Part shown: in pieces, positions 1-33,768 of the stretch
Layout of the letters: the number at the start of each line of letters is the position of its first letter
Numbering within the stretch: position 1 is the first letter of the stretch
NCBI GenBank assembly: GCA_020072765.1
Contig: JAIQGD010000020.1
Location: forward strand, 40,870-74,637
Origin: Terriglobia bacterium
GTDB taxonomy: Bacteria; Acidobacteriota; Terriglobia; Acidiferrales; UBA7541
Reading direction: 5' to 3'
DNA: 33,768 nucleotides
Translations under genes and position numbers: made by a program
Notes under the pieces: model-generated
What the model was told of the DNA's origin: nothing
Databases searched by the model: none
The model's input: only the letters and a program-made list of their open reading frames with translations

Positions 1-100
1 AGCGGAGTTCGCACCCCCAGGTGGTCAAATACTCCCTGAATTGGCGTTCGTCGGGTCCCGGGCGACCGATCAGAAGAACTTTGGCCGGATTCCATTTCAT
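1..100 (-). CDS. N-terminus of a probable response regulator (partial)
   Basis: Only the first 33 codons lie in the window; the gene runs off the left edge. The start is supported by a strong Shine-Dalgarno, AGGAGG, four bases before the ATG whose complement is at 98-100. After MKWNPAK comes a hydrophobic beta-strand (VLLIG), then an acidic turn (PGPDER), then an amphipathic helix ending in WGCEL. That pattern is typical of the first strand and helix of a CheY-like receiver domain. The phosphoacceptor Asp would lie outside the window, so the assignment is an inference from a short fragment. The gene is divergent from nhaR, and the two share the 157-base region 101-257. Confidence 0.5.
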   Translation of the reverse strand, partial: MKWNPAKVLLIGRPGPDERQFREYLTTWGCELR

Positions 101-222
101 GGTGCCTCCTGTTCCAACCCGCCCCGCTAGAGGATTCATGGGTGTAGGTTGGGGCCGCCTGCGATCCCGCTCCCTGCACCGTACGGCGCGATGAGAACTT
201 CCAACAATTAGAAAATTTATCG

Positions 223-251
223 TTTACAGTTCGGTTTTTCCGAAATATGAT
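223..251 (+). promoter_or_regulatory. Sigma70-type promoter of nhaR, leaderless
   Basis: TTTACA (223-228), a 17-base spacer and TATGAT (246-251), each one mismatch from consensus. By normal spacing the +1 falls on base 258, the A of the nhaR ATG. No Shine-Dalgarno lies before that ATG. The transcript is therefore predicted to be leaderless. Confidence 0.65.
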
Positions 252-257
252 CCGGGC

Positions 258-1157
258 ATGGAATGGCTGAATTACCACCACCTGTACTACTTCTGGACGG
301 TCGTCCGCAAGGGCAGCATCGTGGCTGCCTGTGAGACGCTACGGCTGTCTCCCTCGACAGTCAGCGCGCAACTCCACGAGCTCGAGGAAAGTCTCGACCA
401 GAAGCTGCTGGTCCGGTCGGGCCGCACCCTGGTTCCCACCGAGGCTGGCAAGATCGTGGAGAGCTATGCGGAGGAGATTTTCTCCCTGGGCCACGAACTG
501 CTCGATACGATGAAGAAGGACCGGGCGCCAAAGCCCTTGCGGCTTTCCGTCGGCATCGTCGACGCCCTGCCGAAGCTCGTGGCACATTGGCTGATGGAGC
601 CGGCCCTGCGGCTGCCCCAGCGCGTCCGTTTGATTTGCCGGGAGGGATCTCCCGCGCGGCTATTGGCCCAACTCGCGACGGGCGACCTGGATGTTGTCTT
701 GTCGGACGCGCCGGCCCATCCCGCGTCTCGAGTGCGCGCCTATAACCATCTGATTGCGAAGTCCGGCGTATCGTTCATCGCCACGCCCAAGCTGTGCCTG
801 AGGCATAAGCGGGATTTTCCTCGCTCGCTCGATGGCGCACCTATGTTGTTGCCGGCCGACAACACAACTCTCCGGAACGAACTCGATCAATGGTTCGAGT
901 CGCTGCGAGTGCGTCCCGTGGTGATGGGGGAATTCGAGGACAACGCCATGCTGCGCGCCTTCGCGGAATCCGGGGAAGGAATCGTTCCGGTGGCATCGTG
1001 CGTGGAGCGGAATTTCGTTCAGAAAAGCAAATTGCGCCGGATTGGGCGGACCCGCGCGGTGGAAGTAAGCTTTTACGCCATCTCCACCGAGAAAAAGCTG
1101 AAGCACCCGCCCGTGGTCGCCATTTGCGGGGGTGTGCGCCGGCGATTGGCTGCATAA
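258..1157 (+). CDS. nhaR: LysR-family regulator, NhaR type
   Basis: Cytoplasmic DNA-binding transcription regulator of 299 residues, the normal LysR length. An N-terminal winged helix-turn-helix spans about residues 5-65, with the recognition region SPSTVSAQLHELEESL. It is followed by a linker helix and a periplasmic-binding-like effector domain starting near residue 92 (LRLSVGIVDALPK). The opening WLNYHHLYYFWTVV closely resembles NhaR, the Na+/Li+-responsive activator of nhaA in enterobacteria, and the VGIVDALPK segment also fits. No nhaA antiporter lies in the window, so the target and the cation response are inferred from family only. The start aligns with NhaR starts and sits directly behind a promoter with no ribosome-binding site. 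It could regulate the downstream porin or the divergent gene at the left edge. Confidence 0.85.
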   Translation: MEWLNYHHLYYFWTVVRKGSIVAACETLRLSPSTVSAQLHELEESLDQKLLVRSGRTLVPTEAGKIVESYAEEIFSLGHELLDTMKKDRAPKPLRLSVGIVDALPKLVAHWLMEPALRLPQRVRLICREGSPARLLAQLATGDLDVVLSDAPAHPASRVRAYNHLIAKSGVSFIATPKLCLRHKRDFPRSLDGAPMLLPADNTTLRNELDQWFESLRVRPVVMGEFEDNAMLRAFAESGEGIVPVASCVERNFVQKSKLRRIGRTRAVEVSFYAISTEKKLKHPPVVAICGGVRRRLAA

Positions 1158-1316
1158 GATTAAGACCCTTCGCGCGCCGGCGGCTCCTGCCTTCTTAGAA
1201 ACGCTGATCACATGGCGGGAACCAACCCCCGGATCGAGCGGGATCGGCCTGCGGCCCAGGTGTGTTTCCGATCACGCTGGAAATATTTTGGCGAGGGCCT
1301 CTGTCTTTGTGTAATC

Positions 1317-1343
1317 TTGGTGACTTTTGTGGTCTTGTATACT
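1317..1343 (+). promoter_or_regulatory. Candidate porin promoter, leaderless
   Basis: TATACT at 1338-1343 matches the -10 box in five of six bases and ends seven bases before the porin ATG at 1351. The -35 is weak: TTGGTG at 1317-1322 with a short 15-base spacer. No Shine-Dalgarno is present. The region 1301-1340 is also a degenerate run of CTTTGTG-like units resembling the tandem repeat at 16652-16675. Confidence 0.45.
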
Positions 1344-1350
1344 GTTTCCG

Positions 1351-2793
1351 ATGCAACGCCGGCGTGCCCAACTCGTGCTGCGAATGCTGTGCGCGCTGCT
1401 GGTGTGCGCGGCCGGAGCCCGCGTCGCGCGCGGCCAGGCGTCTGCATCGGGGACGCCAGGCGAACCGTCCTCGGCGCAGACAAGCGCAGAGGGGACACAA
1501 AATGTCGCCGCGGATGATACCCTCACGCTTTTCCCGCATTCCAAAAGCAGCCGCTACTGGATCTCCGGCCAGGCGAACATCATCCTGCAATGGCACCCGT
1601 CGTTCCCCGCGAACTACAGCGGGCCCAACAGTCTGCGGCCCGGGGCAGAAAATGCGACCTCGAAGCTCTATACGCTCTATCTGGGGTACGCGCTTACGCC
1701 CACGATCGAGGTGTTCCTCGACGTCGAGAGCGCGGGCGGCCACGGGATCAGCGAGGCTTTCGGCCTCGGCGGCATCACGAATCTCGACGTGGTGCGCAAC
1801 ACGACGCTCAGTCAGAACCCCTACGTCGCCCGGTTCATGCTGCGCCAGATCATTCCCCTCACGGACACGCGGATCGAAGCCGAGCGCGACGCCCTTCATC
1901 TCGCCACGTCTCTCCCGGCGAGGCGCATCGAGCTCCGACTCGGCAAGTTCAGCGTCGTCGATTTTTTCGACTCCAACTCCTGGGGGACGGACAGCCACCT
2001 GCAGTTCCTGAACTGGACAGTCGACAACAACGGCGCCTACGACTACGCCGCCAACACGCGCGGTTATACCGACGGGGCCATGATCGAGTACGACGATCAT
2101 GGATGGTCGGTGCGGTTTGCCGAGACGCTGATGCCCAAAGTGGCCAACGGCATCCACCTCGACGCGGACGTCGCGCGAGCGCGCGCAGAAAATCCCGAGC
2201 TCGAGGCGCGCGGAAACCGCATCGCGCACCGCGCGGGCGCAGTGCGCGTGCTCGCGTATCTAAATCACGCCGATATGGGCAATTACCGCGAGGCGGTCAG
2301 CGAGTATCTAGCCGGAAAGACTTCCGCGCCGGACGTCACCGTGACCCAGCGCCAGGGACGCCATAAGTACGGCTTCGGCCTGAATTTCGAGCAGGAGATC
2401 ACTTCGCAGGTGGGTGTCTTCGGGCGTCTGGGCTGGAGCGACGGGCACAACGAATCGTTCGCGTACACCGAAGTCGACCGCACGTTTGAGGTCGGGGGCT
2501 TTGCCAAGGGCGGCTGGTGGCATCGCCACAACGACCGGGCCGGGGCCGCTTTCGTGGCCAACGGAATCGGGGCTGCGCATCAGCAATATCTCGCGCTCGG
2601 CGGCCTGGGCTTCCTGCTCGGCGATGGCGCTCTGGCGTATGGGCCGGAGAAGATCTTCGAGGGTTTCTATACCGCGCACCTCTGGCGCGGCTTCTTCGCC
2701 TCGTTTGACCTGCAACACGTCAACAATCCCGGCTACAACCAGGCGCGCGGCCCGGTTGTGGTTCCCGCAGTGCGCTTCCACGCCGATTTGTGA
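1351..2793 (+). CDS. OprB-like carbohydrate-selective porin
   Basis: Outer-membrane beta-barrel of 480 residues expected to admit sugars or other small solutes. The N-terminus MQRRRAQLVLRMLCALLVC is a typical Sec signal peptide, cleaved near residue 30 (ARG-QA). The mature part has hallmarks of the OprB family: SGQANIILQWHPSF, YSGPNSLRPGAE, an aromatic-rich LNWTVDNNGAYDYAANTRGY segment, alternating hydrophobic strands throughout, and a C-terminal strand ending in FHADL. The ATG at 1351 is preferred over an ATG eight codons upstream because it begins a proper signal peptide and lies just behind a -10 box. The gene is convergent with the cytochrome gene, with seven bases between the two stops and no visible terminator. 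Substrate is unknown. Confidence 0.8.
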   Translation: MQRRRAQLVLRMLCALLVCAAGARVARGQASASGTPGEPSSAQTSAEGTQNVAADDTLTLFPHSKSSRYWISGQANIILQWHPSFPANYSGPNSLRPGAENATSKLYTLYLGYALTPTIEVFLDVESAGGHGISEAFGLGGITNLDVVRNTTLSQNPYVARFMLRQIIPLTDTRIEAERDALHLATSLPARRIELRLGKFSVVDFFDSNSWGTDSHLQFLNWTVDNNGAYDYAANTRGYTDGAMIEYDDHGWSVRFAETLMPKVANGIHLDADVARARAENPELEARGNRIAHRAGAVRVLAYLNHADMGNYREAVSEYLAGKTSAPDVTVTQRQGRHKYGFGLNFEQEITSQVGVFGRLGWSDGHNESFAYTEVDRTFEVGGFAKGGWWHRHNDRAGAAFVANGIGAAHQQYLALGGLGFLLGDGALAYGPEKIFEGFYTAHLWRGFFASFDLQHVNNPGYNQARGPVVVPAVRFHADL

Positions 2794-2800
2794 ATCTGAA

Positions 2801-3394
2801 TTACTGTTGCGGCTTTGCCTGCCCGCCGGGCGTGGCAGTAGGCGCACCTGCGGGAGCGTTCGCCGCAGGGGGCGGAGGAGGCGGGAAAAACGGCTGTTTC
2901 AGGGCGTCGAGCGCCTCGGTCGGAAGCTTATCGGCTTTGGCGACCAGTGCGGCGACCTGCCACATCTGCTCGTCGGACAGCACGAATTTGAAGCTGGGCA
3001 TGCCGGTGAGGCGGATGCCGTTTTTCACTTTCCAATAGCTCACGCCGACCGGGTCATCGGCGACGTTGCCATCCGGGGTAAAAAGCTGCGGGGCGGGAGG
3101 AAAGGTGGCGGGCCGAGCCCGCTGCTCCGCGCTTTGCGGCAGTCCATGGCAGCCGCAACCTCGGCGATACACTTGGGCTCCCGCCACCAGGTCGGCGGTG
3201 GTGAAGCTGGCGAGATCGCGTTTGGGCGCTTCACGGTGAATCCGCGCGTGGAGCGCGCCGCCGGCCAGAAGCCGCTCCAGCGGCATCGGCCGGTCCGTGA
3301 CGGCGGCCGGTGCGTAGCCGCTCAAAATGTAGACAATCACCAGCACCGGAACGGCCACCACTCCCACCACCAAGCCCCACACAAACCTGTTCAT
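2801..3394 (-). CDS. Membrane-anchored cytochrome c-like protein with CXCH motif
   Basis: A 197-residue protein with one N-terminal transmembrane anchor (residues 4-25) and a periplasmic class I cytochrome c-like domain, then a Pro/Ala-rich tail (PPPPPP, about residues 168-173). The domain carries the expected leading Tyr (Y76), an axial-Met candidate in RLTGMPSF (M132) and the usual SDEQMWQVAALV terminal helix. The heme site is odd: C80-G81-C82-H83, one residue between the cysteines instead of two. Y76 to C80 spacing is normal, so a one-codon deletion within the loop is the simplest reading. I chose the ATG at 3394 because AAAAGGAG ends seven bases upstream; the ATG at 3400 is too close to that site. 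The electron-transfer partner is unknown. It may carry a singly attached heme or no heme. Confidence 0.7.
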   Translation of the reverse strand: MNRFVWGLVVGVVAVPVLVIVYILSGYAPAAVTDRPMPLERLLAGGALHARIHREAPKRDLASFTTADLVAGAQVYRRGCGCHGLPQSAEQRARPATFPPAPQLFTPDGNVADDPVGVSYWKVKNGIRLTGMPSFKFVLSDEQMWQVAALVAKADKLPTEALDALKQPFFPPPPPPAANAPAGAPTATPGGQAKPQQ

Positions 3395-3478
3395 GCACAT
3401 GCTCCTTTTCCCGTCAGCCGGGGGCAATTTAGATATCACGAGCGGTGAAGGATTGCATGTCTTTTCTGAGGCACGCTG

Positions 3479-3916
3479 CTATACGTCCACGAAAACTTGC
3501 GCGCGGAAGCCGTCTGCGGTGGGTTCGACGAAAAATTGGTGCAGCGTGACGGCCTTGACGCAGGTGCCCGCGGTGTGGCGCTGGCGGTCGAACGTTTCTC
3601 CGTAGGCGGTCCCGCGCACCTCGCCCGGCTGGCCGGGTGCGGGCTCCCGCAGCAGGGTGACGGCCATGCGGTGAAAGACGAGGCGGTCGGCATCGGCCAC
3701 CGCCAGCACTTCCGCCAGCCAGGCGTAGAGCAGCGATTCGATGTCCGATCCTTGCGCGGCGATGTCGCGCTCTTCGCGCTCCTCGATTCTTTCCGGCGCG
3801 CAACCGAGCGAGCACATGGCCAGCGCCGCGTTTTCGAACAGCTCGGCCACCGTGCGGCCGTACGCGCGGAAGCCGACGTCGGCGGGATGCTCGAGGATCT
3901 CGTAGGGGACGCCCAT
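3479..3916 (-). CDS. Archease
   Basis: A 145-residue protein matching archease, the small acidic cofactor that speeds guanylylation and turnover of the RNA ligase RtcB. It opens with the family signature YEILEHPADVGFRAYG, has an acidic middle (LFENAALAM, then GSDIESLLYAWLAEVL), and ends with the characteristic VKAVTLHQFFVE segment and a short final strand (FVDV). Length is normal. rtcB is not in the window; archease genes often sit beside it, so this copy appears detached. There is no Shine-Dalgarno before the ATG; a TAGAAT box lies seven bases upstream. The gene is divergent from vapBC. Confidence 0.85.
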   Translation of the reverse strand: MGVPYEILEHPADVGFRAYGRTVAELFENAALAMCSLGCAPERIEEREERDIAAQGSDIESLLYAWLAEVLAVADADRLVFHRMAVTLLREPAPGQPGEVRGTAYGETFDRQRHTAGTCVKAVTLHQFFVEPTADGFRAQVFVDV

Positions 3917-3923
3917 CGGCTCG

Positions 3924-3952
3924 ATTCTACGCCCGAAGGGCGGCGGCGTGAA
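3924..3952 (-). promoter_or_regulatory. Archease promoter, leaderless
   Basis: On the minus strand: TTCACG (3947-3952), 17 bases, TAGAAT (3924-3929), then seven bases to the ATG at 3916. The predicted +1 falls at or one base before the start codon. The -35 matches four of six consensus bases. Confidence 0.5.
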
Positions 3953-3967
3953 GGTATTACAGGAACT

Positions 3968-4018
3968 CTATCGATCGAAAACGATAGTCTTATTGACATA
4001 CGAAGTGTCGGTCGATAG
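3968..4018. promoter_or_regulatory. Candidate VapBC operator repeats
   Basis: CTATCG (3968-3973) and CGATAG (3982-3987) form an inverted repeat just upstream of the vapB -35. CGATAG recurs at 4013-4018, overlapping the -10, exactly 31 bases (about three helical turns) from the second copy. This fits an autoregulatory operator for an AbrB-type antitoxin with its toxin. Binding is inferred. Confidence 0.45.
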
Positions 4019-4021
4019 AAT
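3993..4021 (+). promoter_or_regulatory. vapBC promoter
   Basis: TTGACA (3993-3998), a 17-base spacer and TAGAAT (4016-4021): a perfect -35 and a -10 with one mismatch, the closest to consensus in the window. Predicted +1 is about 4028, giving a short leader that keeps the GGAG Shine-Dalgarno at 4034-4037. Confidence 0.75.
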
Positions 4022-4044
4022 TGAAAAGGAGGCGGAGTGTTGCC

Positions 4045-4257
4045 ATGGAAAAAGTGAAGGTCTCCCCCAAATTTCAGGTCGTGATTCCCAAACGGATTCG
4101 CGAGCTATTGAAGATCAAGCCCGGGCAGGAACTGTTCGTTTACGCGCGCGACGGCAAACTGCATCTGGAGCCTCCGCGATCGATCAAGGAACTCCGCGGG
4201 ATGGCCAAAGGGATGAAATGGCGGGACGAAGACCGTGACCACACCGACCGTTTCTGA
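4045..4257 (+). CDS. vapB: AbrB/VapB-type antitoxin
   Basis: A 70-residue antitoxin. The N-terminal half is a SpoVT/AbrB swapped-hairpin DNA-binding domain (VKVSPKFQVVIPKRIRELL, then KPGQELFVYARDGKLHLEP, residues 4-47). The C-terminal tail (SIKELRGMAKGMKW) is the sort of flexible helix that wraps the PIN toxin. The ATG at 4045 is preferred over one eight codons upstream because GGAG at 4034-4037 is correctly spaced. It overlaps vapC by 23 bases, so the pair is translationally linked. It probably represses its own promoter through the CGATAG repeats. Confidence 0.85.
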   Translation: MEKVKVSPKFQVVIPKRIRELLKIKPGQELFVYARDGKLHLEPPRSIKELRGMAKGMKWRDEDRDHTDRF

Positions 4258-4624
4258 GCTTTTCCTGGTGGATTCCTCCGGGTGGGTCGAGTACTTCGGC
4301 GAAGGGCCGCATGCCGAGGTCTTCGCTCCGTACATCGAGCTGGAGGAGAGCCTGCTCGTTCCAACCATTGTGCTGTATGAGGTATACAAAAAGCTTTTGC
4401 GGGAGCGTGGGAAGTCACTTGCGGATGGGTTTGCCTCGCAGGCCATGCGCCGCATCGTGGTGCCGTTGGATGAGGACCTGGCGCTGGCCGCGGCGCAGGC
4501 GAGTCTCGATCACCGGCTGGCGATGGCCGACGCCGTCATCTACGCGACGGCCCAGGCTCGCCAGGCGCAGCTGGTCACCGGCGACCTTCATTTTCGGGGC
4601 CTGCCCGGCGTGATCATTCCCTAG
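4235..4624 (+). CDS. vapC: PIN-domain RNase toxin, VapC family
   Basis: A 129-residue PIN-domain ribonuclease, the toxin partner of vapB. The acidic metal-binding residues are visible in order: D13 in FLVDSSGW, E49 in VLYEVYKK, D99 in LAMADAVIYATA, and D117 in TGDLHF. VapC toxins typically cleave tRNA or rRNA; the specific target cannot be read from sequence. The start is a GTG at 4235 inside vapB, consistent with toxin/antitoxin coupling. A toxin-intact catalytic set and a near-consensus promoter suggest a functional module. It sits between archease and thrS and separates archease from the translation cluster. Confidence 0.85.
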   Translation: MTTPTVSELFLVDSSGWVEYFGEGPHAEVFAPYIELEESLLVPTIVLYEVYKKLLRERGKSLADGFASQAMRRIVVPLDEDLALAAAQASLDHRLAMADAVIYATAQARQAQLVTGDLHFRGLPGVIIP

Positions 4625-4717
4625 CGCGGCAGCGAGCGAGTTGAGCGGGCGTCTTGCCTTGCACAACGGTGCGCGGGCCAGTAAGCTAGCAGTTCTTACG
4701 TTCGAGCGAACACACAC

Positions 4718-6649
4718 ATGGACACCATTCAGATAACACTGCCGGACGGCGCGACGCGCCAGGTAGCTCGGGGAACCACCGCGGCCCAGATCGCGAGCCA
4801 GATTTCGCCGCGCTTGGCGAAGGAGGCGCTGGTGGCGCGCGCCGATGGCGAATTGGTGGATCTTTCGCAGCCGCTGGAGCGCGACGTCAAGCTTTCTATT
4901 CTGACGGCGAAAGAGCCGGATGCCGTGCAGGTGTTCCGCCATTCGGCGGCGCACTTGATGGCCGCCGCGGTGCTCGAGCTGTATCCCAACGTGAAGCTGG
5001 GCGTCGGCCCGCCCACCGACAGCGGCTTCTTCTACGAATTTCTGCGTCCGGAGCCTTTCACTCCCGAAGACCTCGAAACGATCGAGGCCAAGATGCGCGA
5101 GCTGGCCGCCCGCGACATTCCCAACGAGCGCAAGATGCTGCCCAAGCCCGAGGCCGTCGAGCTCTATCGCCAGAGCCGGCAGGAATTCAAATGCGAGCTG
5201 GTGGAGGAGAAGGCCGTCGAGCCGATGGTGTCGTTTTACACCACGGGAAAATTCATCGACTTCTGCCGCGGGCCGCACATTCCTTCCACCGGCCGGATCA
5301 AGGCGTTCAAGCTGATGAGCGTGGCGGGCGCGTACTGGAAGGGCCAGGAAGGCAATCCGCAGATGCAGCGGATTTACGGCGCCTGCTTCATCGAACCCAA
5401 AGAGCTCGAGGAATACCTGCACAAGCTCGAAGAGGCCAAGCGCCGCGACCATCGCAAGCTCGGCGCGGAGCTCGATCTGTTCAGCATCGAGGAGGAAGCC
5501 GGGCCGGGGCTGATTTTCTGGCATCCCAAGGGCGGCGTGATCCGCCGGCAGATGGAGGACTGGCTGCGCGCCGAGCTGACGCGCCATGGCTACGACCTGG
5601 TTTACACGCCGCACGTCATGCGCTTGGACCTGTGGAAGACCAGCGGCCACGCCAATTTTTACCGCGAAAATATGTTCGGCGCGATCGAAGTGGAAAACGC
5701 CGAATACCAGCTCAAGCCCATGAACTGCCCGGGCCACATCCTGATCTACAAATCGCGCCTGCGGAGCTATCGCGAGCTGCCCATCCGCCTGGCCGAGCTG
5801 GGCACGGTCTACCGCTTCGAGCGGTCGGGCGTGCTGCACGGACTGATGCGCGTGCGCGGTTTTACGCAGGATGACGCGCACATCTTCTGCATGCCGGAGC
5901 AGATCGAGCGCGAAGTGCAGGACTGTATCGAGTTTGCCTGGGAAGTGCTGCGCGTCTTCGGTTTCGACCGGTACGAAGTGGAGCTTTCCGGAGGCGATCC
6001 GGCGCGCCCGCAGGACTACGCGGGGACCGCCGAGGAGTGGAAACGCGCCGAGGATGCGCTCACCGGCACGCTGCAGCGCATGAACGTGCCGTACAAATAC
6101 ATGCCGGGCGAAGCGGCGTTCTACGGGCCGAAGATCGACGTCAAGCTGGTGGACGCGATCGGCCGCCCGTGGCAGCTTACGACCGTACAATTCGATTTCA
6201 ACCTGCCAGGGCGCTTCAAGCTGGAGTACGTGGGCGAGGACGGTTCGCGCCACCAGCCGCTAATGGTTCACCGGGCGCTGTGGGGATCGGTGGAGCGTTT
6301 TTTCGGCGTGCTGATCGAGCATTACGCGGGCGCGTTTCCCGCGTGGCTCGCTCCCGTGCAGGTTGCCGTGCTGCCGGTGAGCGGAAAATTCGAGGAGTAC
6401 GCCAAGAAGGTGACCCAGCAATTGAAGGACGCCGGCTTCCGCGTGCGTCACGACGACCGCAACGAGAAGCTGCAGGCGAAAATCCGCGACGCGCAACTGG
6501 AAAAAATCCCCTACATGCTGATCCTCGGTGGCAAGGAAGCCGAGGCCGGCACCGTGTCGGTCCGGCATCGCAGCAAGGGCGATCTGGGGCCGCGTCCGGC
6601 CGAAGAGTTCATCGCCGACCTGCGCCGGGAGGTGGATTCACGCGCTTAG
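4718..6649 (+). CDS. thrS: Threonine-tRNA ligase
   Basis: Charges tRNA-Thr with threonine in the cytoplasm. The 643 residues give the full bacterial architecture: TGS domain (1-63), editing domain with HSAAH (H75, H79), class II catalytic core (about 240-540), and C-terminal anticodon-binding domain (about 545-640). The catalytic zinc ligands are C337 (NCPGH), H388 (DDAHIFC) and H518 (MVHRAL). Upstream 4681-4711 has two small dyads (GTAAG/CTTAC and TTCG/CGAA). I see no T-box features and no clear Shine-Dalgarno. A weak TTGCAC-17-TAAGCT pair (4659-4687) may be its promoter. The next gene begins 19 bases after the stop, so thrS probably reads through into the inserted oxidoreductase cassette. 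Confidence 0.97.
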   Translation: MDTIQITLPDGATRQVARGTTAAQIASQISPRLAKEALVARADGELVDLSQPLERDVKLSILTAKEPDAVQVFRHSAAHLMAAAVLELYPNVKLGVGPPTDSGFFYEFLRPEPFTPEDLETIEAKMRELAARDIPNERKMLPKPEAVELYRQSRQEFKCELVEEKAVEPMVSFYTTGKFIDFCRGPHIPSTGRIKAFKLMSVAGAYWKGQEGNPQMQRIYGACFIEPKELEEYLHKLEEAKRRDHRKLGAELDLFSIEEEAGPGLIFWHPKGGVIRRQMEDWLRAELTRHGYDLVYTPHVMRLDLWKTSGHANFYRENMFGAIEVENAEYQLKPMNCPGHILIYKSRLRSYRELPIRLAELGTVYRFERSGVLHGLMRVRGFTQDDAHIFCMPEQIEREVQDCIEFAWEVLRVFGFDRYEVELSGGDPARPQDYAGTAEEWKRAEDALTGTLQRMNVPYKYMPGEAAFYGPKIDVKLVDAIGRPWQLTTVQFDFNLPGRFKLEYVGEDGSRHQPLMVHRALWGSVERFFGVLIEHYAGAFPAWLAPVQVAVLPVSGKFEEYAKKVTQQLKDAGFRVRHDDRNEKLQAKIRDAQLEKIPYMLILGGKEAEAGTVSVRHRSKGDLGPRPAEEFIADLRREVDSRA

Positions 6650-6668
6650 CGGTAAGAATGGAGCGGAC

Positions 6669-7712
6669 ATGAAGCTTTCGTACGCATGTAAAGCCGGGTT
6701 CGCGCTGGTCTTCAGTTTGGCAGTGTTCCACGGAAGTACCTCCTACGCTCGACAACCTCAACAGACGAACGCGCCGCGCGCTTGGGATGCGTCGCGGGTC
6801 AAGCCGTGCGACCGCGCCTGTCTGATTGGGATCATGGACGGCTACATGAACGCCGTCTTCCAGCATGATCCCAAGGCCGTGCCGCTGCTGGCGCTGGACG
6901 TCCGCATGACGGAAAACACCGGGCAGATCGATGTCGGCGAGGGACTCCTGTGGCGGGCGAAGGTCGAGCCGACCAGTTTCAAAATCTACGTGGCCGATCC
7001 GGTGGAAGGCCAGGTGGCCGAGCAGGCGCGCTTGAAAATTCAGGGTCAGGATGCGCTGGTGGCGGTGCGCTTGAAGATCGACCGCGGGAAGATTCTGGAG
7101 ATCGAGCAACTCTGGGATCGCATCATCAATGCGGCCGCCATCCCCCTGCTGACGACGCCCCGGCAGACGTTGGTGAACGACATACCTGTTTCGCAGAGGG
7201 ACTCGCGCGAGATTTTGATTGCCGCGGCCAACTCGTACTTCGACGCGCTGGAGGGCGATGACGGCAAGATCGCGGCGTTTGCCGACGATTGCGTGCGGCA
7301 CGAGAATGGCTATCAGACGGTGAACAATCCGCCGCCGGGAGGGCGGATGATGCCCGCCCCGATGCTTCCGAATCCGGAGACCGAGCAGGGCAAGGCCCAG
7401 CTCAAGTTCAGCATGATGACGTGCGAGCAGCAGGTTTCCAGCAAGACGTTCGCCTACATGAAACACATCCGTCCGCGGCGGGCGCTGATTATCGACGAAC
7501 AGAAGGGTTTGGTGGCGACGTTCCCGTTGTTCGTCCACGACGGGACGCGGCGCGGCGCTCCGGCGGACGCGCCTCCGAGCATGCTGCAGAATCTGGTGAC
7601 CATGGAGACCTTCGGAATTCGCGCCGGCCGTATCCACGAAGTGGAAGCATTCCCGTTCGTCACCATTCCGTACGGGCTGGGCAACGGCTGGACGCCGGGT
7701 TCAGGCCGCTGA
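6669..7712 (+). CDS. Exported protein with two NTF2-like repeats (paralog 1)
   Basis: A 347-residue secreted or periplasmic protein of unknown function. Residues 1-27 form a Sec signal peptide ending SYA. The mature protein starts with a CDRACL motif (C47, C51) followed by IMDGYMNAVFQHDPKAVPL and a TEN turn. A related pattern recurs in the second half (AAANSYFDALEGDDGKIAAF, then CVRHENGYQTVNNP). I read this as two tandem cone-shaped NTF2/SnoaL-like domains. It may belong to the DUF8021-type proteins, but I cannot verify that here. The ATG at 6669 has GGAG six bases upstream. It is a clear paralog of the next gene (shared Cys pair, HDPK, NNP), so the two arose by tandem duplication. A small-molecule binding or accessory role to the PQQ dehydrogenase downstream is inferred from position. 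Confidence 0.7.
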   Translation: MKLSYACKAGFALVFSLAVFHGSTSYARQPQQTNAPRAWDASRVKPCDRACLIGIMDGYMNAVFQHDPKAVPLLALDVRMTENTGQIDVGEGLLWRAKVEPTSFKIYVADPVEGQVAEQARLKIQGQDALVAVRLKIDRGKILEIEQLWDRIINAAAIPLLTTPRQTLVNDIPVSQRDSREILIAAANSYFDALEGDDGKIAAFADDCVRHENGYQTVNNPPPGGRMMPAPMLPNPETEQGKAQLKFSMMTCEQQVSSKTFAYMKHIRPRRALIIDEQKGLVATFPLFVHDGTRRGAPADAPPSMLQNLVTMETFGIRAGRIHEVEAFPFVTIPYGLGNGWTPGSGR

Positions 7713-7742
7713 TCGCGGCAACGGACGGGCAGGAGAAAATCG

Positions 7743-8738
7743 ATGCGAACAAAGTTTCTCATCCTGGGCGCAACCGTTTGTTTGGCGGCGGGCATCCTGG
7801 CCGGCTATTTCAGCCCGGCGGTGTCCGCTACAGGCCCCATTCCCGTTGATTGCAGCCGCGCCTGCCTGGAAGGCCTGGTGGACCAGTATCTGGCGGCGGT
7901 TGTGGCGCACGACCCGAAGCGGCTGCCTCTCGCCGCCGACGTCAAGTACACCGAGAACGACCAGGTGATGGATGTGGGCGATGGCTTCTGGGGCACGGCC
8001 ACCGCGGTCGGCGGCTACAAGCACTGCTTCGCGGACCCCGTCACCGCTCAGATCGGCTGCCTGGTTACCATGCATGAAGGCGACCACGGCTTGATCATGG
8101 GCATGCGCCTGCGGGTGCAGCTGGGCCGCATCACGGAGATCGAGACGACCTACTATCGGCAGGGTGGCGGGGGTCCCTCCAACATCGCCGGACTCGACAC
8201 GAGCCAGCCGGAGCCGCTGTGGTTCGATGCCGTGCCGCCGGCGCAGCGCGTTTCGCGCCAGCAGTTGATCGCGACCGCCAACATGTACTTCGCGGGGTTG
8301 GAGAACAACGACGGGAAAGGCGTCTACCCGTTCAGCGACGATTGCGACCGCATGGAAAATGGCATCCACACGACGAACAATCCGACCGTGTCACCGAACG
8401 CCCCGTTCAATGCCTTTGCGCTGGGTTGCAAGGCGCAGTTCGAGAGCGGCTACTACGCCATCGTCACGCGCGTTCACCACCGCCGGTTCCCGATCGTGGA
8501 TGAAGAGCGCGGGATTGTGTGGGCCTGCGTGATCTTCGATCAAAACGGCACGGTCCAGACCATCAAGCTGACCAACGGCAACACCGTCTCGATGAAGAAT
8601 TTCAACCGGCCCTCCAGCCTCGAAGTCACCGAAGCGTTCAAAATTGAAAACGGCAAAATCCGCCGCATCGAAATGGTGGGGTCCGGCTTGCCCTATCATC
8701 TGAATCCCGCCTGGGACGGTGGGGTCAGCGACCGGTAA
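7743..8738 (+). CDS. Exported protein with two NTF2-like repeats (paralog 2)
   Basis: A 331-residue exported paralog of the preceding gene. It has a signal peptide (residues 1-29, ending VSA), then CSRACLEG (C37, C41), VDQYLAAVVAHDPKRLPL and TEN. The second half-repeat has ATANMYFAGLENNDGKGVYPF and ENGIHTTNNP. Unlike paralog 1 it has extra cysteines in the first domain (KHCFADP, IGCLV), which may form a disulfide. The ATG at 7743 is supported by AGGAG at 7731-7735. It lies 30 bases after paralog 1 and 24 bases before the quinoprotein, so all three are probably one transcript. Function is unknown; any enzymatic activity would be a guess. Confidence 0.7.
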   Translation: MRTKFLILGATVCLAAGILAGYFSPAVSATGPIPVDCSRACLEGLVDQYLAAVVAHDPKRLPLAADVKYTENDQVMDVGDGFWGTATAVGGYKHCFADPVTAQIGCLVTMHEGDHGLIMGMRLRVQLGRITEIETTYYRQGGGGPSNIAGLDTSQPEPLWFDAVPPAQRVSRQQLIATANMYFAGLENNDGKGVYPFSDDCDRMENGIHTTNNPTVSPNAPFNAFALGCKAQFESGYYAIVTRVHHRRFPIVDEERGIVWACVIFDQNGTVQTIKLTNGNTVSMKNFNRPSSLEVTEAFKIENGKIRRIEMVGSGLPYHLNPAWDGGVSDR

Positions 8739-8762
8739 GCCGCAGTCGAGGGGACATCCGCC

Positions 8763-10664
8763 ATGATAAGAAACAATCTGCGCGCCGTGGCACTAACTTC
8801 CGCCGGACTTTTGGGCTGCTTGGTCGGCGCTGGTGCGATGTTGGCGCAAGCTCCCGCGCAAACACAAGCCCCGGCAAAGCCTCCGGCTCCCGCAACCGTC
8901 CCCGCTTCGGGAACCGAATCGGGCATCGCCGTATTCCAGCAGCGCTGCATGAGCTGTCACGGCAATCCGAATGTGGACCGCGCTCCTTCTCCTGCGGTGA
9001 TCCGGGAGATGTCCCCGGAGCGCATCTATGGGGCGCTGACCACCGGCCTGATGAAGGGTGAAGGCGACAGCCTCACGGAAGACCAGAAGCGCATGCTGGC
9101 CACGTTTTTGAGCGGGCGGCCGCTGGGCAGTTTGCACCAGGGCGCCGCCAAGGACATGCCGAACCGCTGCGAGACGAATCCCGCACTGGCGAATCCCGCC
9201 GCTGGACCCTCGTGGAACGGATGGGGCGCGGACATGGCCAATACGCGCTATCAGAGCGCCGCGGCCGCCGGCCTGACCGCCGAGCAGGTGCCGCACCTGA
9301 AACTCAAATGGGCGTTCGGCTATCCCACGGGATTGTCCGCGTTTGGGCCGGTGGCGGTCGTTTCCGGACGCGTGTTCGTGGGCACGGATATTGGTTACAT
9401 GTATTCGTTGAACGCGCAGACCGGGTGCGTCTACTGGTCGTATCAGACGAAGGGCTCAGTGCGCACCGCGGTCACCGTGAGTCGCGTCAAGGGGCATGGC
9501 CGAACCCAATACGCGGCCTATTTCGGCGATGCCCATGCCAATGTGTACGCCGTGGATGCGCAGGACGGCCGGCTATTGTGGGCCGCGAAAGTGGACGATC
9601 ACTTTGTCGCGCGCATCACCGGAGCGCCCAAGGTTTATAACGGCCGGGTGTACGTCCCGGTGTCATCCTCGGAGGAGTATTCGGGTTCGTCGATTGATTA
9701 TCCGTGCTGCACGTCGCGCGGAAGCGTTGTCGCGCTCGATGCCAACACGGGCGCGACGATCTGGAAGACCTACGTGGTGGACGAACCCAAGCCCACGCGG
9801 AAGAATTCCAAGGGCGTGCAGCTGTATGCGCCCGCCGGAGGCTCGGTGTGGGATTCCCCCACCATTGACGTCCGGCGCAATGCGATTTACTTCGGCACCG
9901 GAGATGCGGAAACCGAGCCGGCCCCGGAAACCACCGACGCCGTGATGGCGCTGGATTTGAAGACCGGCAAAGTTCTCTGGGTGTACCAGACGCAGGCGAA
10001 CGACGCGTTTTTGGGAGGATGCAACGGCGCGACGCGGACGGACAATTGCCCGTCGGTGAACGGTCCGGATCAGGACGTCGGCAATTCGCCCATCCTGCGG
10101 GCATTGCCCGGCGGTAAAAGCGTGGTCGTTGTGGGAACCAAGAATGGGAGAGTCTTCGCTCTGGATCCGGACCGCAAAGGCGCGCTCGTCTGGAAAGCCA
10201 GCGTGGCCCCGCCGCCGGAAGACCCGCAGAACCGGCTGGCGACGCTGCTGAACGGAATCGTCTGGGGCGGCGCGGCCGATGAGCGAAATCTGTACTACGG
10301 CTTGCAGGCCGGCGGCGTGGTGGCGCTCGACCTGGCAACCGGAGAGCGCCGGTGGTACGCAACCTTTGGCAAGCCGGCGGGCGCGCGCGTGTCGAACTCC
10401 GCCGCGGCTTCGGCCATACCCGGCGTTGTCTTCGCGGCCGGATCGGACGGAAAGCTGCACGCCGTGGCGGCCGCCGATGGCCGCATTCTGTGGGAATACG
10501 ACACGGCGCGGAACTTCGAGACGGTCAACAAGGTTCCGGCGAAGGGCGGCGCCATCAACTCGGTAGGTCCCAGCGTGGCGGGCGGGATGGTTTTCGTGGG
10601 CTCGGGCTACGCCGTCACGGGGACCAATTCGGGCAACGCGCTCCTGGCGTTCTCAGTCGAATAG
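8763..10664 (+). CDS. Cytochrome c-PQQ dehydrogenase, polyvinyl alcohol dehydrogenase-like
   Basis: A 633-residue exported quinohemoprotein. In order: signal peptide (about 1-29), a Pro/Ala-rich linker, a cytochrome c domain with CMSCH (62-66) and a nearby Met (EMSPERIY), then a PQQ beta-propeller from about residue 150 to the end. The propeller shows repeated blade motifs such as VYAVDAQDGRLLW, VVALDANTGATIW, VMALDLKTGKVLW and VVALDLATGERRW. Adjacent cysteines C315-C316 (YPCCTSRGS) are typical of polyvinyl alcohol dehydrogenase-like members. It should oxidise an alcohol in the periplasm and pass electrons through its heme. The substrate is unknown, and no pqq synthesis genes are in the window. 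A Shine-Dalgarno-like GAGGGG lies at 8748-8753. It is the last gene of a cassette inserted between thrS and infC. Confidence 0.85.
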   Translation: MIRNNLRAVALTSAGLLGCLVGAGAMLAQAPAQTQAPAKPPAPATVPASGTESGIAVFQQRCMSCHGNPNVDRAPSPAVIREMSPERIYGALTTGLMKGEGDSLTEDQKRMLATFLSGRPLGSLHQGAAKDMPNRCETNPALANPAAGPSWNGWGADMANTRYQSAAAAGLTAEQVPHLKLKWAFGYPTGLSAFGPVAVVSGRVFVGTDIGYMYSLNAQTGCVYWSYQTKGSVRTAVTVSRVKGHGRTQYAAYFGDAHANVYAVDAQDGRLLWAAKVDDHFVARITGAPKVYNGRVYVPVSSSEEYSGSSIDYPCCTSRGSVVALDANTGATIWKTYVVDEPKPTRKNSKGVQLYAPAGGSVWDSPTIDVRRNAIYFGTGDAETEPAPETTDAVMALDLKTGKVLWVYQTQANDAFLGGCNGATRTDNCPSVNGPDQDVGNSPILRALPGGKSVVVVGTKNGRVFALDPDRKGALVWKASVAPPPEDPQNRLATLLNGIVWGGAADERNLYYGLQAGGVVALDLATGERRWYATFGKPAGARVSNSAAASAIPGVVFAAGSDGKLHAVAAADGRILWEYDTARNFETVNKVPAKGGAINSVGPSVAGGMVFVGSGYAVTGTNSGNALLAFSVE

Positions 10665-10699
10665 GGACTAAACCCTTAGCCCGAACTGCTCACAAGAGC

Positions 10700-10737
10700 G
10701 CCGGTGGCAAGTCAACCGGGCCACCGGCGGGCGTTTC
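10700..10737 (+). terminator. Candidate terminator after the quinoprotein gene
   Basis: GCCGGTGGC (10700-10708) pairs perfectly with GCCACCGGC (10720-10728) around an 11-base loop, followed by GGGCGTTTC. The uridine run is short, so termination may be partial. It separates the cassette from the infC promoter. Confidence 0.5.
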
Positions 10738-10770
10738 AACAGCCCTGTTGCATCATCCCGGCCCGGGCCG

Positions 10771-10779
10771 TGCTATACT
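10771..10779 (+). promoter_or_regulatory. infC operon promoter, extended -10
   Basis: TGCTATACT at 10771-10779 is an extended -10 (TG-n-TATACT). The best -35, TTGCAT at 10748-10753, has a long 20-base spacer, which extended -10 promoters tolerate. Predicted +1 is near 10786, leaving a leader of about 88 bases before the infC start. Confidence 0.55.
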
Positions 10780-10861
10780 TTCTACCTCGTCTCCCCAGCC
10801 CCGGCTTCTTGCGGGTGGGAGGACGGCCCAGTGGGTGGCGCAGAGGGATGGCGCGGGCCCC

Positions 10862-10876
10862 GGAGGTGGGTTTATC
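10862..10876 (+). promoter_or_regulatory. Start-deciding Shine-Dalgarno with AUC start codon for infC
   Basis: GGAGGT (10862-10867) is a perfect Shine-Dalgarno. Six bases later comes ATC (10874-10876) in frame with IF-3. No ATG, GTG or TTG lies in frame between this site and the conserved RVNERIRAREV segment. Confidence 0.7.
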
Positions 10877-11452
10877 GCAGAGCGAGGCGGGAGCGGGAGC
10901 GCGTACCGGGTTAACGAGCGCATACGCGCACGGGAAGTCCGGGTGATTGATGACGCGGGGACTCAGCTAGGGGTCATGACCCTGTTCGACGCCATGAAGA
11001 TGGCGCGGGACGGGGGCCTCGATGTGGTGGAAATCTCGCCGACCGCCGTGCCACCGGTCTGCAAGCTGACCGACTACGGCAAGTTCCTGTACGAGCAGAA
11101 GAAGAAGGGCCACGAGGCCAAGAAGCATCAGAAGAGTTCGCACATCAAGGAAGTGAAGTTCCGGCCTTCCACCGCCGAGCACGATTATCAGGTGCGCAAG
11201 AACCAGATCATCCGGTTCCTCGGCGAGGGGCACAAAGTGAAGGCCATGATTTTCCATCGCGGGCGCGAAATGGCGCACCAGGACGTCGGCCGCGCGAAGA
11301 TGGAACGGCTGCTCAAGGAAGTGGGCGAGCATGCCCTGGTGGAGTTTGGGCCGCGGATGGAGGCGAATATCCTCCTGGCCCTGCTGGCACCGAAAAAAGG
11401 CGCGGTAGCGCCGGCACGTCCTGCCCAGCCCGCGGCGGGCACCGAGGCGTAA
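10874..11452 (+). CDS. infC: Translation initiation factor IF-3
   Basis: IF-3 binds the 30S subunit, blocks premature 50S joining and proofreads start codons. The 192-residue product has the IF-3 N-domain (RVNERIRAREVRVIDDAGTQ to VCKLTDYGKFLYEQ, about 12-80) with the signature PPVCKLTDYGKFLYE, a lysine-rich linker helix, and the C-domain (KEVKFRPSTAEHDYQ to the end). I place the start at an AUC codon. infC genes commonly use AUU or a similar rare codon, so that IF-3 represses its own translation by rejecting the codon. An Ala/Pro-rich tail follows LLALLAPKK. It begins the infC-rpmI-rplT block under its own promoter. Confidence 0.95.
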   Translation: MAERGGSGSAYRVNERIRAREVRVIDDAGTQLGVMTLFDAMKMARDGGLDVVEISPTAVPPVCKLTDYGKFLYEQKKKGHEAKKHQKSSHIKEVKFRPSTAEHDYQVRKNQIIRFLGEGHKVKAMIFHRGREMAHQDVGRAKMERLLKEVGEHALVEFGPRMEANILLALLAPKKGAVAPARPAQPAAGTEA

Positions 11453-11497
11453 AATTTTTGCGGCACGGCCGTTCGCGGCGCTGCCGGCGAGGGAATC

Positions 11498-11713
11498 GTG
11501 AAGAAGAACAAGAAGACCAAGCTGAAGACGCATCGCGGCGCCGCCAAGCGCTTCAAGATTACGTCCACCGGGAAAGTCATGCGGTGGCATTCCGGCAAGC
11601 GCCACCTGCTGGGCACCAAGTCGCCGCGCCGCCAGCGCAAGCTCGCGGGCAAGATCCAAGTGAATAAGGCCGATCTGCCGAACATTCGCCTGGCGCTTCC
11701 CTACGGCATCTAG
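11498..11713 (+). CDS. rpmI: 50S ribosomal protein L35
   Basis: A 71-residue basic ribosomal protein with the L35 core LKTHRGAAKRFKITSTGKV, then RWHSGKRHLLGTKSPRRQRKL, ending ALPYGI. Length is slightly above the usual 64-66 because of a lysine-rich start (KKNKKTK). The start codon is GTG at 11498, preceded by GAGGGA. It lies 45 bases after infC. Its last codons (11688-11696) pair perfectly with sequence just after the stop, which bears on regulation of rplT. Confidence 0.95.
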   Translation: MKKNKKTKLKTHRGAAKRFKITSTGKVMRWHSGKRHLLGTKSPRRQRKLAGKIQVNKADLPNIRLALPYGI

Positions 11714-11903
11714 TTTCTTTTTACCGCGCCAGGCAGAGCTTCACGGGTGCCTGCCGGCCGGTGGTCCTGGCGCTATGCGCCGGGGCGTAACAAGCAGTTC
11801 CACGAGACAAACCCGTCCTGCTGCCGGCGCTAACGTGCCGGGCGGCCAGGCCGCGCTTGTCTCGCGAGTTCCCAACTTGCATGTGAACGCGCCGTCGAGG
11901 CGC
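11688..11903 (+). promoter_or_regulatory. Structured rpmI-rplT spacer, candidate r-protein leader
   Basis: A chain of dyads lies ahead of rplT. GCCTGGCGC (11688-11696) pairs with GCGCCAGGC (11726-11734). The latter overlaps CAGGCA (11730-11735), which can instead pair with TGCCTG (11748-11753). Next come a hairpin 11766-11784 with a TAT loop, an 8-bp long-range stem 11803-11810/11857-11864 enclosing two small hairpins, and GCGCC/GGCGC (11889-11903) just before the rplT Shine-Dalgarno. The overlapping first two pairings cannot both form. L20 is known to control this operon in other bacteria; a role here is inferred. Confidence 0.5.
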
Positions 11904-11920
11904 ATGAGGAGACGAGAACC

Positions 11921-12310
11921 ATGGCTCGAGTCAAACGCGGCACCAAACGGCGCGCCCGGCGCAAAAAGCTGCTCAAACACGCCAAGGGCTTCTTCCTTAC
12001 CAAGAGCAAGCTCTACCGGTCGGCCAAGGAGGCGGTGAACCGCTCGTTGCGGTATAGTTACCGCGACCGCCGCACCCGCAAGCGCGATTTCCGCACCTTG
12101 TGGATTCAGCGCATCGGGGCCGCCGCGCGCAATAACGGCACCACCTACAGCCAGCTGATGCATGGCCTCAAATTGGGGGCCATCGAGATTGACCGGAAAA
12201 TGTTGGCGGAGATGGCCGTGCACGACGCCGAAGGCTTTACGGCGCTGGTGGCGTCGGCCAAGCAGCACATCGCCAGTGCGCCCGCGGCTTCGCCCAAGTC
12301 CGCGGCCTGA
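11921..12310 (+). CDS. rplT: 50S ribosomal protein L20
   Basis: A 129-residue L20, needed early in 50S assembly; in other bacteria it also binds its own operon mRNA. It begins [19 protein letters not shown] and contains the family segment [20 protein letters not shown], then [18 protein letters not shown] and [17 protein letters not shown]. The Ala-rich tail after HIASA is longer than usual. The ATG is preceded by GAGGAG (11906-11911). It is separated from rpmI by an unusually long 207-base structured spacer. Confidence 0.97.
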
Positions 12311-12351
12311 AGCGCCTGGAATCCCGCGTAAGATGGGCACCGGTGTTCGTG

Positions 12352-12407
12352 GCGCAGGCACTCTTGCCTGCGCATTCCAGTGGCACAGCCAAGAGTGGCT
12401 GTGCCAC
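12352..12407. repeat. Pair of REP-like palindromes upstream of pheS
   Basis: Two perfect hairpins side by side. GCGCAGGCA (12352-12360), loop CTCT, TGCCTGCGC (12365-12373); then an 11-bp stem GTGGCACAGCC (12380-12390), loop AAGAGT, GGCTGTGCCAC (12397-12407). Neither is followed by a T-run. The layout resembles bacterial REP/BIME clusters, and I recall similar palindromes in Acidobacteriota genomes without being able to check. Confidence 0.6.
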
Positions 12408-12451
12408 GCAAAGCAGGGGCGCGGCAGGGCGTGCCTCCACGGCTAAAAACT

Positions 12452-13555
12452 GTGCCTGACAAGTGGATCGTCGAACAAACGCTGGCAGATCTCGGTGATA
12501 CGACGCCCGAACGAGTGGAGGCGCGCTTCGCGGAGGTGCGGCAAAGATTCGACGAACAGTCCGCGATTCATTCCGCGGACCCGGAGACGTGGCGGACGTT
12601 TGTGGTCGCGTGGACCGGGCGCAAATCGGGCGTGCTCTCGCTGATCACCGATCACTGGCTCAAGCCCGCTTCCCCCGAACTCAAGCGCGCGGTGGGCCAG
12701 GAGCTGAACAAGCTCAAGGCGCACATCGAAGCGGTGCTGGAACAGAAGCGGATCGAGATCGAAGCCGCCGCTGAACGCGCCGCGCAGGCCCGCGAACGCA
12801 TCGACCTCTCGCTCCCCGGCATCGAGCGCGCCACCGGCACGCGCCACCTGATCCGCCAGACGTTCGAGGAACTCGAGCGCATCTTCCTGGCCATCGGCTT
12901 CAGCGTGGTCCAGGGTCCCGAAATCGAATCGCCCTACTACAACTTCGAAGCCCTCAATATCCCCGAGCACCATCCCGCGCGCGACAACATGGACACCTTC
13001 TACATCGAAGGAACTCGCGGCGGGCGCCTGCTGCGCACGCACACCTCGCCCATGCAGATTCGCACCATGGAGAAGCAGCCGCCGCCGGTGCGCATCATCG
13101 TCCCCGGAAAAGTCTATCGCCGCGACAATCCCGACGCGACCCACGGCTACATGTTCCACCAGATCGAGGGGCTGGCCGTCGATACGGACATCACGTTCTG
13201 CGATTTCAAGGGCACGGTCGAATATTTCGTGCGCGAATTTCTGGGGCCCAAGGCCAAGACGCGCCTGCGGCCCAGTTATTTCCCGTTCACCGAACCTTCC
13301 GCGGAAGTTGACGCGACCTGCCATGTCTGCGGCGGATCGGGCTGCCGCGTGTGTAAGTTTTCCGGCTGGATCGAACTGTTTGGCGCGGGCATGGTGGATC
13401 CGGCGGTCTACGGGTTCGTGAAATACGACGCGAAAAAACTCTCGGGGTTCGCCTTCGGCATGGGCGTGGACCGCCTGGCGATGATGAAATACGGCGTCAG
13501 CGAACTCCCGCTGCTCTATCAGAACGACGTGCGCTTTTTGCGACAGTTTCCATGA
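12452..13555 (+). CDS. pheS: Phenylalanine-tRNA ligase alpha subunit
   Basis: Catalytic alpha subunit of the heterotetrameric enzyme that charges tRNA-Phe. An N-terminal coiled-coil (about 15-115) precedes the class II core: GPEIESPYYNFEALNIPEHHPARD, THTSPMQIRTM, VYRRDNPDATH and the motif 3 GFAFGMGVDRLAM. A four-Cys insertion (TCHVCGGSGCRVCK) resembles a zinc knuckle seen in many bacterial PheS. The start is uncertain. I use GTG at 12452, which gives a normal 367 residues; GTG codons at 12380 and 12431 are alternatives, but the first lies within a palindrome. No good Shine-Dalgarno supports any of them. pheT does not follow directly; a repeat and a methyltransferase intervene. Confidence 0.93.
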   Translation: MPDKWIVEQTLADLGDTTPERVEARFAEVRQRFDEQSAIHSADPETWRTFVVAWTGRKSGVLSLITDHWLKPASPELKRAVGQELNKLKAHIEAVLEQKRIEIEAAAERAAQARERIDLSLPGIERATGTRHLIRQTFEELERIFLAIGFSVVQGPEIESPYYNFEALNIPEHHPARDNMDTFYIEGTRGGRLLRTHTSPMQIRTMEKQPPPVRIIVPGKVYRRDNPDATHGYMFHQIEGLAVDTDITFCDFKGTVEYFVREFLGPKAKTRLRPSYFPFTEPSAEVDATCHVCGGSGCRVCKFSGWIELFGAGMVDPAVYGFVKYDAKKLSGFAFGMGVDRLAMMKYGVSELPLLYQNDVRFLRQFP

Positions 13556-13574
13556 CGATGCGATAGGCATCGTC
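13554..13574. repeat. Perfect hairpin at the pheS stop
   Basis: GACGATGC (13554-13561), loop GATAG, GCATCGTC (13567-13574). It overlaps the pheS stop codon and abuts the composite element that follows. No T-run follows, so it is more likely repeat-derived than a terminator. Confidence 0.6.
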
Positions 13575-13667
13575 ATTCTGAGGGAGCGGCGCGACCGAAG
13601 GATCGATCCCTCTTCGGCGCACAAAGAGAGATTCCGAGGGCCGCAATTGTCGCGGCCCTCGGAATGA
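13573..13667. repeat. MITE-like palindromic element between pheS and methyltransferase
   Basis: A 95-base element bounded by 10-base terminal inverted repeats, TCATTCTGAG (13573-13582) and CTCGGAATGA (13658-13667), with one mismatch. Inside are CCGAAG/CTTCGG (13595-13600/13612-13617) and a perfect 14-bp stem, 13631-13644 with 13652-13665, around loop AATTGTC. It encodes nothing. Confidence 0.6.
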
Positions 13668-13680
13668 TGGATCAATACTT

Positions 13681-14484
13681 ATGACGGCAACGGGGACAGA
13701 CCCGATACAGCGCTTCTCGAATCGCGCCGAGGATTACGCGCGCTACCGGCCGGGATACCCGCGCGCCATTGTGGACGTGCTGCGCGCCGAATGCGGCCTC
13801 GCGCCGGAATCCGTGGTCGCCGATGTCGGCTCGGGGACGGGCCTGCTGGCGCAGGTGTTTCTGGAAAACGGCAACGTGGTCTACGGCGTCGAGCCGAACG
13901 CCGCCATGCGGCAGGCGGGCGAGCAAATGCTGAAGAATTACGCGCGTTTCCGCAGCGTGGCGGGCTCGGCCGAGGCTATGACGCTGGCGGATGCCAGCGT
14001 GGACTTTGTCGTCGCGGGGCAGGCGTTTCACTGGTTCGAGCCCAAGGCCGCCCGCGCGGAATTCGCGCGTGTGCTCCGGCCGCAGGGATGGGTCGCGATC
14101 GTGTGGAACGAGCGCAAAAAGGATGCGACGCTGTTCCACCGCGACTACGAAAAATTGCTGCAAACCTACGGAACCGATTACCAGCAGGTGGCGGCCAGCT
14201 ATCCGGAGCGGCGGCGCATGGAAGAGTTTTTCGGGCCCGGCGCGTTCCAGCACGAAACGTTCGCCACGGAGCAGAAGTTCGATTTCCAGGGGCTGCGCGG
14301 GCGGTTGCTGAGCGCGTCGTATTCGCCCGCCCAGGGCCATCCGAATCACGAGCCGATGATGGCCGGCCTGAAAAAGCTGTTCGACGAGCACGCCGAAGGC
14401 GGCCGCGTGCGATTCGAGTATGAGACGCACATCTACTATGGCCACGTGAAGCAGGAGGGCCGCAAGGACTCGCGTCTGCCATGA
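13681..14484 (+). CDS. Class I SAM-dependent methyltransferase
   Basis: A 267-residue methyltransferase of the Methyltransf_11 type. Motif I is VADVGSGTG (46-54), followed by an acidic residue after the second strand (YGVEPNAAM), then GSAEAMTLADASVDFV and FHWFEPKAARAEFARVLRPQGWVAIVWNE, all characteristic of this family. The N-terminus RFSNRAEDYARYRPGYP is common in the group. Substrate is unknown; a small molecule is as likely as RNA or protein. Its stop overlaps the pheT start as ATGA, so pheT translation is probably coupled to it. There is no obvious Shine-Dalgarno before its ATG, which lies 13 bases after the MITE-like element. It looks like an insertion into a normally contiguous pheST pair. 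Confidence 0.85.
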   Translation: MTATGTDPIQRFSNRAEDYARYRPGYPRAIVDVLRAECGLAPESVVADVGSGTGLLAQVFLENGNVVYGVEPNAAMRQAGEQMLKNYARFRSVAGSAEAMTLADASVDFVVAGQAFHWFEPKAARAEFARVLRPQGWVAIVWNERKKDATLFHRDYEKLLQTYGTDYQQVAASYPERRRMEEFFGPGAFQHETFATEQKFDFQGLRGRLLSASYSPAQGHPNHEPMMAGLKKLFDEHAEGGRVRFEYETHIYYGHVKQEGRKDSRLP

Positions 14485-16586
14485 AGATCCTCTATAAATG
14501 GCTGAAAGAATTCGTGGACGTGACAGCGCCCGCGCCGGAGCTGGGCCTGCGGCTCTCGCTGGCGGGCAATGCTATCGACTCGGTGGAGGAGTTCATCGCT
14601 GGGCCGGTGCTCGACGCGGAAGTCACGGCGAACCGTCCCGACTGCCTGGGCCATTACGGCATGGCCCGCGAAATTGCCGCGATCTACCGCCTGCCACTCA
14701 AGGCGCTCCAGCCAAAGCCTAAGGAATCGAGCGAAAAGGCCGTGGACGCAACCCGCGTCGAGATCGACTGTCCGGAACTGTGCGGCCGCTACACGGCGCG
14801 GATTCTGCGGGGCGTCAAGGTGCAGCCTTCGCCCGATTGGCTGCGCCAGCGCCTGGAAGCCATCGGACAAAACTCGATCAATAACGTCGTGGACGTGACC
14901 AACTACGTCATGTTCGAGCTGGGCCAGCCGCTGCACGCGTTCGACCTCGACAAACTGGCGGAGCGCCGCATCATCGTGCGGCGCGCCCGGCCGGGCGAAA
15001 CCATCCACACGCTCGACGGAGCCCGGCGCCCGCTCGCGCCCGACATGTGCGTGATCGCCGACGCCGCACGAGCCGTGGCCATTGCCGGCGTGATGGGCGG
15101 CACCGAAAGCGAGATTGGGTTCAGCAGCCGCGATATCCTGCTGGAATCGGCGTGGTTCGATCCCATCTCCGTCCGGCGCACGTCGAAGGCGCTGGGCCTG
15201 CGCACGGAAGCTTCGTACCGCTTCGAGCGCGGCGCCGATCCGGAGATGGCGGAGATGGCCTCGCGCCGGGCCGCGGAGCTGATTCAGCAGCTCGGCGGCG
15301 GCGAAATTCTCGCCGGCGTCGTGGACGTTTACCCGCGCCGCAAGCCTCCGCTGGTGATCGAATTGGCACGCACAGAACTCCTGCGCGTGATGGGCGCGGA
15401 TGTTCCCGACCGCGATATCGAGGAGATTTTGGGCGCGCTAGGATTTCATCCTGTGCGCAAGGACGCCGAACGCGGCACGCCCGATTCTCCAGCGGTCGTG
15501 TGGGCATGCCGCCAGCCTTCGTGGCGGCACGACGTGACCCGCGAGGTTGACCTGGTCGAGGAAGTGGCGCGGCACTTCGGATACGATAAGTTTCCCCCGC
15601 GGCTGCCTCCGGCCAAGCAGCCGGCGCACCGCCTGCCGCACGCCGGCGCATTGGGCCTGCTGTGCGAGCGCGTGGTGGCGCTGGGATATCAGGAGATCGT
15701 CGAAATCCCGCTCGTCGATCCGCAGCGCGATGCGCTGTTCCGGCCCGAAGAGCGAATCCCTGCCGTGATCAGCAACCCGCTGGCGGAAGACGCCTCGGTG
15801 ATGCGCTCGAGCGGAATCGTCAGCATGCTGGGCGCGCTGGAATGGAACTTGAATCACGGCCAGCGCAATCTGCGCCTGTTCGAAATCGGCAAGACGTATG
15901 AGATCAACGCCCAGGGGGGCGAGCCGGTGGAAACGCCGGTGCTGACGCTGGGGGCCACGGGCCTGGCGCGCGAGAAGACGATTTACGAAGCGCTGCGCGA
16001 GTTCGGCTTCGCGGATTTGAAGGGCGACCTCGATAGCCTGGGCGATCTGGCCGGAGGGCTCGCCTGGCAGGCGGACGGGCCGGCGTGGCTCGCGGCCGGC
16101 CGCGCGGCGCGCATTTCGCTCGCGCAGTCCGCCGCCGAGAAAGAAGCGCGCGCTCTCGGCGTGGCGGGCCAGCTCGCGCGCAAGATCGCCGAACAGCTCA
16201 AGCTGCGCCAGGATGTGTTCGTCGCCGAAGTGCGGCTCGATCCGTTTCTCGCGGGCATCGAGGCGGCGCGCGCCGTCCGGCGCTTCGCGCCCATCCCGCG
16301 CTACCCGGCGGTGGAAAGGGACTTCTCTCTGGTGCTGGCCGATGGCGTCACCTTTGCCGAGGTGGACGCGGCGATTCGCGCGCTGGGCATCGCCGAACTC
16401 CGGCGCGTCGAGCCCGCCGATCTGTTTCGCGGAGGCCAGATTCCCGCCGGGAGATTTTCCCTGATGATCCGCGTGACGTTCCAGAGCGCGGAGACAACGC
16501 TCACCGAAGCGCAGCTCGCCGATTTTTCCTCGCGCATTATCGCCGCTCTGGAGCAGCGCCTCGGCGCAACGCTTCGGGCAAGCTGA
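14481..16586 (+). CDS. pheT: Phenylalanine-tRNA ligase beta subunit, short form without EMAP domain
   Basis: Beta subunit of phenylalanyl-tRNA synthetase, responsible for editing and tRNA binding. It has 701 residues against roughly 790-800 in E. coli-type enzymes. The missing part is the N-terminal tRNA-binding (EMAP/OB) domain: the sequence goes from NAIDSVEEFIAGPVLDAEVTA (residues 30-50) straight to NRPDCLGHYGMAREIA, which in E. coli lies near residue 160. The B3/B4 editing domain (about 95-290), B5 domain (about 300-395), the catalytic-like core and the C-terminal ferredoxin-fold anticodon-binding domain (PRYPAVERDFSLVLADGVTF to end) are present. It overlaps the methyltransferase gene by four bases. 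A hairpin terminator follows. Confidence 0.95.
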   Translation: MKILYKWLKEFVDVTAPAPELGLRLSLAGNAIDSVEEFIAGPVLDAEVTANRPDCLGHYGMAREIAAIYRLPLKALQPKPKESSEKAVDATRVEIDCPELCGRYTARILRGVKVQPSPDWLRQRLEAIGQNSINNVVDVTNYVMFELGQPLHAFDLDKLAERRIIVRRARPGETIHTLDGARRPLAPDMCVIADAARAVAIAGVMGGTESEIGFSSRDILLESAWFDPISVRRTSKALGLRTEASYRFERGADPEMAEMASRRAAELIQQLGGGEILAGVVDVYPRRKPPLVIELARTELLRVMGADVPDRDIEEILGALGFHPVRKDAERGTPDSPAVVWACRQPSWRHDVTREVDLVEEVARHFGYDKFPPRLPPAKQPAHRLPHAGALGLLCERVVALGYQEIVEIPLVDPQRDALFRPEERIPAVISNPLAEDASVMRSSGIVSMLGALEWNLNHGQRNLRLFEIGKTYEINAQGGEPVETPVLTLGATGLAREKTIYEALREFGFADLKGDLDSLGDLAGGLAWQADGPAWLAAGRAARISLAQSAAEKEARALGVAGQLARKIAEQLKLRQDVFVAEVRLDPFLAGIEAARAVRRFAPIPRYPAVERDFSLVLADGVTFAEVDAAIRALGIAELRRVEPADLFRGGQIPAGRFSLMIRVTFQSAETTLTEAQLADFSSRIIAALEQRLGATLRAS

Positions 16587-16601
16587 CGCATCGCTCGGGA
16601 C

Positions 16602-16645
16602 AAAGGCCCACGACGAGAGAGGCGCTCGTCGTGGCTGCCTTTCTT
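16602..16645 (+). terminator. Rho-independent terminator after pheT
   Basis: CCACGACGAG (16608-16617) pairs perfectly with CTCGTCGTGG (16625-16634) around a 7-base loop. AAAGG precedes it and CTGCCTTTCTTTG follows, so the stem can extend and ends in a T-rich run. Good terminator, ending the pheST transcript. Confidence 0.65.
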
Positions 16646-16651
16646 TGCTTC

Positions 16652-16675
16652 CTCTGTGCCTCCGTGTCTCTGTGG
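16652..16675. repeat. Three tandem octamers
   Basis: CTCTGTGC, CTCCGTGT and CTCTGTGG in direct succession between the pheT terminator and zapA. Similar degenerate CTTTGTG-type units lie at 1301-1340. This resembles a low-complexity intergenic repeat found scattered in several bacterial genomes (from memory). Confidence 0.5.
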
Positions 16676-16755
16676 CAACGGTGGCTGTTGCGCTGCGGCA
16701 GGCGATGGCCGACAATGGCGGCAGTCCGGCCCGCCAACGGCTCGGGAGTGAAAAC

Positions 16756-17034
16756 GTGAAAATCGAAATCTACGATCAGAGTTACAACGTCCACACGAAC
16801 GGCAACGAGGACTCGCTGAAGGAGTTGGCCGCCTACGTCGACGGCAAAATGCGCGAGGTCGCCCAGGCCACGCGGACCGTCGACTCGCTGAAGGTGGCCG
16901 TGCTCGCGGCGCTGAACATCGCCGACGAACTCTTCGTGGCCCGCGAGAGCCGGCAGACCATCGAGGGGCCTCTGCGCGAGCGCGTGGAGAAGTGCGTCGC
17001 CCTGGTGGAGAAGGCGCTGGAAGCGTCCAATTGA
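16756..17034 (+). CDS. zapA: Cell division protein ZapA
   Basis: A 92-residue ZapA homolog, which binds FtsZ polymers and stabilises the Z-ring. The N-terminal beta domain (VKIEIYDQSYNV, residues 1-12) is followed by LKELAAYVDGKMREVAQAT, typical of ZapA, and then a long C-terminal coiled-coil helix to the end. The GTG at 16756 is chosen because GGGAG at 16744-16748 is correctly spaced and the length is normal; an ATG at 16705 would add 17 residues without a clear ribosome-binding site. zapA after pheT is a widely conserved order. The next 134 bases (17035-17168) hold no gene I can identify; I found no convincing 6S RNA, which follows zapA in proteobacteria. Confidence 0.9.
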   Translation: MKIEIYDQSYNVHTNGNEDSLKELAAYVDGKMREVAQATRTVDSLKVAVLAALNIADELFVARESRQTIEGPLRERVEKCVALVEKALEASN

Positions 17035-17168
17035 ATGCCGCACGCCTCACAGCGGGCCGGGGCAAGCAGCACAAAGTGGCTTCGTCGGCACATAAGCGGC
17101 GCAACCTGTGGCGTCGCTCCGGCATCTGTCATATGATGGCAGTTAGTCGGTTCGGCTAGCTTTGGCGC

Positions 17169-17453
17169 ATGAGTAAGCGAACTCCAATTCGGTTTTTGGC
17201 TGTTCCGGTAGCTCTGGTGGCGCTGGCCGCAATGGCGATGATGCTCGGCGGCGTTTGGCATCACCACGCCGGCTCCTCGGACACGTCCTGCCAGATCTGC
17301 CATGTGATCCATCAGCCGCTCGATCAGCCGCTCGTTACACATCGCGCCCCTGCCTTGGCTTTGCTCGGGCCTGCGCCTGCGGTTGGAGACGCCGGCTTGG
17401 CACCGACTCTCGCCGCCCGGCGCGTCCCCGCCCGCGCTCCTCCCGTCGCATAA
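17169..17453 (+). CDS. Small exported His/Cys-rich protein ahead of czcCBA
   Basis: A 94-residue protein of unknown function. Residues 8-29 are a single hydrophobic segment (signal peptide or anchor). It is followed by WHHHAGSSDTSCQICHVIHQP (30-50), with a His triplet and C41-Q-I-C44-H45. That could bind a metal ion or, since CxxCH is the heme c motif, covalent heme; the cluster of extra histidines favours metal. The tail is Pro/Ala-rich and low in complexity. It precedes czcC by 73 bases, suggesting a periplasmic metal sensor or chaperone for the efflux system, by context only. There is no Shine-Dalgarno. TATGAT (17132-17137) and TAGCTT (17157-17162, six bases before the ATG) are candidate -10 boxes. 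Confidence 0.6.
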   Translation: MSKRTPIRFLAVPVALVALAAMAMMLGGVWHHHAGSSDTSCQICHVIHQPLDQPLVTHRAPALALLGPAPAVGDAGLAPTLAARRVPARAPPVA

Positions 17454-17526
17454 AGCCCCTGTTCGTTCCGTGCCGCTCCCGGCACATCGATCCACGTCCA
17501 TTTCGTCTAGCGAGGGCTGAACGCCT

Positions 17527-18825
17527 ATGCGTGCAAAACATTTCCGTTTTTCAGTTTTGATTTTGGTGGTGTGTTTGGCGGGCGCCTCCTGCGTGCCGTC
17601 CGTTTCCGCGCAGGTCTCCTCGTCCGTGCAGGGGCCGGTGAAGATTACGCTGGACGAGGCCATTCAGATGGCGCTCGCCCACAATCACAACCTGGTGGCC
17701 GCGCGCACCGTGATCCAACAGAACGAGGCCCAGGAAACCACGGCGAACCTGCGTCCGAATCCCGTCCTGCTCGGCGATGCCCAGTTCCTGCCGGTTTTCC
17801 AGCCGGGTCACTTCAGTTCGGAGTATCTCGATAATTCGGCGCAGTTCGATCTCGGCGTGAGCTACCTGTTCGAGCGTGGTGGGAAGCGGCAGCACCGCCT
17901 GGAGGCCGCCAAGGACCAGACGGCCGTGACGCGCTCGCAGGTGGCCGATAGCGAGCGCAGCCTGGCGTTTCAGGTGGCCGCGCAGTTCACCAACGTCCAG
18001 TTGGCCGAATCGACGCTCGATCTCGCGCAGCAAAGCCTGAAAAGCTTTCAGGATACGGTGGACATCAGCAAGGAACGCTACCGCGCCGGCGACATCAGCG
18101 AGGACGATTACCTGAAGATCAAGCTGCAGTTGCTGCAGTTTCAGACCGACGCGTCCCAGGCGCGGCTCGCCCGGGCGCAGGCGCTTGCGGACCTCCGTCA
18201 GTTGCTCGGATACGAATCGGTGCCCGCGGATTACGATGTGGCCGGCGCCTTCGACTATCTATCGGTGAGCGCGCACCTCGAGGACTTGCAGGCCAAAGCC
18301 CTGGCTACGCGCCCCGACCTGCGCGCCGCGCAGCAGAGCGTGGCTGCGGCCAACAGCCAGTACAAGATGGCCAGGGCCAATGGCAAGCGCGACGTCACCG
18401 CCCAAATCAATTACACGCACATCACCGCCCTCAGCACCGCTTCTCTCTTCGGCAGCATCCAGCTGCCAATTTTCGATCGCAATCAGGGGGAGATTGCGCG
18501 CACGCGTTTCGCCATTACCCAGGCGCAGGAGCAGCAGAGGGCTACGAACGATCAGGTGCTGACCGACGTCCGGGACGCCTACGAGGGCCTGCAAACGAAC
18601 GATCAGATCATCCAGCTCTACCGCTCGGGTTATCTCGATGAGGCCCAGCAGGATCGCGACATCAGCGAATACGCCTACAAGCGCGGGGCCACGAGCCTGC
18701 TCAATTTTCTCGATGCCGAGCGCAGCTATCGCGCGACGCAGCGCGCCTACCGCCAGGCGCTCGCGTCGTACCTGCTCGCGCTCGAACAGCTACGCCAAGC
18801 GGTGGGAACGAGGACCTTGCCATGA
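17527..18825 (+). CDS. czcC: RND efflux outer-membrane protein, CzcC/TolC family
   Basis: A 432-residue outer-membrane channel of a tripartite efflux pump. The signal peptide covers residues 1-29 (ending SVSA). The two OEP repeats follow: KITLDEAIQMALAHNHNLVAAR with its coiled-coil (about 38-220), and a second copy from LQAKALATRPDLRAAQQSV (about 255-430). QLPIFDRNQGEIART is the hallmark strand-turn of this family. It overlaps czcB by four bases (ATGA). GAGGG lies upstream of the ATG at slightly long spacing. Together with czcB and czcA it spans the envelope to export divalent metals. Confidence 0.88.
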   Translation: MRAKHFRFSVLILVVCLAGASCVPSVSAQVSSSVQGPVKITLDEAIQMALAHNHNLVAARTVIQQNEAQETTANLRPNPVLLGDAQFLPVFQPGHFSSEYLDNSAQFDLGVSYLFERGGKRQHRLEAAKDQTAVTRSQVADSERSLAFQVAAQFTNVQLAESTLDLAQQSLKSFQDTVDISKERYRAGDISEDDYLKIKLQLLQFQTDASQARLARAQALADLRQLLGYESVPADYDVAGAFDYLSVSAHLEDLQAKALATRPDLRAAQQSVAAANSQYKMARANGKRDVTAQINYTHITALSTASLFGSIQLPIFDRNQGEIARTRFAITQAQEQQRATNDQVLTDVRDAYEGLQTNDQIIQLYRSGYLDEAQQDRDISEYAYKRGATSLLNFLDAERSYRATQRAYRQALASYLLALEQLRQAVGTRTLP

Positions 18826-20006
18826 GGAGTTCACGAATCACACACGGCTCCTGGGCCGTCGGCATGGCCGCGGCGATCGCGTTGGGATGCGCGCTCGCGG
18901 GATGCGGTTCGGACCAGAGCCCGCGCGCGACCGATATGACTTCGTTCTCGGCGCAACCGGCGAAGTCCGCGACGCCCGAGCTCTTTACGATCCCGCAAAA
19001 TCAGATGTCGCACGTGCAGGTGGTGACCCTGCAGGCGGCGAAGCTGGCGCGCACGCTGCGGCTCACTGGCGCCGTGGCCTACAACGCGTTCAAGACGACG
19101 CCCGTCATCACCCAGGTTGGCGGGCCGGTCAGCCGCGTTCTCGTCGTGCCCGGCGAGCACGTCCGGCAGGGCCAGCCGATGCTCGAAGTGGCCAGCCCGG
19201 ATTATTCGCTGTTGTTCGCCACCTACCTGAAGGCACGCGACACCTTCCGCGTCACGGACAAGAATTACGCCCGCGCGCAGGATCTGTATCAGCACCACGC
19301 CATCGCCGAGCGCGATCTCCTCCAAGCCGAATCGGACCGCAATCAGGCGCAGGCGGACCTGAACGCCTCCGAGCAGGCCATGAAGATCCTCGGGATCGAG
19401 AATCCGGAAGACTTGGCGAAGGCGCCCGCGTCGGCCGCAATTCCCTTGTTGGCGCCGATCGGCGGCGAAGTGGTCGAACGACTCGTCTCGCCCGGCCAGG
19501 TGCTGCAGGCGGGCCAGACGCAGGCATTCACGATTTCCGACATGAGCACCGTGTGGGTGCTGGCCAACGTGTACCAGGGTGATCTTGCGCATGTAAAGAC
19601 GGGCGACGATGTCGTGGTGCAGACGGACGCCTACCCCGACAGCTTTCGCGGCAAGATTTCCTATGTGTCGGCGGCGCTCGATCCCAACACCCGCACGTTG
19701 CAGGCGCGCATCGTGGTGAATAACCCCGGCGAAAAGCTCAAGAAGGACATGTATTGCGCCGCCACGGTAACGGCTGGCGTGATCGAGAGCGGCATTGCCG
19801 TGCCCGATGCGGCCGTCTTGCGCGACGACGAGAACCAGCCCTTCGTCTATGTCGCAGCCGGGCCGGGCCAGTTTGGCCGCCGGACCATCGAGATCGGCGG
19901 AAGTGAGAACGGCCGGACGCAGGTTCTGAAGGGTCTTACGGCCGGAGAACAAGTCGTGGGCGATGGCAGCCTGTTTCTCCAATTTGCCAATTCGCTCCAA
20001 CACTAA
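18822..20006 (+). CDS. czcB: RND efflux periplasmic adaptor lipoprotein, CzcB family
   Basis: Membrane fusion protein of 394 residues linking CzcA to CzcC. A lipobox LAGC puts the lipidated cysteine at C28. Then come the beta-barrel/lipoyl half-motif (VGGPVSRVLVVPGEHVRQGQ), a helical hairpin (about 125-190), the second lipoyl half (IPLLAPIGGEVVERLVSPGQ), and the membrane-proximal domain to the C-terminus. There is no His-rich metal-binding N-terminus like that of C. metallidurans CzcB. The start overlaps czcC and the stop lies 15 bases before czcA, so the three are an operon. Confidence 0.88.
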   Translation: MRSSRITHGSWAVGMAAAIALGCALAGCGSDQSPRATDMTSFSAQPAKSATPELFTIPQNQMSHVQVVTLQAAKLARTLRLTGAVAYNAFKTTPVITQVGGPVSRVLVVPGEHVRQGQPMLEVASPDYSLLFATYLKARDTFRVTDKNYARAQDLYQHHAIAERDLLQAESDRNQAQADLNASEQAMKILGIENPEDLAKAPASAAIPLLAPIGGEVVERLVSPGQVLQAGQTQAFTISDMSTVWVLANVYQGDLAHVKTGDDVVVQTDAYPDSFRGKISYVSAALDPNTRTLQARIVVNNPGEKLKKDMYCAATVTAGVIESGIAVPDAAVLRDDENQPFVYVAAGPGQFGRRTIEIGGSENGRTQVLKGLTAGEQVVGDGSLFLQFANSLQH

Positions 20007-20021
20007 GGCGGCTGAGATCGC

Positions 20022-23000
20022 ATGATTCATCGCATCATCCAAGCGGCATTGCGGCAGCGATTCCTGATCCTGATGCTGACGGTGTTCGTGGCCGTCGCCG
20101 GGGCGGTCTCGTTCCAGCACATGCCCGTGGACGCCTATCCCGATCTTTCGCCGCCCATGGTGGAGATCATCACGCAGTGGCCGGGCCATGCGGCGGAGGA
20201 AGTCGAACGACTGGTCTCGCTGCCGACGGAAGTGGAAATGAACGGCGCGCCGAAGATGTCCACGATGCGCTCGATTTCGCTTTACGGCCTCTCCGACGTG
20301 CGGCTGACGTTTAACGAAGATACGGACGATTACTTCGCGCGCCAGGTGGTTTTTCAGCGGCTGAGCGAGGTGACGTATCCTTCCGGAGTGACGCCCGCGC
20401 TGGCGCCGCTTTCGAGCCCCTCGGGCCTCGTCTACCGCTACGTCCTCAAAAGTCCGGACCGCACGCCGCAGGAATTGAAAACCTATGAAGACTGGGTGAT
20501 CCAGCGCGCGTACAAGCAGGTGCCCGGCGTCGCGGACGATTCCGGATTCGGTGGCACGGTGATGCAGTACCAGGTGCTGCTCGATCCCGCGCGGCTCTAT
20601 GGGTATCACATTGCTGTTCCGCAGGTGCTCCAGCAGCTCTCCGTGAACAACGCCAACGCCGGCGGCGGATTCTATTCGCAAGGCGGGCAGTTTTACTACG
20701 TCCGCGGTCTCGGCCTGCTGCGGGACACGGCCGATATCGGCAACGTGATCGTCGGAGCGCAGGGCGGCGTGCCGGTGCGCGTGCGCGACATCGGCGAAGT
20801 CACCATCGGCCACGCGCCGCGCCTGGGCGAATTCGGCTTCAACAAGACCGATGACGCCGTCGAAGGCGTGATCCTGATGCTCCGCGGCGAGCAGACGCAG
20901 AATGTGCTCAAAGGCGTCGAGGCCAAGACCCAGGAACTGAACGAGCACATCCTGCCGCCCGACGTGAAGGTGGTTCCGTTCTACGACCGCAGCGACCTGG
21001 TGCGGCTGACGACCGACACGGTCGAAAACAACCTGCTGCGCGGGATGGTGCTCGTCTTGATCGTGCTGGTTTTCTTTCTGGTGAGCTTCCGTGCCGCGGT
21101 GATCGTCGCGCTCACCATTCCTCTCGCCTTGCTCATCTCGTTTATCGTGCTGCATGCGAAAGGCGTCCCCGCCAACCTGCTATCGATCGGGGCCATCGAC
21201 TTCGGCATCATCATCGACGGCACGCTGGTGATGGTCGAAAACATTTTCCGCGAGCTGGGACTGCGCGAGGGCCAGGAATACGACCTGCACGAAGTGATCG
21301 TCGCGGCGGCGAAGGACGTGGATCGCCCGATTTTCTATTCCGTCGCGGTCATCATCGCCGGTTACATTCCCATCTACGCGCTCAGCGGACCCGCCGGAAA
21401 ATTGTTTCATCCCATGGCGGACACGATGTCGATCGCGCTGGTCGGGGCGCTCATCCTCACGCTCACGCTTGTGCCCGTGCTCTGCTCCTACTGGTTTCGG
21501 AAAGGCGTGCACGAGGCGGCCAACCGGCCCTTCGAGTGGATCCGGCGCAAGTACGCGGTGCATCTCGATCGCTGCCTGGATCACCCGAAGACGACCCTTC
21601 TCGTGGCTGTGGCCATCTTCGGGGCGACTCTCCTGCTCATCCCCCTCATCGGCGGCGAGTTCATGCCGCACCTCGACGAAGGCGCCCTGTGGGTCCGCGC
21701 GACGCTGCCCTATACGATCTCCTATGAGGAAGCGGCGAAGTTCAGCCCCCAGATGCGGAATATTTTGCTTCAGTACCCGATGGTGACCGACGTCGGCTCG
21801 GAGTTGGGACGCCCCGACGACGGCACCGATCCGACCGGCTTCTTCAACGACGAATTTTATGTGGGCCTGAAGCCCTACGCGGACCCGTCGTGGAAAAAGG
21901 GCCCGATTCGCAACAAACTAGAATTGATCGAAGACCTCCAGAAGAAGCTCGGCGCCTTTCCGGGGGTGATTTTTAATTACACGCAGCCCGCCGAAGACGC
22001 GGTCGACGAAGCGCTCACCGGCCTGAAAAGCGCGCTGGCGGTAAAAGTGTACGGCCCGGATTTGAACGTCCTGCAAAACACGGCCATCGAGGTCAAGCGG
22101 CGGCTCTCCCAGGTGCCGGGGTTCACGGAGCTGACCGTGGTGCGCGAGCTCGGCCAGCCCAGCCTGCTGGTGGACGTGAACCGCGACAAAATCGCCCGCT
22201 ACGGCATCAACGTGGCGGATGTTGAAGCCGTCGTGCAGGCGGCGGTGGGCGGCCAGGCGGCCACGCAGGTGATCCAGGGCGAGAAGTTATTCGATCTCGT
22301 CGTGCGCATGAAGCCGGAATTCCGCGAGAGCGCGCAGCAGATCGGCAATCTGCTCGTTGGTACGCCCTCCGGACAACAGGTTCCTCTGAAGGATCTCGCG
22401 GACATCCGCGAGGCCAGCGGCGCGTCGTTCATTTATCGCGAAAACAATTCGCGCTATATCGGCGTGCAGTACAGCATCGAGGGGCGGGACCTTGCCAGCG
22501 CCGTGACCGATGGGCAGCGCGCCATCGCCGACGTACAGAAATCGCTGCCCACGGGCTACCGGCTCACGTGGGGCGGCGAATACAGCGAGCTGCTCGAAGC
22601 GAAACAGCAGATGGCCATTATCGGTCCGCTGGCGGTGCTGCTGATTTTCCTGATTCTGTTCGCGCTCTACGGCAATCTCAAATTCCCGATGGCCATCGCG
22701 TTCGGCGTGGTGATCACCGAACCCGTGGGTGCTTTGATCGCGCTCCAGCTGACGCACACGCCGTTGAGCGTTTCCTCCGTGCTCGGATTGCTGGCTTTGA
22801 TGGGCGTGTCCGTCCAAACGGCGGTCATCCTCGTATCCTTCATCAACAAACTGCGGCAGGAGGGCAAAGACATCCGCACGGCCACGCGCGAAGCGGCCCT
22901 GATGCGCCTGCGGCCCATCATGATGACGGCGCTCGTCGCGTGTCTCGGCCTGTTGCCCGCGGCCCTTTCCACCGGCATCGGCTCCGACACGCAGAAGCCG

Positions 23001-23111
23001 TTCGCCATCGTGATCGTCGCCGGGCTGATCTCCCGGCTGTGCATCGCCATCTTCGTGGACCCGGTTCTCTACCGCTTGGTCGCCCGCGAGGGCGACGTCT
23101 TGCAGGTGTGA
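20022..23111 (+). CDS. czcA: Heavy-metal RND transporter, CzcA family
   Basis: Inner-membrane proton-driven metal exporter of 1029 residues, the usual length. Twelve transmembrane segments are seen in the standard pattern: one at residues 12-30, a block about 340-540, and a block about 865-1015, with two large periplasmic loops. The TM4 proton-relay residues are D393, D399 and E406 in AIDFGIIIDGTLVMVEN. This matches the D-x5-D-x6-E spacing of CzcA-type (HME1) pumps for Zn/Co/Cd rather than the CusA type. The exact metal is inferred. No metal-responsive regulator is adjacent in the window. The 117 bases after the stop (23112-23228) contain no clear gene or strong terminator; the next gene is convergent. 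Confidence 0.92.
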   Translation: MIHRIIQAALRQRFLILMLTVFVAVAGAVSFQHMPVDAYPDLSPPMVEIITQWPGHAAEEVERLVSLPTEVEMNGAPKMSTMRSISLYGLSDVRLTFNEDTDDYFARQVVFQRLSEVTYPSGVTPALAPLSSPSGLVYRYVLKSPDRTPQELKTYEDWVIQRAYKQVPGVADDSGFGGTVMQYQVLLDPARLYGYHIAVPQVLQQLSVNNANAGGGFYSQGGQFYYVRGLGLLRDTADIGNVIVGAQGGVPVRVRDIGEVTIGHAPRLGEFGFNKTDDAVEGVILMLRGEQTQNVLKGVEAKTQELNEHILPPDVKVVPFYDRSDLVRLTTDTVENNLLRGMVLVLIVLVFFLVSFRAAVIVALTIPLALLISFIVLHAKGVPANLLSIGAIDFGIIIDGTLVMVENIFRELGLREGQEYDLHEVIVAAAKDVDRPIFYSVAVIIAGYIPIYALSGPAGKLFHPMADTMSIALVGALILTLTLVPVLCSYWFRKGVHEAANRPFEWIRRKYAVHLDRCLDHPKTTLLVAVAIFGATLLLIPLIGGEFMPHLDEGALWVRATLPYTISYEEAAKFSPQMRNILLQYPMVTDVGSELGRPDDGTDPTGFFNDEFYVGLKPYADPSWKKGPIRNKLELIEDLQKKLGAFPGVIFNYTQPAEDAVDEALTGLKSALAVKVYGPDLNVLQNTAIEVKRRLSQVPGFTELTVVRELGQPSLLVDVNRDKIARYGINVADVEAVVQAAVGGQAATQVIQGEKLFDLVVRMKPEFRESAQQIGNLLVGTPSGQQVPLKDLADIREASGASFIYRENNSRYIGVQYSIEGRDLASAVTDGQRAIADVQKSLPTGYRLTWGGEYSELLEAKQQMAIIGPLAVLLIFLILFALYGNLKFPMAIAFGVVITEPVGALIALQLTHTPLSVSSVLGLLALMGVSVQTAVILVSFINKLRQEGKDIRTATREAALMRLRPIMMTALVACLGLLPAALSTGIGSDTQKPFAIVIVAGLISRLCIAIFVDPVLYRLVAREGDVLQV

Positions 23112-23228
23112 TCCAGGTCACCGGATGTTGCGCGATGGCGCAAAGGGCCCAGCGACGATTGATTCTCGTCAACTCCGTTCAGTCTCATCCTGGAGGCGGG
23201 GCCGTAGCAGGCGAAAACGCGCGGCCAA

Positions 23229-23876
23229 TCAGAGGCGGCGGCGGGTGAAGACTTTCCGCAGGACGCGGTCGGCCGCGCCGTGCAGCTCCGTCTGAAACTG
23301 TCCCGCGGCGCGTCGGGCCTGCTCCATCAGCGAAGGATCGAGCAGCAGGGCGACGCGGTCCACAAACGGGCCCGACGCCGCCGCTCGCGCCGCGCGCCGC
23401 GGCTCGCGCCCGGTGAGCTTTTCGTACAATTCCAGGTCGTGCCAGAACTCCTGCGCGTCGGAATCAGTCCAATCGAGAGTCTGTCCCAGCGCCACGAAGA
23501 ATTCCTCGCGAAACAGATCGAGAAAGGGAATCACTAGATCGAGGGACGCCTTCCTCTTTGCCGGCCGCGCGCGGGCGGATTTCTTTCCCTTTTTCTTTTT
23601 TTGCGGGCGCTTTGTCCCGCGCACGCTGACGCCGACCTTGAGCCGCGCGGGCAGCGCCGCTTCGATGTGCAGCACCATCGCCAAAATGGCTTCGCGGCGA
23701 ATGGTTTCCATCTGCTCGCGATACAGCCCCGGCTGGTCGGCGCGGCCCGGCCGGCGATACTCGGCGGCGTAGAGGTCGAGGAACCGCGCGACCATTTCAT
23801 CGCGGCGGAGCGTCGCCAGCAGCAGCGAGGCGGCTTCCCGCGCGCGCACCACGAGTTCTCGGGGGCGATAGGGCAT
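23229..23876 (-). CDS. Unknown protein with lysine-rich linker
   Basis: A 215-residue protein I do not recognise. It appears to have two helical segments (about 10-105 and 135-215) joined by a very basic linker (KRPQKKKKGKKSARARPAKRK region, about 109-130). There is no signal peptide or membrane segment. The second half holds an acidic stretch (LDWTDSDAQEFWHDLELYEKL), so charge is strongly segregated. The ATG at 23876 is preferred: an upstream in-frame ATG at 23963 lies inside the lon terminator. No Shine-Dalgarno is apparent. It is convergent with czcA and downstream of lon. The basic linker could bind nucleic acid, but that is speculation. Confidence 0.6.
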   Translation of the reverse strand: MPYRPRELVVRAREAASLLLATLRRDEMVARFLDLYAAEYRRPGRADQPGLYREQMETIRREAILAMVLHIEAALPARLKVGVSVRGTKRPQKKKKGKKSARARPAKRKASLDLVIPFLDLFREEFFVALGQTLDWTDSDAQEFWHDLELYEKLTGREPRRAARAAASGPFVDRVALLLDPSLMEQARRAAGQFQTELHGAADRVLRKVFTRRRL

Positions 23877-23943
23877 GGCAGAGTCTTTACGTGTACGCGA
23901 AAGCGCCGCGCCCCGCAACAGGAAAGGCTGTTTTCGCGCCCCC

Positions 23944-23979
23944 AAAAAAGAAGGCCCGGACATTTCTGCCCGGGCCTTC
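23944..23979 (-). terminator. Rho-independent terminator of lon
   Basis: On the minus strand a perfect 10-bp stem (GAAGGCCCGG at 23950-23959 with CCGGGCCTTC at 23970-23979) and a 10-base loop are followed by TTTTTT (23949-23944). It begins about 20 bases after the lon stop. Confidence 0.9.
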
Positions 23980-23999
23980 GTATTTCGGATCGCGTCAGG

Positions 24000-26426
24000 T
24001 TAGTGCAGGGGACCGGCCACCGGAGGCCGCTCTTCGCCGCGCGGTCCGCCGGTCACCGGGCGTGCCGGCAACTCGAACTTGCCGAGCGCGATTTCCAGGG
24101 CCTGCTCGACCGTGCGCACGAAGTGGATTTGCATGCCCTCGAGCATTTGCGGCTCCAGGTCCTCCTTCACGTTCGGCTCGTTGTCGGCCGGCAGGATGAC
24201 ATCCTGGATGCCCGCCCGCTTGGCGCCCAGCACCTTTTCCTTCACTCCGCCGATCGGGAGCACCACGCCGGAAAGCGAAATCTCTCCGGTCATGGCCACG
24301 CGCGGCCGCACCGGGCGGTCGGTGAGCATGCTGACCAGCGCGGTGATCATGGCGATGCCCGCCGACGGTCCGTCCTTGGGGATCGCGCCCGACGGCACGT
24401 GGATGTGCAAGTCGAGTTTGCGGAAGAAGTCCGCGTCGATGCCGTAGCGATCGGCGTTGGCGCGCACCCAGGTGAGGGCCGCGCGCATGGACTCCTGCAT
24501 CACCTCGCCCAGATGCCCGGTCATGGTGAACCCTTTGGCGCCGCGCATCTTACTGGCTTCGATGAAGACGATGTCTCCGCCCACCGGCGTCCAGACCAGC
24601 CCGACGGAAACGCCGGGCTTCTTGACGCGGTCCTCGACTTCCTTCTCGAGGCGGTACTTGGGAACGCCGAGCGCGTCGTGAATCACCTCGGGCGTGACGG
24701 TGAGCTTGTCCGTCTTGCCCTCGGCCATCCGCCGCGCTTGCTTCCGCACCAGCGTGGCCACCTCGCGTTCCAGGTTGCGCACGCCGGCCTCGCGCGTGTA
24801 GTGCAGGATCAGCTCGTGCAGGGATTCGTCGGTGAACTCGATCTGCTCGCCGAGCGCGAGGCCGTGCTCCTTGGCCTGGCGCGGAATCAGAAAGCGCTTC
24901 GCGATGTGAACCTTCTCGTCCTCGGTGTAGCCGGGGAGCTCGAGAATCTCCATGCGATCGCGCAACGGCTCCGGGATCGGATCCATCCAGTTGGCGGTCA
25001 TCACGAACAGCACCTTCGACAAATCGAAGGGCACGTCGAGATAGTGATCGCGGAAGGTGGCATTCTGCTCCGGGTCGAGCACCTCCATCAGCGCCGCGGA
25101 AGGATCCCCGCGGAAATCGCGCCCGAGCTTGTCGACCTCGTCCAGCATCAGGACCGGGTCCATCGTCTCGGCGCGGCGAATTCCCTGAATGATCTGGCCC
25201 GGCAGCGCGCCGATGTAGGTGCGCCGATGGCCGCGGATCTCCGCTTCATCGTGCATCCCGCCCAGCGAAATGCGCACGAACTTGCGGCCCATGGCCCGGG
25301 CGATCGATTTTCCGAGCGAAGTCTTGCCCACCCCTGGAGGCCCCAGGAAGCACAGAATCGGGCCCTTCATGCCCGGCTGGATTTTTTTCACCGCCAGATA
25401 ATCGAGGATGCGTTCCTTCACCTTCACCAGGTCGTAGTGGTCCTCGTCGAGGATCGACTGCGCCTTGGCGATGTCGATTTGCTCTTCCCCCGTGCCGGAA
25501 GTCTTGCTCCACGGCAGCGTTGTCATCCACTCGAGATAGGTCCGCGAAACCATGTACTCGGCCGAGGCGGGCGTCATCTTGGCCAACCGCTTGAGTTCGC
25601 GCTCGCATTCCTTCCGGGCCTCGGCGGACATTCCCGATTCCTCGACCTTCTTGCGCAGCTCGGCCACCTCGGTTTGCGCGTCGTCGGCCTCGCCCAGCTC
25701 CTTCTGAATCGCCTTCATCTGCTCGCGCAGCAGGAACTCGCGCTGGCCCTGGCTGACCTGTTCCTGCACCTGCTCCTGGATCTTGTTGCGGATCTCCAGC
25801 ACTTCGTTCTCTTTCGACAATTCGCCGACCAAAGTCTCCAGGCGCTTGCGCACGCTTCGCGTCTCCAGCAATTCCTGGCGGACCAGGGTGCTCAGCGAAG
25901 GCAAGTTGGTGGTGACGAAGTCCGCCAGGCGGCCGGGCGAGTCCAGATTCATGACTTCGGTTTGGAGATCGTCGGAAAGCTGCGGCGAACGCGCCACCAC
26001 TTGCCGGAACAGTTCCTGGACGTTGCGCTCCAGGGCCGTCAACGCGGCGTCGCGCTCGTTTTCCACGTCCGGCTGCACTTCCACGCGGGCGCGCAGAAAC
26101 GGCGTTACGCCGACGACTTCGATCACGCGCAGACGATCGAGTCCTTCCAGAAAGGCCACCACGTTGCCGTTGGGCATGCGCACCATTTTGTGCACCTTGG
26201 CCAGCGTGCCGATGGTGTGAATGTCGGAGGCCAGGGGCGCCTCGACGCGCGGATCCAGCTGCGCCACCACGCCCAGGAGCTTCTCCGCTCCCTGCAAGGA
26301 ATCGAGCAGCGCCAGCGAGGTCTCCCGGCCCACCGGCAGCGGCATCATGGCGTCGGGAAACAGAACCGTATCGCGAACCGGAAGAATGGGAAGCTCTTCG
26401 GGAATCATCCTGGTTGGTTTGGTCAT
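24000..26426 (-). CDS. lon: ATP-dependent protease Lon
   Basis: Cytoplasmic AAA+ serine protease (LonA) that degrades misfolded and regulatory proteins. The 808 residues comprise the N-terminal substrate domain (about 10-210, opening ELPILPVRDTVLFPDAMMPL), a coiled region, the AAA+ module with Walker A GPPGVGKT and a LMLDEVDKL Walker B, and the C-terminal protease domain with catalytic Ser in PKDGPSAGIA and Lys in GGVKEKVLGA. I start it at 26426 because GAGGGGG lies six bases upstream; an ATG at 26459 would add 11 residues without such a site. It has a strong promoter, a leader of about 130 bases with two hairpins, and a strong terminator, so it is monocistronic. Confidence 0.95.
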   Translation of the reverse strand: MTKPTRMIPEELPILPVRDTVLFPDAMMPLPVGRETSLALLDSLQGAEKLLGVVAQLDPRVEAPLASDIHTIGTLAKVHKMVRMPNGNVVAFLEGLDRLRVIEVVGVTPFLRARVEVQPDVENERDAALTALERNVQELFRQVVARSPQLSDDLQTEVMNLDSPGRLADFVTTNLPSLSTLVRQELLETRSVRKRLETLVGELSKENEVLEIRNKIQEQVQEQVSQGQREFLLREQMKAIQKELGEADDAQTEVAELRKKVEESGMSAEARKECERELKRLAKMTPASAEYMVSRTYLEWMTTLPWSKTSGTGEEQIDIAKAQSILDEDHYDLVKVKERILDYLAVKKIQPGMKGPILCFLGPPGVGKTSLGKSIARAMGRKFVRISLGGMHDEAEIRGHRRTYIGALPGQIIQGIRRAETMDPVLMLDEVDKLGRDFRGDPSAALMEVLDPEQNATFRDHYLDVPFDLSKVLFVMTANWMDPIPEPLRDRMEILELPGYTEDEKVHIAKRFLIPRQAKEHGLALGEQIEFTDESLHELILHYTREAGVRNLEREVATLVRKQARRMAEGKTDKLTVTPEVIHDALGVPKYRLEKEVEDRVKKPGVSVGLVWTPVGGDIVFIEASKMRGAKGFTMTGHLGEVMQESMRAALTWVRANADRYGIDADFFRKLDLHIHVPSGAIPKDGPSAGIAMITALVSMLTDRPVRPRVAMTGEISLSGVVLPIGGVKEKVLGAKRAGIQDVILPADNEPNVKEDLEPQMLEGMQIHFVRTVEQALEIALGKFELPARPVTGGPRGEERPPVAGPLH

Positions 26427-26474
26427 GGCAGCCCCCTCGGGCATGAAATCAAATCCCATCGAATCAGAAGCCCC

Positions 26475-26540
26475 GACAGCCTGTTTGGCTGTCTACCTAT
26501 CTTAGATGCAGGGCGAAAGAAAAGGATTTCTTTTCTTCGC
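26475..26540 (-). promoter_or_regulatory. Two hairpins in the lon leader
   Basis: GACAGCC/GGCTGTC (26475-26481/26487-26493) is a perfect 7-bp dyad with a 5-base loop. 26513-26540 forms an 11-bp, AT-rich stem with one bulged A: GCGAA+GAAAAG with CTTTTC+TTCGC. Both lie between the predicted transcription start (about 26555) and the lon ATG. They could be RNA structures or an operator. Confidence 0.45.
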
Positions 26541-26561
26541 CGATTGCTATTAGAAGATATG

Positions 26562-26590
26562 AGTATAAGACGCTAAACTGTGTATGGCAA
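26562..26590 (-). promoter_or_regulatory. lon promoter
   Basis: On the minus strand: TTGCCA (26585-26590), 17 bases, TATACT (26562-26567), each one mismatch from consensus. It lies in an AT-rich stretch (26500-26660) unlike the GC-rich surroundings. No sigma32-type or CIRCE element was seen. Confidence 0.7.
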
Positions 26591-26664
26591 GAGGAAATAT
26601 TTATATCGAGCGGCAGACCATTCATAACTATATGTAAACACGATAGATATTATATGAATGCAGA

Positions 26665-28008
26665 TCATTCTCCGGAACCGTAAGATTCCCTCACCAGTTG
26701 CAGGGCCTCCTCTGGGGTGGTGATCTTGCCATTGAGCTGGGCTTCCTCCACCGCGTCCAGTATGGCCTTGAAGCGCGGTCCGGGCTTCAGGCCGAGGCCG
26801 ATCAAGTCTGCGCCGGTGATCAGGCGGGGAGGGCGGACCTGCTCGGGCGGGGTCTCCGCCAGGAACCGGCGCACGAACTCATAGTTCTCCAGGTTGCGGT
26901 GGCTGGACAAGCAGTCCAGCCGGTGCAATTCGAGATGCTCTTCGAAGCGCCCCAGGCGCACGAAGCGCTTGAGCGTGGCCGGCTTCATCTGCGGCACATC
27001 CTTGAAGCGCAGGTGATTGGCGACCAGCGCGGCGATCTGGGCGGCGTCCTCATTGGAGAAGCGCAGCCGACGGCAAATTTCCTCGGCCATGCGCGTGCCG
27101 ACGTTGACATGTTCGTCGAAGCGGATGCGGCCCTCGGGCCCGGCCGGCGGCGTGAACGTTGGGGGCTTGCCGACGTCATGCAGCAGGACGCCCCAGGCGA
27201 GCGTGGGCGAACATCCCGCGGACAATTCCTCCACCATGAGCAGCGTGTGCGTCCAGACGTCGCCCTCGGGATGGAACTGCGGCGGCTGCTCCACGCCCTT
27301 CATGCGGGCGATTTCCGGGAGGAGTTCGGGCAGCAGGCGCGTTTGGTCGAGAAGCTCGAAGCTGCGGCGGGCGGCGCCTTCGGTGAGCAGCTTGGTCAGT
27401 TCATCGCGCAGGCGCTCGGCCGAGACCTGATGGATCTGGGAAGCGAGCTGGGGGATGGCGGCGAAGGTGTGCGCTTCGATCGCATAGCGGAAGCGCGCGG
27501 CGAAGCGCACGGCGCGCACCAGGCGCAGCTTGTCCTCGCGGAACCGCGCTTCGGGGCGGCCGATGGCGCGAATGATTCCCGCGCGCAGGTCCTCGCGCCC
27601 GCCTACAAAGTCAAAAACTTCCTGGGTGTCGGGATCGAGCAGCAAGGCGTTGATGGTGAAATCGCGCCGCTGCGCGTCTTCGGCCGCCGAAGCCGTGTAG
27701 ACCACGCGATCGGGATGGCGGCCGTCGGAATAGCCGAGATCGGAGCGAAACGTGGCCACTTCCACCTGCACGGGCTCGCCCGCCTCGGAATCCTCGGCCA
27801 CGAGGATGACGCCGAATTGCGCGCCTACGGCCAGGCTGTGCGGAAACAGTTCTTGCACGCGATCGGGCGTCGCGTCGGTGGCCACGTCATAATCGGCCGG
27901 CGCGCGCCCCAGCAGAAGATCGCGCACGCATCCGCCGACCAGATAGGCTTGGTGGCCCGCTCCTCGGAGCGTGCGGCAGATCTGTTCCGCAAGTTGGCGC
28001 GCGTCCAT
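26665..28008 (-). CDS. cca: CCA tRNA nucleotidyltransferase with HD domain
   Basis: Class II polymerase-beta-like nucleotidyltransferase of 447 residues that adds or repairs the 3' CCA end of tRNA. The head domain has GGCVRDLLLG (25-34), the catalytic D39-x-D41 (ADYDVATD), RRDFTINALLLDP and the FREDKLRLVRAVRFAARF helix. An HD domain follows (VLLHDVGKP, and DEHVNVGTRMAEEI), which in related enzymes carries phosphatase or phosphodiesterase activity. A plain poly(A) polymerase is less likely given the full motif set, but classes overlap. No Shine-Dalgarno; a CATAAT box lies six bases before the ATG. The 103 bases between it and prmC hold its promoter. Confidence 0.88.
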   Translation of the reverse strand: MDARQLAEQICRTLRGAGHQAYLVGGCVRDLLLGRAPADYDVATDATPDRVQELFPHSLAVGAQFGVILVAEDSEAGEPVQVEVATFRSDLGYSDGRHPDRVVYTASAAEDAQRRDFTINALLLDPDTQEVFDFVGGREDLRAGIIRAIGRPEARFREDKLRLVRAVRFAARFRYAIEAHTFAAIPQLASQIHQVSAERLRDELTKLLTEGAARRSFELLDQTRLLPELLPEIARMKGVEQPPQFHPEGDVWTHTLLMVEELSAGCSPTLAWGVLLHDVGKPPTFTPPAGPEGRIRFDEHVNVGTRMAEEICRRLRFSNEDAAQIAALVANHLRFKDVPQMKPATLKRFVRLGRFEEHLELHRLDCLSSHRNLENYEFVRRFLAETPPEQVRPPRLITGADLIGLGLKPGPRFKAILDAVEEAQLNGKITTPEEALQLVRESYGSGE

Positions 28009-28014
28009 GGCGCG

Positions 28015-28043
28015 ATTATGAGCCTAAAGCGGGCAGGTGGGAA
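28015..28043 (-). promoter_or_regulatory. cca promoter, leaderless
   Basis: On the minus strand: TTCCCA (28038-28043), 17 bases, CATAAT (28015-28020), then six bases to the ATG at 28008. Predicted +1 is the A of the start codon. The -10 matches five of six consensus bases, the -35 four of six. Confidence 0.55.
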
Positions 28044-28111
28044 GTTGGACGTGCGACGGAGGCGAAACTATCGCCGTGCGGACCAAACTGGATTCGCGTC
28101 GAACGGGGCGT

Positions 28112-29113
28112 TCAGGCGCGTTCGGTCGCCAGCACGCGGGGAATGCCCGCCAGATCGTTGGTGATGCTGGTATTCACCCAGGCGCGCTGGGCCTGCACGA
28201 TGGACCGGACATGATCCGCGGCATTGTAGCCCAGCTCCAGCACGAGAATTCCTCCGGGGCGCAGCAGCGCGCCCGCCTGTTCGACCAGCCGCGCGTAGAT
28301 TTCCAGCCCCGTGGGCCCGCCGAACAGCGCGGTTTCCGGCTCATGTTCGCGGACTTCGCGCGCCAGCGTGGCGGCTTCGTTGCGCGCCACATAGGGAGGG
28401 TTGCTGACGATGAGATCGAAAGACAGTGGCGAGTGACTAGTGGCGAGTGGCGAGACAAAAAAAGCCTCAAGCAGGTCGCAGTCGACGAAATGAATGCGGT
28501 CGGCGACGCCGTGGCGCGCGGCGTTGCGCCGGGCCACCTCGATGGCGCCCGCGGAAATGTCGGTGGCAAAAATCGTGGCGTGGGGAAGTTCGTGCGCCAG
28601 CGCAACAGCCAGACAGCCCGAGCCCGTGCCCACGTCGGCTACGCGCAGCGGGGCGCTGGGTTCTCCCGTGTCCATGCGAATCCTGATGCCGCGGGGCCCC
28701 AGGCGTTCGAGCGCAACTTCGACCACGTGTTCGGTCTCCGGCCGCGGAATCAGCACCGCCGGAGTGACCTCGAATTCCAGCCCCCAGAATTCCTGCTTGC
28801 CGGTGAGGTATTGCGTGGGTTCGCCCGCCGCGCGGCGCGCGATTAGAGCGAAGTACTTTTCAGCGGCCTCCGCTTCGATGCGCTCCTCGGGATGCGCGTA
28901 GAGCCAGGCGCGGTCGCGCCCCAGGATGTGCAGCAGGAGGAGTTCAGCGGCGAGCGTGTTCGACGCAACTTGTGCCGCGCGGAGCCGGGCCATTCCTTCT
29001 TTCAGAGCCGTGCGGAGATCCATCTCGTGGAAATCGGTAGTGCGGGCGGGCCCGGAGTCGGGGAAAGGTTCTTCGCGCCGCATGGCGTTGTCATCGCCAC
29101 CAAAACGCATCAT
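28112..29113 (-). CDS. prmC: Release factor glutamine methyltransferase
   Basis: Methylates the glutamine of the GGQ motif in release factors RF1 and RF2, using SAM. The 333 residues include an N-terminal helical domain (about 31-105), the PLIPRPETE-like loop (VLIPRPETEHVVEVAL), motif I VADVGTGSGCLAVALA and the catalytic NPPY (238-241). Its ATG overlaps the prfA stop by one base (TAATG), indicating translational coupling. The ATG at 29023 (MDLRTALK) is an alternative nearer the usual N-terminus; the coupled start adds about 30 polar residues. Just before NPPY the coding sequence contains a tandem heptamer repeat and a T7 homopolymer, encoding the extra residues FFVSPLATSHSPLS. Frame is intact. 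Confidence 0.92.
   Translation of the reverse strand: MMRFGGDDNAMRREEPFPDSGPARTTDFHEMDLRTALKEGMARLRAAQVASNTLAAELLLLHILGRDRAWLYAHPEERIEAEAAEKYFALIARRAAGEPTQYLTGKQEFWGLEFEVTPAVLIPRPETEHVVEVALERLGPRGIRIRMDTGEPSAPLRVADVGTGSGCLAVALAHELPHATIFATDISAGAIEVARRNAARHGVADRIHFVDCDLLEAFFVSPLATSHSPLSFDLIVSNPPYVARNEAATLAREVREHEPETALFGGPTGLEIYARLVEQAGALLRPGGILVLELGYNAADHVRSIVQAQRAWVNTSITNDLAGIPRVLATERA
28425..28461. repeat. Heptamer tandem repeat plus homopolymer inside prmC
   Basis: Four tandem heptamers on the plus strand at 28425-28452: AGTGGCG, AGTGACT, AGTGGCG, AGTGGCG. Six bases on, 28456-28462 is roughly a seven-A run (T7 in the coding strand). Gain or loss of one heptamer shifts the frame. Confidence 0.7.
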
Positions 29114-30204
29114 TACGCCTCGACCAGCTCCTGCTGCAGGCGCTCGGACTCGAAATGGGTGACCAGGGCGTCGACCAGGGGCGCGAGTTTGCCGTCCATC
29201 ACCTCGGGAAGCTGGTGGAGCGTGAAGTTGATGCGGTGGTCCGTGACGCGGCTTTGCGGGAAGTTGTACGTGCGAATCTTTTCGGAGCGGTCGCCGGTCT
29301 TGATCTGGCCGCGGCGCTCGGCGGCGATGGCTTCGTGCTGCTTGGCTTGCTCGGCCTCGTAGAGCCGCGCGCGGAGCACGCGCATGGCCTTGGCGCGATT
29401 CTTGATCTGCGATTTTTCATCCTGCTGCGAGACCACCAGCCCGCTGGGGATGTGCGTGATGCGCACCGCGGAATAGGTCGTGTTGACCGACTGCCCGCCG
29501 GGGCCCGAGGAACAGAACGTGTCGATGCGCAGGTCCTTCGCTTCAATCTTGATGTCGATTTCGTCCGCTTCGGGAAGCACGGCCACCGTGGCGGCGGAGG
29601 TATGGATGCGGCCCTGCTGTTCGGTGGCGGGAACGCGCTGCACGCGGTGCACGCCGCTCTCGTACTTCAGCTTGGAATAGACCTTGCGGCCCTGAATCGC
29701 GGCCACGATCACCTTCATGCCGCCGATCGGGGAAGGCGAGCTTTCCAGCACCTCCACGCGCCAGCCCTGCGATTCGGCATAGCGCGAGTACATCCGGAAG
29801 AGCTCTCCGGCAAATAGCGACGCTTCATCGCCGCCCGTTCCGGCGCGGATTTCGACGATGACGTTCTTTTCGTCGTTGGGGTCCTTGGGAATCAGCAGGA
29901 CCTTGAGTTCGCGCTCGACCGTCTCGCGGCGCGCGTCCAGGTCGCGCTCCTCCTCGTACGCCATTTCCTTCATCTCGGCGTCACTGGACTCGGCGATCAA
30001 CTGCTTGGCGCCCTGCAGGCCCTTGTCGATCTCCTTCCATTCCCGGTACTTGGCCACGATTTCGCCCAGATCGGCGTGCGTTTTGGCGAGCTTCTGGTAA
30101 CGCGCCGAATCGTCGTGGACCTCCGGCGAGGAAAGCTCGCGCGTCATCTCGTCGTAGCGGGCTTCGATCTGGTCGAGTTTTTCAAAAAGCGTCAGCTTGG
30201 CCAT
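29113..30204 (-). CDS. prfA: Peptide chain release factor 1
   Basis: RF1 recognises UAA and UAG stop codons and triggers peptide release. The 363 residues are full length: N-terminal helical domain (1-105), then a domain with the codon-recognition PxT motif PAT (192-194), which marks RF1 rather than RF2, and the catalytic GGQ (236-238) in [20 protein letters not shown]. The ending [11 protein letters not shown] is typical. It is coupled to prmC, the enzyme that methylates its GGQ, by the TAATG overlap. Promoter lies about 120 bases upstream; no strong Shine-Dalgarno precedes the ATG. Confidence 0.97.
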
Positions 30205-30330
30205 GGGCTTGCACCAGTCAAATAGGAATCAGAAAAGAGAAATTGGAAAACAGGGAAATGCGTTTTGGCGGCGTCCCGGAGGGGACGGAGGGGGCAGCGC
30301 TAATAAAATGCGGCGAACATCACTTCTTTA

Positions 30331-30359
30331 AGAATAGTCGCCCGCGGGCCGGGAGTCAA
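30331..30359 (-). promoter_or_regulatory. prfA-prmC promoter
   Basis: On the minus strand: TTGACT (30354-30359), a 17-base spacer and TATTCT (30331-30336). Predicted +1 is near 30324, giving a leader of about 120 bases. It begins right after the lhgO stop, where CCGGT/ACCGG plus TTT may form a weak terminator. Confidence 0.7.
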
Positions 30360-30388
30360 ACCGGTACATCCGGACCGGGGCACTTATG

Positions 30389-31495
30389 CTACGCCAGGAT
30401 TTCGCCGGCGAGCGCGCTCACCTGCTCCGCGATGGAGGGCGCGGAGGTCAGGCCGGGCGACTCGATGCCGATGAGCTGCACCACGCGGGGGAAGTCCGGA
30501 TCGCGTTCGATGATGAAGTCCCCGATACCGCCCCCGGGAGGAGTCAGCTTGGCGCGAATGCCGGAGTGCGCCAGAACCAGATCAGAAGTCTCGATGCCCG
30601 GCAAAAGCAGCTTGGCCTCGGGCACGAAATCCTCAATCGGATAGCGGTCGCGCTCGTAGTTGTTCTTGTCGTCGATGTAGCGCGCCGTGGGGCCTATCAG
30701 GACGCTGCCCCACACCGTCTTGGTGAAATGCACGCCGATGCTTTTTCCATCGGTGTGAGGGAGGGGGTAAACGAGGCCGCGAACCCAATCCTGCTTGCCG
30801 CGCACCAGTTCGCAGTATTCCCCGCGCACAGGATAAATGCGGTGCCTGCCCATGCGCGAACCCAGCAGGGCCGCCACATCATCGGCAAACAGCCCGGCGC
30901 TGTTCACCAGGCACTTCGTCTCGATTTCTCCCGCTGCGCTCACCACGCGAATGCCGTCGCGCAGCGGCTCCAGCCGCTCGACCCGGGCCTGCGTGACAAT
31001 GTGCGCCCCCTGATCCGCGGCGATCCGCGCGTAGGCTTTGACCAGTTCTTCGGCGGAGACAATTCCCGTCGAAGGCACCTCGATCGCCTGGAAACCTTCC
31101 GCATGAGGCTCCAGCGCGCGAATGCGGGCGCGGTCCACCAAGCGCAGTCCTTCGACCCCGTTGGCCACGGCATTCCGATGCAGCGCCGCAAGCGCGCTGG
31201 CCTCCGCCGGGGACGATGCGACCACCAGCTTGCCCGTCCGGCGATGAGCAATGCCATGAGCGGCGCAGAATTCGTACGTCAAGGGATTCCCACGCAGGCA
31301 GTGCCGCGCCTTCAGCGATCCCCGCGGATAATACAGGCCCGCGTGAATCACGCCGCTGTTGCGCGAACTCGCGCCCATCCCCAGCCGGGGAAGCGCTTCC
31401 AGCAGAAACACGTCGCTCCAGCGGGCGGAAACCGCCCGGGCCACGGCGCATCCCACCACGCCCCCGCCAATGATGACAATGTTCGCTCGATCCAT
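30389..31495 (-). CDS. lhgO: L-2-hydroxyglutarate oxidase-like FAD oxidoreductase
   Basis: FAD-dependent oxidoreductase of the DAO superfamily, 368 residues. The N-terminus is a Rossmann FAD-binding fold (IVIIGGGVVGCAVARAVS, residues 6-23), followed by SSRNSGVIHAGLYYPRGSLKARHCLRGN, which is diagnostic of the LhgO/L2HGDH family. VNSAGLFADDVA and YPVRGEYCEL are also typical, and RAKLTPPG precedes the C-terminal GIESPGLTSAPSIAEQV FAD contact. It is expected to oxidise L-2-hydroxyglutarate to 2-oxoglutarate, passing electrons to the quinone pool. A related 2-hydroxyacid substrate cannot be excluded. The ATG at 31495 is favoured by a GAGG upstream and by starting at the Rossmann strand. It is divergent from fur across 267 bases. 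Confidence 0.85.
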   Translation of the reverse strand: MDRANIVIIGGGVVGCAVARAVSARWSDVFLLEALPRLGMGASSRNSGVIHAGLYYPRGSLKARHCLRGNPLTYEFCAAHGIAHRRTGKLVVASSPAEASALAALHRNAVANGVEGLRLVDRARIRALEPHAEGFQAIEVPSTGIVSAEELVKAYARIAADQGAHIVTQARVERLEPLRDGIRVVSAAGEIETKCLVNSAGLFADDVAALLGSRMGRHRIYPVRGEYCELVRGKQDWVRGLVYPLPHTDGKSIGVHFTKTVWGSVLIGPTARYIDDKNNYERDRYPIEDFVPEAKLLLPGIETSDLVLAHSGIRAKLTPPGGGIGDFIIERDPDFPRVVQLIGIESPGLTSAPSIAEQVSALAGEILA

Positions 31496-31725
31496 CGCAA
31501 CCTCGCCCCGCCGGAATGGATGCGGGTCTGCTTGCTGGGTGATGCGTCGGGCGCGCTCCGTGCCCGGCACCTGTTCGACCATTTGAATGCGCGCGGCAAC
31601 GGTCCTCGAAGTGCGTCCCGCTATCGTACCAAAGAGTGGGGCGCGCGGGACGCCGGGAAGCGCGCCGGTGCGGGGATGGCGCTGGACTCTCCGCCCGCGG
31701 CGCGCGAAGGGCTTCCTGCAATAAC

Positions 31726-31755
31726 CTTGACTCAGTCTAAAGTTAGTGCTAGTTT
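31726..31755 (+). promoter_or_regulatory. fur/perR promoter with overlapping operator, leaderless
   Basis: TTGACT (31727-31732), 17 bases, TAGTTT (31750-31755), then seven bases to the ATG at 31763. There is no Shine-Dalgarno. The -35 lies in an imperfect 7-1-7 dyad (31726-31740, core GACT-C-AGTC), the layout of Fur/PerR boxes, suggesting autoregulation. A perfect CTAA-AG-TTAG dyad sits at 31737-31746. Confidence 0.55.
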
Positions 31756-31762
31756 AAATGGC

Positions 31763-32215
31763 ATGACATCCGTACCCAAAGCCGGCATCCAGCAGTTCTT
31801 CCGCGAACGCGGGCTGCGCTGCACCCCGCAGCGCTTCGCCGTGCTCGACTTTCTGGTGAAGCATCCGGGCCATCCGACGGCGGAAGAGATGTTCCGGGAG
31901 GTCAATCGCTCCGATCCGCGCGCCTCGCGGGCGACGATTTATAATAGCCTGCGGGTTCTGATTGACGCCGGGCTGGTGCGGGAGTTCATTCAGGAAGGGC
32001 GGTCCTCGCGTTTCGGCGCCCACATCGGGAGCCACCACCACTTCCTGTGTGACCGCTGCGGAAAGCTTGAAGACATCGCCTGGTTCAGCTTGAAAGGCGT
32101 GCCGCGGCGCCGCGAGGTCGGGCGGCGCCAGGTGCGGGAGTACGAACTCGTTTTGCGTGGCGTCTGCGAGGCTTGCAGCGCGTCACGCCGCCCCAGGAAA
32201 AATCCCATCCCATAA
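31763..32215 (+). CDS. Fur-family regulator, PerR-like
   Basis: A 150-residue metal-dependent repressor. The winged helix (about 10-80) contains the recognition helix ASRATIYNSLRVLIDAGL. The dimerisation domain has H91-H-H93, C96-x-x-C99 and a second CEAC pair near the end, the four-Cys structural zinc site. H37, H91, H93 and D104 match the regulatory metal ligands of B. subtilis PerR, and the numbering is collinear. Position 85, Asp in that PerR, is Gly here (SRFGAH), with H87 nearby. It may therefore differ in metal choice or peroxide sensing. It lies 14 bases before a rubrerythrin gene, so it probably controls peroxide defence and itself. I choose the ATG at 31763; longer upstream frames are non-coding. 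Confidence 0.88.
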   Translation: MTSVPKAGIQQFFRERGLRCTPQRFAVLDFLVKHPGHPTAEEMFREVNRSDPRASRATIYNSLRVLIDAGLVREFIQEGRSSRFGAHIGSHHHFLCDRCGKLEDIAWFSLKGVPRRREVGRRQVREYELVLRGVCEACSASRRPRKNPIP

Positions 32216-32229
32216 GGAGACATGTAAAC

Positions 32230-32649
32230 ATGGCCGAACTGAAAGGCAGCAAGACGCACAAGAATCTGAAGGACGCATTCGCCGGCGAATCGCAGGCGAA
32301 TCGGCGCTATCTCTACTTCGCCAAGCAGGCGGACGTCGAAGGCTACCCCGATGTCGCGGGACTGTTTCGCGACACCGCGGATGGCGAAACCGGCCACGCG
32401 CACGGGCATCTGGACTATCTCAAGAAGGTTGGTGATCCCGCCACGGACCTCCCCATCGGCGACACGTCGGCCAATTTGAAGGCCGCGATTGCCGGCGAGA
32501 CACACGAATACACGGACATGTATCCGGGCATGGCCAAGGCCGCGCGCGAGGAAGGGTTCGCGGAAATCGCCGACTGGTTTGAGACGCTGGCCAAGGCGGA
32601 GAAATCGCACGCCGGCCGCTTCGCGCAGGGACTGAAATCGATCTCCTAA
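32230..32649 (+). CDS. Rubrerythrin-like diiron protein without rubredoxin domain
   Basis: A 139-residue four-helix ferritin-like protein. It carries the paired diiron motifs: E20, E53-x-x-H56, E90, E93 and E124-x-x-H127. The E93 position matches the extra ligand typical of rubrerythrins that reduce hydrogen peroxide. The C-terminal rubredoxin domain with its Cys-x-x-Cys pairs is absent, so it needs an external electron donor. The iron-sulfur protein downstream is a candidate by position. AAGGAG (32214-32219) overlaps the fur stop and is ten bases from the ATG, so the genes are one transcript. Confidence 0.88.
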
Positions 32650-32676
32650 GCGGTAACGGGGAGATCACAATGGCGA

Positions 32677-32702
32677 GTCACGGGCGCTGCGGCGCCCGTG
32701 AC
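32677..32702 (+). promoter_or_regulatory. Perfect stem-loop between rubrerythrin and iron-sulfur genes
   Basis: An 11-bp perfect stem, GTCACGGGCGC (32677-32687) with GCGCCCGTGAC (32692-32702), loop TGCG. No T-run follows. It could protect the upstream mRNA or attenuate downstream expression rather than terminate fully. A REP-type element is also possible. Confidence 0.55.
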
Positions 32703-32718
32703 AGCGGAGTGTGTTTCC

Positions 32719-33768
32719 ATGGATGTCATCAGAGGTGCACCCACAGCGGGGCTGACGTATAACCCCAATGATCCGCTCTACTGGAATCAGCCGGCGCTCG
32801 CCGGCGAGATCGAGCGAGTATTCGAGATTTGCCACGGCTGCCGGCTGTGTTTCAATTTGTGCCCGTCGTTTCCCGAGTTGTTTCAGGCGGTCGACCGGCA
32901 TGATGGCAGCGTGCGCGCGCTCACGCCGGCCGAACGTGACCGCGTCCTCGACACCTGCTATCAATGCAAGTTGTGCTACGTAAAGTGTCCCTACACGCCT
33001 GACGACCAGCACGCCTTTCAGTTGGATTTCCCGCGCCTGATGACCCGAGCCGCGGCCCTGCGAAGAAAAGAGAAGGGCACTGGCCTGCGCGAACGCATCC
33101 TGGCGCGTCCGGAGGCCCTGGGACGCGCTGCGAAAGTGACAGCCAGCATTGCGAATTGGGCCAACCGCCAACCGATTCTCCGCGCCGGTTTGGAGATGAC
33201 GCTCGGCATTCACCGGGAAAAGTTGCTGCCGGAGTTCCATTCGGAGACGTTCGAGGAGTGGTTCCGCCGGCAGCCGGCCCCGGCGGGGGATTCCACCAAA
33301 GCCGTCCTGTTCACGACGTGCTTCGTCAACTACAACAACCCGCAGGTGGCCAAGGACGCGGTCGAGGTATTCGCCAAGAGTGGCGTGGCGCTCTCCTGCC
33401 CGAAGCAGAATTGCTGCGGCATGCCGGCGCTGGAATCGGGCGACGTCGAGCTGGCCAAGCGGCTGGCCCGCTCCAACGTGGAATCGCTATTGCCGCACGT
33501 CGAAGCCGGCAAGAAGATCCTGGCCATCAATCCGACGTGCTCGTATATGTTGCGCAAGGAATATGCCGAGTTGGACGGGACCGAAGCGGCGCGCAAGGTG
33601 GCCGCGGCCACCATGGACCTCTGCGAGTATCTGTTTCAGCTCAAGCAGGCCGGCACATTCAACCGCGACTTTCGCTCCACCCCCGGCAAGATCGGCTACC
33701 ACCTGCCCTGCCATTTGAAGGCGCAGAACATCGGCTATCGCTCGCGGGACATGATGCGCCTGATCCCC
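32719..33768 (+). CDS. GlpC-like iron-sulfur protein (partial, runs off right end)
   Basis: The first 350 residues of a soluble iron-sulfur oxidoreductase subunit; the stop lies beyond the window. Two ferredoxin-type 4Fe-4S motifs are seen at residues 38-49 (CHGCRLCFNLCP) and 80-91 (CYQCKLCYVKCP). A CCG (DUF224) domain follows, with NCCGMPALESGD and HLPCHLKAQNIGY. This architecture is shared by GlpC (anaerobic glycerol-3-phosphate dehydrogenase subunit C) and heterodisulfide reductase subunit-like proteins. No glpA/glpB is present, so a GlpC role is unlikely. Its place after rubrerythrin suggests it feeds electrons to that enzyme. The ATG at 32719 has GGAG nine bases upstream. Confidence 0.85.
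   Translation, partial: MDVIRGAPTAGLTYNPNDPLYWNQPALAGEIERVFEICHGCRLCFNLCPSFPELFQAVDRHDGSVRALTPAERDRVLDTCYQCKLCYVKCPYTPDDQHAFQLDFPRLMTRAAALRRKEKGTGLRERILARPEALGRAAKVTASIANWANRQPILRAGLEMTLGIHREKLLPEFHSETFEEWFRRQPAPAGDSTKAVLFTTCFVNYNNPQVAKDAVEVFAKSGVALSCPKQNCCGMPALESGDVELAKRLARSNVESLLPHVEAGKKILAINPTCSYMLRKEYAELDGTEAARKVAAATMDLCEYLFQLKQAGTFNRDFRSTPGKIGYHLPCHLKAQNIGYRSRDMMRLIP

Follow-up and report, generated by a model that had tools for sequence, protein, structure and literature searches.

Exported tandem NTF2-like proteins and a PVA-dehydrogenase-like quinohemoprotein in a genus-level gene module of soil Acidobacteria

The locus between thrS and infC

The stretch of DNA considered here (33,768 nucleotides, which we call the window) comes from a soil Acidobacteria genome and carries, between thrS and infC, three genes that we call A, B and C; every feature described below lies on the forward strand. 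The left boundary of the site is thrS (4718–6649; an ORF of 643 aa), whose orthologs, 60–89% identical, stand immediately 5' of a further gene, D, in 10 relatives. The place that D occupies in relatives is, in the window, a gap of 19 bp (6650–6668), D having been lost here. Genes A (6669–7712; ATG start, 347 aa) and B (7743–8738; 331 aa) appear to encode exported proteins of one double-NTF2 family, and gene C (8763–10664; 633 aa) a PVA-dehydrogenase-like protein with an N-terminal c-type cytochrome and a quinoprotein propeller. The right boundary is infC (10874–11452), whose apparent start codon is ATC.

The initial annotation took A, B and C for a three-gene cassette, and the reading frames and their spacing (19, 30 and 24 bp for thrS–A, A–B and B–C) bear this out. 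By eye, each of the three gaps holds purine-rich sequence that resembles a ribosome-binding site, and A, B and C each begin with a hydrophobic, signal-like segment. Their Ka/Ks values against two relatives, 0.09–0.22, indicate that all three are real, selected genes. Between C and infC comes a G+C-rich stem-loop without a T tract (10700–10728), within a segment (10660–10745) whose RNA folds well (z −3.93); a terminator scan did not flag the stem-loop. The stem-loop had been read as preceding a fresh infC promoter, and this second part is unsupported, because a scan of 6600–10920 for sigma-70-type promoters found no site.

Two NTF2-like proteins and a quinohemoprotein

What are A and B? They are paralogs, 34% identical, each with a CxxxC motif, and they belong to an unnamed family that has no Pfam or NCBIfam model; a literature search found no paper on it. 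A curated-family search with A and B returned nothing above any family's cut-off, the SnoaL_2 model (PF12680) giving B 14.5 bits against a gathering cut-off of 27 and A no match. Among PDB chains (a library that may lack LdpA), a profile of the whole family matched other proteins weakly (best E 0.17) and no solved NTF2 enzyme, and a profile of domain 1 of B matched nothing. A relationship of B to Csx28 was dropped, the match being weak (E 0.029) and not repeated by the profile. PhcF and PhcG were also dropped as relatives; PinX, 42% identical to PhcG and 38% to PhcF, carries a DUF3237 domain, according to the available part of PMC12607616.

The predicted structure of B (pLDDT 88.4) says more. 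Domain 1 resembles NTF2 and ketosteroid isomerase (KSI) chains with a best Z of about 11 (Z 10.7–11.3, rmsd 2.2–3.0 and 97–111 residues aligned among the 50 matches listed). Domain 2, modelled alone (pLDDT 87.9), gives Z 10.5–11.1 among its 50 listed matches, where the KSI chains fall mostly at rmsd 2.4–3.1 across about 105–117 residues. Such matches cover each domain, and an hhalign comparison shows the two domains to be homologous (86.6%, P 4.5e-6). LdpA does not figure among the structural matches listed, an absence that carries no weight. As modelled, then, B consists of two KSI/NTF2-like domains, and A, because of its identity to B, probably does too; the earlier description of tandem exported CxxxC paralogs with two NTF2-like domains holds by modelling for the one and by likeness for the other. 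B shares the fold of KSI in both halves, but KSI is a single domain, and its listed chains are 9–16% identical to the domains of B. B also shares two NTF2-like domains per chain with Lsd19, a two-domain epoxide hydrolase found among the domain 2 matches (Z 11.0, 12% identity); Lsd19-type chains (PDB 3rga and 4rzm; length 274–281), which we take to hold two such domains each, serve lasalocid biosynthesis, unlike B, to judge from the entry titles.

The family could be compared residue by residue in an alignment reduced from 243 rows to 156 distinct sequences, 146 of at least 270 residues and, after removal at 90% identity, 135. The CxxxC of B (C37 and C41; 7851–7865) is kept in 135/135. Most members retain, in both domains, a helix-1 Tyr and a Glu where strand 1 ends: in the numbering of B, the pair Tyr49/Glu71 is complete in 115 of the 135 sequences and Tyr182/Glu205 in 122. 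By comparison of motifs, we tentatively equate these pairs with KSI Tyr16/Asp40, so placing the Tyr and acid of B in what is presumably an equivalent motif.

The conserved pairs favour catalysis over the binding of a substrate or the shielding of its product, the two roles first suggested for the paralogs. A and B might, nonetheless, be non-catalytic periplasmic proteins that bind or scaffold, holding a hydrophobic compound, the substrate or the product of C: NTF2 folds do include binding proteins, the two family units fused within a single frame at L039, L062, L063 and L065 resemble multivalent binders, and many of the copies in a genome adjoin unrelated enzymes. Against this, polar residues are conserved at what are usually the catalytic places of the fold. 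The NTF2 lyases LdpA and PcfL, moreover, are known to act ahead of lignostilbene dioxygenases (PMC12997858 and PMC11323797, in the parts available). We think a purely binding role rather unlikely and continue to treat A and B as candidate enzymes.

They do not look like a recent tandem duplication. In the tree, the A orthologs form a single 100/100 group that is not the sister of B; A falls with paralogs of the genus and B with orthologs of other families, in a group that also includes orthologs from MAGs titled as other phyla.

In C, a PF13442 cytochrome c domain (52–116) is followed by PF01011/PF13360 propeller repeats, as the initial reading of a cytochrome c–PQQ dehydrogenase would have it; haem domain and propeller come in the same order at L136. 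C shares 36.5% identity, over 91%, with a PQQ protein from Sphingopyxis sp. 113P3 whose gene overlaps the one encoding an oxidised polyvinyl alcohol (PVA) hydrolase (OPH; match to PDB 3wla, E 3.5e-189). Like that operon-identified PVA dehydrogenase (pvaA), to which its similarity is full length, C has an N-terminal c-type haem site, a propeller after it and a CCxxRG motif, and, as at the pvaA locus, a gene that possibly processes the product sits immediately upstream. The loci differ in the partner, which is a hydrolase there and the double-NTF2 proteins here, the neighbours of C being A/B and infC; a search of 20 genus genomes for OPH, run without a positive control, gave no match. Scores below the NCBIfam cut-offs ruled out a methanol/ethanol-type dehydrogenase (TIGR03075, 136.6 bits against 480.05) and an "acido-empty-quinoprotein" (TIGR04528, 90.6 against 650). 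By sequence, C is related to PVA dehydrogenase: an exported quinohemoprotein that presumably binds PQQ and for which PVA is one candidate substrate. The proposed alcohol or polymer oxidation gains from this resemblance, the substrate of the known enzyme being a polymeric alcohol. Of the genes for PQQ synthesis, pqqB scores over its cut-off in this genome and pqqC is broken in this assembly, so PQQ loading is not certain here; by our own count, the genome has 24 PF01011 genes.

Conservation, relocation and neighbours

Within the genus, represented by MAGs of Candidatus Acidiferrales and of other Acidobacteriota, C immediately follows B in 12/12 genomes that have B, and A stands just before B in 10 of these 12. 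In G001, an A ortholog, 84% identical, lies on a different contig from B–C with no C adjoining; of G001 and G018, the search for a displaced A covered the former. D, the fourth exported gene (207–209 aa, 3' of thrS in relatives), has no Pfam family and found nothing over cut-off in Pfam or PDB. It occurs in 11/19 other genus genomes, filling gaps of 722–924 bp at four loci (L099, L102, L107 and L132), and a search of our own genome gave no match. The cassette does sit in the thrS–infC interval here, as first described, but it is not fixed there: in 5/12 genomes, a thrS–D–infC site lacks it and the cassette is located elsewhere, and in the C tree, relocated copies are interspersed among thrS-site copies. 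The thrS tree is poorly resolved and decides nothing on relocation.

Beyond the genus, none of 25 B loci and none of 16 C loci has the two orthologs side by side; at several of these, a missing neighbour is weak evidence because the contigs (L110, L119, L127 and L195) are short. The orthologs do tend toward shared genomes: in a sample of the class, a C-type match is present in 26/27 genomes with B against 111/399 overall. In family f7, B is found in 7/7 genomes with a C match of at least 62%, a line set after the data were seen, against 4/39 others with C; G072 (family f5; a partial C match, 64%) and G097 (61%) have no B match. This co-occurrence tracks related lineages.

The family itself is large: this genome has 13 matches and two relatives have 14 and 22, so that some soil Acidobacteria carry more than 10 copies. 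Across three genomes chosen for assembly quality, with tandem genes counted as one block (weak partial matches G001:C8 and G000:C81 retained, the C47 pieces of G009 merged), a PQQ gene lies within 800 bp of 8/34 family blocks, where about 0.8 would be expected under random placement with the sizes of G001 and G009 rounded. The family pairs recurrently with two further types of PQQ dehydrogenase; these counts are not independent, because the three pairings recur as orthologs. Placing the paralogs beside PQQ dehydrogenases is partly right, 26/34 blocks having no PQQ gene inside 800 bp. Simple gene callers missed some genes (e.g., a family gene in L058) and produced spurious antisense ORFs; the counts quoted use tblastn, HMM or genome-search positions.

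Could A/B and C be independent genes that share a transcription unit by chance in one genus, the family having nothing to do with PQQ chemistry? That would suit the lack of adjacency beyond the genus, the two genomes without A beside B (one with A elsewhere) and the neighbours of other copies (outer-membrane protein, AP_endonuc_2, NHL, DUF3738 and beta-lactamase-type genes). It sits poorly with B–C being retained in every case, even where the cassette has moved, with the repeated pairings with other PQQ dehydrogenases and with the shared genomes, and we consider it unlikely. The undescribed co-occurring module that had been proposed is, in our judgment, partly supported, as a new protein family absent from curated collections and a module at the level of the genus, without a general pairing of B and C.

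Least probable, and in our view improbable, is that the whole family consists of lyases acting in the periplasm on dimers derived from plant phenylpropanoids or lignin, exported analogues of LdpA/PcfL partnered with PQQ dehydrogenases or carotenoid-oxygenase-type dioxygenases: an RPE65/PF03055 gene does lie within 800 bp of one family block in each of three genomes, 5/11 PF03055 genes there are within 2.5 kb of a block, the L083 oxygenase has a Tat-like signal (by eye), a Novosphingobium copy is about 5.5 kb from pcaF and lignostilbene dioxygenases are carotenoid cleavage dioxygenases (PMC8191317, in the part available), but no sequence kinship to any PDB NTF2 enzyme was detected, PF03055 spans many substrates and the L044 oxygenase has no evident signal peptide, so its compartment would differ from that of the exported family protein.

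A possible two-step periplasmic module

We return to A and B as enzymes. Our tentative reading, which we hold at somewhat less than an even chance, is that A, B and C form a periplasmic two-step module: oxidation of a secondary alcohol by C, then action of A/B on the resulting carbonyl compound. The substrate of C would be bulky or polymeric, with a secondary alcohol group that becomes a ketone, and the electrons would pass to the haem c of C itself and, presumably, on to the respiratory chain. B, with A, would work as exported, cofactor-free tandem enzymes of the KSI/NTF2 fold on this carbonyl compound or on a precursor of it, using the helix-1 Tyr and the strand-1 Glu for enolisation, perhaps followed by isomerisation, dehydration or retro-aldol/deformylation, and filling the role that oxidised-PVA hydrolase has in the pva operon. 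Catalysis by A/B, the order of the steps and the class of substrate are what we infer; points against the module are that the equation with KSI depends on motif comparison and that the profiles matched no solved NTF2 enzyme.

A broader idea, which we regard as quite unlikely, makes A/B exported tandem-NTF2 lyases that take alcohols or carbonyls from quinoprotein dehydrogenases or carotenoid-oxygenase-type enzymes. LdpA and PcfL are NTF2-superfamily gamma-formaldehyde lyases paired with lignostilbene dioxygenase (PMC12997858 and PMC11323797, as far as available); the A/B family has the NTF2 fold and some copies have carotenoid-oxygenase-type partners, and, unlike LdpA and PcfL, it is exported, with two domains and CxxxC. 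The system would then be an extracytoplasmic counterpart of the route by which LdpA/PcfL and lignostilbene dioxygenase break plant aromatic dimers or, alternatively, a pva operon with a lyase replacing the hydrolase.

Acidobacteria are abundant in soil, and some of them encode dozens of quinoproteins with substrates still to be assigned. A conserved, unnamed family that recurs near several of these quinoproteins may help to show which compounds they oxidise; with it, the question becomes testable using a few purified proteins.

A cassette beside thrS

Downstream of thrS (4718-6649), and before infC, the window carries three genes that, like thrS, all lie on the plus strand: A (6669-7712) and B (7743-8738), which encode exported paralogs, and C (8763-10664), which joins a cytochrome c to a quinoprotein propeller. 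The spacings from thrS onward are 19, 30 and 24 bp in turn. A GGAG precedes the ATG of A at 6669, and the longer listed frame, from GTG 6528, would overlap thrS. All three products have signal-like N-terminal segments (judged by eye), and Ka/Ks is 0.09-0.22 (compared with loci L103 and L101). The start of infC (region 10862-10913) is apparently ATC at 10874, with GGAGGT just upstream; all six genomes compared (the window's, L099, L102, L104, L120 and L203) keep GGAGGT...ATCGC ahead of the conserved NERIR, and this ATC is reminiscent of the uncommon AUU start codon of E. coli infC.

B orthologs occur in 12 of 20 genomes of the genus, including the window's own (3.78 Mb in 152 contigs), and in all 12 C lies directly 3' of B. 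A precedes B in ten, one case (G006) spanning two contigs, L132 and L120. In G001, B-C stands at thrS without A, and an A ortholog (84% identical) lies on another contig (L233 5833-6831, G001:C21), where the 12 kb retrieved contain no C; in G018, no A was found in B's surroundings, the region examined.

Where does the cassette belong? In seven genomes (G000, the window's, and G001, G003, G005, G006, G008 and G015) it occupies the thrS-infC interval, a placement assembled from two contigs each in G003, G006 and G008 and, in G015, read from a contig that stops inside C. In five (G007, G009, G010, G014 and G018), thrS, a further gene D and infC stand together without the cassette, and A-B-C (B-C in G018) is elsewhere; 1.3 kb separates D and infC in G018. 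The relocated copies of C fall among the thrS-site copies in the C tree, so the thrS site is, on these sequences, probably the older location. G014 contains an additional copy of C, with a 60-residue remnant of B in front of it.

D is a fourth exported gene, of 207-209 aa, found between thrS and A or B in relatives with the cassette at thrS (L099 6299-6922, L102 3687-4310, L107 5177-5800, L132 6124-6753); no Pfam family scores above cut-off for it, and nothing in the PDB matches it. It is present in all 11 other genus genomes that have the cassette and in none of the eight that lack it, directly 3' of thrS in ten of the 11, the contig of the remaining one (G003) starting at D. D has no match in the window's genome; the window has lost it, which accounts for the 19-bp gap between thrS and A.

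The exported double-NTF2 family

Pfam and NCBIfam hold no model that A or B reaches. For B, AlphaFold gave a structure with two alpha-plus-beta domains (45-row alignment A2; mean pLDDT 88.4), and structural comparison places domain 1 at Z ~11 to NTF2 and ketosteroid isomerase (KSI) chains. Because matches to the full model were confined to domain 1, a separate model was built for domain 2 (pLDDT 87.9); it, too, gave Z ~11, to KSI-like chains and Lsd19. The two domain profiles match (probability 86.6, P 4.5e-6, 99 columns), and B is therefore an internal duplication; A, 34% identical to B, is presumably double as well.

In a set of 135 family sequences, drawn from the loci gathered by that point and filtered for redundancy at 90%, the residues C37, C41, W83, R122, R203 and D253 (B numbering) are invariant, Y182 is kept in 134, E71 in 128, and Y49 and E205 in 122 each; positions 201 and 229 are both Cys in 121. 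Going by the KSI motifs, Tyr49/Glu71 and Tyr182/Glu205 would be the equivalents of KSI Tyr16/Asp40. Profile searches of the PDB matched the family to no solved NTF2 enzyme.

The family is large. An alignment search, fragments counted, gave 13 matches in the window's genome, 14 in G001 and 22 in G009; B found matches in 14 of 61 genomes, the window's included, at 5 to 34 per genome, and in a class-wide draw at E 1e-60 in 27 of 399 genomes and six of 136 genera. Named matches include metagenome-assembled genomes titled Bryobacterales, Vicinamibacteria, Gammaproteobacteria and Caulobacteraceae (titles that may be wrong), and the family also sits on five Novosphingobium or Croceicoccus plasmids. 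In a tree of 43 sequences, A and B each form one group (100/100 each), and the groups are not sisters. Some copies are fused double genes; single-frame examples (L039 9696-11774; also L062, L063 and L065) all lie near PQQ-dehydrogenase genes, and the last three near a c-type cytochrome gene (Pfam-scanned only in L065).

The literature searched yielded no publication on this exported family, which has no curated model in the Pfam and NCBIfam libraries searched; its domains, and C, are of known kinds, and the cassette is a combination at genus level.

Gene C and the company it keeps

C has a haem domain (PF13442, 52-116) followed by PF01011/PF13360 repeats, and it scores under the NCBIfam cut-offs of TIGR03075 and TIGR04528. 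Five proteins in plasmid records match at least 80% of its length. The best, from Aromatoleum aromaticum (38.3% over 92%), has neighbours uninformative on function; the one match with a readable function, a Sphingopyxis sp. 113P3 plasmid protein (36.5% over 91%), is encoded by a gene that overlaps by one base a gene matching oxidised polyvinyl alcohol (PVA) hydrolase (PDB 3wla, E 3.5e-189), and on that account we call C PVA-dehydrogenase-like. CXXCH, CCxxRG and NCP..GPD are common to C, these two proteins and a second copy in the window's genome. As for cofactor supply, pqqB of that genome exceeds its cut-off; right after it, pqqC is split over two frames and lacks an internal stretch (L146 about 7485-8056, G000:C137:19484-20055), possibly an assembly fault, and relatives have pqqC matches above cut-off. 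Elsewhere in the genome, four PQQ-propeller genes lie on a single strand within 9.4 kb (G000:C96:10186-19508).

Family genes form 10, 10 and 14 blocks in G000, G001 and G009, and a PQQ gene lies within 800 bp of two, three and three of them, against 0.24, 0.27 and 0.30 expected. The pairings are of three kinds (typed on copies in G000, G014 and G018, and otherwise by position or C-based profile): A-B-C (B-C in G001); a fused double gene accompanied by a TIGR03075/TIGR04528-type protein together with a c-type cytochrome, the PQQ partner of the G000 fused gene lying within 2.5 kb only; and a single family gene with a haem-bearing TIGR03075 enzyme. In each of these genomes an RPE65/PF03055 gene lies within 800 bp of one block, and of the 11 RPE65/PF03055 genes that the three carry, five have a block within 2.5 kb. 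The selected loci scanned add a beta-barrel protein with CarboxypepD_reg, PMT, AP_endonuc_2, NHL, DUF3738, DinB, GSDH and beta-lactamase-type proteins.

The conserved co-occurrence that, for the initial annotation, would define an undescribed module is seen for B and C within the genus; beyond it their orthologs are not neighbours: no C-type gene lies near any of 25 non-genus B loci (37 loci minus the 12 of the genus), and no family gene near any of 16 non-genus C loci (seven at 62-72%, nine at 51-59%). B does adjoin TIGR03075-type dehydrogenases at L109 and L117 and, at L119, a propeller protein found with the C-based profile. By genome, a C-type match occurs in 26 of 27 genomes with B versus 111 of 399 overall (Fisher P 7e-15), and in bacterial family f7 all seven genomes whose C match reaches 62% also have B, versus four of 39 other C-bearing genomes (P 6e-6). 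These P values overstate the co-occurrence, since the 62% line was set after the data were seen, the genomes are related, and two genomes of family f5 lack B (G072, with a partial C match at 64%, and G097, at 61%).

How the cassette might work

In KSI, the NTF2-type fold is used for acid-base chemistry, and in the pva operon the partner enzyme hydrolyses the oxidised product. By likeness to PVA dehydrogenase, C would oxidise a secondary alcohol, carrying its own haem; where that dehydrogenase has a hydrolase for a partner, C has NTF2-fold proteins. LdpA is described as an NTF2-superfamily enzyme whose reaction releases formaldehyde and gives lignostilbene, PcfL as a homolog of it with 44% identity (PMC12997858, PMC11323797). 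A and B share with KSI, LdpA and PcfL a fold that serves acid-base chemistry there, which favours for B the role of a follow-on isomerase or lyase, acting after C. A and B may instead bind or shield, as the initial annotation suggested. If B is the follow-on enzyme, then A, which can stand apart from B-C, would be a second, looser partner. The gene neighbours invite the guess that the substrates are plant-derived polyols or aromatic dimers.
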